64,000 nucleotides of DNA from Aerococcus urinaehominis (lineage in GTDB: Bacteria > Bacillota > Bacilli > Lactobacillales > Aerococcaceae). The notes below the pieces were generated by a model that worked only from the letters and a program-made list of their open reading frames with translations, searched no databases and had not been told where the DNA came from. Below, piece by piece: positions 1 through 64,000 of the stretch. The stretch is taken from NCBI RefSeq assembly GCF_001543245.1, contig NZ_CP014163.1, positions 682,001 to 746,000 on the forward strand, read 5' to 3'. The translations under genes were made by a program, and so were the position numbers. Positions within the stretch are counted from its first letter, which is position 1; each line of letters starts with the position of its first letter.

Positions 1-2149
1 CTCCTGTTGGGACAGTTGCGGCGACTACACCTGTTTGTTCATCAATAGATAATTCCCAAATGTTACCTTTATTATCAATTGCTGTGTTTTGATCTAAGGT
101 ATAACGATTTGGTTTTTTCTTATCCGTATCTTTGACAGTTGGTGTTTGTGTCAGTGTTTGACCAGCATAACCGCGTTCAACTCCGTAATTAGGGATTGCT
201 AAATCAGGGTTAACGACTTTGTAGTGGAACCAATGGATGTCTGTTGATCCGTTGGTGTAGGTATATTTAACTGGAAAAGCAATGACGTCGCCTACTTTAG
301 CTGTTTTAGGCACGGATACGCTAATTTGTGTGCCAGCATTGTCTAAAAGTTTGACGTCGAAGCCTTCTGGAATACCCGTTTTATCAATTTCTACTTTGAC
401 ACGGCCTTCTTCGACCATCGCTTTATAGTCGTCAGCAGTTTTCGATGCTGGATTTTCCGGATCTTTGGTATTTTCCATAGCGATAATTTTAGCATCACCT
501 GGGTTGAGTTCGCCAAAAGTTTCGCCTTTTGGAATACCGTCGTTAAATTTAGCATCGTGGAAGCGTGTATCATCTAAACCTAATGCTACTTCACCTAAGA
601 AGTTGTAGTGGTCATAACGATCAATTCCTTGGAGATCAATTTCTACTTCTTTACCGTCATGGTTAATTACGCGTGTACCAGCACCTGTTGGGGTGTAAAA
701 GGTATCGCCAAATTCATTATTTTCTCTAACAATTGCTTCAAACTCAGCCAGCGTTCTAGGTCGTGCAAAGAAGCGAACATTTAGGCTTTGAATCGCTTTT
801 TGGTCTTTGTTAAAACGAGATCCCTCTTGGAGAGCGCCTTTAGGAAGAGTTACGAAAATTTTACCTTGGTCATCAAGTCTGACTCTAGCTTCTTGGACCA
901 CTTCCCCATCTGGCCAGTAAACTTGACCAACTAGACGTTTTCTAGCGTTTTTATCTAAATTTTTAATGCCAATGCCTTCAAGTTCGATTTCTTGACCTTG
1001 GACGACATTCTGCGGGTTTAGAGTAGATGACGAACCTTCGACTTGAATAGTCCCTAGCGTATCATTTTCGTTTGGATAGGGATTGACTTTAAAAGTTACT
1101 CCAAAATTAGAAGAATCTGGGAATAAGAGCTTTTCGTTTGGATGTTTCCTAGTATACTTATCCCGCCAACCGACAAGGGTTAACCCTTGATTTAAATAGT
1201 TATTGATATAGGTGAGATCTTCTCGGGTAAAAATAACATTGAAGCCAGCTTGTCTACCAGCTCTTACTTCAGCAATAGCTTTAGGTTGATAAGTGGCACT
1301 TAATTTTTGACCCTCTCTATCTTCAAACAGGAGTTCAACACCTTCTTTTAAAGCAGATAAGCGCTTACTTTCAACAGGAGCCCCCCTGCGAGTGTCTGTT
1401 ACAAAGATATTCGTAAATGTCCGTTGGCCAGTTCTCTTATCGATTCGAATATCAATCCCGTATTCATATATATCCTTAGATTCTGAAGTAGGATTTAATA
1501 CTGTAAAAGAAAACCCTTCTTTTTCGACCTTATCAGACGGCGTTACTCCAGAGTTATCCTCGCCACGCATATCTTTTCCAATCCCGGCACCATCTTCCAT
1601 TTGGTCGCTACGGTAGCGTTCTGACTCGGAATAGTCTTTAATTTGCTTTTCGTCTAAGTCGTAGTTCGGTTGAGCGTCAGCAGTAGTGGCAGTTGTATCT
1701 GCATTATCTCCTGCAGCTGCATTAGCTGGCTCAGCCGTATTCACCGCTTCATTCAATGGCACTGAATCAGCTGCATTTGCTCCGTCTCCAGCTACCGGTG
1801 CATTATCAGGCGTAGGTGCTGTGTATAGAGCAACTGCCGGGCTGGCTGAACTAGCGGGTTCATTTCCAGCAGAATTAGGCAAGCTGGTATTAACTGGTTG
1901 GCCAGGCAGGTCCTGATTTCCTGCATCTGCTGCTAGCGGGCTGATGACTGCCGGTTCGGCAGGCGTTGCTGGCCCTGCTGGTGGCTGTTCATTAGCTGCT
2001 GGCGTGTGGCCGGCATCAGCAGTTGGCTCATGGTTATCGCTGGTTGCGGCCTGAACAGTTTGGACCTGTCCAGCCAAAAAAGCCGCAATCGCAACACTAG
2101 CCACGCCTAGCGTTGTTTTCCTAATTGCGTATCTATAATTCTTTTCCAC
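1..2149 (-). CDS. YSIRK-type surface protein, 3' end outside window (partial)
   Basis: This is the N-terminal 716 codons of a secreted cell-surface protein; the C-terminus, where a sorting signal would be expected, lies beyond the window. The start is a GTG at 2147-2149, with AGGTG eight bases upstream. The first residues carry a YSIRK-like export motif (YAIRKTTLGVASV) followed by a hydrophobic segment ending in VQA. Next come about 130 residues rich in Ala, Pro, Asn and Thr, then a non-repetitive region of about 450 residues. Near the window edge there is a segment resembling the Rib/alpha-like fold (YGVERGYAGQTLTQTPTVKD). It lies next to another YSIRK surface gene transcribed the same way, separated by a terminator. 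An adhesin role is inferred; no specific ligand can be read from the sequence. Confidence 0.85.
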   Translation of the reverse strand, partial: MEKNYRYAIRKTTLGVASVAIAAFLAGQVQTVQAATSDNHEPTADAGHTPAANEQPPAGPATPAEPAVISPLAADAGNQDLPGQPVNTSLPNSAGNEPASSASPAVALYTAPTPDNAPVAGDGANAADSVPLNEAVNTAEPANAAAGDNADTTATTADAQPNYDLDEKQIKDYSESERYRSDQMEDGAGIGKDMRGEDNSGVTPSDKVEKEGFSFTVLNPTSESKDIYEYGIDIRIDKRTGQRTFTNIFVTDTRRGAPVESKRLSALKEGVELLFEDREGQKLSATYQPKAIAEVRAGRQAGFNVIFTREDLTYINNYLNQGLTLVGWRDKYTRKHPNEKLLFPDSSNFGVTFKVNPYPNENDTLGTIQVEGSSSTLNPQNVVQGQEIELEGIGIKNLDKNARKRLVGQVYWPDGEVVQEARVRLDDQGKIFVTLPKGALQEGSRFNKDQKAIQSLNVRFFARPRTLAEFEAIVRENNEFGDTFYTPTGAGTRVINHDGKEVEIDLQGIDRYDHYNFLGEVALGLDDTRFHDAKFNDGIPKGETFGELNPGDAKIIAMENTKDPENPASKTADDYKAMVEEGRVKVEIDKTGIPEGFDVKLLDNAGTQISVSVPKTAKVGDVIAFPVKYTYTNGSTDIHWFHYKVVNPDLAIPNYGVERGYAGQTLTQTPTVKDTDKKKPNRYTLDQNTAIDNKGNIWELSIDEQTGVVAATVPTG

Positions 2150-2232
2150 TTTGATTTCACCTCAAAAAATAAAACAATTAAGTATATAAATAAAACATTT
2201 CGATTTTAAATTAAATATTAAATACTGAGCGT

Positions 2233-2238
2233 ATTATA
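2233..2238 (-). promoter_or_regulatory. Extended -10 promoter of the first surface protein gene
   Basis: On the minus strand this reads TGGTATAAT, an extended -10 motif about 85 bases upstream of the GTG start. The -35 region is poor (TAGCTT, spacing 17), so the extended -10 would have to compensate. Confidence 0.4.
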
Positions 2239-2374
2239 CCAATAACCACCCAAAAAAGCTAGATTCCGCGAAATAAAGAACATTATTGATTGTTCTTTTT
2301 TTATAATCACTTGTCAGCTAATATAACTATTTTAGTTCACTGGTGAGCACGTAAGCATCCCATACACCTCATAT

Positions 2375-2410
2375 AAAAAAGCCCCACATTATATTTTGTG
2401 GGGCTTCTTT
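2375..2410 (-). terminator. Rho-independent terminator of the giant surface protein gene
   Basis: A 9-bp perfect stem (AGCCCCACA / TGTGGGGCT) is followed by a T run on the minus strand. It lies about 40 bases after the stop codon at 2449. The rest of 2150-2448 holds only the upstream region of the neighbouring gene and a small AT-rich hairpin. Confidence 0.85.
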
Positions 2411-2448
2411 AGCTATCTGTCTATAAGTGAGTCAACCATCACGAGGGA

Positions 2449-5400
2449 TTAATCTTCTTTCTTACGACGACCAGCTAGGGCAAAGACTGAACCAAGACCC
2501 GCAAGCGTCAAAGCAAGATAGCTCATTGATACCGCACCTGTGCTAGGTAGCTGCTCTTTGACAGCTGAATCAATTGAGGTCGCTGCTTTAGCAGGTTGGC
2601 TAGCCTTAGCTGCCGGTTTAACTGGATCAGCGATTCCGGCTTGGTCAGTTGGTTTAGTCTGTCCTTTATCACTTGGTTGAGCAGGATCTTGCGCGTCTGG
2701 TTGACCAGACTTATTGTCATCGCGACCAGCTTCGTGACCTACTACCGGAATAGTAATAGTTGCTTGACCACCTGGTAGGTCTTTATCAGTCACAACTACT
2801 GTGATTGGACCATCGACCTTAGTACCTGGCGTTACTTCAACCTCACCAGTTGCTGGGTTAATGACTGCTGGGATACTATTACCATCTTCATCCTTGGCGG
2901 TCACTGTAGTGTCCTTGTCAGGGTTATTGACGATGATACCTGTACCTTGTTTGTCATCTGTTGGTTGAACTGGCGTAACCTTACTTTCATCAACTGTGGT
3001 CTTAGTAGTTGGTGTTGTAGGATCTTGCTTGCCTGGTTGACCAGACTTGTTATCGTCGCGACCAGCTTCATGACCTACTACCGGAACAGTGATAGTCGCT
3101 TGTCCACCAGGTAAGTCTTTATCAGTAACAACTACTGTGATTGGACCGTCCACCTTAGTCCCTGGGGTTACTTCAACCTCACCAGTTGCTGGGTTGATGA
3201 CTGCTGGAACAGGATTACCATCTTCATCCTTGGCTGTCACTGTCGTGTCTTTGTCAGGGTTATTGACGATGATGCCAGTGCCTTGTTTGTCATCAGTTGG
3301 TTGAACTGGCGTAACCTTACTTTCATCAACTGTGGTCTTAGTAGTTGGCGTCTCAGTACCTGGTTTGATAGGATCCTGCTTGCCTGGTTGACCAGACTTG
3401 TTATCGTCGCGACCAGTCTCATGACCTACTACTGGAACAGTGATGGTGGTTTGTCCGCCAGGTAAGTCTTTATCAGTCACAACTACTGTGATTGGACCGT
3501 CGACCTTAGTACCTGGGGTTACTTCAACCTCACCAGTTGCTGGGTTGATGACTGCTGGAACAGTATTACCATCTTCATCCTTGGCGGTCACTTTAGTGTC
3601 CTTGTCAGGATTATTGACGATGATACCTGTACCTTGTTTGTCGTCAGTTGGGTTAACTGGTGTAACCTTACTTTCATCAACTGTGGTCTTAGTAGTTGGC
3701 GTCTCAGTACCTGGTTTAACAGGGTCTTGCTTGCCTGGTTGACCAGACTTGTTGTCATCGCGACCAGCTTCATGACCTACTACTGGAACAGTGATAGTGG
3801 TTTGTCCACCAGGTAAGTCTTTATCAGTCACAACTACTGTGATTGGACCGTCGACCTTAGTACCTGGGGTTACTTCGACCTCACCAGTTGCTGGGTTGAT
3901 GACTGCTGGAATATCCTTACCGTCTTCATCCTTAGCGGTCACTTTAGTGTCCTTGTCAGGGTTATTGACGATGATACCAGTACCTTGTTTGTCATCAGTT
4001 GGGTTAACTGGCGTAACCTTACTTTCATCAACTGTGGTCTTAGCTTCTGGAGTGACTGGGCCTGTTGGCTTGCCGTCGCCATTATCATCCTTGTCTTTTT
4101 CATGGTTATTGACAGGAACTTCAACTCGGGCATAACCATTTGGCAACTCAGGGTCGGTAACAACTACAGTGATTGGGCCATCAACATTGGTACCTGGAGT
4201 TACTTCAACCTCGCCTGTTTCTGGGTTAATCACTACTGGTACATCTTTACCATCTTCGTCCTTGGCTGATACCTTAGTGTCTTTGTCCGGATGGTTAACG
4301 ATGATACCTGTACCTTGTTTGTCTTTAGTAGGGTTAACTGATTTGATATTGCTGTTGTCCACAGAAGTTGGGTTGTCATTTTGGTCTTTGGCATGACCAT
4401 CAACAGGTACTTCAGTTTCTTGCTTACCACCTGGTAATTGAGGATCTTCGACGATTACAGTGATTGGACCATCTACCTTAGTACCTGGTGTTACCTCGAC
4501 TTCACCAGTTTCTGGGTTGATAACGACTGGAATATCCTTACCGTCTTCATCCTTGGCTGATACCTTAGTATCCGCATCCGGATTCTTAACGATGATACCT
4601 GTACCTTGTTTGTCATCAGTTGGTTTAACTGGTTTCACCTGGCTATCATCCACTGATGTGTTGGTGCCGTTGTCGTCTTGGTCATCTTTATGGCCGTTCA
4701 CTGGGACTTCAAAGCTTTCTTCGCCATTAGCTAAATCTGGATCTTTCACAGTTACCTTGATTGGGCCGTCCACATCAGTACCTGGCGTCACAGAAATCTT
4801 ACCATCTTGACCGATTTCAACTGGAATATCTTTGCCATCTTCGTCCTTAGCTGAAACGGTGGTATCGGCGCTCGGATTTTCAACGACTAGACCCGTGTCT
4901 TGCTTGTCAGCGGTTGGATTAACTGGTTTAACGGTACCGGTAACGTTGGTCTTAACTTCTGGGGTTACTGGACCAGTTGGTTGGCCATTGCCGTTGTCAT
5001 CCTTACCAACTGTATGACCGTTCACTGGTACATCATAAGTTTCTGCACCGTTTGTTAAGTCTGGATCAGTTACTGTCACCTTGATTGGACCATCGACATC
5101 AGTACCTGGCGTCACAGAAATCTTACCGTCTTGACCGATTTCAACTGGAATATCCTTACCGTCTTCGTCCTTGGCTGAAACTGTGGTATCGGCGCTCGGA
5201 TTTTCAACGACTAGGCCAGTGTCTTGTTGGTCAGCGGTTGGGTTAACTGGCGTAACCGTGCCAGTGACATTGGTCTTAGCTTCTGGGATTACTGGACCGA
5301 TTGGTTGACCATTACCATTGTCATCCTTATCAACTGTATGACCGTTCACTGGTACATCATAAGTTTCTGCACCGTTTGTTAAGTCCGGATCAGTTACTGT

Positions 5401-8400
5401 CACCTTGATTGGGCCGTCAACATCAGTACCTGGCGTCACTAGCACCTTGCCGTCTTGACCAATTTCAACTGGAATGTCTTTGCCGTCTTCGTCCTTAGCT
5501 GAAACTGTGGTATCAGCACTTGGATTTTCAACGACTAGGCCAGTGTCTTGTTGGTCAGCGGTTGGGTTAACTGGCGTAACTATACCGGTGACATTAGTCT
5601 TAGCTTCTGGCGTAACTGGACCAGTTGGTTGGCCATTGCCGTTATCATCCTTGCCAGCTGTATGACCAGTCACTGGTACATCATAAGTTTCTGCACCATT
5701 AGTTAAATCTGGATCGGTTACTGTCACCTTGATTGGCCCATCGACATCAGTACCTGGGGTCACTAGTACCTTACCGTCTTGACCAATTTCTACCGGAATA
5801 TCCTTATCGTCTTCGTCCTTGGCTGAAATGGTGGTATCAGCACTTGGATTTTCAACGACTAGGCCAGTGTCTTGTTGGTCAGCGGTTGGCTCGACTGACT
5901 TAACTGTACCAGTCACGTTTGTCTTGGGTGAAGTTGGATTACCATTGTTGTTGTCATCCACACCATTCGTATGGTTGTTGACTGGAACTTCAATCTCCTG
6001 CTTACCAGCTGGTAATTCTGGATCTTCAACAGTCACAGTAATCGGTCCATCAACATTGGTTCCTGGTGTTACTTCTACTTCACCCGTGTCTGGATTGATG
6101 ACTGTTGGGATATCTTTTCCATCTTCATCCTTACCAGATACTTTTGTATCCTTATCCGGATTCTTAACAACAATACCTGTTCCCTGTTTCTTATCTGCAG
6201 GGTCCACTGGTGTCACTTGGCTATCATCAACTGAAGTAGCTGATTGATTATCATCTTGACCCTGAGTATGGCCATTGACTGGGACATCAAAGGATTCTTC
6301 GCCATTAGCTAAATCTGGATCAGTGACGGTCACCTTGATTGGACCGTCCACATCTGTACCTGGTGTCACAGAAATTTTACCGTCCTGGCCGATTTCAGTC
6401 GGAATATCCTTACCGTCTTCGTCCTTGGCAGCAACTGTGGTATCGGTGCTCGGATTTTCAACAACTAGTCCAGTGTCTTGTTTAGCTGCTGTTGGCTCAA
6501 CTGGCTTAACTGTACCAATAACGTTGGTCTTAGCTTCAGGTTTAGCTGGATTAATTGTCACTGGCACATTTAATTTATCGGTAGACCCGTCTGGATAGGT
6601 TACTGTCACTGGCACATTAGTTGTCCCAACTGTACTTCCATCTGGCAATTGACTCGGGTTATCAACTGAAACGGTTGGAGTTTGCCCTGGATATTTAGGA
6701 TTTTCAGTATAGTTTGGAACAGTAACAGACTTCTTAACTTCGTCTTCAGTAACAGCTTGGCCCTGGTCTTTAGTGACAGGATTTGCCACAGGGTTGTAAG
6801 AATCTGCCTCTTTAGCAGTCTTTTCAGTAACCACTACAGGCACTGTCACTACCTCTGAACTGGTATCAGGGTAAGTCACGCGAACACGACCAGTGACTGG
6901 CACATCATTGCCTTGGTCATCTTTAGTAGTTACCTTGCTGACGTCTGGAGCAGTTTCCCAGGCAAAGGTGGTTCCTTCCGGTAATTCCGCTTTATTGGTA
7001 ATACCAGCATCTGCTTCCGGCACAGTACCAACTTCAGTGGTTACTTGCTGAGTAGTTGGTTCATTGGTGCTGGCTTGGCTTAATTCATAGTAAGAATCAA
7101 AGTAAGCATTAGCATAAGAATTAACTAGACGCTTAGGTGCTGCCCCATTATCTGCATAAGGTATTTGACCATTTAGCGGACCACCTGGTGTATCAACAAA
7201 ATCAGCTTCCAGCCACGATTCAAATAAGAGTTTATTCTTATTTTGCTTGGTATATTCAGCTAAAGCATTGGCAATGTCTGTGATACTTGCGCCTTCAACC
7301 AGCGGATAGACAATCGAATAAGTTCTTGGTTGACCAATTGTCCCTTCAAATACTTTACTGTCTAAATTCTTTTGCGCATTTTTTAAGGCAGCGATTTGTT
7401 CTTGACGGTTATTTGGATCTGCCTGGGTAATCGAAATAGCCGGTGTCCTGGATGAATCGACTAAGCCTGTATCATCCATCACTAATGGAATAGGGTCAAT
7501 CGGCTCATTAAGAGAATTTCTAAACAAGTTCGGATTAGATGTATCGTTCATCACACCTAACTTCACACCGTTCGGGTCAACATATTGAACCAATACTTTT
7601 GGAATCTGTTCCTTAACATAAAGTGCCCAGTTATAGTTAGACTGTAACATATTTTGAGGCGGGTAGTTGATGGTGTGGCGAGAAATAATTGAGTTGCTAT
7701 CCTGATCATAATAAACACTTTGTCCGATACCATTGGTAGTAAAAAGACCATCAGCAAAGCGTGATTCACCAGCAGCACCAGATGTTCTGTTCGGGGCAAA
7801 TAATTCTGGATTTTTAGCTGGATCTGGATTGTTTGGGTTGTTAGCTAAGATAAAGCTATTATCAATCGAGCGACTTTCAACTAGGTTGAATTCGTTACCA
7901 GCTCCACTACCTGTCACCATACCGACAGTAAACGGTAAAGGTGTATTTGCTAAGCCTAGACTATCTAATGTTACACCCTCTTTAAGGGTAATACGTACAT
8001 CAACAGGCGATAAAGATCCTTCGATTCCCGCCTTCAAGTTGGCGTTAGTCAAAGGCATGGTCCAATCGCGGCCACTTTCGTTGCTAGACCATACTGTCGT
8101 ACCTAAAGGCCCGTTTCCATCAGTTGTCTCAATACTGGCAATATTCTTATAAAACTCTGGGTTAGCAAAGCCAATGACATAACGCCCAGGATATTTGGTT
8201 CCCTCTACTGTTCCCCAACGAGAAGCCGCACCTCCCTGAGGCCAGAAACGTAGGGCTAAGTCTATTTTTCCACTGCTACTATCGACCGGACGTACCTCAG
8301 CCGTATTGAAACGAATAGGTCCCGCTTCACCTTGGTCATATGTCTTCTCCCCAAAAGTTTCCTCTCGGAAAGGAATTTCTTGTTCTAATTCTGCTGTTTG

Positions 8401-8865
8401 TGCTTCATTTGCTGCTGGATTGTCAGCCGCCCGGGTACCAGTTTCTAAATCTGTATTATTGGTTGGGGCTGCATACAGCATAACTCTGTTGGCATCTGGT
8501 TGAGCATCTTCCTCAATAGTCGAGTCTGTATTCTCTCCTACTTTCTCAGAGAAACTACCCTCAACCGGTTGTCCAACTGATTCAACTGGTACTTCGTTAG
8601 CCTCAGTTGCTGGATTAATAGTTGTTTCTGGCTCTGGTTGCGTCATTGCTTCACCAGCAGGTTCAGTTTCAACTGCTTCTGCTGTTGTTTCGCTCACACT
8701 TGCTTCAGTGCTAGCTGCTTGGGCAACCTGTTCCTGACTAGCGAATAGGATACCTGCTGCAACTGCAACCGAGGCAACGCCGACGCTCAGCCGTCTGATT
8801 GAATATTTAAACACTTTTTGCCCCATCTTTTCCTGACGGAGCTGGTGATTGTTTTTACCTACCAA
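2449..8865 (-). CDS. Giant LPXTG-anchored YSIRK surface protein with 12 tandem repeats
   Basis: A cell-wall-anchored protein of about 2138 residues. I chose the TTG start at 8865 because a perfect AAGGAGG sits eight bases upstream; the upstream in-frame ATG at 8886 overlaps that ribosome site. Order of parts: YSIRK signal (YSIRRLSVGVASV, about residues 21-33), an acidic Thr/Glu-rich linker, a non-repeat N-terminal domain (about 180-600), two Rib-like segments (about 620-785, with YPDGST and VPVTV motifs), then 12 repeats of about 90-110 residues up to about 2055. The C-terminus has a Pro/Lys/Gln wall-spanning stretch, LPSTG, a hydrophobic segment and RRKKED. Two repeat types occur: one with GLVVENPSADTT and EIGQDGK, the other with GIIVNNPDKDT and VINPATGEVEVTPG. 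An adhesin with a length-variable stalk is the likely role. Sortase is not encoded here. Confidence 0.93.
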   Translation of the reverse strand: MVGKNNHQLRQEKMGQKVFKYSIRRLSVGVASVAVAAGILFASQEQVAQAASTEASVSETTAEAVETEPAGEAMTQPEPETTINPATEANEVPVESVGQPVEGSFSEKVGENTDSTIEEDAQPDANRVMLYAAPTNNTDLETGTRAADNPAANEAQTAELEQEIPFREETFGEKTYDQGEAGPIRFNTAEVRPVDSSSGKIDLALRFWPQGGAASRWGTVEGTKYPGRYVIGFANPEFYKNIASIETTDGNGPLGTTVWSSNESGRDWTMPLTNANLKAGIEGSLSPVDVRITLKEGVTLDSLGLANTPLPFTVGMVTGSGAGNEFNLVESRSIDNSFILANNPNNPDPAKNPELFAPNRTSGAAGESRFADGLFTTNGIGQSVYYDQDSNSIISRHTINYPPQNMLQSNYNWALYVKEQIPKVLVQYVDPNGVKLGVMNDTSNPNLFRNSLNEPIDPIPLVMDDTGLVDSSRTPAISITQADPNNRQEQIAALKNAQKNLDSKVFEGTIGQPRTYSIVYPLVEGASITDIANALAEYTKQNKNKLLFESWLEADFVDTPGGPLNGQIPYADNGAAPKRLVNSYANAYFDSYYELSQASTNEPTTQQVTTEVGTVPEADAGITNKAELPEGTTFAWETAPDVSKVTTKDDQGNDVPVTGRVRVTYPDTSSEVVTVPVVVTEKTAKEADSYNPVANPVTKDQGQAVTEDEVKKSVTVPNYTENPKYPGQTPTVSVDNPSQLPDGSTVGTTNVPVTVTYPDGSTDKLNVPVTINPAKPEAKTNVIGTVKPVEPTAAKQDTGLVVENPSTDTTVAAKDEDGKDIPTEIGQDGKISVTPGTDVDGPIKVTVTDPDLANGEESFDVPVNGHTQGQDDNQSATSVDDSQVTPVDPADKKQGTGIVVKNPDKDTKVSGKDEDGKDIPTVINPDTGEVEVTPGTNVDGPITVTVEDPELPAGKQEIEVPVNNHTNGVDDNNNGNPTSPKTNVTGTVKSVEPTADQQDTGLVVENPSADTTISAKDEDDKDIPVEIGQDGKVLVTPGTDVDGPIKVTVTDPDLTNGAETYDVPVTGHTAGKDDNGNGQPTGPVTPEAKTNVTGIVTPVNPTADQQDTGLVVENPSADTTVSAKDEDGKDIPVEIGQDGKVLVTPGTDVDGPIKVTVTDPDLTNGAETYDVPVNGHTVDKDDNGNGQPIGPVIPEAKTNVTGTVTPVNPTADQQDTGLVVENPSADTTVSAKDEDGKDIPVEIGQDGKISVTPGTDVDGPIKVTVTDPDLTNGAETYDVPVNGHTVGKDDNGNGQPTGPVTPEVKTNVTGTVKPVNPTADKQDTGLVVENPSADTTVSAKDEDGKDIPVEIGQDGKISVTPGTDVDGPIKVTVKDPDLANGEESFEVPVNGHKDDQDDNGTNTSVDDSQVKPVKPTDDKQGTGIIVKNPDADTKVSAKDEDGKDIPVVINPETGEVEVTPGTKVDGPITVIVEDPQLPGGKQETEVPVDGHAKDQNDNPTSVDNSNIKSVNPTKDKQGTGIIVNHPDKDTKVSAKDEDGKDVPVVINPETGEVEVTPGTNVDGPITVVVTDPELPNGYARVEVPVNNHEKDKDDNGDGKPTGPVTPEAKTTVDESKVTPVNPTDDKQGTGIIVNNPDKDTKVTAKDEDGKDIPAVINPATGEVEVTPGTKVDGPITVVVTDKDLPGGQTTITVPVVGHEAGRDDNKSGQPGKQDPVKPGTETPTTKTTVDESKVTPVNPTDDKQGTGIIVNNPDKDTKVTAKDEDGNTVPAVINPATGEVEVTPGTKVDGPITVVVTDKDLPGGQTTITVPVVGHETGRDDNKSGQPGKQDPIKPGTETPTTKTTVDESKVTPVQPTDDKQGTGIIVNNPDKDTTVTAKDEDGNPVPAVINPATGEVEVTPGTKVDGPITVVVTDKDLPGGQATITVPVVGHEAGRDDNKSGQPGKQDPTTPTTKTTVDESKVTPVQPTDDKQGTGIIVNNPDKDTTVTAKDEDGNSIPAVINPATGEVEVTPGTKVDGPITVVVTDKDLPGGQATITIPVVGHEAGRDDNKSGQPDAQDPAQPSDKGQTKPTDQAGIADPVKPAAKASQPAKAATSIDSAVKEQLPSTGAVSMSYLALTLAGLGSVFALAGRRKKED

Positions 8866-9132
8866 AATATTGGCCTCCTTAATCATTAATGCATAAAAAC
8901 AAAATCCTACACCCACACGTGTAGATAGAAATAGTGTAATCCATAAGTTTTTATTAAGCTAGACCAATATGTGCTTTTACGATAAAAAAGAACATTTTTA
9001 GATAAAGTTGAGAGTTTTCAGACTTTTTCGTGTATTTACCTAAAAAAAATAGCTACTTACTACCAAGTTTGCATTAGTAATTGTGCTACAAAAAAACTAT
9101 TGTACTTTTTAAGCAAGGCTAAATGGCAACAG

Positions 9133-9180
9133 AAAAACCTCCCAAACAACTATGTCTTAACACAAGTTATTTGAGAGGTT
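9133..9180 (-). terminator. Terminator after ilvA
   Basis: A long imperfect stem (AACCTCTCAAATAACT pairing with AGTTGTTTGGGAGGTT) is followed by TTTTT on the minus strand, 15 bases after the ilvA stop. The remaining 8866-9130 is AT-rich upstream sequence of the giant surface gene, with no further feature that I can support. Confidence 0.8.
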
Positions 9181-9194
9181 GTTTTCAATATAGC

Positions 9195-10454
9195 CTATAC
9201 CAAGAACTGATAAAGGGTATCATTTTCCTGCAAGTTAATATAATTAGGGTCAAACTCCGCCATCCGTTCTAACAGTCCTGGCAGGTTCTGATGGTCGCCC
9301 AACTGGACGCCCACTAATACTGGGCCAGACTCCTTGTTAGACCGCTTAGTATATTCAAAACGGGTAATGTCGTCATCAGGGTTGAGGGTGTAATTTAAGA
9401 ATTCACGCAGCGCCCCAGCTCTTTGCGGGAAGTTCACCACAAAGTAATGGAGGATGCCTTCATACATGAGGGCCTTTTCTTCGATTTCTGCCATCCGTTT
9501 GATGTCGTTATTACCACCGGAAATCACACAAACGACCGTCTTGCCCTTGATTTGGTCCTTCATTAATTCGAGACCAGCTACTGATAGGGCCCCGGAAGGC
9601 TCAGCCACAATGGCTAGTTTGGTATAGAGCTCCAAGATGGTGGCAGCAATTTGCCCTTCTGGCACTGATAGATAGTCATCTACGTAAGCCTCAGTATTAG
9701 CAAAGTTGAGGTTACCCACGCAGGCCACTGCGGTCCCGTCCGCAAAGTGGTCAACATGGTCTAACTCAACCGGGTGACCCGCTTGGTGGGCGGCGACTAG
9801 GGATGAAGCCCCGGTCGGTTCAACGGCTACCACCTGGCTGGTTGGCATGGCCTCATGAACATAGGCGGACACCCCAGCGACCAAGCCACCTCCACCAACT
9901 GGTACCATAACATAGTCGGCTTGTTCGCCTTCAGCCACCAGGTCCTGGTGGATTTCAACGGCTAAGCTCCCTTGGCCAGCAATGACATTGCGGTCATTAA
10001 AGGGTTCGACAAAGGTTAGACCGTTCTGGCTGGCATAGTCATGGGCAGCTTGGCTGCAGGCATCAAAGGTGTCTCCTTGGATCATAATGTTGACATAGTC
10101 ACCACCAAAATACTTGACCTGGTCTATCTTCTGGTTGGGCGTGGTATTGGGCATAAAAATGGTCGCCTGGACTTGCTTCTTGTGGCAGGTATAGGCCACC
10201 CCCTGGGCATGGTTACCGGCTGAGGCACAAATAACCCCTCGATCCAGGGCTGCTTGGTCCAACTGATCAATGGCATAGTAGGCCCCTCTTAATTTAAAAG
10301 AGCGGACAATTTGTAGGTCCTCACGCTTGAGATAGATATTGGCGTCGTATTTACTAGATAGGTAGGAAGAGTGCTGGCAAGGCGTTTGGGCCACAACTGG
10401 CTTTAAGGTCTTGTAGGCAGCAAGCACATCATCTTTGGTGACTAAGTCAGACAT
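9195..10454 (-). CDS. ilvA: Threonine dehydratase (threonine ammonia-lyase), biosynthetic
   Basis: PLP enzyme converting threonine to 2-oxobutanoate and ammonia, the entry step to isoleucine. The PLP lysine is in SFKLRGAYYAI (about K54). The phosphate-binding glycine loop is PVGGGGLVAG, and ISGGNND is typical of fold-type II dehydratases. After about residue 325 there is one C-terminal ACT-like regulatory segment (FVVNFPQRAGALREFLN...). At 419 residues it matches the Bacillus-type short form rather than the two-ACT E. coli form. The ATG at 10454 was chosen because AAAGGA lies eight bases upstream; an earlier in-frame ATG has no good site. It is the last gene of the ilvB-N-C-A group, separated from ilvC by one copy of the modular palindromic repeat and its hairpin, so it may be only partly cotranscribed. 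Confidence 0.95.
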   Translation of the reverse strand: MSDLVTKDDVLAAYKTLKPVVAQTPCQHSSYLSSKYDANIYLKREDLQIVRSFKLRGAYYAIDQLDQAALDRGVICASAGNHAQGVAYTCHKKQVQATIFMPNTTPNQKIDQVKYFGGDYVNIMIQGDTFDACSQAAHDYASQNGLTFVEPFNDRNVIAGQGSLAVEIHQDLVAEGEQADYVMVPVGGGGLVAGVSAYVHEAMPTSQVVAVEPTGASSLVAAHQAGHPVELDHVDHFADGTAVACVGNLNFANTEAYVDDYLSVPEGQIAATILELYTKLAIVAEPSGALSVAGLELMKDQIKGKTVVCVISGGNNDIKRMAEIEEKALMYEGILHYFVVNFPQRAGALREFLNYTLNPDDDITRFEYTKRSNKESGPVLVGVQLGDHQNLPGLLERMAEFDPNYINLQENDTLYQFLV

Positions 10455-10487
10455 ATGGGTCATCCTTTCATTCATTTATTAGGCAAA

Positions 10488-10660
10488 AACGAGCCTGGGA
10501 CATAAATCCCCGGCTCTCACTATTATACGAATATTAGTATCATAGTCGGGCTCCAAAAGTCAGGGCTGACGTGCGTTTCCCAAAATCCTCCGATATCTTT
10601 CAGATATCATCGGCTTTTGGTCCAACGATTCAGCCCTAAGCGACTTTTGTCACACCCTCG
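10488..10660 (-). repeat. Modular palindromic intergenic element, copy A (between ilvC and ilvA)
   Basis: Copy A contains one full module (10543-10657) and the associated GAGCC...GGCTC hairpin (10490-10517). On the + strand the module starts at TAGTCGGGCTC and ends at TCACACCC. The outer stem is CAAAAGTC/GACTTTTG and the second stem AGGGCTGA/TCAGCCCT, both perfect. A third CCGATATC...GATATCATCGG stem encloses the loop. Read on the ilvC strand it starts 10 bases after the ilvC stop and ends in a hairpin followed by GTTTTT, a plausible terminator. Confidence 0.75.
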
Positions 10661-10667
10661 AAAGGCA

Positions 10668-11732
<1,065 letters not shown>

Positions 11733-11736
11733 TCAG

Positions 11737-11991
11737 CTAGACTTGGACACCTTCTGTAATATCTAAAGCATAAATGACATCCACCTGTTTTTCAAGCTGT
11801 TTTGTCAGTAAGCGAGCTGCTTCTAAATCTTCAAAACGGATGCCAACAGTGATAATTGATACGCCAGGATCATCGGTCCCAGTCAGGGTCAAGGTATCAA
11901 TATTGTAGCGCGGGCGCAAAATAACCTGAGTAATTCGATTTAAGACCCCGGGCCGGTTAGCAACGCGGGTTTGGATTAAACGGTAAAGCAT
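11737..11991 (-). CDS. ilvN: Acetolactate synthase small (regulatory) subunit
   Basis: An 84-residue protein made of a single ACT domain (VANRPGVLNRITQVILRPRYNIDTL). It would bind the catalytic subunit and confer valine feedback inhibition. It is much shorter than the two-domain IlvH type (about 160 residues) and closer to the IlvN length. Its ATG overlaps the ilvB stop by one base (TAATG), a classic translational-coupling junction. Name ilvN versus ilvH is a matter of convention. Confidence 0.93.
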   Translation of the reverse strand: MLYRLIQTRVANRPGVLNRITQVILRPRYNIDTLTLTGTDDPGVSIITVGIRFEDLEAARLLTKQLEKQVDVIYALDITEGVQV

Positions 11992-13691
11992 TACTCAATC
12001 CCCTCCATCTCATTATTGGCCTTGCCAGGCGCAATCATTGGCAGTACGGTTTCATATTTATCAATCATAACTTCCAAGACGTAGGCGCCATCGTAATCTA
12101 ACATGGTATCGATAGCAGCCTGCATATCAGCTGGGTCAGTTACTCGAGCCGCTTTTACACCTAGAGCTTCGCTGAGCTTGACAAAGTCCGGTAGGCCAGG
12201 ACCAAATTCTGAATGTGAATAGCGGTCATCATAAAAGGCTTGTTGCCACTGGTGGACCATACCCAGCACGGTATTGTTGAGGATAATAAACTTAGGTTTA
12301 ATATCATAGTGCTGGATAATATTCAATTCTTGGTTGGTCATTTGGAAGCCACCATCGCCAACAATACCAACGACAGTCTTGTCTGGTTCACCAAAGGCCG
12401 CCCCAATCGTAGCTGGGACGCCGAAGCCCATGGTCCCCAAGCCTCCAGAAGTAATCAATTGAGCTGGATGCTTATAAGGGTAGAATTGACCTGCCCACAT
12501 TTGGTGTTGGCCAACGTCAGTGACGATATAGGCTTCACCTGCAGTCCGCTCGCCTAAATACTTGAGTACTTCTTGGGGGCGAATCATGCCGTGGTCACTA
12601 GCCGGAATCGGATAAGGATAGCGGTCCTTATTGGCTTGGACATGGTCTAGCCAATCTTGGTTAACCTGGTAGTTGGGCATAGGAATTTGTAACATAATTT
12701 GCAGGGCGGTTTTAGCATCAGCCACCACTGGATAATCAGGGCGAACCGTCTTACCCATTTCCGCCGCATCAATATCGATATGGACAATCTTGGCCTCTGG
12801 GGCGAAATCATCAGGCTTGGTCGCTACCCGGTCGTCAAAACGTGAGCCAATATTAATGAGGCAGTCACATTCCATCAGAGCCATATTGGAAGCATAGGTC
12901 CCGTGCATACCAGCCATACCAGTAAAGAGGTCACTGTCAGCTGGCATAGTTCCTAGGCCCAAGAGGGTTGAAGCAACTGGAATCTGGTAGCGGTTAGCAA
13001 ACTCTCTCAGGTCTTGGCTGGCTTGACTTTTAGCGACACCGGCTCCCACTAAAATCAGAGGCTTGTGACTATTTTCTAGTACTGTCATAACCTGGCGAAT
13101 GGCATCCATATCCACTTCTGGATCTGGTTGGTAACCGGGCAAGTCCATATCAACTGATACTTCATCCATGGTCACTTCTTGGACGCCAATATTTTTAGGA
13201 ATATCAATCAGGACTGGCCCCTTACGACCAGAATTAGCGATATAGAAGGCCTCGGCCACGATGCGCGGGATTTCCCGGGCGTGGCGGACCTGGAAGCAAT
13301 ACTTGGTAATTGGGGTCATGACGCCGATAATGTCGGTTTCCTGGAAGGCATCTTTACCAATCCCATCCTCAGCTACCTGGCCAGTGATTACGACCATGGG
13401 GACAGAGTCCATCATCGCTGTCGCCACACCAGTTACGGTATTGGTCGCACCTGGGCCACTGGTCACAATGCATACACCTGTCTTACCTGTAGCTCGGGCA
13501 TAACCGTCAGCCATGTGGGCTGCACCTTGTTCATGACGGGCCAAAATATGATTTTCTCCTGTTTTAAAGAATTGGTCATAAATATGTAAGACGGCGCCAC
13601 CTGGGTAACCAAAAATATGGTCGACATTTTGTTCAGCTAAGGCTTCAACTAATAATTCAGTACCGATTTTAACGGTTTTACTTTCTGCCAT
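11991..13691 (-). CDS. ilvB: Acetolactate synthase large (catalytic) subunit, biosynthetic
   Basis: ThDP- and FAD-dependent AHAS of 566 residues, condensing two pyruvates, or pyruvate with 2-oxobutanoate. The catalytic glutamate is in ARHEQGAAHMADGYARATG (about E54). The ThDP/Mg motif GDGGFQMTNQELN...ILNN is at about 435-467, and the central FAD-binding region is intact. The presence of an adjacent regulatory subunit marks it as the anabolic AHAS rather than catabolic AlsS. The ATG at 13691 has AGAGGTG upstream; the longer open frame runs into the attenuator and is not a plausible start. First structural gene of the ilv operon. Confidence 0.96.
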   Translation of the reverse strand: MAESKTVKIGTELLVEALAEQNVDHIFGYPGGAVLHIYDQFFKTGENHILARHEQGAAHMADGYARATGKTGVCIVTSGPGATNTVTGVATAMMDSVPMVVITGQVAEDGIGKDAFQETDIIGVMTPITKYCFQVRHAREIPRIVAEAFYIANSGRKGPVLIDIPKNIGVQEVTMDEVSVDMDLPGYQPDPEVDMDAIRQVMTVLENSHKPLILVGAGVAKSQASQDLREFANRYQIPVASTLLGLGTMPADSDLFTGMAGMHGTYASNMALMECDCLINIGSRFDDRVATKPDDFAPEAKIVHIDIDAAEMGKTVRPDYPVVADAKTALQIMLQIPMPNYQVNQDWLDHVQANKDRYPYPIPASDHGMIRPQEVLKYLGERTAGEAYIVTDVGQHQMWAGQFYPYKHPAQLITSGGLGTMGFGVPATIGAAFGEPDKTVVGIVGDGGFQMTNQELNIIQHYDIKPKFIILNNTVLGMVHQWQQAFYDDRYSHSEFGPGLPDFVKLSEALGVKAARVTDPADMQAAIDTMLDYDGAYVLEVMIDKYETVLPMIAPGKANNEMEGIE

Positions 13692-13734
13692 GTGAGCACC
13701 TCTTTCTGGGTTAATATAAAAAATTGAAAAATAA

Positions 13735-13762
13735 AAGGCTTCCCGGTCAAATGGGAAGCCTT
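13735..13762 (-). terminator. Attenuator terminator of the ilv operon
   Basis: Perfect 10-bp stem AAGGCTTCCC / GGGAAGCCTT with an 8-base loop, followed on the minus strand by TTATTTTTCAATTTTTT. It sits between the leader peptide and ilvB. The CCC of its 5' arm is also the target of a competing antiterminator: CAAATGGG at 13765-13772 is complementary to CCCATTTG at 13748-13755. Confidence 0.88.
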
Positions 13763-13815
13763 GCCCCATTTGCTTCACAAATAGGACTCGAACAAGTGTC
13801 TGTTCCAGTCCCTAG

Positions 13816-13863
13816 TCAGATAATTAAGACTACTAATTGTGAAGGCAAATGCATGGTTGTCAT
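13816..13863 (-). CDS. ilv operon leader peptide (15 residues)
   Basis: A short open frame reading MTTMHLPSQLVVLII, then TGA, with AAGGAG upstream. Nine of its last ten residues after Pro, apart from Ser and Gln, are Leu, Val or Ile, including the unbroken run LVVLII just before the stop. The coding strand at 13833-13851 can pair with 13767-13784, the segment that otherwise forms the antiterminator. Ribosome stalling on Leu/Val/Ile codons would therefore free the antiterminator and allow transcription into ilvB. This is the classic branched-chain amino acid attenuation design, known for example from the Lactococcus ilv-leu operon. The assignment is from sequence only. Confidence 0.85.
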   Translation of the reverse strand: MTTMHLPSQLVVLII

Positions 13864-13899
13864 GATGAATGGGCTCCTTACTTTCAAATCTTTAAAGAG

Positions 13900-13928
13900 A
13901 TTGTAACCCCCTAATTAGGGGATGTCAA
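13900..13928 (-). promoter_or_regulatory. Consensus promoter of the ilv operon with palindrome in the spacer
   Basis: On the minus strand TTGACA (13923-13928) and TACAAT (13900-13905) are spaced by exactly 17 bases. The spacer holds a perfect palindrome CCCCTAATTAGGGG (13908-13921), which may be an operator or just GC-rich spacer symmetry. Confidence 0.85.
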
Positions 13929-13939
13929 GCTGTTTTTTA

Positions 13940-13954
13940 AAAATTCTGACAATT
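13940..13954 (-). promoter_or_regulatory. Candidate CodY box upstream of the ilv promoter
   Basis: AATTGTCAGAATTTT on the minus strand matches 12 of 15 positions of the CodY consensus AATTTTCWGAAAATT. It ends 11 bases upstream of the -35 element. CodY control of ilv genes is established in related Firmicutes; the site here is inference. Confidence 0.55.
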
Positions 13955-14044
13955 CACCCTATTTATTTTTCCTTTAAGACTTTTGAAAGTTTCTTTTATG
14001 GTATGCTAAAGGCAAGCTAATTACTGATAGAAAGTGGTGGTCTC

Positions 14045-14860
14045 ATGACGCATAGCCAGCCCCCGATTATCAAACTCCAGGATGTTTATTTTCTCCGTGC
14101 TGACCAGAAAATTCTCCAAGATATTAACTGGACCATCTACCCCGGCCAGCATTGGGCGCTTTTAGGCCTTAATGGATCGGGTAAAACGAGCCTGATGAAG
14201 ATTTTATCTGGTTACGAGTTCCCCTCTTCTGGCCAAGTAGAAGTCCTGGGCCATATTTTTGGCAAGTCCTCTATTCCTAAATTGAGAGAACGGATTGGCC
14301 TGGTTACCAATTGGTTGAGCCAGCAAATGCCTGATTACATGACAGTTGAAGATGTCATTTTAACCGGAAAATTTGCTTCAATCGGCCTCTATCAACCAGT
14401 TTCTGACCAGGACCGCCAGGCCGCACGTGTCCTTCTGGACCAGTTTAACTTGGCAGCCTTTGGCCAGCGCCGCCTGTCTACCCTGTCTCAGGGCGAACGC
14501 CAAAATATTTTTATCCTGCGCGCCCTTATCACTGAGCCAGATTTACTCATTTTGGACGAACCCAACAATAGCCTGGACCTCTTTGCTAGAGAGCAGCTCT
14601 TAGCCTTTATTGAAGATTTAGTTGCCCACCGACCTGGCTTGAGCCTGATGTTGATTACCCACCATACTGAGGATATCACGGCGGCCTTCAACCACTGCCT
14701 CTTGTTGCGGGATGGGAAAATTTTTAAACAAGGCCCTAAGGCAGAAGTTTTTAGGCAGGATGTGCTAGCTGATTTTTATGAGCAACCGATTGACATCCGT
14801 CCTTATTTGAACCAACGCTTTGAAGTGGTGCCTGATTTTTCGGCATTTGGGGATAGTTAA
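14045..14860 (+). CDS. ABC transporter ATP-binding protein (YlmA-like)
   Basis: A single nucleotide-binding domain of 271 residues. Walker A is GLNGSGKTS (about 41-49), the signature LSQGERQN, Walker B LLILDEPNNSLD and the switch histidine ITHH. The LSQGE form of the signature and the total length resemble the YlmA/PhnC-like stand-alone ATPases of Firmicutes. No membrane permease lies next to it, so the transported substrate is unknown. It is a monocistronic gene divergent from ilvB, with its own downstream hairpins. Confidence 0.88.
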   Translation: MTHSQPPIIKLQDVYFLRADQKILQDINWTIYPGQHWALLGLNGSGKTSLMKILSGYEFPSSGQVEVLGHIFGKSSIPKLRERIGLVTNWLSQQMPDYMTVEDVILTGKFASIGLYQPVSDQDRQAARVLLDQFNLAAFGQRRLSTLSQGERQNIFILRALITEPDLLILDEPNNSLDLFAREQLLAFIEDLVAHRPGLSLMLITHHTEDITAAFNHCLLLRDGKIFKQGPKAEVFRQDVLADFYEQPIDIRPYLNQRFEVVPDFSAFGDS

Positions 14861-14882
14861 AAAATGTCCCAGTTAAAGTCTT

Positions 14883-14915
14883 AGTTGCTAGCTGTTTGCC
14901 TGCTAGCAACTTTTA
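14883..14915 (+). terminator. Terminator after the ABC ATPase gene
   Basis: Perfect 9-bp stem GTTGCTAGC / GCTAGCAAC followed by TTTTAG, 22 bases downstream of the stop codon. Confidence 0.65.
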
Positions 14916-14923
14916 GACAAGTT

Positions 14924-14965
14924 AAAAAACCGCCCAAGCCTTACTGTGAGCTTGGGCGGTTTTTT
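14924..14965. terminator. Bidirectional terminator between ABC ATPase gene and thrC
   Basis: Perfect 10-bp stem ACCGCCCAAG / CTTGGGCGGT flanked by A and T runs on both sides, so it can stop both convergent transcripts. Confidence 0.88.
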
Positions 14966-14987
14966 AGCCTGCCGGTTTTTTTAGTTG

Positions 14988-16469
14988 TTATTTGACAGCT
15001 AATTCTTTGACATAGCCTTCCATTTGGTCGATAGCAATCACCTGGCGATGACGCATGGGCGCATCTTTTAATTCCTGGATGGCTGGTGGGAATGGTACAC
15101 CAGTTTCAGCTTGCAAGCGATTCAGCAGCACGTCATCATCTAGACCAAGGGTATCTTGACCGAGCGACTCCAATACAGCGGCCGGGAACTTGTACGGACT
15201 GGCCGTTGAAACAATGACACTTGGATTACTTAGCCCTTCAGCTGCCTGGGCCTTGCGGTAGCACTTAGAGGCGACAGCTGTGTGCGGGTCCATGACATAG
15301 TTAGCTTCAGCCTTGACCTGGGCAATTTCTGCCATGGTCTCTTGTTCATCCGCATACTGGCCGATAAAGTCGACAAAGTTTTCCTTGGCGTAGGCCGGTA
15401 GCTGATAGACACCGTCTTGGTCCAGTCGGGCCATCAATTCTTTCAGTAGTTCGGTATCTTCACCAATAGCGTGGTAGAGCATCCGCTCAAAGTTAGAAGA
15501 AATCAAGATGTCCATAGAAGGTGAAATAGTTAACTTGAAATCGCGGTTTTTGTCGTAAGACCAAGCCTTGAAGAAGTCGTACAGCACGGTATTATCGTTG
15601 GAAGCACAGACTAGCTTGCCAACAGGCAGACCAATCCGCTTGGCATAATAGCCCGCTAAAATATTACCAAAGTTACCGGTTGGCACAGTGAAATCAACGG
15701 CTTGGCTACCATCAACTACACCTTTGGCCACGAGTTGGGCATAGGCATAGAAGTAGTAAACCACTTGCGGCAAGAGACGACCAATATTCATGGAGTTAGC
15801 TGATGAGAACTGGCGGTCAGCCATGGCTAATTGGTCTTTTAGTTGATCATCATTGAAGAGGCGCTTCACCTCAGTTTGGGCGTCATCGAAGTTGCCTTCA
15901 ACCGCTAGCACAAAGGTGTTGTCGCCTTTTTGCGTCAGCATTTGCTTCTCTTGGATAGTTGATACCCCACCATTAGGATAGAAAACAATAATTTTTGTGC
16001 CCGGCACATCAGCAAAACCAGCCATAGCGGCCTTACCCGTATCTCCAGAAGTGGCAGTTAGAATAATAATCTCATTATGGTTATCATTCATCTCCGCTGC
16101 CTTCTTCATTAAATAAGGCAAAATTGACAGGGCCATATCCTTGAAGGCAATGGTCGCCCCGTGGAAGAGCTCCAAGTGGTAGTTGTCCCCGACTTTAACT
16201 AGGGGAGCAATCAGGTCGGTATCAAACTTGTCATCATAAGCTTGGTTGATACAGTCGCGCAGGTCAGCCTCACTGTAGTCAGTCAAGAAGGCGGATAAAA
16301 CATAGTAGGCCATTTCTTGGTAAGAAAATTGGCTGAGCTGGTCCCAATCAGGCTTTAATTGAGGGAATTCCTGCGGGACAAACAGCCCCCCATCCGCAGC
16401 CAGCCCTTGTAAAATCGCTTGCGAGGCGGACACAAGATTCGTCGCATCACGGGTTGATTTAAATTGCAT
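14988..16469 (-). CDS. thrC: Threonine synthase
   Basis: PLP enzyme converting O-phosphohomoserine to threonine. The PLP lysine lies in HGATIAFKDMAL (about K110). TATSGDTGKAAMAG and the phosphate-binding VPTGNFGN are typical of the ThrC family. 493 residues fits the longer bacterial/yeast-like form with an N-terminal extension (MQFKSTRD...). The ATG at 16469 was chosen over 16478 because GAGGA lies nine bases upstream. The gene stands alone; hom and thrB are not in this window. A weak promoter (TTGCTA, 18 bases, TATGAT) lies at 16504-16533. Confidence 0.95.
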   Translation of the reverse strand: MQFKSTRDATNLVSASQAILQGLAADGGLFVPQEFPQLKPDWDQLSQFSYQEMAYYVLSAFLTDYSEADLRDCINQAYDDKFDTDLIAPLVKVGDNYHLELFHGATIAFKDMALSILPYLMKKAAEMNDNHNEIIILTATSGDTGKAAMAGFADVPGTKIIVFYPNGGVSTIQEKQMLTQKGDNTFVLAVEGNFDDAQTEVKRLFNDDQLKDQLAMADRQFSSANSMNIGRLLPQVVYYFYAYAQLVAKGVVDGSQAVDFTVPTGNFGNILAGYYAKRIGLPVGKLVCASNDNTVLYDFFKAWSYDKNRDFKLTISPSMDILISSNFERMLYHAIGEDTELLKELMARLDQDGVYQLPAYAKENFVDFIGQYADEQETMAEIAQVKAEANYVMDPHTAVASKCYRKAQAAEGLSNPSVIVSTASPYKFPAAVLESLGQDTLGLDDDVLLNRLQAETGVPFPPAIQELKDAPMRHRQVIAIDQMEGYVKELAVK

Positions 16470-16602
16470 AAGTCTCATTCCTCATCTCATTTTTATTGCT
16501 TATATCATAACTGATTAGCCTAATCCTTAGCAAGTCAAGGAAGCACATTCTCTATTTTAGCTTGTTATGGCTTGTTGTGGGAGTTGGGAGCGGGGGAGCG
16601 AG

Positions 16603-17036
16603 TTCATTCTTAGCTAATTTCGATTTTAGATTAATTTGAAAGCCGACTGGAACTGGTGGCTTGCTCATTCTTAGCTAATTTCGATTTAAGAAGACTTTGA
16701 GATGGCGACTGGGGATGGTGGTGCATTCATTCTATGCTAACTTCGATTTTAGATTAATTTGAAAGCCCGATTGGATCTAGCAATGTGCTCATTCTATGCT
16801 AATTTTAATTTTAGATGAATTTGAGATGACGATTGAGGACGATGGTGCATTCATTCTATGCTAACTTCGATTTTAGATGAATTTGAAAGGCCACTTAGAT
16901 CTACCAATGCGCTCATTCTATGCTAATTTCGATTTAAGAAGACTTTGAGATGGCGACTGGGGATGGTGGCGAGTTCAATCTCCTCTAATTTCGATTTTAG
17001 ATTAATTTGAAAGCCCGATTGGATCTAGCAGCAATG
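16603..17036. repeat. 61-62 bp tandem repeat array, left part
   Basis: Seven imperfect units start at about 16603, 16665, 16726, 16788, 16849, 16911 and 16973, giving a period of 61-62 bases. Each begins near TTCATTCTATGCTAA followed by TTCGATTTTAGA. Two subtypes tend to alternate, one ending in GAAAGCCCGATTGGATCTAGC and one in GAGATGGCGACTGGGGATGG. The array ends at the left end of the IS and resumes on its right side. No coding potential was seen. Confidence 0.85.
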
Positions 17037-17040
17037 TGTC

Positions 17041-18357
17041 AAGTCCACAATCTTGTGTAAATTATAGAATGTAATTGGTGGGTATAAATATTTAGACTAT
17101 GTTATTAAAGAATTTATGAGGACATGTCTCCCAATATTCATGCAAATCAAGCAATACACTTCCTATAAGTCGCTCCGCAGCCTCTATATTAGGAAAGAGG
17201 CCGACAACTTTCTCTCTTCTTCTAATTTCTCGATTTAGCCTTTCTAGACTGTTAGTTGTTTTCAGTGAAACGCGATAAGGTGTGGGTTCTAATAAGTATG
17301 GGATAGCATCTTCGAAGCCTTCCTCTAGCGTATTAACAGCTTTGTCATATTTCTCATTGCCACTAACGTATTCTACAAATTCAAATTTTAACTCTCGCGC
17401 TCTTTGTTGACTATCAGCATTAAATATTCTCTTTAGAAGACTTCTCTCATGACTGCAATCCTTTTTTGGAAAATGAGCTAAAATATTACGTAGAAAATGA
17501 ACCGTACACCGTTGCCAGGTAGTGCCTAAAAATTGATTACTAATCGCTGATTTTAGTCCCTTGTGGGCGTCAGATATAATTAATGTTGGTTTAGTTAGGC
17601 CTCTGGCCTTTAAATCAAGGAAGAAGTTCTTCCAGTTTTCTTCTGATTCATTATCAGCAATCATAAAGCCGATAATTTCGCGACGATTATCATCGTTAAT
17701 ACCCTGAGCAATATAAACACCTTTAGAGACAGAACGATGGTTTTCGCGAACTTTAATATACATGGCATCGACATAAACATATCGAAAATTCGTATGTGTT
17801 AGGGAACGCCCTTTAAATTCGAAAACAGCAGGGTCCAAGTTTTTATTTACTGAAGAGACAAATGATTTAGAAACACCTTCGCCACAGAGTGTTTCAACAA
17901 CCTTCTTAATACGGCGTGTTGAGACCCCATTAATATACATTTCGGTTAAAACAGCCACAAAGGCCTTGTCCATACGTTGATATTTATCGAATAGCTTGGT
18001 ATCAAATTCTCCTGATCGTGTCCGAGGGACATCCAGTTCAACAGTCCCTACCTTTGTTTTAAAGTTTCTTTTATAGGAGCCATTACGATAATCTTTCCGG
18101 TCATCTGTGCGCTCATAGCGCTTAGCATTAATAAATTCCTCACGCTCTGCTTGCATATAGGCATTAAAGATGGTTACAGTTAGGGACTTCATCATCTGAT
18201 CCATATCACTGTTTAGAACTGCCTCTGTAATTTCTTCTAAGTTTAGGGTAATATTTAGTTGAGCCATAATAATCTTCCTTTCAATGTGTTTTAGCCAATT
18301 ACATTGTAACCAAAAAAGATTATTATGGTTTTTCTTTTTACACAATTATATGGACTT
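17041..18357. mobile_element. IS256-family insertion sequence
   Basis: About 1.3 kb bounded by imperfect inverted repeats: AAGTCCACAATCTTGTGTAAA on the left (17041-17061) against AAGTCCATATAATTGTGTAAA, the right end read inward (18337-18357). It encloses a single transposase gene. I could not find the 8-bp target duplication expected for this family, so the ends may be off by a few bases or the flanks may have recombined within the surrounding tandem repeat. Confidence 0.8.
17092..18267 (-). CDS. IS256-family (Mutator-type) transposase
   Basis: A 391-residue DDE transposase, the usual size for IS256. Catalytic acidic positions are visible in YVYVDAMYIKV (first D), LIISDAHKGLKSA (second D) and the Mutator-family SLERLNREIRRREKVVGLFPN segment (E). 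The ATG at 18267 has AAAGGA eight bases upstream; the longer frame extends into the terminal inverted repeat region and is unlikely. The reading frame is intact, so the element may be active. Confidence 0.95.
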   Translation of the reverse strand: MAQLNITLNLEEITEAVLNSDMDQMMKSLTVTIFNAYMQAEREEFINAKRYERTDDRKDYRNGSYKRNFKTKVGTVELDVPRTRSGEFDTKLFDKYQRMDKAFVAVLTEMYINGVSTRRIKKVVETLCGEGVSKSFVSSVNKNLDPAVFEFKGRSLTHTNFRYVYVDAMYIKVRENHRSVSKGVYIAQGINDDNRREIIGFMIADNESEENWKNFFLDLKARGLTKPTLIISDAHKGLKSAISNQFLGTTWQRCTVHFLRNILAHFPKKDCSHERSLLKRIFNADSQQRARELKFEFVEYVSGNEKYDKAVNTLEEGFEDAIPYLLEPTPYRVSLKTTNSLERLNREIRRREKVVGLFPNIEAAERLIGSVLLDLHEYWETCPHKFFNNIV

Positions 18358-18590
18358 AATCCCACTTGAATCTAGCAATGTGCTCATTCTTAGCTAATTT
18401 TGATTTTAGAAGAGTTTGAGATGGCGATTGAGGATAATGGTGCATTCATTCTATGCTAACTTCGATTTTAGATGAATTTGAAAGCCCGTTTGGATCTAGC
18501 AATGCGCTCATTACCTGCTTATTTCGATTTTATGTAAATTTGAAAAGTCGACAAATTCTAGCTACGTGCGCATTCTAGACTAACTTTCTA
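18358..18590. repeat. 61-62 bp tandem repeat array, right part
   Basis: About four further units, starting near 18379, 18441, 18505 and 18567, continue the array seen left of the IS, with the same two subtypes. The last two are more divergent. Together with the left part there are about 11 units. The stretch 18591-18700 shows nothing else. Confidence 0.8.
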
Positions 18591-18705
18591 GTACAGCTAC
18601 ATGGAGGGGTAATCTAAATCGGAATCTACCCCAGTCTGAACTAACTTTTCAGCTCTCAAGTTATATCGGAAAAATCGCCTTTTTTAGGCAAAATCACTGG
18701 ACAAC

Positions 18706-18735
18706 TTGAACACTTTAACGTTAATATGGTATCAT
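18706..18735 (+). promoter_or_regulatory. Promoter of the L25/Ctc gene
   Basis: TTGAAC (18706-18711) and TATCAT (18730-18735) with an 18-base spacer, about 60 bases upstream of the start codon. Confidence 0.6.
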
Positions 18736-18794
18736 AGAGTGTATTTTCTGATTGGTAAAATCGGAAACTAATAATCCAGGAGGGAAATGTAAAC

Positions 18795-19427
18795 ATGAAA
18801 TTTACAGCTAAACGTCGTGAAAGCAAAGGTACAAACGCTGCTAAACAAATCCGTAAAGAAGATTTAGTGCCAGCTACTGTATACGCTAGCGACATGGAGC
18901 CAATCAACTTAACTATGGCTCGTCCAGATGTTGAACAAATCGAACGTGAGTTGGGAATTAACTCTGTCTTCGAATTAGAAATTGAAGGTGGCGACACACG
19001 GACAGTCTTCATCCGTACTATCGAACGTGCTGCTATCAAACCAATCATCTATAACGTATCTCTACAAGCGATTAAAAAAGGTGAAAAACTTGAAATGCCT
19101 ATCGCTATCGTACTTGAAAACGAAGAAGATGTGGCTGGTGAAGGTGTTGCAACCCTTAACTTCTTTGAAGTTAACGTCCTAATCGACCCTGCTAAAGCCC
19201 CTGAATCAATTTCAGTTGACGTGGCTGGTATGGAAATTGGTGACAACGTAACAGTTGGTGACCTTAACTTACCAGAAGGTGCTGAGTTAGTTGACGAAGC
19301 TGATGAAGTCATCATTTCAATTACAACACCAACTGAAGAAGCTGAACTTGTTGAAGGTGACGAAGAAATGCCAGAACCTGAAGTACTTAACGAAGAAGAA
19401 GGTACTTTCGTCGAAGACCAAGACTAA
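18795..19427 (+). CDS. rplY: 50S ribosomal protein L25 / general stress protein Ctc
   Basis: 210-residue TL5/CTC-type L25, a 5S rRNA-binding ribosomal protein. The N-terminal L25 domain begins MKFTAKRRESKGTNAAKQIRKEDLVPATVY, and a second beta domain follows (about 95-185). The extended C-terminus is strongly acidic (VEGDEEMPEPEVLNEEEG). AGGAGGG lies ten bases before the ATG. Codon use is strongly biased, as expected for a highly expressed gene. It is followed by a strong terminator shared with convergent thiT. Confidence 0.94.
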   Translation: MKFTAKRRESKGTNAAKQIRKEDLVPATVYASDMEPINLTMARPDVEQIERELGINSVFELEIEGGDTRTVFIRTIERAAIKPIIYNVSLQAIKKGEKLEMPIAIVLENEEDVAGEGVATLNFFEVNVLIDPAKAPESISVDVAGMEIGDNVTVGDLNLPEGAELVDEADEVIISITTPTEEAELVEGDEEMPEPEVLNEEEGTFVEDQD

Positions 19428-19436
19428 TTTAACTAG

Positions 19437-19469
19437 AAAAACCGCTAGCCCTGAGCTAGCGGTTTTTTC
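19437..19469. terminator. Bidirectional terminator between rplY and thiT
   Basis: Perfect 9-bp stem ACCGCTAGC / GCTAGCGGT with TTTTTT on the + side and TTTTTC on the minus side. It serves both convergent genes. Confidence 0.88.
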
Positions 19470-20033
19470 TTATCGTTTGGGATCAATTAAATTTGGGCTA
19501 GACTTGATTAAGAGGAAGCTGACCAGGGCTGCTGCTAACCAGGTCAGCCCGCCTGATATGGCATTAGCAGACAAGGAGAAAATCCAGACATTCATACCTT
19601 CAGGAGCAAACTCACCCCAGAAAGCCACACCGGCAAAGAAGTGGACCAGGTATTCTAGGCCTACCCCCAACAAACTAGTAAGCAAGACAGCTGCTAAAAG
19701 TTGGCCAGTCTGACCAGCCTGGGCCTTTTTTAAAACTCGCTGACGTCCTAGTCCGGCTAAACCAATGAAGGCAAAGGCAAAGAAGTACTCAATAATCACC
19801 TGGAATGGGGTCAATATTGAAGCGTCACCAACCAGTAATTTCAAAGCACCATACATCAGCCCGGCCAGGACGGCTGGTCCTACCCCTCGTCGATAGGCAA
19901 AGACTAAAATTGGAATAATCCCCAAAGAAATCCCGTATGAAGCCGAGATAGAGGCTGGTATCAGACCAATAATCAAGGCTAAAACCGCCATCATAATGGC
20001 TTCAAGACTAACAAGCAAATTCGTTTTTTTCAT
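19470..20033 (-). CDS. thiT: ECF thiamine transporter S component ThiT
   Basis: Substrate-specificity subunit of an energy-coupling-factor transporter; it binds thiamine in the membrane and works with the shared EcfAA'T module. 187 residues with about six hydrophobic segments. The YuaJ/ThiT-typical MMAVLALIIGLIP, YRRGVGPAVLAGLMYGALKLLVGD and EYLVHFFAGVAFWGEFAPEG motifs are visible. The ATG at 20033 has GGGAG seven bases upstream. The upstream TPP riboswitch gives strong independent support for the substrate. Confidence 0.95.
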   Translation of the reverse strand: MKKTNLLVSLEAIMMAVLALIIGLIPASISASYGISLGIIPILVFAYRRGVGPAVLAGLMYGALKLLVGDASILTPFQVIIEYFFAFAFIGLAGLGRQRVLKKAQAGQTGQLLAAVLLTSLLGVGLEYLVHFFAGVAFWGEFAPEGMNVWIFSLSANAISGGLTWLAAALVSFLLIKSSPNLIDPKR

Positions 20034-20054
20034 TTTATTTCTCCCTTCCCCACA

Positions 20055-20092
20055 CAAAAAGCCTATAGGTCCCGACAGGAATCTATAGGCTG
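20055..20092 (-). terminator. Terminator of the TPP riboswitch expression platform
   Basis: AGCCTATAGAT pairs with ACCTATAGGCT (one mismatch), followed by TTTTTGTG on the minus strand. It lies between the aptamer and the thiT ribosome site, so TPP binding would stop transcription before thiT. Confidence 0.85.
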
Positions 20093-20137
20093 GCTCTAGT
20101 GTTAGCAAGGGCTGTGAAAGTTAAATGACACCCTTGA

Positions 20138-20222
20138 TAGCACTTCCTTACGCTAGTGTTAACTAGATCAAGTTAAAGGGTTTGTATCACTACATCTCAG
20201 CCAGCAGGCGCCCCTAGTGCGG
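20138..20222 (-). promoter_or_regulatory. TPP riboswitch aptamer (THI box)
   Basis: The minus strand contains the THI-element hallmarks in order: GGGGCGCC, GGCTGAGATG, ACCCTTTAACTTGATC and CTAGCGTAAGGAAG. It lies upstream of thiT, with a terminator between. A further hairpin (CAAGGGTGT / ACAGCCCTTG) sits between aptamer and terminator. Confidence 0.93.
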
Positions 20223-20243
20223 ATTTGATATTTGCTTAGGTCA

Positions 20244-20272
20244 ATTCTACCAAGTCTTTTAATCGTTTGCAA
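20244..20272 (-). promoter_or_regulatory. Promoter of the thiT riboswitch transcript
   Basis: TTGCAA (20267-20272) and TAGAAT (20244-20249) with a 17-base spacer on the minus strand, about 20 bases before the aptamer. Confidence 0.7.
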
Positions 20273-20416
20273 GCGATATCAAACAATAAAGTGTATGGGT
20301 CCAGTGAAACATTTGTGAAAAATTGTTTATTTTTGTAAAATACTTAGCAAAGCCTTTATAAAAGTTTAATTTTAGTGTATGATATGAGCAAAATAAGCAG
20401 CAGAAAGGGTAGGACC

Positions 20417-20746
20417 ATGAAGTTATTTTTTAGCCCGCGGGCTATGGAAAAGTTATCAAGTCTAAACCAGCTCCAAGGACTTTGCTTAATAACCACAAAA
20501 TTCGTCAAGGTCGATAAGCCATTTGACCATGAGTCATTTGTCTTACGGACCAATGAAACTGAATTTTCTGGTTATGACCAATGCCTAGAGACGCATGTGG
20601 GTCAGGTGCATATGATGGATGATGCACAAAAGTTCTTAAAGGGCGATAATCGTATCGATTTTGATGAATTTCGCCAAGTTTTCGTCTTGGTTTGCAATGG
20701 CCAAATGGTTGATGATAATATCTATTTAGATAATCTTGCTGACTAG
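20417..20746 (+). CDS. HesB/YqkB-like Fe-S biogenesis-fold protein (putative)
   Basis: A 109-residue protein starting MKLFFSPRAMEKL, with a GTAGGA-type ribosome site directly upstream. The beta-rich pattern (YDQCLETHVGQVHMMDDAQKFLKGDNRIDFDEFRQVFVLVCNGQMVDDNIYL) resembles the small YqkB-type HesB-like proteins of Lactobacillales. The C-terminal paired cysteines of true A-type carriers (CGCG) are absent, so iron-sulfur binding is doubtful. I assign the fold, not a function. Confidence 0.6.
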   Translation: MKLFFSPRAMEKLSSLNQLQGLCLITTKFVKVDKPFDHESFVLRTNETEFSGYDQCLETHVGQVHMMDDAQKFLKGDNRIDFDEFRQVFVLVCNGQMVDDNIYLDNLAD

Positions 20747-20748
20747 TG

Positions 20749-21037
20749 AGCCTGGGGCATAAGTCCCAGGCTCTTATTATTATACAAATATTAGCAGTCT
20801 AGTCGGGTTCCAAGAAGCTAAACTGAAGTCGTTTCACTAGGCAGACTCAATATCTTTCAGATATTAGTCTGCCTAGCTCCAACGATTCAGTTCAGAGCGC
20901 TTCTTGTCGCACCCTTTTTTTAGTTGGGTTCGCTTTGGCAGGAATGAAGTCACTTCAGAAATTAGTCTCAATAGCTTGTTGCTATTGGCCTAATTCCTTC
21001 CAGTGATTCATTCCTGAGCGCCAAAGCTCACACCCTT
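20749..21037 (-). repeat. Modular palindromic intergenic element, copy B (two modules)
   Basis: A GAGCCTGGG...CCCAGGCTC hairpin (20750-20774) is followed by two tandem modules at 20801-20914 and 20922-21035. Module 1 has outer stem CAAGAAGC/GCTTCTTG, then AACTGAA/TTCAGTT, CTAGGCAGACT/AGTCTGCCTAG and AATATC/GATATT. Module 2 has GCTTTGGC/GCCAAAGC, AGGAATGAA/TTCATTCCT, TCACT/AGTGA and CAATAGC/GCTATTG. The orientation is given by the reading in which the hairpin is 3'. It fills the gap before mvaA and contains no gene. Confidence 0.8.
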
Positions 21038-21068
21038 TTTTAACTTTACTTTTAGAAAGGATATGACC

Positions 21069-22397
21069 ATGTCATCAAAGCGTATAAACTATAGCAAACT
21101 GAGCCGGGAAGATCGTATTCAGTCACTGGTGCAACTTGGCTACCTGAATGCTGACCAGGCCCAAAGTCTTATTAATAACCAGGGGCTGAGTGCCCAATTA
21201 GCAGACCAAATGATTGAAAACGCCGTGGGCAGCTACGGTCTGCCCTTAGGCTTTGTCCCCCAATTAATTGTTAACCACCAGGACTACCTAATACCCATGG
21301 CTACTGAGGAGGCCAGCGTTATCGCAGCAGCCTCTTTTGGCAGTCAAATTATTAACCGTAACGGTGGCTGCCAGGCTGAAGTGACCCAGTCATTATTAAC
21401 TGGTCAAATTGCCTTTTACGGTTTTGACCCCCAAGATGAAGACCGGCTAACTGAATTTGTCAACCAAGATCAAGACCGCCTGCTGGCTTTAGCCAACCAG
21501 GTCAAGCCTAGCCTCCTGGCCCGGGGTGGTGGTGCCCGCCATATCTACACAACCTTCAAGGGGGAAGCCTCTCAGGGTACCCGTTTCTTTATCCTCTACC
21601 TGGACCTGGATAGTCAAGAAGCCATGGGCGCCAATACTATGAATACGATATTAGAGGTCTTAAAAGATGAGCTAGTCGCCCGCTTCCAGGACCAAATCAA
21701 TCCTGAGATTCAGGCTCTGATGGCTATTCTATCAAATTACAGTCCCCAGTCTTTGGTGACTGCCAGCTGTCAAATCAAGGGACGCCAGCTCAAGGGTGGT
21801 GGTCTCAAGGGCGGTCAAGTCGCCCAACGGATTGCCCTGGCTAGTCAGTTGGCCCAGGTGGACCGCTACCGGGCTACGACCCACAACAAGGGGATAATGA
21901 ATGGGATTGATGCCCTGGTCTTAGCCACTGGTAATGATTGGCGGGCAGTTGAAGCCGGTATCCATGCCTATGCCAGCCAGGATGGCCACTACCGCGGTCT
22001 GGCCCAGTGGAGTTATGATGGCGAGGCCGACCTTCTAACTGGCCAGATCACCCTTCCCCTCACCCTGGGAACAGTTGGTGGCTCGATTGCCAACCACCCC
22101 CAGGCCCAAATTAATCTTGATCTACTCGGTCGACCGACTAGCCAAGAGCTAATGATGGTGGTTGCTGGCTTAGCCCTGGCCCAGAACTTAGCCGCCCTCC
22201 GCGCCCTAGTGGCTGAAGGCATCCAAGCTGGCCATATGAGCCTCCAATATCGCAATCTGGCCCTACAAGTTGGCGCCCAAGACCAAGAAGTAGCTGAGCT
22301 TGCCCAGGCTCTCAAAGACAGCCAAATACCAGTCAGTCAAGACCTTGCCCGGCAAATCCTAGCTGATATGCGGGCAAAGCAAGAGGATAAATCTTAA
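21069..22397 (+). CDS. mvaA: Hydroxymethylglutaryl-CoA reductase, class II
   Basis: Makes mevalonate from HMG-CoA, the committed step of the mevalonate route. Class II motifs are visible: PMATEEASVIAAAS (catalytic Glu, about residue 80), KGRQLKGG, NKGIMNGIDALVLATGND (catalytic Lys and Asp) and a C-terminal histidine region. 442 residues matches Gram-positive MvaA. The ATG at 21069 has AAGGA seven bases upstream; the ATG six bases earlier is too close to that site. The gene is convergent with mvaS, the usual Lactobacillales neighbour. Confidence 0.95.
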   Translation: MSSKRINYSKLSREDRIQSLVQLGYLNADQAQSLINNQGLSAQLADQMIENAVGSYGLPLGFVPQLIVNHQDYLIPMATEEASVIAAASFGSQIINRNGGCQAEVTQSLLTGQIAFYGFDPQDEDRLTEFVNQDQDRLLALANQVKPSLLARGGGARHIYTTFKGEASQGTRFFILYLDLDSQEAMGANTMNTILEVLKDELVARFQDQINPEIQALMAILSNYSPQSLVTASCQIKGRQLKGGGLKGGQVAQRIALASQLAQVDRYRATTHNKGIMNGIDALVLATGNDWRAVEAGIHAYASQDGHYRGLAQWSYDGEADLLTGQITLPLTLGTVGGSIANHPQAQINLDLLGRPTSQELMMVVAGLALAQNLAALRALVAEGIQAGHMSLQYRNLALQVGAQDQEVAELAQALKDSQIPVSQDLARQILADMRAKQEDKS

Positions 22398-22419
22398 ACA
22401 GACCACTAGTAGCATATAA

Positions 22420-22468
22420 AAAAGCCCCAGCAGGCTAGACTCATCAGAATCTATGCCTGGCTGGGGCT
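22420..22468 (-). terminator. Terminator of mvaS (between convergent mvaA and mvaS)
   Basis: AGCCCCAGC pairs with GCTGGGGCT, extended by AGGC/GCCT, with TTTTTTAT on the minus strand. The + side lacks a clean T run. Confidence 0.8.
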
Positions 22469-22487
22469 ACTTGTTGTTTAACTAGTC

Positions 22488-23669
22488 TTAGTGACGCGAC
22501 TGGTTAGCCATCTGGTAGCAGCGCATATGGTCTTTAATACCAACGAGTTGGCAAGGACTATGGTCGCCTGCCTGGTGGAAGTGGTGGTCTCCCCCATCTT
22601 CAGGCACCTGGTCTGTGAACATGGCTTCATATTCAGGGACCGTTAACCGCTGTCTCTGGTCTAGCATCATTTGATGGTCGTCAACATTTAAGCAGTCACG
22701 GTAGCCAGCCATCAGTTCTAGGGTGAAGAATTCACCAACTGCCCCTGATCCATAGGAATACATGCCCACTAAGTCACCCGGCGCTAGGTCCTGGTTATGC
22801 TCTAACAGACTGATTAGGCTGAGATAAAGTGAGGCCGTGTAAACATTGCCTACCTGGCGGTTATAGGCCCGGGCATCAACAAATTTAGCTTTCAAATCTT
22901 GCTTGTGAGGCTTGTCAGCTTCTTTGGTCAACCGGCGCAAGCCCTTCTCACCCATTTTGCCGTAAGGCAGGTGGAGGCAGACAGCCGCTAAATCCGCCAC
23001 ACTCATCCCAGTTTGCTCCTTGTAGTCTTCCCAAACATGGGTCAAATAGTCTAAATACATCTTGGTGGAGTAATGACCATCCACTTGGGCTGTTTTAGAA
23101 TAATTGGGCCGCCAGAAGTCCATAATGTCCCCGGTATAGTAGCTGGCAGTTGGCGACACAGCGGCAATGCGCGGGTTAGCGCTGACCAAAATAGCCACAG
23201 CACCAGCACCTTGGGTCGGCTCGCCTGATGTATTTAGACCATAACGGGCAATATCCGAAGCAATGACTAGGGCCTTGCGGTCAGGCCGACGGGCAATATG
23301 GTCAACAGCTGTTTGCAGTCCGACTGTAGCCCCATAGCAGGCTTCTTTCATTTCAATGGCCCGGGCGTAGGGATTGATATTTAGCAGATCATGGACATAA
23401 ACAGCACTAGCCTTTGACTGGTCAATCCCCGTTTCGGTACCGACAATCACAAAATCAATGTCCTGCCGGTCTTGGTCAGTCAAAATCTGGTTGGCGGCAT
23501 TGACTGCCATGGTCACTGTATCCTGGCTGATCGGCGCCACCGCCATCTGGTCCTGGCCCAGACCAATTTGGTATTTAGCGGGATCGGTATCGCGGGCTTG
23601 GGCTAGGTCCGCCATATCAACATAGAAGGGCGGGGTATAAAAACCTATTTTATCGATGCCAATTTTCAA
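22488..23669 (-). CDS. mvaS: Hydroxymethylglutaryl-CoA synthase
   Basis: Condenses acetyl-CoA with acetoacetyl-CoA to HMG-CoA. Thiolase-fold enzyme with catalytic cysteine in AIEMKEACYGATVGL (about C111), glutamate in VGTETGIDQSKAS (about E79) and histidine in VCLHLPYGKMG. I chose the TTG at 23669 because AGAGGTGG lies five to six bases upstream and the product then begins MKIGIDKIGFYTPP, the family-typical N-terminus. The GTG nine bases earlier overlaps the ribosome site. 393 residues. Confidence 0.95.
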   Translation of the reverse strand: MKIGIDKIGFYTPPFYVDMADLAQARDTDPAKYQIGLGQDQMAVAPISQDTVTMAVNAANQILTDQDRQDIDFVIVGTETGIDQSKASAVYVHDLLNINPYARAIEMKEACYGATVGLQTAVDHIARRPDRKALVIASDIARYGLNTSGEPTQGAGAVAILVSANPRIAAVSPTASYYTGDIMDFWRPNYSKTAQVDGHYSTKMYLDYLTHVWEDYKEQTGMSVADLAAVCLHLPYGKMGEKGLRRLTKEADKPHKQDLKAKFVDARAYNRQVGNVYTASLYLSLISLLEHNQDLAPGDLVGMYSYGSGAVGEFFTLELMAGYRDCLNVDDHQMMLDQRQRLTVPEYEAMFTDQVPEDGGDHHFHQAGDHSPCQLVGIKDHMRCYQMANQSRH

Positions 23670-23759
23670 TCTTTCCACCTCTTTAACATGAATACACTCT
23701 TAAACAACCATTATAACACAGACCCCACCCCCAGACGCCTGGCTATGACTATTTTTAAC

Positions 23760-24716
23760 TTAAACTAAAATATTTTGTGGGTCGCCAGCAATAAATTTTT
23801 CCGCATTTTTAAAGGCGATCTGGGCCCGGTCCAGCATGGCTTCATCAGTTAAAAAGCCAACATGGGGTGTCAACAAGGTATTTTTAGCTGATAATAGCGG
23901 ATAATCGCTAGGAATTGGCGGTTCCATATCATAGACATCAATCCCCGCCCCGGCAATTTCACCCTTATTTAGGGCTTGAGCTAAGGCATCATTGTCAACA
24001 ATAGGGCCTCTAGCCACATTAATTAAGATTGCGTCTTTTTTCATCTTGGCTAGGGCAGTTTTATCTATTAACTTTTCCGTTTCCTTGGTCGCAGGCAGGT
24101 GGATGGTGACGATGTCACTTTGGCTTAAAAGTTCATCTAAATCTACATATTCTAAGCCTAAGTCCTTGGCTTCAGCCTTTTCACTACGATTATAGCCTAA
24201 AAGTTTAACACCAAAAGCTTTAAATAGGCGGGCCGTTTCGATACCCAGGTTACCGGTACCGACAATCCCTACCGTTTTCCCTTTAATTTCTCGGCCCTGA
24301 CTTTGACCGGTAAAATCTTCAACCTGGCGGGTATCCTGGTCACCAGCTAGTAAGTGTCGGTATAGACCGAGGGTTAGTCCCAATACTAATTCCGGTACCG
24401 CGGTGGCTGCGTAACCAGCCGCATTAGCCACTCTGATGCCGGCCGCCTCAGCCGCCTCAGTATCGACATGATCGATCCCAGTAAAGGCCACATCAATCAG
24501 CTTTAAGTTGTCGGCACCTGCAAATGCCTCTTTGGGATAAGGGGTATTGGCAATAATTACAATATCGGCATCTTGGCTGCGTTTGGCTAGTTCTTGCGGA
24601 TCGGTGGTACGTTCATCATAGTAAACAAAGTCATGACCTGCCTCACGCAAGGGTTGGGCTAATGCATCAATGGTTTCAGCTGGCACATTTAAAGGTTCTA
24701 GTAATTTAATTTTCAT
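23760..24716 (-). CDS. D-isomer-specific 2-hydroxyacid dehydrogenase
   Basis: NAD-dependent dehydrogenase of 318 residues. The Rossmann motif is VGIVGTGNLGIETARLF. The active-site Arg is in NVARGPIVDNDAL, the Glu in DVYDMEPP and the His in LTPHVGF. It resembles phosphoglycerate/hydroxypyruvate dehydrogenases without the C-terminal ACT domain, so it is probably not SerA. The substrate cannot be set from sequence; a hexuronate-derived keto acid is possible given the adjacent uxaC, but that is only positional. GGAGG is eight bases before the ATG. Confidence 0.88.
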   Translation of the reverse strand: MKIKLLEPLNVPAETIDALAQPLREAGHDFVYYDERTTDPQELAKRSQDADIVIIANTPYPKEAFAGADNLKLIDVAFTGIDHVDTEAAEAAGIRVANAAGYAATAVPELVLGLTLGLYRHLLAGDQDTRQVEDFTGQSQGREIKGKTVGIVGTGNLGIETARLFKAFGVKLLGYNRSEKAEAKDLGLEYVDLDELLSQSDIVTIHLPATKETEKLIDKTALAKMKKDAILINVARGPIVDNDALAQALNKGEIAGAGIDVYDMEPPIPSDYPLLSAKNTLLTPHVGFLTDEAMLDRAQIAFKNAEKFIAGDPQNILV

Positions 24717-24814
24717 AGTTTTAACCTCCGCTCTCTGACTTGCATAATCACTTTAACTATAAAAGATAAGCTTAAAAAGTGCAAGGCAAGCGCCTTCAGA
24801 GATTGTAGATGCAA

Positions 24815-24893
24815 CAAAAAAGCCAGGGACATAAGTCCCCAGCTCTCACTATATACAAATTTTCGTATCATAGTCGGGTTCGATCAGTTTAGA
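24815..24893 (-). repeat. Modular palindromic element, copy C (truncated) with terminator hairpin
   Basis: It contains the hairpin GCTGGGGACTTATGTCCCTGGC followed on the minus strand by TTTTTTG, and only the TAGTCGGGTTCG edge of a module; the palindromic part is lost. It lies 13 bases after the uxaC stop and probably ends the hexuronate transcript. Confidence 0.65.
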
Positions 24894-24905
24894 GTCAGTA
24901 GACTA

Positions 24906-26318
24906 TTATTTTTCAAAGCCAAAGTATTGGATAGCGTTGTTGTAGCTTACGCCTGTGATTAAGCGTTCTAGTAGGGCTTCATCTTCAGCGATTTCACCGC
25001 GTTCTACTAAATCACCAATGTAGTCACAGAATAAACGACGGAAGTATTCATGACGTGTATAAGAAATGAAGCTCCGTGAGTCTGTTAGCATACCTACAAA
25101 GTGCATGATTAAGCCAGCTTCTGAAAGTGACTTGAACTGTTTCAACATACCGTATTTCGTGTCGTTGAACCACCAGCCAGAACCTAATTGGCAACGAGAT
25201 TTGAAGCCTTGGTTGTTAGATTGGAAGTTAGCTAAAGTGGTACCAACCACGTCAAAGTAGGCAGAGTTTAATGGATAAACGATGGTCTTAGGTAATTGAT
25301 CAGTTTTATCCATTGAATCTAAAATACCATTTAAGGCTTCAGCCACACCTGCTTGGTCGTTAACTGAGTCCACACCAGCATCTGGTCCAACTTGTTCAAA
25401 GATGCGAGTAGAGTTGTTACGGATAGCACCGAAGTGGATTTGCATTACAAAGCCTTTAGCGTGGTAGATTTTACCTAATTCACGTAATAAGGCTGATTGG
25501 AATTTAGCATATTCTTCGTCCGTTACAGCTTCACCTTTGGCTGCTTTTTCGAAAATGGCATCAATTTCAGCTTGGTCAGCTTCAACATAAGCAATCTTAG
25601 CTAAACCGTGGTCAGAAATGTTTGAGCCATGGTCAGCGAAGAACTGGATACGGTCTTCTAATGATTCTAATAATTTAGCAAAAGAATCAATCTTGATACC
25701 ATTAGCATTTTCCATCTTAGCTAAGAAGTCAACGAATTTTTGCTCGCCAACTGCAAAGGCTTCGTCAGGACGGAAGCCAGGTACAACGACGGTATCGAAG
25801 CTATCATCTTCAGCAATTTGTTTATGATACTCTAATGAGTCATAAGGATTGTCAGTTGTACAGATGAAGTCGACGTTAGAGTTAGTGATTAAAGTACGTG
25901 CTGTATAGTTACGTTCTTCAATCACTTGATTACACTTGTCGTAGATTTCTTTCCAGTTGTCGCCATTTAAAGGCTCATCGATATCGAAATAACGTTTAAG
26001 CTCTAAGGCTGTCCAGTGGTAAAGTGGGTTACCTACTGTATCTGGTACAGTTTGGGCCCAAGCTTGGAATTTCTCTTCATCAGAAGCATCACCAGTAACG
26101 TATTTTTCGTCAAAGCCCATAGCACGCATAGCCCGCCACTTGTAGTGGTCGCCACCTAACCATAATTCAGTCACATTACGGAATTTATGGTCTTCGGCAA
26201 TTTCTTGTGGGTTTAAGTGACAGTGGTAGTCAAAAATACGTTGTGGTGCTGAGTATTCATGGTACAAACGTTTAGCTGTTTCTGTTTGTAACATAAAATC
26301 GTCTTTAATTAATCCCAT
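24906..26318 (-). CDS. uxaC: Glucuronate/uronate isomerase
   Basis: Isomerises D-glucuronate to D-fructuronate (and galacturonate to tagaturonate). 470 residues. It is an amidohydrolase-like barrel with the N-terminal metal motif FDYHCHLNPQEIAED and the family segments ALELKRYFDIDEPL, VVPGFRPDEAF, MQIHFGAIRNNSTR and VGMLTDSRSFISYTRHEYFRR. AAGGAGG precedes the ATG. It is the last gene of the kdgA-kdgK-uxaC unit, 28 bases after kdgK. Confidence 0.96.
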   Translation of the reverse strand: MGLIKDDFMLQTETAKRLYHEYSAPQRIFDYHCHLNPQEIAEDHKFRNVTELWLGGDHYKWRAMRAMGFDEKYVTGDASDEEKFQAWAQTVPDTVGNPLYHWTALELKRYFDIDEPLNGDNWKEIYDKCNQVIEERNYTARTLITNSNVDFICTTDNPYDSLEYHKQIAEDDSFDTVVVPGFRPDEAFAVGEQKFVDFLAKMENANGIKIDSFAKLLESLEDRIQFFADHGSNISDHGLAKIAYVEADQAEIDAIFEKAAKGEAVTDEEYAKFQSALLRELGKIYHAKGFVMQIHFGAIRNNSTRIFEQVGPDAGVDSVNDQAGVAEALNGILDSMDKTDQLPKTIVYPLNSAYFDVVGTTLANFQSNNQGFKSRCQLGSGWWFNDTKYGMLKQFKSLSEAGLIMHFVGMLTDSRSFISYTRHEYFRRLFCDYIGDLVERGEIAEDEALLERLITGVSYNNAIQYFGFEK

Positions 26319-26346
26319 TAATAATCCTCCTTGTAGTCTTTAGTGG

Positions 26347-27378
26347 TTAACGCTTCACGTCGAAGCCGCCCCGGCTGTTGACCAAGTTATGGACATCATC
26401 CAGAGTAACAATCGCCATATCACCAGGAATCGTATGTTTCAAGGCGAAGGTGGCATTGGCAAACTCAATAATTTCTTGTGGCTTATAATTACCAGAGTTA
26501 ATCGCGTAAATCAAACCAGCAGCAAAGGCATCCCCGCCCCCAATCCGATCAATAATATCGACGTCATAGACTTGGGAAGCTAGTAGCGACCCTTCAAAAT
26601 AGACATATGACTGTAAGATATTGCGACTGGCATTAATGACTGACCGTTTAGTCAAGGCAATGGCCCGCAAATCATAACGTTCAGCAATATAGGCCAGGTG
26701 GGGCTCAATGGTGGTGAAGTCATAAGGTAATTTTAGACCTTGGTTATCCTTGTAGTCATTACCGTCTTCATCTTCAATAAAGAGGGGTTCAATACCAAAT
26801 AAGACATCGGCGTAGGGCAAGAGCTCTACCATCTTGTGGCGGGCGACATCAAAATCCCAAAGGCTAGACCGGTAATTCAGGTCTAGGGATACGGTTAAGC
26901 CGCGGTCTTTGGCTTCCTTCATGCACTGGCGGGTCAGTTCAAATAAGTCATCTGACAAGGCAGCTGTAATACCAGATGTATGGAACCAGTTGGCATCCTC
27001 AAAAATCTGGTCATAGTCATAGTCTTCCGGCTTAGACTCCATAAAGGCTGAGTCCTTGCGGTCGTAGACAATCTTAGAGGGACGGATAGAATGGCCCTTT
27101 TCAGCAAAATAAAGGCCCAAACGATCGCCCTGCTTTTTCATGTAGCCAGTATGGACACCCTGCTTGCGGACAAATTCAATGGCAGATTGGCCAATCTCAT
27201 TGTCTGGCACAGCAGTCACAAAGCTAGCCCACATACCAAGGTGGGCGATAGTTGAGGCAATGTTAGCCTCAGACCCACCGTAAGTTGCTTCTAGAGTTTG
27301 CGCTTGAGAAAAGCGCTCGCTATCTTGGGTAGTTAGGCGTAGTAGGATTTCGCCTAAGGTTACGACCTTTTTAAGCAC
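26347..27378 (-). CDS. kdgK: 2-keto-3-deoxygluconate kinase (PfkB family)
   Basis: Phosphorylates KDG to KDPG. 343 residues with PfkB features: N-terminal GEILLRL, the GGSEANIA substrate loop and the C-terminal signature DIIDRIGGGDAFAAGLIYA with the catalytic Asp. The start is GTG, one base after the kdgA stop (TAAGGTG), so translation is probably coupled. The gene order with kdgA and uxaC supports KDG as substrate. Confidence 0.92.
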   Translation of the reverse strand: MLKKVVTLGEILLRLTTQDSERFSQAQTLEATYGGSEANIASTIAHLGMWASFVTAVPDNEIGQSAIEFVRKQGVHTGYMKKQGDRLGLYFAEKGHSIRPSKIVYDRKDSAFMESKPEDYDYDQIFEDANWFHTSGITAALSDDLFELTRQCMKEAKDRGLTVSLDLNYRSSLWDFDVARHKMVELLPYADVLFGIEPLFIEDEDGNDYKDNQGLKLPYDFTTIEPHLAYIAERYDLRAIALTKRSVINASRNILQSYVYFEGSLLASQVYDVDIIDRIGGGDAFAAGLIYAINSGNYKPQEIIEFANATFALKHTIPGDMAIVTLDDVHNLVNSRGGFDVKR

Positions 27379-27379
27379 C

Positions 27380-28030
27380 TTACTTACCTGCTTTAATCTC
27401 AGCTAATTTGTCAGCAAATTTTTGAGATTCTTCTTTGACGCTTTCCACGCCATCTTGTTTATAACGTTTAGTCAAGGCTGAACCTACACCTACAGCCCAA
27501 GCACCGTTGTTGATCCATTCTGCCATGTTGTCTAGGTTAACGCCACCTGAAGGCATGATTTCAACTTGTGGAATTGGTCCATGAACGTCCTTGATGAAGC
27601 TGGTGCCCAGTAAACCACCTGGGAAGGCTTTAACAATTTCACAGCCTGCTTCAAGGGCACGTTGCACTTCTGTTACGCTACCGCAACCTGGTAGGTAAGG
27701 TACAGTGTAAAGGTTACAGATGGTCGCAATTTCAGGTACCCAAGTAGGTGATACGATAAATTGAGCGCCGTTTAAGATAGCAATACGAGCAGTTACCGCA
27801 TCTAAGACGGTACCAGCACCAACTACCATATCTGTACCAGCAAATTCTTCTGCTAGGCGGGCGATAACGCGTTCAGCGCCTGGAGTTGAGAAAGTTACTT
27901 CTGCGTTCTTCACGCCACCCTCATAGGCAGCCTTAGAAATTTCATAACCTGCTTGTTCGCTGTCACCACGGACAACGGCGAAGAGGAAGTTTTCTTTCAT
28001 TTGTACAACAGTTTCTGATTTATTAGCCAT
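27380..28030 (-). CDS. kdgA: KDPG / KHG aldolase
   Basis: Cleaves 2-keto-3-deoxy-6-phosphogluconate to pyruvate and glyceraldehyde 3-phosphate. 216-residue class I aldolase. The Schiff-base lysine is expected in EIVKAFPGGLLG, and the catalytic glutamate in NAEVTFSTPGAE. VGAGTVLDAV and VSPTWVPEI, and PSGGVNLDNMAEWI for phosphate binding, are typical. AAGGAGG precedes the ATG. It has its own promoter with a cre site. Confidence 0.94.
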   Translation of the reverse strand: MANKSETVVQMKENFLFAVVRGDSEQAGYEISKAAYEGGVKNAEVTFSTPGAERVIARLAEEFAGTDMVVGAGTVLDAVTARIAILNGAQFIVSPTWVPEIATICNLYTVPYLPGCGSVTEVQRALEAGCEIVKAFPGGLLGTSFIKDVHGPIPQVEIMPSGGVNLDNMAEWINNGAWAVGVGSALTKRYKQDGVESVKEESQKFADKLAEIKAGK

Positions 28031-28059
28031 TAAAAGTCCTCCTTTTTGATAACAATCTT

Positions 28060-28088
28060 ATTATATGCTGAAACCACTTTTAGAGTAA
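28060..28088 (-). promoter_or_regulatory. Promoter of kdgA-kdgK-uxaC
   Basis: TTACTC (28083-28088) and TATAAT (28060-28065) with a 17-base spacer on the minus strand. The weak -35 overlaps a cre site. Confidence 0.6.
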
Positions 28089-28097
28089 ACGGTTTCA
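28084..28097 (-). promoter_or_regulatory. cre site (CcpA operator) at the kdgA promoter
   Basis: TGAAACCGTTTACT on the minus strand fits 13 of 14 positions of the cre consensus TGWNANCGNTNWCA and covers the -35 element. This implies carbon catabolite repression of the lower hexuronate branch. Confidence 0.75.
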
Positions 28098-28171
28098 CAA
28101 ATTAAAAGTACCTTCAGTCAATTAATCTTTATTTTTGCCCCTAAGAGACAAATAAGTTAGTCTGCTAGGAA

Positions 28172-29020
28172 TTAGTCGTATTTAGCCAGTAGGTCTTTGA
28201 ATTCTTGGATGACTTTGTCTTGGTAGTCGCCTTTGTATTCTTTGTTTAAGAATTTATCGGCTGCTTCGTTTTGGAGACGGTCCCAAGATTCTTTTTCGCT
28301 ACCGAATAAGATTGGGTAGAAGAGCACGCCATTAGATTCAGCTGCTTTTAAGTCACCAGGGGCATCGCCGACCATTAAGATCTCATCTTTGCCGTAGCCA
28401 TGCTCTAATAAGTCAGCAATAGCTTCAGCCTTAGAACCTGCTTCTTGACCGTAGACAACATCTACTGAATCCATTAAACCGTGGCGGGTCCACTCAGATT
28501 GTAGGGCTTCACCGTTAGCTGAAGAGACGATGGCAACGTCAGCTACCTGCGTCACTTGTTCTAAGCCTTCTTTAGCACCTGGGAATGGTTTATCATTACC
28601 AGCTAATTCTTTTTCGATACCTTCGTTAACAGCTTGAGACCATTTCAAAGCTAGTTTCAATGACTCGTCTGAATTAGTTTCTAAAACTTCTTCTAAAGCA
28701 CCGTTAGATAGAGAGGTTGACTCATCAGTCCATTGTTTTAAAGCTGTGATATCAACGATATCTTCGCCCGCTTCTTTGGCATTGGCCAAGCAGATAGCTA
28801 GGGCTTTGAAGCGGTTAACGCCACGAGTAGAAGAAAATAGGTTAACCCGGTTCCAGTCTTCCTGGAATTTTTCCTTGTCTTCAATACCGTAAACTTCTGC
28901 GGCTAATGGGCCAAAATAGTCATAGTGTTTAACGTTCATGGTGTCCATTGCACAACCATCTGAGTCAACACAGAATAAGAAATCTTTTTCTTTGGTAAAT
29001 TCATTAGGTAAAACTGCCAT
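28172..29020 (-). CDS. HAD-superfamily hydrolase in the hexuronate cluster
   Basis: A 282-residue HAD phosphatase with motif I FCVDSDGCAMDT (DxD), motif II IVSSANGEA, a downstream lysine region SKAEAIADLL, and motif IV MVGDAPGDLKAAE. The helical cap lies between motifs I and II. Placement between uxuB and kdgA suggests housekeeping of a phosphorylated intermediate (for example dephosphorylating a toxic sugar-acid phosphate); this is inference. AGGAGG precedes the ATG. Confidence 0.88.
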   Translation of the reverse strand: MAVLPNEFTKEKDFLFCVDSDGCAMDTMNVKHYDYFGPLAAEVYGIEDKEKFQEDWNRVNLFSSTRGVNRFKALAICLANAKEAGEDIVDITALKQWTDESTSLSNGALEEVLETNSDESLKLALKWSQAVNEGIEKELAGNDKPFPGAKEGLEQVTQVADVAIVSSANGEALQSEWTRHGLMDSVDVVYGQEAGSKAEAIADLLEHGYGKDEILMVGDAPGDLKAAESNGVLFYPILFGSEKESWDRLQNEAADKFLNKEYKGDYQDKVIQEFKDLLAKYD

Positions 29021-29045
29021 GTATATTCCTCCTAAATTAAATAAA

Positions 29046-29088
29046 GGGGCAAGTTAGACAACATCTATTATACTGTCAAAACTGCCCC
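29046..29088 (-). terminator. Intra-cluster hairpin between uxuB and the HAD gene
   Basis: GGGGCAGTTTTGACA pairs imperfectly with TGTCTAACTTGCCCC, followed by TTTATTTAATTT on the minus strand. It may partly terminate the uxuAB transcript. A TTGACA lies inside the stem, so it could also be an operator-like palindrome over a promoter. Confidence 0.55.
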
Positions 29089-29121
29089 TCATCTCAAACA
29101 ATTAATGAGTGATATTTATTA

Positions 29122-29976
29122 TTAAACGCCAGAGTAAGCTGAGAAGCCACCGTCGATTGGTAATACCACACCGTTAACGAAGCTGGCTGCTTTCTCGTCA
29201 GCTAAGAATAACGTTGGACCAACCATTTCTTCAGCTTCACCGAAACGACCCATTGGGGTATTGCGGATAATTTTCTCACCACGAGGTTTTAGGGTTTCAT
29301 GGTCTGCTTCGAACATTAAGTCAATGTTTTGGTTAGACACTAGGAAACCTGGCGCAATGGCGTTGCAACGTACGCCAACATGTGAGAAGTGAACAGCCAA
29401 CCATTGAGTGAAGTTAGAAATCGCTGCTTTAGCACCTGAGTAAGCAGGAATCTTAGTTAATGGTGTGAAGGCGTTCATTGAAGATACGTTGATGATGTTG
29501 GCACCTTCGCGACCAACCATTTCTTTAGCAAAAACTTGAGTAGGTAATAAAGTACCTAAGAAGTTTAAGTTGAAGACAAATTCAACACCAGCTGGATCTA
29601 AATCGAAGAATGATTTAGTATCTTCAGGTAGGTCTACTTCGTGGAATTCGTTGTCAGCAGTAGCGCGTGGGTTGTTACCACCAGCACCGTTAACAAGGAT
29701 GTCGCAAGGACCGAAGTCAGCCTTGATGGCATCGTGTGCAGCTTGGATTGATTCAAGCTCTAACACGTTACATAGGTAACCAGCAGCCTTACCAGCTGCA
29801 CCTGAAGCGTTGATTTCTTCAGCTACCTTGTTAGCAGCCTCTTCATTTAAGTCAAGTAGGGCTACGTTAGCACCAGCTTGCGCAAATGATTCAGCGATTT
29901 TAGAAATAATTACACCACCAGCACCTGTTAATACGACAGTTTTGCCAGTAAAATCATGTACAAATGGATTTGCCAT
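29122..29976 (-). CDS. uxuB: D-mannonate oxidoreductase (fructuronate reductase), SDR type
   Basis: Short-chain dehydrogenase of 284 residues interconverting D-fructuronate and D-mannonate. The cofactor motif TGAGGVIISKIAESFA, NGAGGNNP, catalytic INVSSMNAFTPLTKIPAYSGAKAAI (Ser, YxxxK) and the C-terminal PIDGGFSAYSGV match the YjmF/UxuB-type SDR found in Gram-positives. It is unlike the long-chain E. coli UxuB. It lies 37 bases downstream of uxuA with no promoter between. Confidence 0.9.
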   Translation of the reverse strand: MANPFVHDFTGKTVVLTGAGGVIISKIAESFAQAGANVALLDLNEEAANKVAEEINASGAAGKAAGYLCNVLELESIQAAHDAIKADFGPCDILVNGAGGNNPRATADNEFHEVDLPEDTKSFFDLDPAGVEFVFNLNFLGTLLPTQVFAKEMVGREGANIINVSSMNAFTPLTKIPAYSGAKAAISNFTQWLAVHFSHVGVRCNAIAPGFLVSNQNIDLMFEADHETLKPRGEKIIRNTPMGRFGEAEEMVGPTLFLADEKAASFVNGVVLPIDGGFSAYSGV

Positions 29977-30013
29977 AATATCTATGCCTTCTTTCTATTA
30001 ATGCAACTACAGA

Positions 30014-31096
30014 TTAGTAGCTAGGTTTCTCAGTATTAAAGCTATGGTCTTTGCCTTGGACCTTCATGTTAGCTTCGATTAAGCCGTTGAAGTAAGCTGC
30101 ACCTAAAGCACGGTCATACAAGCCATAACCAGGTGTTTCAGTTTGGTCACCCCAGATACGACGGCCGTGGTCAGGACGGATAGCCCCTTGCCAGTCATAC
30201 TCAACTAACAGCTTGATAATGGCGTTCATGTCGATGTTACCAGCTTCTGATAAGTGAGCCACTTCTTGGAAGCCCCAGTCGCCAGTGGCCACGTTACGGG
30301 TATGCATGAAGTTAATCCGGTTACGTTTTAAGGCGTACTCAGTCATCGCCACAACGTCATTTTCTAAGGTAGAAGCGTATGAACCAACACACATGGTGAT
30401 ACCATTGTACTCAGAATCATAGATGTCTAAGAAACGCTCAACTGATTTTTGACCAGTAATGATACGTGGTAGACCAAAGATTGAGTATGGTGGATCATCT
30501 GGATGGATCGCCATTTTCACGCCAGCTTCCTCAGCAGTTGGCATAATGGCTTTGATGAAGTACTCCAGGTTTTCCCATAATTTTTCTTCATCTACAGACT
30601 CATAGTCTTTGAAGACTTGGGCCATGGATTCTTTAGTGTATGAAGAATCCCAACCAGGTAGGCTTAATTCACCAGATAATGGATCCATTTTCTCAATATC
30701 TGATTTTAAGAATGCTAATGAAGTTGAGCCGTCAGGTAATGATTTGTTTAAGTCTGAGCGTGTCCAGTCAAATACAGGCATGAAGTTGTAACATACCACT
30801 GGAATACCAGCCTTACCAACGTTACGAATTGATTCTTTATAGTTTTCGATCAATTCATCGCGGTTGTCCTTACCTAATTTGATGTCTTCATGAACTGGGA
30901 TTGATTCGATAACAGAAATATGTAAGCCTTCTGCTTCAACATCCTCTTTTAATTTCATGATATTTTCTAATGGCCAAGCCTCACCAACTGGCACATCATA
31001 AACTGCAGTAACAATACCTTCCATACCTGGAATTTCACGGATATCTTTTAGGGTAACTGGGTCATGATGACCATACCATCTAAAACTCATTTCCAT
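30014..31096 (-). CDS. uxuA: Mannonate dehydratase
   Basis: Dehydrates D-mannonate to 2-keto-3-deoxygluconate. 360 residues starting MEMSFRWYGHHDPVTLKDIREIPG, with the family motifs GVKMAIHPDDPPYSIFGLPRI, TMCVGSYAS, INFMHTRNV and the C-terminal RPDHGRRIWGD (metal-binding His). AAGGAG is ten bases before the ATG at 31096. First gene of uxuA-uxuB. Confidence 0.97.
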   Translation of the reverse strand: MEMSFRWYGHHDPVTLKDIREIPGMEGIVTAVYDVPVGEAWPLENIMKLKEDVEAEGLHISVIESIPVHEDIKLGKDNRDELIENYKESIRNVGKAGIPVVCYNFMPVFDWTRSDLNKSLPDGSTSLAFLKSDIEKMDPLSGELSLPGWDSSYTKESMAQVFKDYESVDEEKLWENLEYFIKAIMPTAEEAGVKMAIHPDDPPYSIFGLPRIITGQKSVERFLDIYDSEYNGITMCVGSYASTLENDVVAMTEYALKRNRINFMHTRNVATGDWGFQEVAHLSEAGNIDMNAIIKLLVEYDWQGAIRPDHGRRIWGDQTETPGYGLYDRALGAAYFNGLIEANMKVQGKDHSFNTEKPSY

Positions 31097-31183
31097 AGTA
31101 TCTTATCTCCTTCTTTACTGTTGACTGAGCAACAAATTGTCCGAGTGACGGCTGCAACAGACTTGCATACCCCTCTCACCTTA

Positions 31184-31213
31184 ATTCTAGCCTAAATGTG
31201 GTAGTGTTTTCAA
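31184..31213 (-). promoter_or_regulatory. Promoter of uxuA-uxuB
   Basis: TTGAAA (31208-31213) and TAGAAT (31184-31189) with an 18-base spacer on the minus strand, about 90 bases before uxuA. Confidence 0.65.
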
Positions 31214-31278
31214 GAGGTAAATGTCAAAGATTGCAAAATAATTGGAGCGGAGATATAAAAGCTAATGAAAGCGCATTA

Positions 31279-31307
31279 TTGAAAACTTTGAACAATCTTG
31301 ATATAAT
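31279..31307 (+). promoter_or_regulatory. Strong promoter for the 36-residue membrane protein
   Basis: TTGAAA (31279-31284) and a perfect TATAAT (31302-31307) with a 17-base spacer, 38 bases upstream of the small open frame. It is divergent from uxuA. Confidence 0.8.
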
Positions 31308-31345
31308 GGGAAAAGCAAAGAATAATCAGGAGAGGAGGCCAGACC

Positions 31346-31456
31346 ATGGCGACAAGTCAAGCTCAAAAGAAACGTAACCGTAAGATTCTCGGATACGCCC
31401 TACTCATCCTATTCACAATCCTGCAATCGCTCTTTTTTGCTAAAGATGACCAATAA
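31346..31456 (+). CDS. Small membrane protein, 36 residues, unknown function
   Basis: Encodes MATSQAQKKRNRKILGYALL followed by ILFTILQSLFFAKDDQ. A basic N-terminus (KKRNRK) leads into a single hydrophobic helix of about 17 residues and a short acidic tail, predicting one membrane pass with the N-terminus inside. It has a GAGAGGAGG ribosome site, a near-consensus promoter and a terminator of its own, which argues for a real gene. I cannot assign a family with confidence; it has the look of the tiny DUF4044-like membrane proteins of Lactobacillales. Confidence 0.7.
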   Translation: MATSQAQKKRNRKILGYALLILFTILQSLFFAKDDQ

Positions 31457-31517
31457 TTTTTACTTTTAGCAAGCTGCATATGACAAAAAATGCAATATTT
31501 ACAGTCTAATATTTTAT

Positions 31518-31557
31518 AGCTGGTGGCTCCTATTTGAGTGGCCAGCTTTTTTCTGTA
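31518..31557 (+). terminator. Terminator after the small membrane protein
   Basis: AGCTGG...CCAGCT stem extended by GGCTC/GAGT with mismatches, followed by TTTTTTCTG on the + strand. Confidence 0.65.
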
Positions 31558-31596
31558 CAAAAAAAGAGGCTGAAGCCTAAAGCTTCAACCTCTTCT
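31558..31596 (-). terminator. Terminator after the coiled-coil LPXTG gene
   Basis: Stem AAGAGGTTGAAGC / GCTTCAGCCTCTT with a G-T mismatch, followed by TTTTTTT on the minus strand, about 90 bases after the stop codon. Confidence 0.8.
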
Positions 31597-31681
31597 TATC
31601 GTCGCGATCATGCCTAGTTTACTACTAGGACTTTATTTGATTATTTGTTAGACATCTTTGGAATAAGATGGTTTGTGGGAA

Positions 31682-33616
31682 TTAGTCTTCTTTTTTACGG
31701 AATACTAAACCAGCACCTAAACCAGCAAGAGCTAAGCCTAAACCAGCTACGCTTGCAACTGAACCAGTTGAAGGTAGGGCAGCTTTACCAGCTTCTTGTT
31801 TAGCAGCAGCTTTGTTTGAAGCTTTCTTGTCAGCGGCTTTGTTAGCTGCAGCTTTGTTTGCAGCAGCGGCTTTCTTGTCAGCAGCTTTCTTGTTGTTAGC
31901 TGCAGCTGCGTCTTGAGCTTTCTTGTCTTCTTTCTTGTCAGCTGGTTTTTCTTGTTTGTTGTCAGCTGGTTTTTCTTTGTTATCAGCTGGAGCAGCTGGA
32001 TCTTGAGCTTGACCAGCTTGGTTTTGATCAGCTGGCGTTTGGGTAGCTTGGTCTTTAACTTTTTCTACAGTCTTACCAGCTTTTTTAGCTTCTGCGTCAG
32101 CTAGAGCAGCTTTAACTTCTTCAACAGTCTTACCAGCGTATTCTGGGTAAACTGGGTCTAAGTTCTTAGCAGCAGCCTCTTGGTTAGCAGCAACGATTTT
32201 TTCAGCTTCAGTAGCGATTGCTTTTTGTTTAGCTTTGTCTAAAGCAACTTCGGCGTCACCTAAACGTTTAGCAGCATCTACTAATTTCTTAGCAGCTTCA
32301 ACTACGTTTTGGTTAGCTGTCTTAAGAGCAGCTTCTTTAGTTTCTAAGTCTGCTTTAGCTGTAGTGTATTTGCTTTTAGCGTTAGTTAAAGCAGTCTCTG
32401 CTTTAGTTAAACGATCGTTAGCTACGTCTAATTCTTTTTGAGCAGCTTGTAAAGCTTTTTGACGATCTTCAACGTTACCTTTTAATAATTCAGCAACTTT
32501 AGCTTTGTTTTCAGCGTCAGCTTTAGCAGCAGCAGCTTTTTTAACTGCATCTGCTTCTTTAGCTTGAGCATCTACTAAAGCTTTGCGAGCAGTTTCAGCA
32601 GCGTCTGTAGCAGTCTTAAAATTTTCTTGAGCTGTTACTTCAGCAGCTTCTAAGCGTGCTAATTCAGTTTTTGCAGCTGTTGCAGCAGCAGCAGCTGTTG
32701 CAGCCTCTGCAGTTTTTTCGCTTACTTTAAGGTTAGCTTTAACTAAGTTAGCCTCAGCAATTGCTTTGTCAGCTTTAGCTACAGAAAGCGCATGTTCAGC
32801 TTGTTCAACAGCAGTAGCGTTTGCTTCTGGAGTACCTAAAGCAGCTTTAGCAGCATTTAAGCGAGCGATTGCTTCTGTAACACCTTTGTCAGCTTCTTCA
32901 GCTTCTGTTTGTGCTTGTTTAGCAGCTTCTGAAGCAGAGTTTAAAGCAGCAGCTACGATAGTTTGCGCGTTAGCAGCTTCGTTAGCTTTAACTAAAGCTT
33001 CTGCTTTCTGAACAGCAACATCTTCAGCTGTTTTCTTAGCAGCTTCTGCAGTTGCAGTTGCAGCCTTAGCAGCTGTTTCCGCAGTTGCAGCAGCAGAAGC
33101 AGCTGCATCAGCTTCAATTTTACGTTGGTCAGCTACAGCTTTAGCGCCTTGAGCAGCTTTTAAAGCCTTGTCTTTACTGTCTACGTTACCTTTGATTAAT
33201 TCAACAACTTTTTCTTTGTTATCGCGGTCAGCTTGTGCATCGTCACGTTCTTTAGTTGCAGTTGTTAAATCTGCTTCTGCTTTATCGAAAGCTTTCTTAG
33301 CTTCGTCACGTTCATCAGTTGCTTTTTTAGCATCTGCTTGTGCTTTAGTGTGGCCTTCATCAGCTGCATCGAAGTCGCCTTGAGCGTCTTTTAATTCTTT
33401 TTGAGCAGCTTGGTCAGCTTTAATAGCTGCAGCTTTAGCTTCTTCTGCTTTTGCTAAATCTGCTTCAGCTTTTGCTACATTTTGAGCAGCTTCAGTTTGT
33501 TCAGCAGTTGGTGCTGCTTCAACAGCGTTAGCGTTAGCTACGAATGCAGCTGCAACAGCTACAGAAGCTACACCTACTGATAATTTACGGATTGAGTATT
33601 TGATTTCTTTTTCCAT
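31682..33616 (-). CDS. Alanine-rich coiled-coil LPXTG surface protein (YSIRK)
   Basis: 644 residues starting MEKEIKYSIRKLSVGVASVA, a textbook YSIRK signal peptide. Nearly the whole mature part (about 45-530) is Ala/Lys/Glu-rich with heptad spacing, predicting a long coiled coil. Internal duplication is visible: VVELIKGNVDSKDKALKAAQ recurs as VAELLKGNVEDRQKALQAAQ. A Lys/Ala/Gln-rich wall-spanning region, LPSTG, a hydrophobic segment and FRKKED follow. The ATG at 33616 is preceded by only a weak GGAAG site. The architecture recalls M-protein-like or Fc/host-protein-binding rods, but no ligand can be inferred. Confidence 0.92.
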   Translation of the reverse strand: MEKEIKYSIRKLSVGVASVAVAAAFVANANAVEAAPTAEQTEAAQNVAKAEADLAKAEEAKAAAIKADQAAQKELKDAQGDFDAADEGHTKAQADAKKATDERDEAKKAFDKAEADLTTATKERDDAQADRDNKEKVVELIKGNVDSKDKALKAAQGAKAVADQRKIEADAAASAAATAETAAKAATATAEAAKKTAEDVAVQKAEALVKANEAANAQTIVAAALNSASEAAKQAQTEAEEADKGVTEAIARLNAAKAALGTPEANATAVEQAEHALSVAKADKAIAEANLVKANLKVSEKTAEAATAAAAATAAKTELARLEAAEVTAQENFKTATDAAETARKALVDAQAKEADAVKKAAAAKADAENKAKVAELLKGNVEDRQKALQAAQKELDVANDRLTKAETALTNAKSKYTTAKADLETKEAALKTANQNVVEAAKKLVDAAKRLGDAEVALDKAKQKAIATEAEKIVAANQEAAAKNLDPVYPEYAGKTVEEVKAALADAEAKKAGKTVEKVKDQATQTPADQNQAGQAQDPAAPADNKEKPADNKQEKPADKKEDKKAQDAAAANNKKAADKKAAAANKAAANKAADKKASNKAAAKQEAGKAALPSTGSVASVAGLGLALAGLGAGLVFRKKED

Positions 33617-33693
33617 TTGAAACTTCCATATAATGTATTGTGTAAATAAGACTAGAAAGATTCCCATCTTATTCCGTGTCCCACACATAACAA

Positions 33694-33722
33694 ACTTTAC
33701 CAAAAATTAAGGCTATTTTCAA
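33694..33722 (-). promoter_or_regulatory. Promoter of the coiled-coil LPXTG gene
   Basis: TTGAAA (33717-33722) and TAAAGT (33694-33699) with a 17-base spacer on the minus strand, about 75 bases before the ATG. The rest of 33617-34018 shows no gene or clear signal. Confidence 0.65.
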
Positions 33723-34018
33723 GTTTTGGCGGGTTTGTTATCTGTTTGTAACCATTTTGTTAAATTCACTTGTCCAAGTCTATGCTTGAGGTTAACTTGC
33801 TAGCCTGAGCGGCTGATTTACCCTCCCGACTAGCTAATATGCAAGCGTCATCCCTCCCTACATCTACCAGGCCTGTGCTTCAACAAAGAATTAGTATGTT
33901 TGAATACTATGCAGAGATTTTATAAGAAAATTTTAAGTTTGTCTAGTGTTTTATAAAAATAAAAGTACTCTTTTCCCATATCACTACTGATCGTTTTCAC
34001 TTAACTTTCTGCTTGCTT

Positions 34019-35391
34019 CTATATATGGTCTGCTTGACCCAGGGCCAGGAGCACCTGGCTATAAAAGGCTAACCATTTAGGTAAATCGGCTAACTCGATG
34101 TACTCATCAGCCTGGTGGGCCAGGTGAGGTGCACTAGCCAGATAAGGGCCAAAGCTGACACAATTGGAATAATCTTACTATAGGTGACGGCCCCGTTAAT
34201 CTGGGCCTCCTGGGGCTGACCCGGGAAATTGTCAGCATATCGTTTTTGTAAGATTTGAATACCAGGCCGGTCCTGGTCGAGTAAAATGGCTGGTGTGTCA
34301 AAGGTCCGCCAAATTTCAGCATCAGGCAGGGCCAGGTAAAGCTGGTCGGTGATCTCATCACTGGTTACCCCATTGGGGAAGCGGCTGTCAATTTGTAAAT
34401 GCAGTTTTTGGTCCTGGCTGCGGGCCGTCCCTAAGTTGATGGTTAAGTGGCCCATCTCTTTGGAGGAACGCTCTAAGTCTAGACCGCGTCCCCGATAATC
34501 CGCAAAGGCCTGGGACAGAGCTTTCACTTGGTCTTCCTGGGTCAAATCGGCCAGGCAGGCCAGGGCTTGAACCAGAGCATTTTGCCCCAGTTCAGGTTGG
34601 GAGGCATGGGCACCCCTACCCTTAATAGTCACCCTAATCGCCTGACCAACTTCTTCGTAGTCCCAATCAAGCTGACTCTGACTAGCTAGGTAGGCTAAGG
34701 CCTGGTCCTTGCTAGCGAGGGGTAGGTCGAACTGGGCCCAGGAGGCCACTGAGTTGGCGGCATCGCCACCAGCTAGACTGCTCAGGCAGGAATCTGCTGG
34801 TAAATCCAGACTAATTTGCCAGGTGGTCGCCCCCTTTTCACCAATGCCGATAGGAAAATGGGCATCAGGGGTCAAAGCGAAGCTAGGCGGCCCGTAGGTG
34901 GCAATATAGCCCGTAAGGTCGGCCATATCAGTTTCCTCGTCAGTCCCAAAAACCAAACGGATGGGCCGCTTCATAGCTGGATTTTGGTCGCTAATCTGCT
35001 TTAAGGCATAGAGGGTGGTTAAGGCAGCCGCCTTCATGTCGCTGGTGCCACGTCCGTACATGCGCCCGTCAACAATTTGCGCGCCAAATGGGTCCCGGGT
35101 CCAGCCTAACCCGACCGGCACCACATCTAAATGACTAACAATATCGACCCGGTCTGGTTGATTTGTTTTAATGGCTTGGCCGGGTGCCTGGACTAAGAGG
35201 CCATAGCCGGCTAAATTTTTAGTTGCCAGGCCCAGGGCTTGAGCGCGATGCTCTAACCAGGTTAGGGCCCGGTTAATTTCCTGACCAAAAGGTTGGCCAG
35301 GGCCAGCACTCTGGTCGTCACGAACAGATGGTATTTGTACCAGGGCTTGTAAATCACTAATTAAGTCTTGTAAGTAAGCTTGATTATCCAT
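34019..35391 (-). pseudogene. PepV-like M20 dipeptidase with a C-terminal frameshift
   Basis: M20-family metallopeptidase. It has IVSHLDVVPVG (metal His/Asp), YGRGTSDMKAAAL (bridging Asp), FGTDEETDM (catalytic Glu pair) and an N-terminal SVRDDQSAGPGQPFG typical of PepV dipeptidases. The start is the ATG at 35391, with AGAGGAAA upstream. The uninterrupted frame ends at 34090 with an unrelated tail (IWLVHLTWPTRLMSTSS). A one-base shift near 34162-34170 restores SFGPYLASAPHLAHQADEYI and continues to a TAG at 34019-34021, as expected for this family. A single lost base in the codons after TYSKIIP explains it. The final metal-binding His is among the lost residues, so the enzyme is probably inactive unless this is a sequencing error. 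Confidence 0.85.
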
Positions 35392-35419
35392 CAAATTTCC
35401 TCTTTCTAACAAAGTCTCC

Positions 35420-36130
35420 TTAATAACCTAGCAAGTGGTAGCGGATAATAGCCAGGACGAGTAAATGGACGGGGTAAAATAAATAGAAAACTTTACTGTT
35501 GCCCCGCCCCTTCCTGCCGTTGTAGCAGGCCAAGGGAATAACCGCCAGACTCGCTGTTAATTGGGCCAGGCCCGTTAAGGCCACCATGGCTAATTGGCGG
35601 AGACGATTTTGGTCATAATAATGAAGTAAAACCACAAAGACCACCCCATAGGCCCCGTAATCCGTTGCGAGTAACTCGGCTAGGAGGGCCAAAAGGACGA
35701 CAGAACCTCCTGCCAGATAGGACCTATCTTTGAAATAGGTCATCAAACCCATGGCTAGGAAGGCTAAAAACAAGGTGAAGTAAACATTTTGTCCCCCCCA
35801 GTAGAAGATTTGCTGGTGGAGGGCCAGATCAAAAGGTATTTCCGAGACCAGGGCAAATAAGCCTAACCGTCTGGCATAGGCCCAACGATTACGGGTATAA
35901 CGGAAACCCTCAACGAGTAAAAAACAAAAAATGGGAAAGGCCAAACGGCCAATTAAGCGCATGAGAAAAACCAATTGGTCGCTTTGACCAAGGCTTAATG
36001 ACCCGAGACCAGTTTGAAGTGATACCGGCTGGACTAGAGCTGCGGCCAGGTGGTCGATAAACATGGTCGTCATGGCCAACCATTTGAGTTGGACACTGGT
36101 CAAATATGACCGGGTGGGCGGGGCTGTCAT
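35420..36130 (-). CDS. TraX family membrane protein
   Basis: 236-residue polytopic membrane protein. The TraX-family pattern is visible: VQLKWLAMTTMFIDHLAA, LIGRLAFPIFCFLLVEGFRYTRN, LFALVSEIPFDLA, QNVYFTLFLAFL, TDYGAYGVVFV and VFYLFYPVHLLVLA. The family was named after an F-pilin acetylase, but chromosomal Gram-positive members are uncharacterised acyltransferase-like proteins. The ATG at 36130 has AAGGAGGAG upstream; the longer open frame would overlap the divergent gene and is unlikely. It is 28 bases upstream of the broken dipeptidase gene, same strand. Confidence 0.85.
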   Translation of the reverse strand: MTAPPTRSYLTSVQLKWLAMTTMFIDHLAAALVQPVSLQTGLGSLSLGQSDQLVFLMRLIGRLAFPIFCFLLVEGFRYTRNRWAYARRLGLFALVSEIPFDLALHQQIFYWGGQNVYFTLFLAFLAMGLMTYFKDRSYLAGGSVVLLALLAELLATDYGAYGVVFVVLLHYYDQNRLRQLAMVALTGLAQLTASLAVIPLACYNGRKGRGNSKVFYLFYPVHLLVLAIIRYHLLGY

Positions 36131-36235
36131 TTCTTCTCCTCCTTGAGTGATAGGGGCTACCATTTTACTGGAGCTAGTGGGGCTGGCTGTAGTATAATGC
36201 CTGTGTCTAATAATTATATATAAAGAAGGTGTCCT

Positions 36236-36988
36236 ATGGCAAAAAAACCTGATGTTCCTGATATTTCTTCTCATTTTCGTAAAGATATGATCCGAGTCCC
36301 AGAAGCAATCAAAGAAGCTTCTGGCATTCAAATTTATGGCCGTAAATTAAAATCATTTGTCTTTTCAACAGATGTTGCTACCCTGGTATATTGCAATGCT
36401 GATGCTATTTTGGCTGTCTACCCCTTCTCCCCCCATCCAGCCATTATCCAGGCCATTACTAATGTCGCCTCGCAGCCGGTCTTTGCTGGTGTGGGTGGTG
36501 GCACGACTAATGGCAAACGGTCGGTTGATATTGCCTTATTAGCGGAATCAGCTGGTATTATGGGCGTGGTTGTCAATGCCCCAATGCCAATTGAAACCAT
36601 CCAAGAAATCGAAAAAACTGTTGATTCGCCAATTATCGGTACCATTGTTACCCCTTATATGGATATCAAGGAACGTATCGAAGCGGGTGTTGATATTCTT
36701 AATGTTTCAGGCGGTAAAAATACCCTGGATATCGTGCGTCGCATCCGCCGTGACTATCCCGATATCCCTATTATTGCAACCGGGGGTAAAAGCGAAGAAA
36801 CCATCCGGGAAGTCATCCGGGCAGGCGCCAACGCCATCTCTTGGACGCCACCAACCACGGCTGAAATTTTTTCCCGCACCATGAAAAATTACCGCAATGA
36901 AACCCGGGAGAATTTCATTGAGACCCATGATGGTATGACCCTCAATGAATACGAGGACTTTATTAAAGACCACCGCGAGGAAATCTAA
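36236..36988 (+). CDS. TIM-barrel protein of unknown function
   Basis: 250 residues. The pattern of strands ending in glycine/acidic residues (ADAILAVYPFSPHPA, VFAGVGGGTTNGKRS, GVVVNAPMPIETI, PIIGTIVTP, VDILNVSGGK, IPIIATGGKSEETI, ANAISWTPP) indicates an (alpha/beta)8 barrel. A C-terminal phosphate-binding-like ATGGKS motif is similar to NanE/IGPS-type barrels. Lactobacillales homologues are usually annotated only as a hydrolase; no reaction is known to me. It is monocistronic, with two palindromic repeat modules starting five bases after its stop. Confidence 0.6.
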   Translation: MAKKPDVPDISSHFRKDMIRVPEAIKEASGIQIYGRKLKSFVFSTDVATLVYCNADAILAVYPFSPHPAIIQAITNVASQPVFAGVGGGTTNGKRSVDIALLAESAGIMGVVVNAPMPIETIQEIEKTVDSPIIGTIVTPYMDIKERIEAGVDILNVSGGKNTLDIVRRIRRDYPDIPIIATGGKSEETIREVIRAGANAISWTPPTTAEIFSRTMKNYRNETRENFIETHDGMTLNEYEDFIKDHREEI

Positions 36989-36992
36989 ATCC

Positions 36993-37285
36993 AGGGTGTG
37001 AGCTTTGGCGCTTAGACCAGAATCCTTGGAGCACCAGACAAGCAATATCACAGATATTGTCTTGACTGGTGTGAAAGGACTGCTGGTCTGCCAAAGCGAA
37101 CCCGACTAAACAGGGTGTGAGACTCGGCGTTTAGGCATGGACCACTGGAAGGAATCGGGCCAATAGCCGTAAGCTATTGAGTCAGATTTCTGAAGTGGCG
37201 ACATGCCTGCCGAGTCGAACCCAACTAAACGACTAACATTCCAATAATAGCGAGCGCCTGGAACTTATACCCCAGGCGCTTTTAT
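36993..37285 (+). repeat. Modular palindromic intergenic element, copy D (two modules) with terminator
   Basis: Opposite orientation to copies A and B. Module 1 (36993-37106) has outer stem GCTTTGGC/GCCAAAGC, then AGACCAG/CTGGTCT, CACCAG/CTGGTG and CAATATC/GATATTG. Module 2 (37112-37224) has GACTCGGC/GCCGAGTC, AGGCATG/CATGCCT, CCACT/AGTGG and CAATAGC/GCTATTG. The array then ends in the hairpin GCGCCTGG...CCAGGCGC followed by TTTTAT (37254-37284). It starts five bases after the stop of the upstream gene and could form its 3'-UTR and terminator. No gene lies in this gap. Confidence 0.8.
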
Positions 37286-37359
37286 GTAAGCTAATATGGG
37301 CTAGCTTTAAAATTAGGCTGGCCTTATGCTAGAATAAGACCAACTAGGAGGATGAGAAA

Positions 37360-38478
37360 ATGGAAGAAAAACAACGCATCCAACAATTAACTGAAAAAAT
37401 TGCTACTGAGGGTTTTGCGGCCATTATTCTGGCTGATCCGGAAGCCATTGCCTACTATACTGGTTATGAAATTGAACCTATGGAGCGACTCTGGCTCTTG
37501 GTCATCCAGCCCAATTACCGGCCCCAGCTCATTGCCAACAAGTTATTCCAATTTACTGAAAACCCCGACCTGGACCTAGACATTCTCTGGGTTGATGATA
37601 ATACTGATACCATTGAGGCCTTTATGTGGCTGGATCATTTTGTCGAAACCCACGAGCAGGTTAAAATTGGCGTAGATAAATATTGGCCAGCAGGACAGCT
37701 GTTACCGGTGATGTCCTACTATTCAGAGGCCAAGTTCCGCCTAGCCTCCCTCTATGTCGATGCCCAAAGAGGCATCAAATCAGAACAAGAGCAGGAGCGG
37801 ATGCGGGCAGCCTCACTAATTAATGACCGAGTAATGGCTCGTTTAGCTACTGAGCTATTGCCGACTGGCCCTAGCGAAATTGAAGCCTGCCAAGCCCTCG
37901 AGCGCTACTATCAAGAAGCCGGAGCGGATGGCGGTTTTTCCTTCCCACCAATTGTGGCTTATGGTAAAAACGGGGCTGACCCCCACCATGAAAGTGACCA
38001 CACCCGGCCCCAAGTTGGTGACGCTATTGTCGTTGATATTGGTTGCCGCCACCAGGGCTATGCATCTGATATGACCCGCACCTTTTACTATGGCCAGGTT
38101 TCTGACCTAGACCGCCAGCTTTACCAAACCTGCTTGGAGGCTAACCTATTAGGTATTGAAGCCAGCCAGGTTGGCCAGCAATTCCAGGCCATTGATGCCG
38201 CCTGCCGCGACCATATTGACCAGGCTGGTTACGGAGAAAACTTTGTCCACCGGACAGGTCACTTTATCGGTCGCTCAGCCCATGAAGCTGGTGATGTTTC
38301 CGCCAGTAACTACCACCCGGTTGAGGCTGGCCAGGTCTTTTCAATTGAACCTGGTATTTATTTAAGCGACCAGACTGCTGTCCGCATTGAAGATTTAGTC
38401 ATCGCCCAAGCAGAGGGCCCGGAAGTCATCAACCACTATCCTAAAGACTTGCAGATTATTCCTATCCAGGACCACTAG
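37360..38478 (+). CDS. Xaa-Pro peptidase (M24 family, PepQ/PepP-like)
   Basis: 372-residue M24 metallopeptidase. The N-terminal creatinase-like domain spans about 1-130, followed by the pita-bread catalytic domain. Metal ligands are visible in VVDIGCRHQGYASDMTRTFYYG (two Asp), HRTGHFIGRSAHEAGD (His), FSIEPGIY (Glu) and AVRIEDLV (Glu). The His motif is HRTGHFIG rather than the usual HRTGHGIG. The size fits Xaa-Pro dipeptidase/aminopeptidase; the two cannot be told apart here. AGGAGG lies upstream of the ATG. Confidence 0.9.
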   Translation: MEEKQRIQQLTEKIATEGFAAIILADPEAIAYYTGYEIEPMERLWLLVIQPNYRPQLIANKLFQFTENPDLDLDILWVDDNTDTIEAFMWLDHFVETHEQVKIGVDKYWPAGQLLPVMSYYSEAKFRLASLYVDAQRGIKSEQEQERMRAASLINDRVMARLATELLPTGPSEIEACQALERYYQEAGADGGFSFPPIVAYGKNGADPHHESDHTRPQVGDAIVVDIGCRHQGYASDMTRTFYYGQVSDLDRQLYQTCLEANLLGIEASQVGQQFQAIDAACRDHIDQAGYGENFVHRTGHFIGRSAHEAGDVSASNYHPVEAGQVFSIEPGIYLSDQTAVRIEDLVIAQAEGPEVINHYPKDLQIIPIQDH

Positions 38479-38508
38479 TATTCTCAGTGCTAGTAGGCTA
38501 TAATCAAA

Positions 38509-38552
38509 AAAACAAGCGCCGTCGCTAGCCTAACTAGCATCCGGCGCTTTTA
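38509..38552 (+). terminator. Terminator after the M24 peptidase gene
   Basis: GCGCCGTCGCTAG pairs with CTAGCATCCGGCGC (internal mismatch), followed by TTTTAAATT. Confidence 0.75.
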
Positions 38553-38584
38553 AATTGATTGTTTATTTAAAGGAGTTAGCGTTT

Positions 38585-39091
38585 GTGAAATCGAAGTTCC
38601 ATATTGGCATGCGGACCTTTAAAACTGGTCTGAGCATCTTCTTAATTGCTTTTCTCTACAATTATATCTCTTATGGTAGTCCACAGATTGCTGGCCTGGG
38701 TGCTGTTTTCTCCCAGCGGGCCAACCTGCGCCATACTGCCAAATTCGGCCTCTTCCGTTCAACGGCCACTTCTTTTGGGGCCCTATCAGCCCTAGTCACT
38801 GCCCTGGCCCTCGACCACCTGCCCAATTGGCCCTTGCTGAGTGCGCTAGCACCTGGCCTGGGCATTATTATGACCATCGTGCTCTGCAATGCCTTTATCC
38901 AGTCAGAAGCCATTGTTGGCGGGGCGGCTACCTTTTTAATTATCTTTTTTAATATTCCGGAACAAAACCAGGTTTCCTATGCCCTGCTTAGGGTCTTAGA
39001 TACCTTTGTCGGGGCCTTAATTGCTAGTCTGGTTGAACTTTGCCTACCTAAAAGTCGGACTGACCGCTGGTTTGGTCGCTTTAATCGCTAA
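38585..39091 (+). CDS. Aromatic acid exporter/FUSC-like membrane protein
   Basis: 168 residues with four to five hydrophobic helices, starting MKSKFHIGMRTFKTGLSIFL. This N-terminus and IAGLGAVFSQRANLRHTAKFGLFRSTATSFGALSAL are typical of the Gram-positive aromatic-acid-exporter-like (DUF939/FUSC) family. It lacks the C-terminal cytoplasmic domain that longer family members carry. The GTG start at 38585 has AAGGAG nine bases upstream. Its 3' end overlaps the convergent phosphatase gene by 11 bases. Confidence 0.75.
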   Translation: MKSKFHIGMRTFKTGLSIFLIAFLYNYISYGSPQIAGLGAVFSQRANLRHTAKFGLFRSTATSFGALSALVTALALDHLPNWPLLSALAPGLGIIMTIVLCNAFIQSEAIVGGAATFLIIFFNIPEQNQVSYALLRVLDTFVGALIASLVELCLPKSRTDRWFGRFNR

Positions 39092-39548
39092 GCTCACTGT
39101 GGTTAGCTAGTAAATAACCGATTAAGCCGTCAACGCCGGCCTTAACCTTGTCATAGGTCAATTCGAAATTGCCGGTAAAATAAGGATCATCAATCTCGCC
39201 AGGCTGGTCGGTGAAGTCCATCAGCTGGTAAAGCTTCACCTGGTCGCCTAATATTTTGGCCATATTATCCAGATTACTATCGTCCATACCGATGATGTAA
39301 TCAAAGTCTTCAGCCATATCAGCAGTTAGCTTGCTGGCAAATTGACCCTGGCTGGAAATATGATGACGGTCTAAGATTTCCTGGGTGCCCTGGTGGGGTG
39401 GCTGACCCAGGTTGTAGGATGAGGTCGCTGCTGAATCAACCGTAATCTGGTCAGCAAGCCCTCTTTTTTTAAGCTCGTCACGCATGACGGCCTCAGCCAT
39501 GGGAGACCGGCAAATATTACCTAAACAAACAAAGCAAACTTTAATCAT
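39081..39548 (-). CDS. Low-molecular-weight protein-tyrosine phosphatase
   Basis: 155-residue cytoplasmic phosphatase. The P-loop CX5R is FVCLGNICRSPMAEAV (C8, R14 counted from MIKVCF), and the general-acid Asp is in IDDPYFTGNFE. The ATG at 39548 has GAGAGG upstream; the TTG two codons earlier is less likely. No cognate tyrosine kinase or capsule locus is adjacent, so this is the stand-alone housekeeping type. Confidence 0.93.
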   Translation of the reverse strand: MIKVCFVCLGNICRSPMAEAVMRDELKKRGLADQITVDSAATSSYNLGQPPHQGTQEILDRHHISSQGQFASKLTADMAEDFDYIIGMDDSNLDNMAKILGDQVKLYQLMDFTDQPGEIDDPYFTGNFELTYDKVKAGVDGLIGYLLANHSELSD

Positions 39549-39614
39549 TTTCAAATTCCTCTCTTAATGTCTGTGGTAGAATAAAGGGTATCTCTTATAG
39601 AAAGAAGTGGTGGC

Positions 39615-40739
39615 ATGGTAGCCGGTATTCACCGACCTAGCCAGGTTGATGTGTCGCTTAAACATATTATACATAATTATCAAACCTATCAAAATCAAAT
39701 CGGTAAGGATAAATTTCTCTACGCTGTCGTCAAGGCTGATGCCTATGGCCACGGGGCCGTCCCTGTCAGCCAGGCCTTGGCCCAGGCGGGTTGTGATGGT
39801 TTTGCGGTCGCTATTGCTGATGAAGGTCTAGAATTACGCCAGGCCGGTATTGAGCAGCCTATCCTAATTTTAGGTCTGAGCCAAAGCCAGGACGCAGTTT
39901 TATTAGCTGAGGCTGGTCTGGATGTGACCGTTAGCCAGTTAGCTTGGCTACAAGCAGCCCAACCCCTTTTGGCCCAGGCCAATTTTCAGCTTAAGATCCA
40001 GCTAAAAATTGATTCGGGCATGTCCCGCATTGGCGTCCGTGATGTGGCCAGTGGTCAAGATATTATCGACTATGTCACCAGCCACAAGCAACAGTTTCAG
40101 TTGACGGGTATCTTCACCCATTTTGCCACAGCTGATAGCCAAACACCTGCTAGCCGGGCCCAGCAAAGCCAGCAAGCCCAAAGCTTTAAACAACTAGTTG
40201 CCGGCCTGGACCTCTCCCAATTAGATGAGGCGCCGCTCATCCACCAGTCCAACACAGCCATGATGACCTGGTATCCGGAAGAGACTCTGGATGCGGGACG
40301 CTTGGGCATCGGCCTCTATGGGGTAAACCCGTCAAACGGCGAATTGGCGACTGGTCTAGACCTGAAACCGGCCTTGACCTGGACTAGCCAAATTGTGGCC
40401 ATTAAGCAAATGGCCGGGGGCGAAAAAGTCTCTTATGGTGCCACTTATACCTGCCAGCCAGGTGAATGGCTGGCCACTCTGCCCCTGGGTTACGCGGACG
40501 GCTTGTGGCGGGCCTATCAGGGCTACCAGGTCCTAGTCGCGGGTCAAGCCGCTGAGATTGTTGGCCGGGTCTGCATGGACCAGGCTATTATCACTTTAAA
40601 AGCCCCTGTACCTATCGGAACGCCAGTGACCTTGATTGGTCCTGGTCAAAGCGCTGAAGCCATGAGTCGCCATAGCCATACCATTGGCTACGAGGTCCTG
40701 TGCGCTATTTCCAGTCGGATTCCCCGCTATTACCGCTAA
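39615..40739 (+). CDS. alr: Alanine racemase
   Basis: PLP enzyme making D-alanine for peptidoglycan. 374 residues. The PLP lysine is in FLYAVVKADAYGHGA (K40), the barrel motif KIDSGMSRIGVR, and the C-terminal catalytic tyrosine in KVSYGATYTCQPGEW. GRVCMDQAIITL is family-typical. The ATG at 39615 follows a GAAGTGG-type site. The preceding holo-ACP synthase gene often found in Firmicutes is absent. Confidence 0.95.
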   Translation: MVAGIHRPSQVDVSLKHIIHNYQTYQNQIGKDKFLYAVVKADAYGHGAVPVSQALAQAGCDGFAVAIADEGLELRQAGIEQPILILGLSQSQDAVLLAEAGLDVTVSQLAWLQAAQPLLAQANFQLKIQLKIDSGMSRIGVRDVASGQDIIDYVTSHKQQFQLTGIFTHFATADSQTPASRAQQSQQAQSFKQLVAGLDLSQLDEAPLIHQSNTAMMTWYPEETLDAGRLGIGLYGVNPSNGELATGLDLKPALTWTSQIVAIKQMAGGEKVSYGATYTCQPGEWLATLPLGYADGLWRAYQGYQVLVAGQAAEIVGRVCMDQAIITLKAPVPIGTPVTLIGPGQSAEAMSRHSHTIGYEVLCAISSRIPRYYR

Positions 40740-40763
40740 ACAGTTGACCTGTGACCGCTTGCA

Positions 40764-40792
40764 TTGACAAGGCCGGATAGGCATGCTAAGCT
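40764..40792 (+). promoter_or_regulatory. Promoter of the dapA lysine-riboswitch transcript
   Basis: TTGACA (40764-40769) and TAAGCT (40787-40792) with a 17-base spacer, about 27 bases before the aptamer. Confidence 0.6.
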
Positions 40793-40818
40793 AAAGTTAA
40801 TTAAATACTTGTACATAG

Positions 40819-40965
40819 TGTAGAGGCTGCGAACGTAATCAGTAACGGAAGTGAAAGGTGCGGTCGCCGAAACACCTGAGTGTTGGGGGTAGGTCCGAAT
40901 AGGTCTGCCACTGTCCGATAATTAAGCCCATTTTTTATTAGGAGCGCTCACTATGTAGGGGCAAT
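40819..40965 (+). promoter_or_regulatory. Lysine riboswitch (L box) aptamer
   Basis: The L-box signature elements occur in order: GTAGAGGCTGCGAAC, AGTAACGGAAGTGAAAGG, GTCGCCGAAACACC, GTTGGGGGTAGGTCC, CCACTGTCCG and GGAGCGCTCACTAT. It lies directly upstream of dapA, with a terminator between, so lysine should shut off the gene. Confidence 0.93.
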
Positions 40966-40987
40966 GCAAGAATTCATCCGATTAATG

Positions 40988-41021
40988 GAGGCTTAGGCGA
41001 TTGCTCTAAGTCTCTTTTTTT
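40988..41021 (+). terminator. Terminator of the lysine riboswitch
   Basis: GAGGCTTAG pairs with CTAAGTCTC (one mismatch), followed by seven T residues, between the aptamer and the dapA ribosome site. Confidence 0.88.
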
Positions 41022-41056
41022 ATGACATTTTTATCGCTTATAAGGAGGAAAAACAA

Positions 41057-41947
41057 ATGGCAATTTATTCAGGCTCTGGCGTAGCAATTGTGACGCCTTA
41101 CAATAACGATGACCAACAAAGTATTAATTATGACGTCTTTAAAAAAATGGTCGACTTCCAAATTAATAATGGCACCGATGCCATTATCGTAGCTGGAACG
41201 ACAGGTGAGGCCTCTACCCAGACGGACCAAGAGCAAATTGACCTGGTTAAATTTACCGTTGACTATGTAGCTGGCAGGGTGCCTGTCATTGCTGGGGCTG
41301 GCTCTAACGATACCCGTCACGGTGTTGCCTTGACTAAGGCCTGTGGTGAAGCTGGTGCTGATGCCATTTTATCTGTCACTCCCTACTACCTAAAAACCAA
41401 CCAGTCTGGTTTATACAAACACTTTGAGCAAATTGCTAATGCAACCGACAAGGACATTATCCTCTATGATGTTCCTGGCCGGACCGGGATGTCAATCGCT
41501 CCGGAGACTCTAGGACGCTTGGCCCAAATCAACAATATCGTTGCTTTAAAGGATGCAACTGGTGATTTTTCTCACGCTGTAGCCAATTTTGGCCAAATCG
41601 ATAGCCGTCAGTTTGCCATTTATTCCGGTAATGATGATGTGGTTGTGCCTTTGATGAGTTTGGGTGGCCGCGGAGTTATCTCTGTTTTGGCTAATATTGC
41701 CCCCCAAGCTGTCCATGAAATGACTGCTGCGGCCCTTAATGGCGACTATGCTAAGGCTAGTCTGATTCAAGTTCAGTACAAGAAATTAACTGATATCCTC
41801 TTCCAAGAGCCTAATCCAATTCCGGTTAAAGCTGCTTTACGCCTACTCGGATTTGAAGTTGGCCCAGTCCGCCTGCCTTTAGGTGAAGCTGAAGAGGCCA
41901 CTGTCCAAGCCTTGGAGGCTGAAATGAAGCAACTTGGCTTAATTTAA
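41057..41947 (+). CDS. dapA: 4-hydroxy-tetrahydrodipicolinate synthase
   Basis: Condenses pyruvate with aspartate semialdehyde, the first step of the lysine/diaminopimelate branch. 296 residues. The Schiff-base lysine is in NNIVALKDATGD (K165), the catalytic tyrosine in IILYDVPGRTG (Y137) and the threonine pair in AGTTGEAST (T48-T49). AAGGAGG precedes the ATG. Expression should be under the lysine riboswitch; other dap genes are not in the window. Confidence 0.97.
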   Translation: MAIYSGSGVAIVTPYNNDDQQSINYDVFKKMVDFQINNGTDAIIVAGTTGEASTQTDQEQIDLVKFTVDYVAGRVPVIAGAGSNDTRHGVALTKACGEAGADAILSVTPYYLKTNQSGLYKHFEQIANATDKDIILYDVPGRTGMSIAPETLGRLAQINNIVALKDATGDFSHAVANFGQIDSRQFAIYSGNDDVVVPLMSLGGRGVISVLANIAPQAVHEMTAAALNGDYAKASLIQVQYKKLTDILFQEPNPIPVKAALRLLGFEVGPVRLPLGEAEEATVQALEAEMKQLGLI

Positions 41948-41964
41948 ACTTTTGATTATAATAG

Positions 41965-42057
41965 AAGAGCCTGGGTCACAAGTCCCAGGCTTTCGCTATT
42001 ATAGGAATATTAGTAGCATAGTGTGGGTTCGAGCAGGCATACTATATCCGCACACCC
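41965..42057 (-). repeat. Modular palindromic element, copy E (minimal)
   Basis: It contains the hairpin AGCCTGGGTCACAAGTCCCAGGCT and then only the module edges, GTGGGTTCG and CGCACACCC, about 15 bases apart. The stem arms have been lost. It lies between dapA and an AraC-type gene. Confidence 0.65.
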
Positions 42058-42099
42058 TCATTTTATTGCCTTAATTTAGATTTTATAGAGGAGGCTGGC

Positions 42100-42966
42100 A
42101 TGTCACACCATCATGTCAACTTAAATCATTTTCGCATTAAAATTATGCAGCTTCATCCCCAGGATTTGGATAAATATAATCATATTTCCTTCCACCGTCA
42201 TGAATTGCTGGTTGTTTACCAGGATTTACAGCTGGAGCTGGAGGGGCGGCCGATTAATTTGTTATCCCACCAGCTGGTCATCCTACCGGCTACGGTTGAA
42301 CGTCGGTTAAGCTATGCCGACCAAAAAGTAAATCTGCAGGCTAACCCGACATCTAAATACCGCCACCTGGCTGATGTAATTTCCCTTAGTGACCAATTTT
42401 TAGAAATCGTCACCAATATGGCCCTAGCGACCCCGGAAATCATGGCCCTCTTTGACCGGCCCCAGCGCTTGAGCTATAGCCAATCTAACTGGACAGAGTT
42501 GTGCCACCTGGTCCAGCAAACCTATTCGGAACAATTCTGGGAGCCGACCCCTATCCACGCCAAGTCGCTAGCCGCCAGAATGGCCTTTATTCTGCTGGAA
42601 ATTTGCCACAACCAGCAGTTAACCAATAGCCAGCGCATCCAATTTAATGAACGTCAAGACCTGGCCTACCAAGTACAATTTTATTTAGACCATCATTTCA
42701 AAGAAGCCTTAACCGTCACTGATATCGCCAACCGCTTCGATGTCTCACCCTCCACCCTCAACCGGGTCTTCCAAGATTACCATCATACGACCGTCTACCA
42801 ATACTTACTGGCCTGTCGGCTGCATTTTGCCCACCAGGCCATCCATCACGGGGCGACGATTGCTGATAGTTGGCAAACAGCCGGTTTTGGTGATTACTCT
42901 AATTTCTACCGGGCCTTTGTTAAACACTTTGGTTACCGCCCCCATGAAGTCTATAAAGGAAAATAA
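42100..42966 (+). CDS. AraC-family transcriptional regulator
   Basis: 288 residues. The N-terminal cupin-like sensing region has HRHELLVVYQDLQLELEGRPINLLSHQLVILP. The C-terminal pair of helix-turn-helix motifs (about 190-285) includes FKEALTVTDIANRFDVSPSTLNRVFQ and ADSWQTAGFGDYSNFYRAFVKHFGYRPHEV. The ligand is unknown and no catabolic operon is adjacent. GGAGG lies before the ATG. Confidence 0.88.
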   Translation: MSHHHVNLNHFRIKIMQLHPQDLDKYNHISFHRHELLVVYQDLQLELEGRPINLLSHQLVILPATVERRLSYADQKVNLQANPTSKYRHLADVISLSDQFLEIVTNMALATPEIMALFDRPQRLSYSQSNWTELCHLVQQTYSEQFWEPTPIHAKSLAARMAFILLEICHNQQLTNSQRIQFNERQDLAYQVQFYLDHHFKEALTVTDIANRFDVSPSTLNRVFQDYHHTTVYQYLLACRLHFAHQAIHHGATIADSWQTAGFGDYSNFYRAFVKHFGYRPHEVYKGK

Positions 42967-43010
42967 AAAAATCCGCGTCTTAGCTTGGTTAAGACGCGGA
43001 ATTTTTTATG
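42965..43010. terminator. Bidirectional terminator between AraC and TPR genes
   Basis: Perfect 11-bp stem TCCGCGTCTTA / TAAGACGCGGA with A and T runs on both sides. The T run overlaps the last codons of the convergent gene. Confidence 0.88.
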
Positions 43011-44040
43011 CTTCATCAGCTAGTTTAGCCTCAATCTGGGCTAAGCGGCAGTTAACATCCTCATTATCAACAATATCTGTATAGAGACGATAATAATGTT
43101 GGGCGGTTTGATAGTCTTGGGCTACCAAGAAACGTGATCCTAGACCCAATAACTTATCTAGGTCATCAGCATTCGGATAAATAGATAGATTAAGATTAGC
43201 TAAAAAGCGGTCAGCCTGGTCGCCAGTAAATTTTTGGGGCAGGGTGATTTTCTCCTCCAAGCCCTGGAGGCGGATATTAGCATAGTCATTCTTAGACCAG
43301 TCATTAGACAGATAATATAATTGGGCGGCATAGGAATATTCCTGGGTATACCGGTAAAAGTCTCCCATTAAGGCGAAACCAGTTGCCAGGTCCTCAGTCC
43401 GAATAGAATAGGATAGGCCATTTAAGACAGTTGTATAGAACATTCCCCCCTGGCCCATCTTGTGGTAGAGCCGGGCCATGGTATAGATTACTTCCGTATC
43501 ATAAGGGTTCCATAAGAGCGACTGCTGGTAAGCCTCCACCGCCTCCCGTCTTTCATTACAGGCTGTGAGGATTTCACCATAGACCTTGTAAAAATAGCTG
43601 TAGTTGCGGTCAGGAATCACTAATTCCATGGTATAAGGATTATTAATATTAAACTGGAACAGGTCAATCAGGCTATGAATACAGAGGTAGGAGGTATTTA
43701 GCTTGGGCCGATATTTTTCAAAATCATTTTCCATTCGTCGCATGAAGATGCTCATTTCAAACTGGGCCTGGTTATAAGCCTCTTGGTCGAGCAGGTTATA
43801 CATGCGGTCGATAAAGGTTTGGTCATCGTGGTTGGCCATAAAATGGTAGACCTCTGAAAATACTGAATCAAATTCCGGATGCTGCTCTACTAAAACTGAG
43901 GCCATTAGCTCGATGAGCTCTTCCGGATTGACCTGGTTATTGTTTTTAAAGAAAGCAATGGCTGTTGCCATATCCTCAGTGTAGTCACCAGTCAATTTTT
44001 CCTTAAAGCGTTGAAACTGCTCGTCTTGTGCCTTAGTCAT
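43006..44040 (-). CDS. TPR-like helical repeat protein, unknown function
   Basis: 344 residues, predicted cytoplasmic and all-helical. TPR-like units are visible, for example YFYKVYGEILTACNERREAVEAYQQSLLWNPYDTEVIYTMARLYHKMGQ, AATGFALMGDFYRYTQEYSYAAQLYYLS-like segments and FLVAQDYQTAQHYYRLYTDIVDNEDVNCRLAQIE near the C-terminus. The N-terminal part (EFDSVFSEVYHFMANHDD) is not recognised. Such proteins usually mediate protein contacts. GAGAGG lies nine bases before the ATG. Monocistronic. Confidence 0.65.
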   Translation of the reverse strand: MTKAQDEQFQRFKEKLTGDYTEDMATAIAFFKNNNQVNPEELIELMASVLVEQHPEFDSVFSEVYHFMANHDDQTFIDRMYNLLDQEAYNQAQFEMSIFMRRMENDFEKYRPKLNTSYLCIHSLIDLFQFNINNPYTMELVIPDRNYSYFYKVYGEILTACNERREAVEAYQQSLLWNPYDTEVIYTMARLYHKMGQGGMFYTTVLNGLSYSIRTEDLATGFALMGDFYRYTQEYSYAAQLYYLSNDWSKNDYANIRLQGLEEKITLPQKFTGDQADRFLANLNLSIYPNADDLDKLLGLGSRFLVAQDYQTAQHYYRLYTDIVDNEDVNCRLAQIEAKLADEA

Positions 44041-44254
44041 ATCACTGTACCTCTCTTCATAATCTCGTCTAGTTGGTATTAAACTCTACCCTCCATTTTA
44101 CCAGTTTTTCCGCTGATTTCCAAAAATATAAGTTAGCTGCTGTATTTATACTGTATTCTTTAAAAAGTGGGCTGATAATTTATTAAATTTTAGCTATAAT
44201 GAAAGCGATATACAAATACTGCAATACTAGCTTGCATTATAAGGAGGACTAGCT

Positions 44255-45172
44255 GTGGACGTAGTCAACATATACAATGACGAAAAAATCCCAACCCTAT
44301 CGTTTCACGATGAACATAAAACGCGGACCAGTAATTACTATAATGAAATTGAATTAACGCCGGCCCAAAATGCTTATTTCCAGGATGGCATCAACCGGAT
44401 GCACCAACATAATTATGTTGAAACCTTTATTTATCTTGGCAATCAGTGTCACTTTACCATCGACCAGGATGATTACCTGCTCTACAAGGGGGACATTCTC
44501 ATTATTCCTGCCTACACCCCCCACCAAATCAACCATGAAAAAGGGATTAATAACTCGCGCTATGTCCTCCATATCCCCCTCAACCTGCTCAAACAATATG
44601 AGGACTTGCAACGCAAGCACCAATATAATTTCCAAGAATACTTCAACCGGCCTGGCCACTATCGCCTGGACCAAGAGGGGTCTGAAGAAATCTACCACTA
44701 TCTCAACCAGGTCTTAGACTTACCCCATGAGGACTTGGCTGAGTCTTATTTTGAAGCCTGCTATTACATCTACAAGGCCCTATCAAAAATCTTCCGCAGC
44801 CAAAAACTTCCCCAACTATCCGGCTCCTACCAGGAAGACCGTCACTTTAGCCATATTATTTACTATATTGAAAATAATTATCGCAATCCCTCTCTGCAGT
44901 TAGAATCAATTACGGAAGAATTCGATATCTCTCCTTATTACTTCTCCAAACTTTTCAAGACCGAAATGAAGCGTAATTTCCATGAATACATCATCGATAA
45001 GCGCGTCAATTACGCCAGGGCCCTCATGTTGGATATCCCCAGCAACCGGATGACTCTGCAGGAAATCGCTCAAGCAGCCGGCTTTGGTGACTATTCTACC
45101 TTCTATCGGGCCTTTAAAAAGCATTATGACAAGTCCCCTAACCAATTTTTAAAAAGCCTTTCTTTTAAATAA
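44255..45172 (+). CDS. AraC-family transcriptional regulator with cupin domain
   Basis: 305 residues. The N-terminal AraC-binding cupin contains MHQHNYVETFIYLGNQCHFTIDQDDYLLYKGDILIIPAYTPHQ. The C-terminal double HTH (about 200-300) includes ITEEFDISPYYFSKLFKTEMKRNFHEYI and LQEIAQAAGFGDYSTFYRAFKKHYDKSPNQF. The GTG start at 44255 has AAGGAGG upstream. No target operon is adjacent, so the regulon is unknown. Confidence 0.88.
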   Translation: MDVVNIYNDEKIPTLSFHDEHKTRTSNYYNEIELTPAQNAYFQDGINRMHQHNYVETFIYLGNQCHFTIDQDDYLLYKGDILIIPAYTPHQINHEKGINNSRYVLHIPLNLLKQYEDLQRKHQYNFQEYFNRPGHYRLDQEGSEEIYHYLNQVLDLPHEDLAESYFEACYYIYKALSKIFRSQKLPQLSGSYQEDRHFSHIIYYIENNYRNPSLQLESITEEFDISPYYFSKLFKTEMKRNFHEYIIDKRVNYARALMLDIPSNRMTLQEIAQAAGFGDYSTFYRAFKKHYDKSPNQFLKSLSFK

Positions 45173-45183
45173 CTACTGGGATG

Positions 45184-45230
45184 AAAAAACTAGCGCCTGT
45201 GACCGCAGTCATAGACGCTAGTTTTTTTTA
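45184..45230. terminator. Bidirectional terminator between AraC gene and aroD
   Basis: ACTAGCGCCTGTGAC pairs with GTCATAGACGCTAGT (two mismatches), flanked by AAAAAA and TTTTTTTT. Confidence 0.85.
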
Positions 45231-45989
45231 GTGTTTTTTCAATAAATTGAGGACTGCCGTTAGGTCTGCCAGATCAATTTGGCCGGGCGCCGAAGCCTGG
45301 CCCAAGCTGGCAAAACTAGCAGCTGAACCAAAGAGGTGACCGGCTAAGCGACTGACCAGACCCAGGTCCCCCATAGCCATGGTAATCAAGGCCTTATCTA
45401 CCGTTTGGCTGGCCTGGTAAGTGGCATTTAAAAGGGCTAGAACATCCCCAGGTGTTTGCGGCATCACCGCTAATTTACAAATAACCGCCGCCGTTTGCGC
45501 CATAGCTAGCAACCGATCCACCATCTCAACCTGGTCGGGTGTCTGGTGGAAGTCATGGTTGGATAGGACAACCTGGACCCCTGCTTGGTGGGCCAGACTG
45601 ATTAAATCTTGGTCTAAATGAGCTAATTGTTGGTACTCAATGTCGACGGCCTGGCAGGCACCTGTTTGGATGACATGGGAGATGATAGCTTGGTAATCAC
45701 CAGGAGTTAAGGGGAACTGGCCACCCTCTGCTTGGCTGCGTAAGGTTACCAAGAGGGGCTGACGCAGGCGCTCGGCCAAATCCCAGATTAATTCCTTAAC
45801 TGACTCCCTGTCACTAGCCTGGTCATAATAATCTAACCGCCACTCAACAAGGCCACATTCAGTCTGGTTAATACGTCTGGCCTGGCTTAAGATATCTGAC
45901 CGTGTGCTACCAACAATCGGTACAATGGTCACTGGCTTTCTGGCATCAAGCTTAAATTTTTTAGGCTGGTTATTAACTAAGTCGCTCAT
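45228..45989 (-). CDS. aroD: 3-dehydroquinate dehydratase, type I
   Basis: Third shikimate-pathway step. 253-residue class I enzyme. The Schiff-base lysine is in AAVICKLAVMPQ (K172) and the catalytic histidine in VVLSNHDFHQTP (H145). CGLVEWRLDYYD and VTLRSQAEGGQFPLT are also typical. AGGAGG precedes the ATG. It starts nine bases after aroE, forming an aroE-aroD pair. Confidence 0.95.
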   Translation of the reverse strand: MSDLVNNQPKKFKLDARKPVTIVPIVGSTRSDILSQARRINQTECGLVEWRLDYYDQASDRESVKELIWDLAERLRQPLLVTLRSQAEGGQFPLTPGDYQAIISHVIQTGACQAVDIEYQQLAHLDQDLISLAHQAGVQVVLSNHDFHQTPDQVEMVDRLLAMAQTAAVICKLAVMPQTPGDVLALLNATYQASQTVDKALITMAMGDLGLVSRLAGHLFGSAASFASLGQASAPGQIDLADLTAVLNLLKKH

Positions 45990-45998
45990 TTTAGCCTC

Positions 45999-46880
45999 CT
46001 AGATATTTTCTTCAACAAAGAGCAAGTCACGGATATAGTCAACTGGCATATCGTGACCAGTAAATAATTTAAAGGCAGCTGCGCCCTGGTAGAGCATCAT
46101 GCCTAGCCCATTATAAGCCTGGGTCATCCCATTTTCCCTGGCAAAACGTAAAAAGGCTGTCTCCTGTGGCTTATAAACTACGTCGGCTACAACTAGGTCA
46201 GGACGGAAAATCGTGGCATCATCACTAATTTTTTGGTCAATGAGGTCACCCATGCCCAAGCTAGTGGCCTCAATAAAAATATCAGAAGCAGCTATTGCCT
46301 CTTTAAGGGCCCCGGCTTGTTCTAGCGGGGTTAATGTTGCTTGGCAAGCCGTCTGCTGGTTAATCTTATCCACTGTGGCCAAGCCGTTTTCAAAAAAGCT
46401 ATCCTGGCGGTTAAGTATTTTAATTTCTTTAGCACCGTCTAGGGCCACTTGGATAGCAATGGCTGTTCCGGCACCACCAGCACCAGTAATGGTCAGGGTC
46501 TTATCTTTAATCCCGACACCTTCTCTAGCCAAAGCCTCAACCATGCCTTCACCATCAGTAATATGACCAGTCAAGTGACCATCTTGGTTGACCACAGTAT
46601 TCACTGCACCCACCAAGCGGGCTGCAGGGGTCAGTTCATCTAATAGAGGTAGAACAGCTGTTTTGTTGGGCATGGAAATATTAGAACCACGGATGCCGAG
46701 GTCACGAATGGCCTGAACAGCACCAGCCAAATTAGTCTGGTTGACATCAAAAACCAGATAAGCATATGGTAAACCCAGTTTAGCAAAGGCTTCATTATGC
46801 ATGGTAGGTGATAGGGAGTGGCGGATTGGGTCCGCTAACAGACTAATTAAATAAGTTTTGGCATCAATACGTTCAGGCAT
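45999..46880 (-). CDS. aroE: Shikimate dehydrogenase (NADP+)
   Basis: 293 residues. Substrate-binding [16 protein letters not shown], catalytic lysine in [18 protein letters not shown], Asp in [20 protein letters not shown], and nucleotide motif [21 protein letters not shown]. Some Lactobacillales carry paralogues acting on quinate, but the aroD neighbour supports shikimate. AGAGGAAG precedes the ATG. Confidence 0.94.
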
Positions 46881-46908
46881 GATCTTCCTCTTTTCTAGTA
46901 GTTAGGTT

Positions 46909-47460
46909 CTATTCCTCAGTTTCTTCCGTAAAACGCTCCGACAACTCTGCTTCAAATTCCTCTAAGGGCTTTACCTTTACAAAGGAGTCTGGGCGAAAGC
47001 GAGGCTGGTAGTCAGCTGGAAATTCAGCCAGCTCGGCTGCCGAAAATAAATATTTTTCTCTTTCCTGGGGGCTCAGGGTGTTGAAATAGGCCATGGGAAT
47101 CATATCATCCGTCAAACGATTATTGCTAAGTCGCTTGATGAAATGCGGAATATTATTCAAATCATTATAATAGGCAAAATATAACTCACTGCGGCGCTGG
47201 TCCACTGGCGTTGAAGCATAGGCCACCAGTAGGTTTAATAGGGCTTGTTGCTCCAAGAGATTGCGCTGGGCAAAGCCTTCATAAGTGGTCCGCAGCATAT
47301 AGGGTTGGTCGATTGACACTTCGGCCAGTTTGGCATCATCATCATAAATCTTTAAGACACCATGACCCTCCCCCTTACTATCTGGTCCCTTATGAGAAAT
47401 GTAATAGTTATCAATAAAATGCAAGTTCTTGAGCTTGACATAAAGTTCATCAGTACGCAC
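46909..47460 (-). CDS. Conserved hypothetical protein upstream of aroE
   Basis: 183 residues from a GTG at 47460, chosen because GGAGG lies seven bases upstream. A longer frame from ATG at 47499 has AGGGGA and is possible. No signal peptide or membrane segment. It is acidic at the C-terminus (EEFEAELSERFTEETEE). Segments such as YISHKGPDSKGEGHGVLKIYDDDAKLAEVSIDQPYML and FAYYNDLNNIPHFIKRLSNNR are not recognised as any family. It lies 28 bases before aroE on the same strand. Confidence 0.65.
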   Translation of the reverse strand: MRTDELYVKLKNLHFIDNYYISHKGPDSKGEGHGVLKIYDDDAKLAEVSIDQPYMLRTTYEGFAQRNLLEQQALLNLLVAYASTPVDQRRSELYFAYYNDLNNIPHFIKRLSNNRLTDDMIPMAYFNTLSPQEREKYLFSAAELAEFPADYQPRFRPDSFVKVKPLEEFEAELSERFTEETEE

Positions 47461-47690
47461 GTTGTGACCTCCAGTTTGTCTGCTTAGACTAATTCTCATC
47501 TCGGTCCCCTGGCTAGAAATACAGGTTGGTCCCCAACCAACCAAGCACGTGTCTCTCATATTATACCATCCAGGATGTCGTTTTGTAGACTAGATTACCA
47601 GGTCCCAAGTGATTTTGTTGATATTTAGCCTATTTAGGACTATAATACTTAACTGATCAAACTTGCAATTTGAGAAAGAGGTATATATTT

Positions 47691-48668
47691 ATGTCTAAAG
47701 ATTATGAAGTATTACTTTATTACAAGTATGTTCCTATCGAAAACGCTGAGGAATTCGCGGCCCAAGAGCTGGCATTCTGTAAATCAATCGGCCTAAAGGG
47801 ACGGATTCTAATTGCTGACGAAGGTATCAACGGTACCGTATCTGGTCCAAAAAGTGTGACTAAGAAATATATGGACCACATGCACAGCATGGACAAGTTT
47901 AGCGATCTCTGGTTCAAAATTAATGAAGCTGATGATTTCGCCCACAAAAAAATGTTTGTCCGCTACCGGCCAGAAATTGTTTCCCTCAAGCTAGAAGAAG
48001 ACCTAGATCCTAACCAAATCACTGGTAACCACCTGTCACCAGCCGAATTTAGAGAAGCCATGAAGGACGAAGATACTGTTATTATTGATACCCGTAATGA
48101 TTATGAATATGAGCTTGGTCACTTTGAAGGGGCCATCAATCCTGACATCAAAGCCTTCCGTGACCTGCCACAATGGTTACAAGAAAATAAAGATAAATTT
48201 ATGGACAAAAAGGTACTGGTTTACTGTACCGGTGGTGTGCGTTGTGAGAAATTATCTGGCTACATGGTGCGTGAAGGTATGGGTAAAGAAATTGGCCAAT
48301 TATACGGTGGTATTGAAAACTATGGCCAAGATGAAGCAACCCGCGGTGATATGTGGGAAGGCAAGATGTATGTTTTTGATGAGCGGATTTCAGTAGATAT
48401 CAACCATGTTGATCCAAGCATTGTTGGTCGTGACTGGTTTGATGGCACGCCATGTGAGCGTTACGTTAATTGTGGTAATCCAGAATGTAACCGCCAAATC
48501 CTATGCTCTGAAGAAAACCAAGAAAAATATCTAGGTGGTTGCTCCCATGAATGTCGCGTCCACCCACGCAACCGCTACATTGAAGCCAAGGGGTGGTCAC
48601 AAGCAGAAGTCGCTGAGCGTCTAGCTGCTATCGGCGAAAGTTTGCCAGAATCAGCTGCAACTAACTAA
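47691..48668 (+). CDS. trhO: tRNA uridine(34) hydroxylase TrhO (rhodanese-like)
   Basis: 325 residues. The N-terminal acylphosphatase-like domain (about 1-95, [19 protein letters not shown]) precedes a rhodanese domain (about 115-225). The active-site cysteine loop is [11 protein letters not shown] (C179). The Cys-rich C-terminus ([28 protein letters not shown]) suggests metal binding. This matches YbfQ/YceA proteins, which make 5-hydroxyuridine at the tRNA wobble position. The ATG at 47691 has AAAGAGG upstream. Confidence 0.92.
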
Positions 48669-48714
48669 TTAAGCATATCATCTGCATACTCGTACTTTTA
48701 AAATCTGGGCATTG

Positions 48715-48742
48715 ATGAAATATCGTCAGTGCCCTTTTTGTC
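48715..48742 (+). terminator. Terminator after trhO
   Basis: GGGCATTGATG pairs with CGTCAGTGCCC, allowing a mismatch, followed by TTTTTG. Confidence 0.75.
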
Positions 48743-48857
48743 GTTGATTGCCGACAGCGGTAAATATTTTTACTTAAAACTTGCCTTTAATTTACTTTTA
48801 GCTACAATTTAATTAGTTAAAGTGCCCGCCTAGCTATAGGTAATTAAGGAGGACCCG

Positions 48858-50063
48858 ATGAAGACTTATTTCCCCCAAGAAAATTGGGAAGATTTTGCTT
48901 ACCAACGGCTGAACCAGTTGATTACAGACTACCAGCAAGATCCCCAGGCCCCACTGGCTGAGCAAAATTATGTGGTATTTGATTTTGACAACACAAGTGC
49001 GATTAATGATATTGAAGACCATCTGATGATGTATATGCTGGACCACTTGAGCTATAAATTAACACCGGCCGAGTTCGCTGCTATCCTAAGAAGTTGGCCC
49101 CAACTTGATGACTACCACCATCCGCTCATTAAGGGCCAGGACCAAGTGACCCTAGCCAACCTGATTGATGATATTTTAGATAGCTACCAAGTTGTTTACG
49201 ATACCTATATCATCAAGGATGAGGCCAGTCTTGATCAAGTCAAGGCCGGTCCCCACTACCAGACCTTTGCTGCTAAACTCCGGCTTTTTTACAACTTAGT
49301 CAATGGTCAGCTTAACCGCCAACCAGGACAAGCCTGGCCTAATTACTGGTTTGCGGGATTTAGCCGCGAAGAGTTTCGCCACTTGGGCCAGGCAGCCATT
49401 CAGGCAGGTTTGGCCAGTAAAGTTTCTAACCGGATCTTGGTTAGCCATCCAGACTTACCTGGTAAAACCGACCAAGTCAAGGCTTCCTTTGAATCTGGCT
49501 TACGTTTTCCCAATGAATTAGCAAATCTCTACCAAGCCTTTCAGGACCATGGCATTGCGACCTATATTGTCTCAGCCAGCCCCTATGACCTGGTGCGGGT
49601 GGCAGCAGATCATCCCAACTACCAGGTGCCAGCCCAGCAGACAATTGGTATGTCCTACCAGCTAGATGACCAGGACCGAATTGTTGCCTGCATGGACAAA
49701 GACGCACCAATCACTAAGGGACCAGGTAAAACCCAAGCCATTAGAGACCAAATCATGCCCCACCACCAGGGCAAGCAGCCACTAGCCCTCTTTGGTGACT
49801 CTATGGGAGACTACCATATGATGACTGCCCTTGACCAAGTTAAGCTCAATGTTATCTTCAATCGTTACCAAGATAATGCGACTCAGGATTTAATCCAAGC
49901 GGCCATCGACCAATATGGTCAAGACCAGGCCCGTTTTGTGGTGCAAGGACGAGATGAAAATGCCGGTTGCTTGCGAGCTAGCCAGGCCACTATCCCTCTA
50001 GGTCATCACCAGTCCGTACTGAAAGCGGCAGATTTTAAAGCAGAGCGGTCATTAAGTGAATAA
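48858..50063 (+). CDS. HAD-superfamily phosphatase (PchP-like)
   Basis: 401 residues, without signal peptide. HAD motif I VVFDFDNTSAINDIED, motif II TYIVSASPYDLVR, motif III lysine in APITKGPGKTQAI and motif IV LALFGDSMGDYHMM are all intact. A large alpha-helical insertion (about 60-200) follows motif I, as in phosphoserine/phosphorylcholine-type phosphatases. The substrate is not known. AAGGAGG precedes the ATG. Monocistronic. Confidence 0.82.
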   Translation: MKTYFPQENWEDFAYQRLNQLITDYQQDPQAPLAEQNYVVFDFDNTSAINDIEDHLMMYMLDHLSYKLTPAEFAAILRSWPQLDDYHHPLIKGQDQVTLANLIDDILDSYQVVYDTYIIKDEASLDQVKAGPHYQTFAAKLRLFYNLVNGQLNRQPGQAWPNYWFAGFSREEFRHLGQAAIQAGLASKVSNRILVSHPDLPGKTDQVKASFESGLRFPNELANLYQAFQDHGIATYIVSASPYDLVRVAADHPNYQVPAQQTIGMSYQLDDQDRIVACMDKDAPITKGPGKTQAIRDQIMPHHQGKQPLALFGDSMGDYHMMTALDQVKLNVIFNRYQDNATQDLIQAAIDQYGQDQARFVVQGRDENAGCLRASQATIPLGHHQSVLKAADFKAERSLSE

Positions 50064-50069
50064 AGTGCT

Positions 50070-50105
50070 AAGGAATCTAGGTTTTGAGCCTAGATTCTTT
50101 TTTGC
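50070..50105 (+). terminator. Terminator after the HAD phosphatase gene
   Basis: Perfect 9-bp stem GAATCTAGG / CCTAGATTC followed by TTTTTT. Confidence 0.88.
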
Positions 50106-50154
50106 TTTAATATCTAAAATCTGCTTATGTATTGGCTAAGTTAAAAAATGGCAT

Positions 50155-50192
50155 AGAAAAACCATCCCAGCCACTTAGACATGGGATGGTCT
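50155..50192 (-). terminator. Hairpin with minus-strand T run, left edge of the repeat region
   Basis: Perfect 9-bp stem ACCATCCCA / TGGGATGGT followed on the minus strand by TTTTTCTATG. It is the last signal on the strand that reads through the 73-bp repeats from the PTS gene. Confidence 0.7.
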
Positions 50193-50194
50193 AA

Positions 50195-50285
50195 TTGCAA
50201 GCAGTTCAGAGCGCTTTTTAGTTGGGTTCGATCTGGCCTGCGTTTTCCAAAATCTAGCCTAGACAACTTTTCTCTCACTCTGTTT
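50195..50285. repeat. Modular palindromic element, copy F left fragment
   Basis: It contains GTTCAGAGCGCTTTTTAGTTGGGTTCG, the junction of two modules of this family, then a decayed arm ending CTCTCACTCTG. No complete palindrome remains. Confidence 0.55.
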
Positions 50286-50308
50286 TTCTTTATATTTGGC
50301 GAGAGTAG

Positions 50309-50797
50309 TTGTTGGGACTAGTATCAAGTAGCTTAACACCACCACCACTTGAGTTACTTCAGAAATGAAATTACTTGAGATTAGCTGGTGAGCTCGGGTC
50401 CAAATAGCTTAACTCCACCACTTGAGCTATTTCAGAAATACAATTACTTGAGATTAGCTGGTGAGCTCGTCCCCAAGTAGCTTAACTCCGCCACTTAAGC
50501 TACTTCAGAAATACAATTAATTGAGATTAGCTGGTGAGCTCGTCCCCAAGTAGCTTAACTCCGCCACTTAAGCTACTTCAGAAATACAATTAATTGAGAT
50601 TAGCTGGTGAGCTCGTCCCCAAGTAGCTTAACTCCGCCACTTAAGCTACTTCAGAAATACAATTAATTGAGATTAGCTGGTGAGCTCGTCCCCAAGTAGC
50701 TTAACTCCGCCACTTAAGCTACTTCAGAAATACAATTAATTGAGATTAGCTGGTGAGCTCGGGTCCAAGTAGCTTAACTCCGCCACTTAAGCTATTC
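50309..50797. repeat. 73-bp tandem repeat (minisatellite), about 6.5 copies
   Basis: The string TTAGCTGGTGAGCTCG recurs at 50381, 50454, 50527, 50600, 50673 and 50746, exactly 73 bases apart. The four units from 50454 to 50745 are identical as read here; the outer copies are diverged. Each unit holds an 11-bp inverted repeat AAGTAGCTTAA / TTAAGCTACTT around CTCCGCCAC, and a CAATTAATTG palindrome. 73 is not a multiple of three and there is no open frame. Confidence 0.93.
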
Positions 50798-50845
50798 TCT
50801 AGTGCACAATTCTAGCTGTTGCCCGCCTAACAGTCAAAATAAAAG

Positions 50846-51055
50846 ATCCTGGGGCATAAGTCCCAGGATCTCATTATTATACGTGTATTATCAATATAGT
50901 CGGGGTCGAAAAAGCTGAACTGGCTGTCACTTCAAAAATTAGTCTCAATAGCTTGTAGCTATTGGCCTCATTCCTTCCAGTGATTCATTCCTGAGCGCCA
51001 AGTCTCGCACCCTTTTATTTAGTCGGGTTCGGTCTGGCAGACCTCACACCCTTTA
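50846..51055 (-). repeat. Modular palindromic element, copy F right part (chimeric plus minimal module)
   Basis: It contains the hairpin GATCCTGGGGCATAAGTCCCAGGATC, with TTTTATTTT on the minus side. A full-length module (50901-51012) has outer arms that no longer match (GAAAAAGC against GCCAAGTC), and a minimal module (51021-51051) consists of GGGTTC, a GGTCT/AGACC hairpin and TCACACCC. The T-rich end supplies the stop codon of the PTS gene. Confidence 0.75.
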
Positions 51056-52189
51056 TTTAGTTCTGGTGATTTCTGCTATGTCATGGTCCGCTAATTCATG
51101 GTATGGCGTCAACATCACGATGGCAAAGGCAATGCCCCCTGCAATGGCCATTTCAATCAGAACGTTAACCATATTAGCAATTGAACCGTCCGGGCTAATA
51201 AAGGCTGGCAGGGCAGCTAGGCCCGGATTAACAAAGGCATAGGCATAGACCTTGGCAATACCAGCATACAAGCCACCAGCCAAGCCCCCGGAAATTGCAG
51301 CCACCATCACATTTCTCATGGGGATGGCCACGCCATACAAACCAGGCTGGGATACACCCAAGGCAGCCGTAATTGTAGCTGACAGGGTATATTGCCGGTA
51401 GCTTCCAGAATTGGTCTTAATGACTACAGCTAGCACTGCTGCCGCTAGGGCAATATTTGAGGCCATCATACCCGGGATAAAAAAGGTATCCGGTTGACCA
51501 GCTGCTAAGGACTGCATCACGACCGGGAAGAGAGAGTAGTGGGCACCGGTCATCACGACAAAGATGCCGAAGCCGCCCAAGAGGGTTGGCACCAACCAGG
51601 CCGCCTTAGTCGAGAAGAAGTTGATGACCCAAAGGAGGGCACCCGCCCCTAATTCACCAATTGGACCCAGAATTGTTAAGGCTAAAATCGCCATGGTGGC
51701 GAGGGTCAGCATGGGCGCAAAAACGCCTTCTACTAGGTCTGGGATAATTTTATGCCAGAAGCGCTCAATATATTGTTGGGCCCAGACAATGACGATAATG
51801 GGAATCACGCTGGATGGATAATGGCCTGGTGGCAGGGGAACACCGAAGAAATCCGCGGTGCCGCCATATTGCTGTAAGTTGGCCACAATATCCGGATGCA
51901 ATAGGAACATCGCCACACAGGCCGCCAAGACCTGGCTGGTATTAAAGACCCGAGCTGCTGAAAAAGCTAAGAGAATTGGCAAAAAGTAAAAGACCGCTGA
52001 AGAAATCGTGTTGAGGATAATATACTCCGCACGCCCCTCTTGGATGATGCCCAGGCTGTGCAAGATAATGGTTATCCCTTGCAGAATACCGGCTGCCGAT
52101 AGGGCTACCAGGTTGGGTGCAAAAATTTCTTTCAGGGCATCTAAAATCCGATTAATCACAGATTTAGACCCTGTCTGTGTTTGATTCAT
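51053..52189 (-). CDS. PTS EIIC domain protein without EIIA or EIIB
   Basis: 378-residue membrane protein related to the glucose/beta-glucoside superfamily EIIC (VINRILDALKEIFAPNLVALSAAGILQG; a GAHYSLFPVVMQSLAAG segment). The active-site loop is ITAALGVSQPGLYGVAIPMR; family members normally have GITEPAIYGV, so the conserved Glu is replaced by Gln. No EIIB cysteine domain, EIIA, hydrolase or regulator is adjacent. It could use IIA/IIB encoded elsewhere or act as a non-PTS permease. The ATG at 52189 has AAGGAG seven bases upstream. The stop codon lies inside a palindromic repeat. Confidence 0.8.
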   Translation of the reverse strand: MNQTQTGSKSVINRILDALKEIFAPNLVALSAAGILQGITIILHSLGIIQEGRAEYIILNTISSAVFYFLPILLAFSAARVFNTSQVLAACVAMFLLHPDIVANLQQYGGTADFFGVPLPPGHYPSSVIPIIVIVWAQQYIERFWHKIIPDLVEGVFAPMLTLATMAILALTILGPIGELGAGALLWVINFFSTKAAWLVPTLLGGFGIFVVMTGAHYSLFPVVMQSLAAGQPDTFFIPGMMASNIALAAAVLAVVIKTNSGSYRQYTLSATITAALGVSQPGLYGVAIPMRNVMVAAISGGLAGGLYAGIAKVYAYAFVNPGLAALPAFISPDGSIANMVNVLIEMAIAGGIAFAIVMLTPYHELADHDIAEITRTK

Positions 52190-52326
52190 ATCATATCTCC
52201 TTTTCATTTTTTGTTTTCCCCATTTCTTTTTACCATGACCTGGTAGACTTTACAAGTCAACCAGTAAAATTTGCTTGGAAAATATGCTATACTTGACCTA
52301 TTATTCCCGGACTAAAGGAGTTAACT

Positions 52327-53139
52327 ATGTCTCGTCAACAATTAAAACATGCCCAGCGAATTGTCGTTAAAATTGGGACAGCCTCATTAATTGATGCTGA
52401 TAAAAAAATTAACTACCGGCGCATTGACCGTCTCGCCTATACCCTATCCAGCCTGATCCAAGATGGCAAGGAGGTCCTCTTGGTTTCATCTGGAGCCATG
52501 GGAGTGGGAGCGGCCGAACTCGGACTAGCCCAACGTCCAAAAGCCATCCCTGACCAACAAGCGGTGGCTGCCGTTGGTCAAGTCGCCCTCATGAACCTCT
52601 ACAGCCGCTTTTTCTGGCATTATAACCAGCGGGTCGCCCAGATTTTGATGACCCGGGATGTGATTGATTTTCCAGAGAGCCTCAACAACCTGAAAAATAA
52701 CCTCAAGGCCCTCTTAGACCAAAGCATCCTGCCCGTCATCAACGAAAATGATGCCGTTGCCATTGATGAATTGGACCACCACATCAAATTTGGAGATAAT
52801 GATACCCTATCCGCTATCGTAGCTGAAATTATTCAAGCTGATCTGCTTATTTTATTAACCGATGTAGATGGTTTCTACACCAGCAACCCCAACACCGATC
52901 CCCAGGCCAGCAAATTAGATGTGGTCAGCCAGATTGATGACCAGGTGCTGGCTATGGCTGGTGAAGCTGGCACGGCCTTCTCAACAGGCGGCATGCGGAC
53001 CAAGCTACTAGCCGCTGACCGCCTGTTAAAAATCGGCAGTCAAATGGTCATTATGGATTCTTATGACCCTAACGATATTTTTGCCCTACTGGAGGGTGAA
53101 AATATCGGTACCGTATTTTCTACTAGTAAAGGAGATTAA
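52327..53139 (+). CDS. proB: Glutamate 5-kinase
   Basis: First proline-synthesis step. 270-residue amino-acid-kinase fold: RIVVKIGTASL (nucleotide lysine), VSSGAMGVGAAELGL, NENDAVAIDEL, FGDNDTLSAIVAEII and LLTDVDGFYTSNP. The C-terminal PUA domain of E. coli-type ProB is absent, as in other short Lactobacillales forms. AAAGGAG precedes the ATG. It ends two bases before proA, whose ribosome site lies in the last proB codons. Confidence 0.96.
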   Translation: MSRQQLKHAQRIVVKIGTASLIDADKKINYRRIDRLAYTLSSLIQDGKEVLLVSSGAMGVGAAELGLAQRPKAIPDQQAVAAVGQVALMNLYSRFFWHYNQRVAQILMTRDVIDFPESLNNLKNNLKALLDQSILPVINENDAVAIDELDHHIKFGDNDTLSAIVAEIIQADLLILLTDVDGFYTSNPNTDPQASKLDVVSQIDDQVLAMAGEAGTAFSTGGMRTKLLAADRLLKIGSQMVIMDSYDPNDIFALLEGENIGTVFSTSKGD

Positions 53140-53141
53140 CC

Positions 53142-54398
53142 ATGATTAACAAAGCAGAACTATTGGCTATGGGCCAGGCTGCCAAACTTGCTAGCCGGAC
53201 CCTACGCCGCTTATCCAGCCAGGAAAAGAACCAAGCGCTAGTTGCTATGGCCAACTACCTACGCCAAGAAACAGCCAATATTTTGGCTGCTAATGCCTTA
53301 GATACTGAAGATGCCCAGGCAGCTGGTCGGCCGCAAAGTTTTATTGACCGGATGGTTTTATCCGACCAAGCCATTGAAGCCATGGCTGATGGCCTCGAGC
53401 AAATGGCTGATTTAGCTGATCCCATCGGGCGTGTAGATGATATGTGGTATAACCAAGAGGGCCTACAAATTGGCCGCCAACGGGTGCCCCTAGGCGTCGT
53501 TGGTATTATTTTTGAATCTCGTCCCAATGTTACTGCCGATGCTGCTGGCCTGTGCTTTAAAACTGGTAATGCGGTTATTCTACGGGGCGGTAAGGAAACA
53601 ATTCGGTCTAACCAAGCCATCCTTAAGGCCCTCCACCAGGGGCTAGCTGACTTTAACCTGCCGACATCAGCCATCAATTTAATCGATAACCCTGACCGTG
53701 AATTGGCCAAGGTCTTTATGCAGATGAATGAGAGTGTTGATGTCTTAATTCCTCGGGGGTCTGCCGGTTTAATCAACAATGTCATCCAAAATGCAACTGT
53801 ACCGACCATTCAAACTGGTGAGGGTAACTGCCACTTATACGTTGAAAAGTCAGCTGATTTAGATCAAGCCCTGGCAATTTTAATCAACGGCAAGACTCAG
53901 AAAGTATCGGCTTGTAATGCCATCGAAACCCTCTTAGTTGACCAGGAAATCGCCCAAAGCTTCTTGAGCCAAGCTGGCCCTGCCCTAGTAGCAGCTGGTG
54001 TCACCATCCACGGGGACAACCAGGTGCAAGCTATCATCCCTGAAGCCCAACCAGCTACTCCAGATGACTGGGCGACCGAATACCTAGCTATGGAAATCGC
54101 CATTAAGGTAGTTAGTGGCTATGATGAAGCCATTGACCATATTGAGCACTATACTACCTATCATTCTGAAACCATCGTGACCAGTGACTACCAAGTCTCA
54201 CGTGACTTCATGAAAGACCTGGATGTTGCTGTCCTTTATGTCAATGCCTCCCCTCGTTTTTCTGATGGCGAGAAATTTGGTTTTGGTGGTGAAATTGGCA
54301 TCTCTACCCAAAAACTGCATGCCAGAGGTCCAATGGGCTTGGACGCTTTAACCTCATACAAATACACCGTCTTTGGCCAAGGTCAAGTCAGACCATAA
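53142..54398 (+). CDS. proA: Glutamate-5-semialdehyde dehydrogenase (gamma-glutamyl phosphate reductase)
   Basis: 418-residue ALDH-like enzyme. VPLGVVGIIFESRPNVTADAAGLCFKTGNAVILRGGKE is diagnostic for ProA. The catalytic cysteine is in GKTQKVSACNAIETLLVD, and the C-terminal motif is FGFGGEIGISTQKLHARGPMGL. Translated with proB (AAAGGAG overlapping the proB end). proC is not in the window. Confidence 0.96.
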   Translation: MINKAELLAMGQAAKLASRTLRRLSSQEKNQALVAMANYLRQETANILAANALDTEDAQAAGRPQSFIDRMVLSDQAIEAMADGLEQMADLADPIGRVDDMWYNQEGLQIGRQRVPLGVVGIIFESRPNVTADAAGLCFKTGNAVILRGGKETIRSNQAILKALHQGLADFNLPTSAINLIDNPDRELAKVFMQMNESVDVLIPRGSAGLINNVIQNATVPTIQTGEGNCHLYVEKSADLDQALAILINGKTQKVSACNAIETLLVDQEIAQSFLSQAGPALVAAGVTIHGDNQVQAIIPEAQPATPDDWATEYLAMEIAIKVVSGYDEAIDHIEHYTTYHSETIVTSDYQVSRDFMKDLDVAVLYVNASPRFSDGEKFGFGGEIGISTQKLHARGPMGLDALTSYKYTVFGQGQVRP

Positions 54399-54400
54399 TA

Positions 54401-54436
54401 AAAAGCCGCTGTGGCACGAGTCACAGCGGCTTTTTA
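54401..54436 (+). terminator. Terminator after proBA
   Basis: Perfect 10-bp stem AGCCGCTGTG / CACAGCGGCT followed by TTTTTAC. Confidence 0.88.
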
Positions 54437-54457
54437 CATACGCTAAATTTTCAATTC

Positions 54458-54611
54458 AAGGATTCAGTTCTAAGCACCGGCCCTCACACCCTGCTTAGTC
54501 GGGTTCAGTCCGGCAGAACTGAAGTCCTTTCATAAAATCCGACACAATATCTACGATATTGGTCGTCTTTTATTCCAAGGATTCAGTTCTAAGCGCCAGC
54601 CCTCACACCCT
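54458..54611 (-). repeat. Modular palindromic element, copy G (one full, one half module)
   Basis: A right half-module ends at CACACCC (about 54490). A full module (54498-54610) follows, with second stem AGAACTGAA/TTCAGTTCT, TCCTT/AAGGA and loop stem CAATATC/GATATTG. Its outermost arms (AGTCCGGC against GCCAGCCC) are largely mismatched. Read on the minus strand it starts directly after the stop codon of the gene at 54612. Confidence 0.7.
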
Positions 54612-55079
54612 TTAAGCTTCTGTGATAAAGAAGTCCTCAACTGTTAGGCTTAGATTTTCAGCCTGGTAGGATGGTTGGGTTGGTAGGCCTTGGAAGGGAA
54701 AATCATCAACAATCATGATTGCCTCGTGGTCTTGCCAGTCACCTAGAAAGTCATGGTCTACCTGCCAGTCAACCGGTTCAAAGTTAACACCAAAATCATC
54801 AACTTCTAGCTGTAGCTTGCCAGCTAAAGCTTGTAGGGTGCTACCAGTTAAATTAACTAGTAAAATGGCGGTCCGAGCCACACCATCTCGGCGTTTAGGC
54901 AGGGCTTCCAGGGCAAAAATATTGACATGACCTGGGGTAAATTCAGACTGGAATTGATCAACAAAGGTCTGGATAGACTGGAGCGCCTGGTCCACATCTC
55001 CCTTGGCCTGGTCTAAGGTTAACTTATTGAACTCTTCCGCTTGTCCAGCACTCAGGACTGCTTTAATTTGATTTGCCAT
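54612..55079 (-). CDS. Hypothetical cytoplasmic protein
   Basis: 155 residues, acidic, without signal peptide or membrane helices. The first half is helical (AGQAEEFNKLTLDQAKGDVDQAL) and the second beta-rich (HVNIFALEALPKRRDGVARTAILLVNLTGSTLQALAGKL, AIMIVDDFPFQGLP). I do not recognise a family. The ATG at 55079 has AAAAGGAG upstream. The stop codon touches a palindromic repeat module. Confidence 0.65.
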   Translation of the reverse strand: MANQIKAVLSAGQAEEFNKLTLDQAKGDVDQALQSIQTFVDQFQSEFTPGHVNIFALEALPKRRDGVARTAILLVNLTGSTLQALAGKLQLEVDDFGVNFEPVDWQVDHDFLGDWQDHEAIMIVDDFPFQGLPTQPSYQAENLSLTVEDFFITEA

Positions 55080-55176
55080 AAATATCTCCTTTTCAAACAA
55101 TCTCGTATGCCTATTATATTAAAAAGATTAACACTTGCCAACCATTAGCCGCCTAAGGGCTTGGCAATAAACCAGT

Positions 55177-55210
55177 AAAGGGCCCGGCAGAACTGCCAGG
55201 CCCTTTCATA
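55177..55210 (-). terminator. Terminator after the GH3 gene
   Basis: AAAGGGCCTGGCAG pairs with CTGCCGGGCCCTTT (one mismatch); the minus-strand tail is only TTTACTGG, so termination may be partial. Confidence 0.6.
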
Positions 55211-55238
55211 ACTATATTTGTAGAGGAAACGAATGTTT

Positions 55239-57299
55239 CTAATAGGTTAAACCAAAGCCATAAGTATATTTACCGCCCTGCTTGTCTTCATAAGCATATG
55301 GGATGTCCATATATTTTTCCTTGTCGTAGCCTGGCACATCATTAGGAGAGGCACAGATTCCATTTTCATCAACTGCGATAGCAGCTTGGTTGGCTGGCAA
55401 GGTAATCGGTAACTTGCCGGTTGGCTTGTAATTGCCGAAATGAACATCAAAAATCGCTTCGATAAAACTATTGAAGGAAGCAGTCAAGCCGTCTGCCAAT
55501 TCTTCTACACCCTCAAGCACAAATGGCAGGTCAAAGTTGACGTTGATGATAACTTGGTCAACATGAGCGGCCACATCGCGTACCTTATCCATATCCACGT
55601 TAGTTTCTTTGTGGATAGCTAAATCAAGGTAACCATCAGTTGCTTCGAAATAAGAACCTGAAATTGGTTCTAGTAAAAGAATGGCAATATCAGCAGCCTT
55701 ATAGTCAGTGACAACTTGGATATGCGGGAACTTGTCCTGCAATTGTCCTGGTAGGGCAGCGGCAATTTCATCGGTATTACCAAAGTTTCCAGATTTTTCC
55801 CGTGCCTTCAGCTCTTCTTCGTTGTAAACCTTAGTTAAGAGGTCAACGTAAATCTTCTTGCCAGCCACCTTATCTTCTGTTAAGGGCAGGACATTGTTTT
55901 CGTTTTTCAGTAGAACAACAGATTTCTGATGGGCTTGGTAGGCCTTGGTCCGTTTTTCTAGGGTGTTGACATTATCATCAGCCGTGGCCACATCGGCATA
56001 AGGGTTTTCAAAGAGGGCTAATTGGAAGAGTTCAATTAAGGTGCCCTGAACTAATTTGTCAACCTGGGCTGGATCAGCCAAGTTTTCAATGGCTTCTTGG
56101 AAGGTATCCGCATCAGTTGTTCCTGACACAATATTGGTACCAGCAGCCATGATTTTAGCGGCCCGCTCAGGCAAGCTCAAGTTTTCAGCACCCCAGGCCA
56201 TGGAGTTAAGCACTCCGGTATCAGAGTTGACATAGCCCTTAAAGCCCATTTGATTTCTTAGTAAATCAGTAACAAACTGCTTATTATAGGCAAAAGCAAT
56301 TTCTTCCTCAAATTCACCAGTAAATGGCGCTTGTGGCGTAGCTGATTTATCATTAGAAGGAATGGCATAGTAAGGCATGATTGATGATGGATTTTCATCA
56401 ATAGCGGCTTGGAATGGTGGCAGGTGGTATTTTTCTAGTGAGCCAGGTGTTGGATAAACATTGAATTTACCCTCAGCATAATGAGGGTCAAAACCATTTT
56501 CACGGGCCCCACCACCCGGGAAGTGTTTAATGGTTAGGGCAATCGAGTCTTCATCAAGCTGGTCACCTTGGTATTCTTTAATGAGTTGCTTGGCAATTTT
56601 AGAGATTTGTTCAGGATTTTCACCAAAAGTTCCTGACGTTCTAAACCAGCGTGGATCTGTCGCTGTATCCACCATGTACATATAGCCCTTGCGGATGTTG
56701 GCAGCTAAAAATTCTTCATGACCCGCTTCAGCAAAATCAGCGACCACCTGGTCATCCTGAGTGGCTGCAATCCCTAAAGTACCAGGATATTGGGTGAAAT
56801 TACCGCCTGAGGTTTGGCCATTGAAGGTCGGTGAGGCATTCTCATTTTTCGAGTTTGATAAGACAACAACTGGAATACCTAAACGGCTGTCTTCGGCAAT
56901 TTCCTGCAAGGCGTTAGCCCACTCGGCGTGCTGAGAAGCTTTGGCATTTTCCCGCACAATAATGTGACGCATCTGCAAATCCTTAATCATAGTTGTCGTT
57001 GGATATTCGTGGGTCTTAACTGGTTTTTCATGGTCCTTGTCAACCTCAGAAATAATACCATTAAAACTGGTTGGCTCTCCTTCTTCAACGGAAATCCCCA
57101 TTGGTTTATCATTAATTAAAAACATGCCTGCCTTTTCCCGGCTGTTCATACGGCTAACAAGGTCAGCAGCCCGCTCTTCGGCCGATAGACGCCAATCCTC
57201 ATAAGGATTTAGCTGGCCATCACCATTTAAATCACGAAATTGTAGGCCATCCACTTCAATAATTTGTTTGTGGCGCGAACCTAATGCTACTTGTTTCAT
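55239..57299 (-). CDS. Glycoside hydrolase family 3 (beta-glucosidase-like)
   Basis: 686 residues, cytoplasmic (no signal peptide). The N-terminal GH3 barrel has SRLGIPVVVLSNSKNENAS, ALTIKHFPGGGARENGFDPH (substrate-binding KHF) and FKGYVNSDTGVLNSMAWG, whose Asp is the probable nucleophile. The C-terminal alpha/beta sandwich domain begins near KSVVLLKNENNVLPL. A calcium-loop-like DLNGDGQLNPYEDW sits near the N-terminus. The substrate (beta-glucoside, beta-xyloside or similar) cannot be read. The ATG at 57299 has AAAGGAG seven bases upstream. A cre site at the promoter predicts catabolite repression. Confidence 0.92.
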   Translation of the reverse strand: MKQVALGSRHKQIIEVDGLQFRDLNGDGQLNPYEDWRLSAEERAADLVSRMNSREKAGMFLINDKPMGISVEEGEPTSFNGIISEVDKDHEKPVKTHEYPTTTMIKDLQMRHIIVRENAKASQHAEWANALQEIAEDSRLGIPVVVLSNSKNENASPTFNGQTSGGNFTQYPGTLGIAATQDDQVVADFAEAGHEEFLAANIRKGYMYMVDTATDPRWFRTSGTFGENPEQISKIAKQLIKEYQGDQLDEDSIALTIKHFPGGGARENGFDPHYAEGKFNVYPTPGSLEKYHLPPFQAAIDENPSSIMPYYAIPSNDKSATPQAPFTGEFEEEIAFAYNKQFVTDLLRNQMGFKGYVNSDTGVLNSMAWGAENLSLPERAAKIMAAGTNIVSGTTDADTFQEAIENLADPAQVDKLVQGTLIELFQLALFENPYADVATADDNVNTLEKRTKAYQAHQKSVVLLKNENNVLPLTEDKVAGKKIYVDLLTKVYNEEELKAREKSGNFGNTDEIAAALPGQLQDKFPHIQVVTDYKAADIAILLLEPISGSYFEATDGYLDLAIHKETNVDMDKVRDVAAHVDQVIINVNFDLPFVLEGVEELADGLTASFNSFIEAIFDVHFGNYKPTGKLPITLPANQAAIAVDENGICASPNDVPGYDKEKYMDIPYAYEDKQGGKYTYGFGLTY

Positions 57300-57317
57300 A
57301 TACAATCTCCTTTCGTT

Positions 57318-57331
57318 TTTAAACGCTTACA
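57318..57331 (-). promoter_or_regulatory. cre site at the GH3 transcription start
   Basis: TGTAAGCGTTTAAA on the minus strand matches 13 of 14 positions of the cre consensus. It sits just downstream of the -10 element, at the expected start of transcription. Confidence 0.8.
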
Positions 57332-57336
57332 AAAAT

Positions 57337-57365
57337 AATATAGCATTTTTTAAGATAAGCTACAA
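57337..57365 (-). promoter_or_regulatory. Promoter of the GH3 gene
   Basis: TTGTAG (57360-57365) and TATATT (57337-57342) with a 17-base spacer on the minus strand. Confidence 0.6.
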
Positions 57366-57453
57366 TAGCAAGGTCAGCAGGTCTTGAGCTTTATCACTTG
57401 ATATATTTCGGATTCGTATTATAATGCTAGTAAAAGATCAAAGGAGCATCAAC

Positions 57454-58533
57454 ATGACAAATTTAAAAGAAAAGTATGGCTTTAAAGCCGACCAAGGTCT
57501 GGAAATTGGCCTCTATTCCCTAGGTGATTTGGACCCTAATCCCCATACCGGTGAAACTATTTCTGAAGAGCAACGCATCAATGAATTAGTTGAAATTGCT
57601 GTTCATGCTGAGCAAGCCGGTCTCGATATTTTTGCCCTGGGTGAAAGTCATCAACGCTATTTTATCTCGCAAGCCCATGCCGTCATCCTGGGTGCCATTG
57701 CCCAAGCAACTAGCAAGATTAAGTTAACTTCTGGTTCGACGATTGTTTCCACCTCAGATCCGGTGCGAATTTATGAAAACTTTGCCACCCTCTCCCTGCT
57801 CAGTCACGGCCGGATGGAGCTCATCGGCGGTCGGGCATCACGGGTGGGTCTCTACTCCCTATTAGGCTACGACCTTCGTGATTATGAAGAATTATTTGAA
57901 GAAAAATTTGACCTACTTAATCTGATTAATGAAAAGGTTGAAGCTGGTGAATTAGTCACTTGGTCAGGTCAATATCGAGCTCCCCTGAACAATGCTGAAA
58001 TTCTACCTAAGCCTAAGGATAACTTCCTGAAAATTTGGCGGGCAGTTGGAGGACCAGCTGATTCCGCCATCAAGGCGGGCCGGGCCGGTGTGCCGATGAC
58101 TCTGACCACCTTGGCTGGCCCATCAATGGCCTTTATGCCAGCAGTTCAGGGTTACCGTCAAGCTCTGAGTGATAGTGGCTACCAGGCAGATGAATTCCCA
58201 CTCACAACCGCCTCACCCCTGTGGCTAGGTGATACGGTTGAAGAGGCCATGCGGGAATTTTATCCACAAGTCTTTAATGGCTTTTACTATGCTAACGGGA
58301 GTCAATTCCCTAAACAACAGTTTGCCCAAACCAAACATGTTTCAGACACCATGAATGTTGGTGATCCTAGTCTCGTTATCGATAAGTTACTCCACCAACA
58401 TGAATTATACGGCATGGACCGCTATATTGCCCAAATCGACTTCGGTGGCGCCTCAGTTGACCGCATCAAACGCGTGATTGACCTCTTAGGTGAAAAAGTC
58501 TTACCTGAAGTTAAAAAATATACCAAGTCATAA
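57454..58533 (+). CDS. Luciferase-like (LLM class) flavin-dependent oxidoreductase
   Basis: 359-residue bacterial-luciferase-fold protein: LEIGLYSLGD, HAEQAGLDIFALGESHQRYF, ILGAIAQATSKIKLTSGSTIVSTSDPVRIYENFATLSLLSHGRMELIGGR and FLKIWRAVGG. The conserved barrel and FMN-binding pattern are clear; the substrate is unknown. The ATG at 57454 has AAAGGAG seven bases upstream; the earlier in-frame start lacks one. It is divergent from the GH3 gene. Confidence 0.9.
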   Translation: MTNLKEKYGFKADQGLEIGLYSLGDLDPNPHTGETISEEQRINELVEIAVHAEQAGLDIFALGESHQRYFISQAHAVILGAIAQATSKIKLTSGSTIVSTSDPVRIYENFATLSLLSHGRMELIGGRASRVGLYSLLGYDLRDYEELFEEKFDLLNLINEKVEAGELVTWSGQYRAPLNNAEILPKPKDNFLKIWRAVGGPADSAIKAGRAGVPMTLTTLAGPSMAFMPAVQGYRQALSDSGYQADEFPLTTASPLWLGDTVEEAMREFYPQVFNGFYYANGSQFPKQQFAQTKHVSDTMNVGDPSLVIDKLLHQHELYGMDRYIAQIDFGGASVDRIKRVIDLLGEKVLPEVKKYTKS

Positions 58534-58534
58534 G

Positions 58535-58577
58535 AAAAAGCTAGTAGGGGTAAGCATTTTCCCTTACTAGCTTTTTA
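58535..58577. terminator. Bidirectional terminator between LLM oxidoreductase and CLC genes
   Basis: AAAAAGCTAGTAGGGG pairs with TTCCCTTACTAGCTTTTT, giving A/T runs on both strands. Confidence 0.85.
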
Positions 58578-58580
58578 CAT

Positions 58581-59768
58581 TTATTCCATGATTTTTTGCT
58601 GGCCGTAGACTGAAAAATTGCCATTTAGGCTATAGGCCAATAAGATAACCGGCAAGGCCCAAGGCATAATCTCAGGGCCAAAAATTTCCATGGTGATTAA
58701 CATGGGGGCGATAACTGTATTGGTAGCCACCGCAAATACAGTCACATAACCTAGGGCGGCTACGGTTAGGTTGGGCAAACCTAGCCAGGGCGCTAGGACA
58801 TAGCCCAAACAGGTCCCTATCGTAAACATCGGGGTTACTTCCCCACCTTGGAAACCGATCGACAGAGTCAAAACAGTTAAGGCTAATTTCCAGAGCCAAT
58901 CCCAGGTTAAGGCTTGACCACCGTTAAAGATAGCTTCAATAATGGGTTCACCTAAACCAGAATAGCGACCACCAGTTAATAAGAGTAAAGCCGCTAGGAT
59001 AATCCCACCTAGGGCCACTCTCAGGTAGGGGTTCTTCATTAAATGGCTGGCTACTGCCTTACCCTTCTCTAAGCCATGGGCAAATAATTGCCCGGCCAAG
59101 CTAAAGATTAAAGCCATGACAATTAGCTGCCAGACTGGGGCATGGGAAAGCTGGGGTAAATCAACGGTAAAGTGGGCGTGGTGGAGCTTAAGAGCAGATG
59201 ATACCCCCAGCGATGTATAGGCTGCTAGCATGGTTGGCAATAACACACTGAGCAATAAGCGTCCAGAAGTTAGTAATTCTAAGGCAAAAAAAGTTGCCGC
59301 TAAAGGGGTGCCAAACAAGCCAGCAAAACCAGCAGCAATCCCAAATATGACACTGTAAGCCTGGTCCTTATCTTTAAACCAGCGGTCAAACTGCTGACCC
59401 ATAGTGGCACCGATTTGTACTGCCACACCTTCACGACCTGCTGATCCCCCCACCAAATGGGTTAGCCAAGTGGCGACAATAACGATAGGAATCAAAAGGG
59501 GCGGGATTCGATAGTTATCATCCCTCTGATGGACTGCATTAAATATCAGTGACATACCAGCTAGACTCTCCGGACTATAACGCTGGTAAATCCAAACAAT
59601 GACCAGACCAACTAGGGGCAAGGCTAGAACCAAGGGAAGATAATAAGCTTGGTTAAGACTAATCATAAAATTTAAACCGTGGCTAAAAAGCGCTTCTAAG
59701 GCATCGACTACCGCACCAATCACTAAGGCCAGTGGCAGTAAATATGTTTTTTCTCCTAAAACTTTCAT
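58581..59768 (-). CDS. CLC-family chloride/fluoride channel or antiporter
   Basis: 395-residue polytopic membrane protein with the CLC signature VGGSAGREGVAVQIGATMGQ and the later GFQGGEVTPMFTIGTCLGY loop. The first selectivity loop (usually GSGIP in chloride-type CLCs) reads LAGMSLIFNAV, and the loop around GREGP is GREGV. These departures resemble the CLC-F (fluoride/proton) branch, but I cannot prove that without alignment. No fluoride riboswitch was seen upstream. There are no CBS domains. AGAGGTG precedes the ATG. Confidence 0.85.
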   Translation of the reverse strand: MKVLGEKTYLLPLALVIGAVVDALEALFSHGLNFMISLNQAYYLPLVLALPLVGLVIVWIYQRYSPESLAGMSLIFNAVHQRDDNYRIPPLLIPIVIVATWLTHLVGGSAGREGVAVQIGATMGQQFDRWFKDKDQAYSVIFGIAAGFAGLFGTPLAATFFALELLTSGRLLLSVLLPTMLAAYTSLGVSSALKLHHAHFTVDLPQLSHAPVWQLIVMALIFSLAGQLFAHGLEKGKAVASHLMKNPYLRVALGGIILAALLLLTGGRYSGLGEPIIEAIFNGGQALTWDWLWKLALTVLTLSIGFQGGEVTPMFTIGTCLGYVLAPWLGLPNLTVAALGYVTVFAVATNTVIAPMLITMEIFGPEIMPWALPVILLAYSLNGNFSVYGQQKIME

Positions 59769-59882
59769 AATTTCACCTCTCTTGTATTATACACTTTAAT
59801 CCCGGGATTTAATGGTCAGCACATTGACTTTATTTGCTGGTCTTTATAAAATGTTAATAAGATGAATAAGAAGGAGTTTATT

Positions 59883-60713
59883 ATGCAGAAAAAACATCTA
59901 TTATCCCTAGTCCTACTAGCCAGCTTAGGACTAGCTGCTTGTAACCAGGCTGATCAAAATAATAGCAATCAAGCAGAAAGTCAGGACCAAGCCAGCCAGC
60001 AAGACCAGGTTGCGCGTCAAGTCAATTATTATATTGATCCCGCCACCACCCGGGTTGTCCCAGCCAAAGAAGGGGTTGACGACCAGGTCGTCCTAGCGAC
60101 TATCGACGATGTGCCCCGCAAGCTACCTGAAAATCCAACCAACTCAGTTCAAGAAGCCCGCGATATGATAAATCGTGGGATCAAAGGTATTTTCTTTGTG
60201 AATGGTATGTATCTAGAAGGTGAGCACGGTGAAGAAGGACGCAAAGCCCTCAAAGAAATTGCTGACATGGGCCACGTTATCGGTAACCACACCATGACCC
60301 ACTACGACCTGTCAGAAATTCCTAATGAAGAAGTCATGCGTTATGAAATTGTCCATAACCAAGATGTCATTGAAGAGACCATTGGTTATCGGCCTAAATT
60401 CTTCCGGGCACCTTTTGGTTCGCAAAACCCAGCCCTAGAAGCAATTCTTGAAGAGGAAAACATGGTTGCTATGACTTGGACATATGGTTTTGATTGGGAA
60501 GAAGCATACTCAGAACCTGAGCCATTGGCCGATATCATGGTCAATACCGAAATGCTATCCCCTGGTGCTAATATCCTGATGCATGATTTAACCTGGACCA
60601 GAGATGCCCTACCTAGTATCTTAGATGGTATTAGTAATAAGGGATATGGCTTTGTTGATCCCAATGAAATTGCTACACGTGAAGAAATGAAGGCTATGGG
60701 GATTGAACCTTAA
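59883..60713 (+). CDS. Polysaccharide deacetylase lipoprotein
   Basis: 276 residues. Lipoprotein signal MQKKHLLSLVLLASLGLAAC with lipidation at C20, then a Gln/Asn/Ser-rich linker, then a carbohydrate esterase 4 (NodB) domain. Its motif 1 is VVLATIDDVPR, motif 2 IGNHTMTHYDLS (zinc His pair), motif 3 FFRAPFGSQNPALE, and LMHDLTWT near the end. It probably N-deacetylates peptidoglycan or another wall glycan, as in lysozyme resistance; the substrate is inferred. The ATG at 59883 has AAGGAG upstream. Confidence 0.9.
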   Translation: MQKKHLLSLVLLASLGLAACNQADQNNSNQAESQDQASQQDQVARQVNYYIDPATTRVVPAKEGVDDQVVLATIDDVPRKLPENPTNSVQEARDMINRGIKGIFFVNGMYLEGEHGEEGRKALKEIADMGHVIGNHTMTHYDLSEIPNEEVMRYEIVHNQDVIEETIGYRPKFFRAPFGSQNPALEAILEEENMVAMTWTYGFDWEEAYSEPEPLADIMVNTEMLSPGANILMHDLTWTRDALPSILDGISNKGYGFVDPNEIATREEMKAMGIEP

Positions 60714-60750
60714 ATATCTAGCTAGAAAAGCTAAATAACCCATAAATACA

Positions 60751-60786
60751 ACAGAGGCTGTGACCTAGGTCACAGCCTCTTTTTCA
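60751..60786 (+). terminator. Terminator after the deacetylase gene
   Basis: AGAGGCTGTGACC pairs with GGTCACAGCCTCT, followed by TTTTTC. The minus strand lacks a clean T run, though it lies between convergent genes. Confidence 0.85.
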
Positions 60787-60842
60787 TTTATACTTATTCT
60801 CCCTAGTAGCCTTAGTTAATATCCGCTAATTTGTGTGAGTGC

Positions 60843-61706
60843 TTATTTTTTTAAGGCTTTTTGACCTAAAATCATGGCGCCAATAATACCAGCTTGGTCG
60901 CCTAGTCCTGGCGACACAATATAGTCATCCAAGTCAGGTAGCGGTAGGTAGTGGTTAAAAAGCTGGTCGAAGGCTTGACGCACCTTATCCATCAGACCAG
61001 GCACATTCATTAGGCCACCACCAATAACAATGACTTCAGGACGAAGGAGCACAGTAAAGTCACGGAGTCCTTGGCCGATATAGTCAGCTAAATAGTTATA
61101 AACCTGGTGGTCAGGACTAATTTCATGACTAGATTGACCTAAACGCGCCGCTACTGTGGGACCAGCAGCTAGACCTTCCAAGCAGTTGCCATGGGCCGGG
61201 CAGAGTCCAGCAAAATTATCATCAGCATCCTGGTCAATCACAATATGACCCATTTCTGGATGCCCAGCAGCCTGGAGTACCTGGCCTTGGTTGATAAATC
61301 CACCGCCAATACCGGTACCAATAGTTAAATAAAGCAGGCTATTTTTATGCTGACCTTGGCCATAGTAATATTCAGCTAGACCAGCAGCATTGACATCAGT
61401 GTCCCAACCAATTTTTTCAATATCTAAATGGTCATATAAATAAGCCAAAAAATTAAAATCGCGCCAAGCTAATTTGGGTGTGCCGGTTATATAACCATAA
61501 GTATCGGAATCCCTTATCACATCAATTGGCCCAAAAGAACCAACGCCTAGGCTAGTTAGCTGATACTCAGCAAAGAAATCAATAACAGCCGGCATGGTAA
61601 TTTCGGGTGTCTCGGTCGGAATACTCACTTTATCGATAATATTATATTCTTGGTCAGCGACCGCACAAATAAACTTAGTCCCACCTGCTTCAATACCGCC
61701 AATCAT
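60843..61706 (-). CDS. ROK-family sugar kinase (fructokinase-like)
   Basis: 287 residues. ATP-binding GGIEAGGTKFICAV, catalytic Asp in GWDTDVNAAGLAEYYYG, LYLTIGTGIGGGFI, and the zinc-type motif HPEMGHI...FAGLCPAHGNCLEGLAAGP typical of Gram-positive ScrK-like fructokinases. Glucose or mannose cannot be excluded. GAGGAGG precedes the ATG. No sucrose operon genes are adjacent. Confidence 0.88.
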   Translation of the reverse strand: MIGGIEAGGTKFICAVADQEYNIIDKVSIPTETPEITMPAVIDFFAEYQLTSLGVGSFGPIDVIRDSDTYGYITGTPKLAWRDFNFLAYLYDHLDIEKIGWDTDVNAAGLAEYYYGQGQHKNSLLYLTIGTGIGGGFINQGQVLQAAGHPEMGHIVIDQDADDNFAGLCPAHGNCLEGLAAGPTVAARLGQSSHEISPDHQVYNYLADYIGQGLRDFTVLLRPEVIVIGGGLMNVPGLMDKVRQAFDQLFNHYLPLPDLDDYIVSPGLGDQAGIIGAMILGQKALKK

Positions 61707-61767
61707 ATTTACGCCTCCTCGGTTTTAATGATATTACTTGTTCATATTATAGCAAAGCTGGAAAAAC

Positions 61768-61797
61768 AAAAAAAGAGGTGGCGACCCACCTCTTTTA
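61768..61797. terminator. Terminator after the CAP-domain surface protein gene
   Basis: Stem AAAAGAGGTGG / CCACCTCTTTT with a four-base loop and a minus-strand T run, about 30 bases after the stop codon at 61826. Confidence 0.85.
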
Positions 61798-61825
61798 GGA
61801 AAGTAATCTGATTAAGAAATAAAAG

Positions 61826-63013
61826 TTACCGATTTTTGCGGAATACTAAGCCAGTACCTAAACCTGCTAAGGCCAAGCCTAAACTTGCTAAGCTAACCGC
61901 ACCAGTAGCTGGTAATTTACCTGTATCAGCCTTGCTGCTAACTGGCGCTTGACCAGTTGCTGGTTGGCCACTAGCCGCTGCTTTGTTAGCTGGGGCAGCT
62001 TGCTTGTTTGCGGCCGCTTGAGCTTGGCCCTGGCTTGCTGGTTTAGCTTGTTGCTTGTTTGTGCTAGCTTTTTGATTGGTATTAGTTGCCGGTGTTGGGG
62101 CTACACCTGGCTTATCAGTATTTGCTGGTGTGGTTGGCGCTGTGCCCTGGTTACCAGTGTTTGATGGTGTGGTTGGCGCTGTACTTTGGTTGCCAGTATT
62201 TGCCGGTGTAGTTGGTGTTGTACCTTGGTTGCCGGTATTAGCTGGTGTCGTCGGTGTTGTACCTTGATTGCCAGTATTTGCCGGTGTAGTTGGTGTTGTA
62301 CCTTGGTTGCCAGTATTTGCCGGTGTAGTTGGCGCTGTGCCTTGGTTGCCGGTATTGGCTGGTGTGGTTGGCTGGTTCTGACCAACTTGACCAGGTCCTT
62401 GTTTTTGCGACAAAGCTAAGGCAGAAACTTGTCCGTAAGGGCCACCTGAAACTTGACCATAACCAAAGCTCTTATTGGCTGGATTTAAGATTTGATATAG
62501 GTGACCATTGTCAAAGTTAAAATGACCATTAGCTGCTTTAAGTGGTGCTACTTCTTTGTCCACCCACATATCAAATGATGAGCCAACACTTAGGCTGGTA
62601 CCAAAGGCTAAGTTTTCACCCCAGGCACTAGAGTCATTATAAGTCGCTGGGTTCACACCATCAGCAGTATGATTAATTTGGCCATGAGCGGCTGTTTCCT
62701 GAGCGCGACGCTGAGCAGTTTGTTCAACAGCAGTATCATAAGAGATGCCATTGACATATTGGTCCTTAGTCAAACCTTGGTTAGTCACGTAGGTCTGTAA
62801 AGTTTGTCCTTCAAAAGGAATACTAGGGTCATCATACATGGTTGACCGAGTAGTTTGAATTTCATTAATCGTTTGACTAGCAACACTTGAAGCAGCCGGA
62901 GTTGTCTCAGCTGATGTCACTGGCGCAGCTTGCACTGGTTGCGCTTGGGCAAGACCTGCCACAATGGCAGTTGTTGCTAGGGCGAGAACCAGATTAGAAG
63001 TCGTTTTTTTCAT
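61826..63013 (-). CDS. CAP (SCP/PR1)-domain LPXTG surface protein
   Basis: 395 residues. An ordinary Sec signal peptide (MKKTTSNLVLALATTAIVAGLAQAQPVQA; no YSIRK) is followed by a CAP domain (about 60-205) with RRAQETAAHGQINHT, SSAWGENLAFG and GHFNFDNGHLYQILNP. Seven 13-residue repeats of the type TTPANTGNQGTTP follow (39-bp DNA units). Then come a Gln/Ala/Lys-rich wall-spanning stretch, LPATG, a hydrophobic segment and FRKNR. AGGAGG precedes the ATG. CAP proteins are secreted, with varied and mostly undefined roles. Confidence 0.93.
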   Translation of the reverse strand: MKKTTSNLVLALATTAIVAGLAQAQPVQAAPVTSAETTPAASSVASQTINEIQTTRSTMYDDPSIPFEGQTLQTYVTNQGLTKDQYVNGISYDTAVEQTAQRRAQETAAHGQINHTADGVNPATYNDSSAWGENLAFGTSLSVGSSFDMWVDKEVAPLKAANGHFNFDNGHLYQILNPANKSFGYGQVSGGPYGQVSALALSQKQGPGQVGQNQPTTPANTGNQGTAPTTPANTGNQGTTPTTPANTGNQGTTPTTPANTGNQGTTPTTPANTGNQSTAPTTPSNTGNQGTAPTTPANTDKPGVAPTPATNTNQKASTNKQQAKPASQGQAQAAANKQAAPANKAAASGQPATGQAPVSSKADTGKLPATGAVSLASLGLALAGLGTGLVFRKNR

Positions 63014-63062
63014 GAAATTGCCTCCTAAGCAAATATAATTTTATTAACTAAATCATAAGCAA

Positions 63063-63091
63063 ATTATATTAAAACCTTAAGTTTTTGGCAA
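63063..63091 (-). promoter_or_regulatory. Promoter of the CAP-domain surface protein gene
   Basis: TTGCCA (63086-63091) and TATAAT (63063-63068) with a 17-base spacer on the minus strand. Confidence 0.75.
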
Positions 63092-63150
63092 GCAGATTCA
63101 CGCTTTTTATACTTAAAAATACAATCTAAATATTTAACAGACATTTCCCT

Positions 63151-63888
63151 CTAGGATTGTTCATATAGAGCCTGGACCTGACGGTAACTATCTACCGTAC
63201 CGATATCATGGCGACCACCCGTAAAGATATAAACATTCACTGGCTTATGATCAATTAGGTAAGGGATAAAGTGCCCAGGGGCATCAGGATTACCGCCCTG
63301 GTCCAGATAAGTTTGGATTAAATCTAGCGTATCAGCCTGGAAAATATAAAAGGTAGGCACTGATAAATTCGACATGGGCTGGGATGACTTTTCTTCAAAG
63401 GCCAGGGCCTGATTATTATCATCAACCTTAACAACCCCAGACCGCAAGAGTTGCTGGTGGTCACTTTCCTCATAAGCAGCAATCACATCCGTGCCCTTGG
63501 CAGTAAAGAAATCAGCGAAGTCACTCAATGCAAAGTGGAAAAGATTATCTCCGGCCAGGACCATCAAATCATCGTGTAGGCCGGTCTGGTCTACGACAAA
63601 CTGGATATCACCAATAGCACCTAAGCGGCTATCGTTAGAAAGGGTGCCATCATTAATTACTTTAAAGGGCTTACTATAGTCAGCTTGGTCCACCCAAGCT
63701 TGGAAATGTCCAGCAAATTTATCGTTAGTCACGATAATAATTTCATCAATCTCATTCACTTGGTCTAATTTTTCAACAATATAATCTAGAATTGTTTTAC
63801 CTGCCACCTCTAACAGGGGTTTAGGAGTATTTTCTGTAAGTGGATATAGTCGCGTGGCATAGCCAGCAGCTAATATTAATGCTTTCAT
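63151..63888 (-). CDS. Sugar-phosphate / choline-phosphate-type nucleotidyltransferase
   Basis: 245 residues starting MKALILAAGYATRLYPLTEN, the GxGTRL-type nucleotide loop of NTP transferases (here AAGYATRL). TPKPLLEVAGKTILDYIVEKL, LAGDNLFHF (metal Asp) and FIPYLIDHKPVNVYIFTGGRHDIGTVDSYRQVQ follow. Left-handed beta-helix domains are absent, so it is the short activating-enzyme type (glucose-1-phosphate or LicC-like). Its ATG overlaps the stop of the upstream gene by one base. Confidence 0.85.
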   Translation of the reverse strand: MKALILAAGYATRLYPLTENTPKPLLEVAGKTILDYIVEKLDQVNEIDEIIIVTNDKFAGHFQAWVDQADYSKPFKVINDGTLSNDSRLGAIGDIQFVVDQTGLHDDLMVLAGDNLFHFALSDFADFFTAKGTDVIAAYEESDHQQLLRSGVVKVDDNNQALAFEEKSSQPMSNLSVPTFYIFQADTLDLIQTYLDQGGNPDAPGHFIPYLIDHKPVNVYIFTGGRHDIGTVDSYRQVQALYEQS

Positions 63889-64000
63889 TAATTAACTTCC
63901 TCCAAGTCTAAGAAATGGGCCCCATCCGCCTGCCGGGCAAAGTTTACTTCATAGCGATCTTTAATTTCAGGATATTTTTGTGGATAGTTATCATCGATAG
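63888..64000 (-). CDS. C-terminal end of an upstream gene (partial)
   Basis: The last 36 codons of a frame entering from the right edge, ending ...DRYEVNFARQADGAHFLDLEEVN then TAA. The stop shares one base with the start of the nucleotidyltransferase (TAATG), and GGAGG in its last codons is that gene's ribosome site. They are therefore one operon. The fragment is too short to name. Confidence 0.75.
   Translation of the reverse strand, partial: IDDNYPQKYPEIKDRYEVNFARQADGAHFLDLEEVN

Follow-up and report, generated by a model that had tools for sequence, protein, structure and literature searches.

The palindromic modules that recur in the intergenic gaps of this region are parts of a larger composite unit, which is probably a non-autonomous, modular, BOX-like mobile DNA element whose hairpin must fold as DNA for copying. 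The unit consists of a 26-bp hairpin A (GAGCCTGGGACATAAGTCCCAGGCTC), a linker of about 30 bp that ends in TAGTC, and one to four tandem B hairpins of about 110 bp, with only a few to about 25 bp between successive B modules; an array of up to six B modules was found in the related genome G001. Hairpin A and the linker, which lie upstream of many modules, had been absent from the preliminary description. Hairpin A is terminator-like and scores as a terminator. B has fixed ends, GGGTTC at its start and TCACACCC at its close. From the 5' end to the centre, GGGTTC is followed by an 8-bp outer stem, a second stem of 7-9 bp, a 1-nt bulge, a 5-bp stem, and the inner stems with their loop. On the return arm, a one-sided 4-nt bulge (GAGC, AAGC or AAAC in the window) separates the second and outer stems. 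The internal loops of B are conserved. By eye only, the composite ends GAG..TG.G resemble each other. In being a short, non-coding, dispersed repeat with defined ends, the unit agrees with MITEs in general.

The window, i.e. the whole stretch of 64 kb that was analyzed (G000:C1:682001-746000), belongs to a genome consisting of a single contig of 1,831,400 bp. It contains the following complete and reduced copies.

10491..10657, plus strand: A (10491-10516), linker and one B (10548-10657), 167 bp in all; outer stem of this B, CAAAAGTC/GACTTTTG
20748..21035, plus strand: A (20748-20773), linker and two B (20805-20914 and 20926-21035)
24820..24888, plus strand: A, linker and the first bases of B, the remainder of B missing
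36994..37279, minus strand: composite of A (37254-37279) and two B (37113-37222 and 36994-37103)
41967..42057, plus strand: internally deleted composite of A, linker and a mini-B with little beyond the ends
50845..51051, plus strand: A (50845-50870), chimeric B (50902-51012) and collapsed B (51025-51051)
54449..54492, plus strand: 3' arm fragment of B, repeat family D14
54501..54610, plus strand: full B without A, outer stem paired at 5 of 8 positions

A covariance model recovered all seven B modules of the preliminary description and, besides these, matched a remnant of 27 bp at 51025-51051. When folded as DNA, six of the seven window modules reached z values of -5.3 to -8.8 against dinucleotide shuffles, none of 200 shuffles being as good, so that the modules of roughly 115 bp reported earlier are real. 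The exception was the module at 50902-51012, which folded no better than chance (z -1.3, 18 of 200 shuffles as good). Its arms, GAAAAAGC and GCCAAGTC, do not match each other. The outer stem is fully paired (8/8) in five of the seven modules, whereas 4/8 positions pair at 50902 and 5/8 at 54501. The conserved ends, the inner stem CAATATC/CAATAGC and the four different yet complementary outer stems named in the preliminary description were all as described there. In collapsed forms little remains beyond A and the ends of B, as at 41967-42057, or the ends alone, as at 51025-51051.

Other features were seen in the window. Copies of a 62-bp tandem repeat (16598-17081 and 18358-18614) flank a Mutator-family (PF00872, IS256-type) transposase gene at 17092-18345. 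A 73-bp tandem array of about eight units (50269-50852) has a HAD-domain gene on one side and the A-B composite at 50845 on the other, and degenerate B-like pieces (TTCAGAGCGCTTTTTAGTTGGGTTCGATCTGGC...) occur upstream of the array at 50199-50290. An ORF of 2155 amino acids on the minus strand (2449-8916) has internal repeats of roughly 290-350 bp and may encode a surface protein. The Rfam search of the window detected a TPP riboswitch at 20128-20225 (minus strand) and a lysine riboswitch at 40813-40956 (plus strand).

Throughout its own genome the element is abundant. At least 90 matches at E values up to 0.01 were obtained in the 1.83 Mb by the covariance model, with 150 of 698 candidates scored. 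The A pattern gave 31 forward and 30 reverse matches against none in the control; many A sites were counted on both strands because the pattern is near-palindromic. The 28 composites delimited by script measure 79-577 bp, with 167 bp as the typical length for A plus a single B. A different inner hairpin, GCATACTATATCCGTACGCATTGAAAATGCTACGGCTATAGC, was noticed in some units of this genome (L043 near 75.3 kb, L034/L015 near 619.8 kb); in one case it precedes an ordinary B, and it is perhaps a third module type.

The stems of B covary very strongly. In an alignment of 147 matches (146 distinct) from several genomes, the covariation score was 0.844 compared with 0.199 after shuffling, and 92.0% of the cells were paired compared with 56.7%; these matches had E values up to 1e-11 in 56 chosen sources, and the alignment was fitted to the model. 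Controls with a slid register reached at most 0.164. Within the own genome the score was 0.482 versus 0.167 for 39 copies, and changes on both sides were present in 27 of 33 pairs; the covariance model was built on these 39 of 45 extracted modules, and the omission of the six that were chimeric or carried an insert favours pairing in this alignment. In both alignments the observed score lay above all 500 shuffles.

Inspection of the outer stems showed how these differences are distributed. Among 80 own-genome copies examined, the outer stem was perfect in 33 and had at least one mismatch in 47. The perfect stems of the genome fall into 16 types, of which 13 are one base pair away from another type; therefore, stem change is mostly stepwise. 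In seven of the 47 imperfect stems, both arms recur as arms of perfect types; in 21, one arm does. The stem swaps noted earlier are distant points of a one-step network, mixed by recombination. Of the "whole-stem compensatory replacement" proposed in the preliminary description, the compensatory change held, whereas its whole-stem character was largely a sampling effect.

Strong covariation would also be produced by a structured RNA. According to this explanation, B would act within transcribed 3' UTRs as a terminator, stabilizer or processing site, and selection would maintain the fold of the RNA; the position of the element downstream of genes and the terminator score of A would fit as well. 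A selected RNA strand should accept G-U pairs and reject A-C pairs. The modules did not show this preference. At 22 fixed-position pairs in 166 copies (69 of 96 own and 97 of 120 other sequences, kept because at least 14 of the 22 pairs were Watson-Crick), 55 G-U and 105 A-C combinations were counted, the last of the 22 positions, which is maybe loop, contributing 20 C-A cells. At the 15 best pairs of 67 non-redundant copies (69 and 104 of the same own and other sets kept, at least 10 of 15 pairs), the numbers were 14 and 30. In tRNA acceptor stems the relation was reversed, with 15 G-U and 3 A-C (19 distinct tRNAs from segments of four relatives and from the window), and the difference between modules and tRNAs gave a Fisher p of 2.7e-4. 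A-C was somewhat in excess (p = 0.023). Read on the opposite strand, this excess would be G-U; if it came from an RNA, that RNA would be the minus strand, and the level is low. The pairs look as if they were selected as DNA and not as RNA.

The genomic context pointed in the same direction. By a simple ORF script, 51 runs of the element in its own genome comprised 35 between codirectional genes, 14 between convergent genes, one between divergent genes and one without a flank; none lay inside an ORF. In this genome the element is thus intergenic, and in almost every case at least one neighbouring gene ends towards it. Relative to codirectional neighbours its two strands were about equally represented (16 sense, 19 antisense), which speaks against a transcript with a fixed sense. 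Rfam gave no match in the modules, either for the whole window at the gathering score or for ten loci at a permissive threshold. Taken with the lack of preference for wobble pairs, these findings make the structured RNA quite improbable, and the "folded RNA" of the preliminary description was not supported.

The fate of resident copies was followed in two pairs of close relatives, G001/G002 (91% identity) and G003/G013 (93%) in the blocks compared. From each genome 0.54-0.62 Mb was used, and loci were scored in both directions, a shared locus counting twice. Of 92 directed comparisons, 49 loci were present in both genomes, 27 had no model match in the other genome, 15 lacked syntenic flanks and one fell at a segment edge. 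For G001 against G002, 16 loci were in both, five had no match, one had no syntenic flanks and one lay at the edge; the reverse comparison gave 16, 14 and nine in the first three classes. The corresponding figures were nine, three and three for G003 against G013 and eight, five and two for G013 against G003. The 27 "absent" loci are an upper bound: 22 were inspected and two showed no gap, while several further cases represented changes of array length, internal deletions or unclear alignments and not clean empty sites (examples are G3a 123340, G3a 257238, G13a 99064, G13a 137642, G13a 191258 and G13a 228585). Sites and array lengths therefore vary between close species, which is not expected of a structured RNA.

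From 21 module pairs at the same site, the 15 with an identity of at least 0.88 were analyzed. Forty of 47 changed base pairs had left Watson-Crick pairing by a change on one side (17 to A-C, 17 to another mismatch and 6 to G-U). The remaining ones were two changes from G-U to Watson-Crick, three double changes to a mismatch and two compensated pairs, both at one locus. Thus, the covariation does not visibly build up in resident copies, contrary to what a selected RNA fold would require, and we infer that its source lies in the lineages of spreading copies. Among the 40 one-sided changes, 17 were of the kind that would be a wobble on the minus strand and 23 were non-standard, so that a minus-strand RNA finds no strong preference in its favour either. 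Differences were somewhat less frequent at paired than at unpaired sites (53 of 1175 versus 38 of 537, p = 0.036); some constraint on resident copies is therefore possible, and this is a point on the side of the structured RNA. In the pair at G1a 117316 the copies agree until the last 20 bases or so, where the 3' arm is exchanged as a block, and in the pair at G1a 95286 three of the eight positions of the 5' arm are different, next to scattered changes. Recombination between modules would give such arm exchanges.

The same-site comparison also bears on an origin of the pairing by mutation without selection, in which replication switches templates between the arms and so writes the sequence of one arm onto the other. 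This process predicts arms that match perfectly by Watson-Crick pairing, with no wobble, and the two compensated pairs at a single locus would agree with it. Set against this, compensation was seen in 2 of 47 changed pairs and 40 one-sided changes stayed uncorrected, mismatched chimeras persist, and the asymmetric ends and bulges are kept, although a whole-arm switch would remove them. We consider template switching highly improbable as the source of the pairing.

The range of the element was determined by searches of related genomes, as the preliminary description had proposed. In a first sample, matches were found in 22 of 60 genomes, including 11 of 15 of the genus when its own genome is counted; four of the 14 same-genus relatives contained nothing that the covariance model recognized. 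A broader model matched 47 of 198 genomes of the order, taken to be Lactobacillales, in 22 of 55 genera and seven families, at E values up to 1e-6, with stricter filters and at most 19 candidates scored per genome. Aerococcus tenax UMB3669 is a carrier with 19 matches in 106 kb. Eighty loci were found through a neighbouring protein in named genomes (best 47% identical); model R1 gave no match in the 34 searched, and model R2 gave one weak match (E 0.0043) in 26 of them.

This distribution is relevant to a further possibility, namely that B is a host DNA site, a cruciform bound by a nucleoid or supercoiling-control protein and kept in shape by the host. For REP/BIME sequences, cruciform binding by such a host protein has been proposed. 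Pairing at the DNA level without wobble and the conservation of bulges and internal loops would be explained by such a site. A site maintained by the host would not be expected to lack a match in those four same-genus relatives and in 151 of the 198 order genomes, nor in the close relative at 27 of 76 compared loci (again an upper bound), and the loss of pairs in resident copies argues against it as well. We therefore judge a host binding site improbable.

Mobility of the element is indicated by its insertion sites. The cleanest insertion, consisting of A and a mini-B, was found on contig 33 of G001 near 140.3 kb. It has ATTAATTCAA on both sides, a direct repeat of 10 bp, and the uninterrupted site is present in G002. 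Conversely, a three-module array at position 56931 of the G002 segment has no counterpart in G001, although its borders align there. At four sites (G1b 106086, G2a 63392, G2b 108113 and G2b 128649) the sister genome has, by eye, a different, terminator-looking hairpin instead, so that replacement by recombination is possible. G165, from another family of the order, contains 12 near-identical dispersed copies of about 170 bp at unrelated sites; their borders, at GAGG and CTCCC, are sharp and lie between A and T tracts, and one of the 12 has a variant A. Thus, near-identical dispersed copies, sharp ends and sites that differ between close species support the "palindrome-based mobility" that had been suggested as an alternative to a folded RNA. 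In G001 and G002 (L224-L232), a second palindromic intergenic family (TGAGCATxCGTTxCGC...GCTCCACTTCTGCTCA) was observed, sometimes beside B modules, as was a third repeat family (CAACCCACACTCG...GTGGGTT) in tandem.

Direct repeats were not a general property of the borders. At the ends of own-genome composites they did not exceed shuffled pairs (2.61 versus 2.57, n = 28; P 0.43, n = 25 after three composites with doubtful ends had been dropped), nor did they at the 12 G165 copies (P 0.092). The single 10-bp repeat could therefore be an exception or the result of another process. The flanks of the 12 G165 copies were mutually complementary, i.e. inverted, above shuffled pairs (0 of 1000), and those of 25 own-genome composites were not (P 0.67). 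The complementary G165 flanks may reflect insertions that landed in terminators or next to them. Where one of the G165 copies lies, G058 carries a shortened copy of A and linker and G044 a plain terminator-like hairpin, so this copy has no clean empty site.

Several known systems resemble the element in part. BOX of Streptococcus pneumoniae and S. suis, as portrayed in the relevant parts of PMC3049150, is modular and folded, with a repeated middle module and 125 elements in one genome. There, its length varies with module number, it is overrepresented between convergent genes, it has terminal inverted repeats and target duplications, and it is argued to be a parasitic, non-autonomous mobile element. 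The modular composite plan is shared with the element described here, a likeness of description and not of compared sequences. BOX, however, has the order A-B(n)-C, whereas the present unit is A-(B)n with no C or end module, the last B ending the unit, and its repeated module is the covarying hairpin itself. Target duplications are not generally seen, in contrast to BOX, and the range differs: the same parts of PMC3049150 report BOX from pneumococcus and S. mitis and BOX-type elements from S. suis, as against 22 of 55 sampled genera of the order. Efa-1 of Enterococcus faecalis (PMC2267715) is intergenic, has a model length of 163, a printed count of "65 (18)" and an adjacent stem-loop pair; two adjacent stem-loops and about 163 bp compare well with 167 bp for A plus one B and about 170 bp in G165. 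The passages on Efa-1 in that source mention neither mobility nor covariation nor modular arrays. By analogy of length and double hairpin only, Efa-1 may be the same family in another genus. No paper naming the family came up in searches of open-licence PMC papers on Aerococcus, Enterococcus, BOX/RUP/SPRITE, stem-loop families, REPINs, Efa-1 and terminator MITEs, PMC10969869 being among the papers considered. The earlier statement that no described family fits is unsafe, given the BOX-like architecture and the possible identity with Efa-1.

In integron attC sites, recognition depends on the shape of the folded single strand and on its extrahelical bases, and the stem sequence is variable. Variable stems are a common trait, and recognition by shape would be another. 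Unlike attC sites, the tandem modules are a few to about 25 bp apart, so they enclose no cassettes. REPINs are likewise hairpin-forming mini mobile DNA with compensated hairpins, and a hairpin intermediate is proposed for them; according to the parts of PMC3116915 that treat them, they differ in having invariant 16-mer ends, where the present stems are free, and a RAYT partner, where the own genome contains no Y1 gene.

Y1/RAYT was dismissed as the general mobilizer, being absent from 23 of 35 carriers tested and held by 12. A Y1 gene was found in 5 of 11 genus carriers, in none of four genus non-carriers and in 7 of 24 further carriers, and the distribution within the genus makes a part for Y1 possible in some genomes. 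G011, of the same genus, has 18 matches to the Y1 transposase PF01797, and 10 of the 15 genus genomes have none. Spread by plasmid or phage was also considered and rejected. Neither plasmid nor phage records contained a match to a B module of the window. For the G165 composite there was likewise no match among phage records, and the one plasmid match was Aerococcus tenax CP127381, which is 591 kb long with chromosome-like gene content. A pattern match on a viral contig was a chance match in unrelated DNA.

For the mobile element we propose the following course of events. An enzyme supplied in trans by another element or by the host would recognize B, and probably A too, as a folded single strand or cruciform. 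It would read the fixed bulges, loops and ends and leave the sequence of the stems free. If only copies with well-matched arms become parents, the arms of spreading copies would drift in step, with Watson-Crick compensation. Resident copies would be little constrained; their pairs would be lost, their modules would recombine with neighbours, and internal deletions would make them collapse. Recombination between neighbours would yield chimeras as well as growth and shrinkage of arrays. This decay step must account for the outer-stem mismatches in 47 of the 80 own copies. Insertion beside a gene terminator, or in place of one, would be tolerated, since A by itself and the unit as a whole look like a terminator lying between A and T tracts. 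In its most far-reaching form, the proposal is that of an order-wide element recognized by nothing but the folded shape of a DNA strand (stem lengths, one-sided bulge, loops and ends fixed, stem sequence free), moved by a non-Y1 enzyme without regular target duplication, and targeting or replacing terminators; this version appears rather unlikely to us.

Strong covariation is usually read as evidence for a functional RNA. The present results suggest that such a signal can also come from a mobile DNA hairpin, and that counts of G-U versus A-C, together with same-site copies in close relatives, can separate DNA from RNA. A family that occurs in 22 of 55 sampled genera without a matching Rfam model could point to an unknown transposition enzyme. 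If recognition by shape is true, the element would belong to a shape-read transposition system with an enzyme other than Y1.
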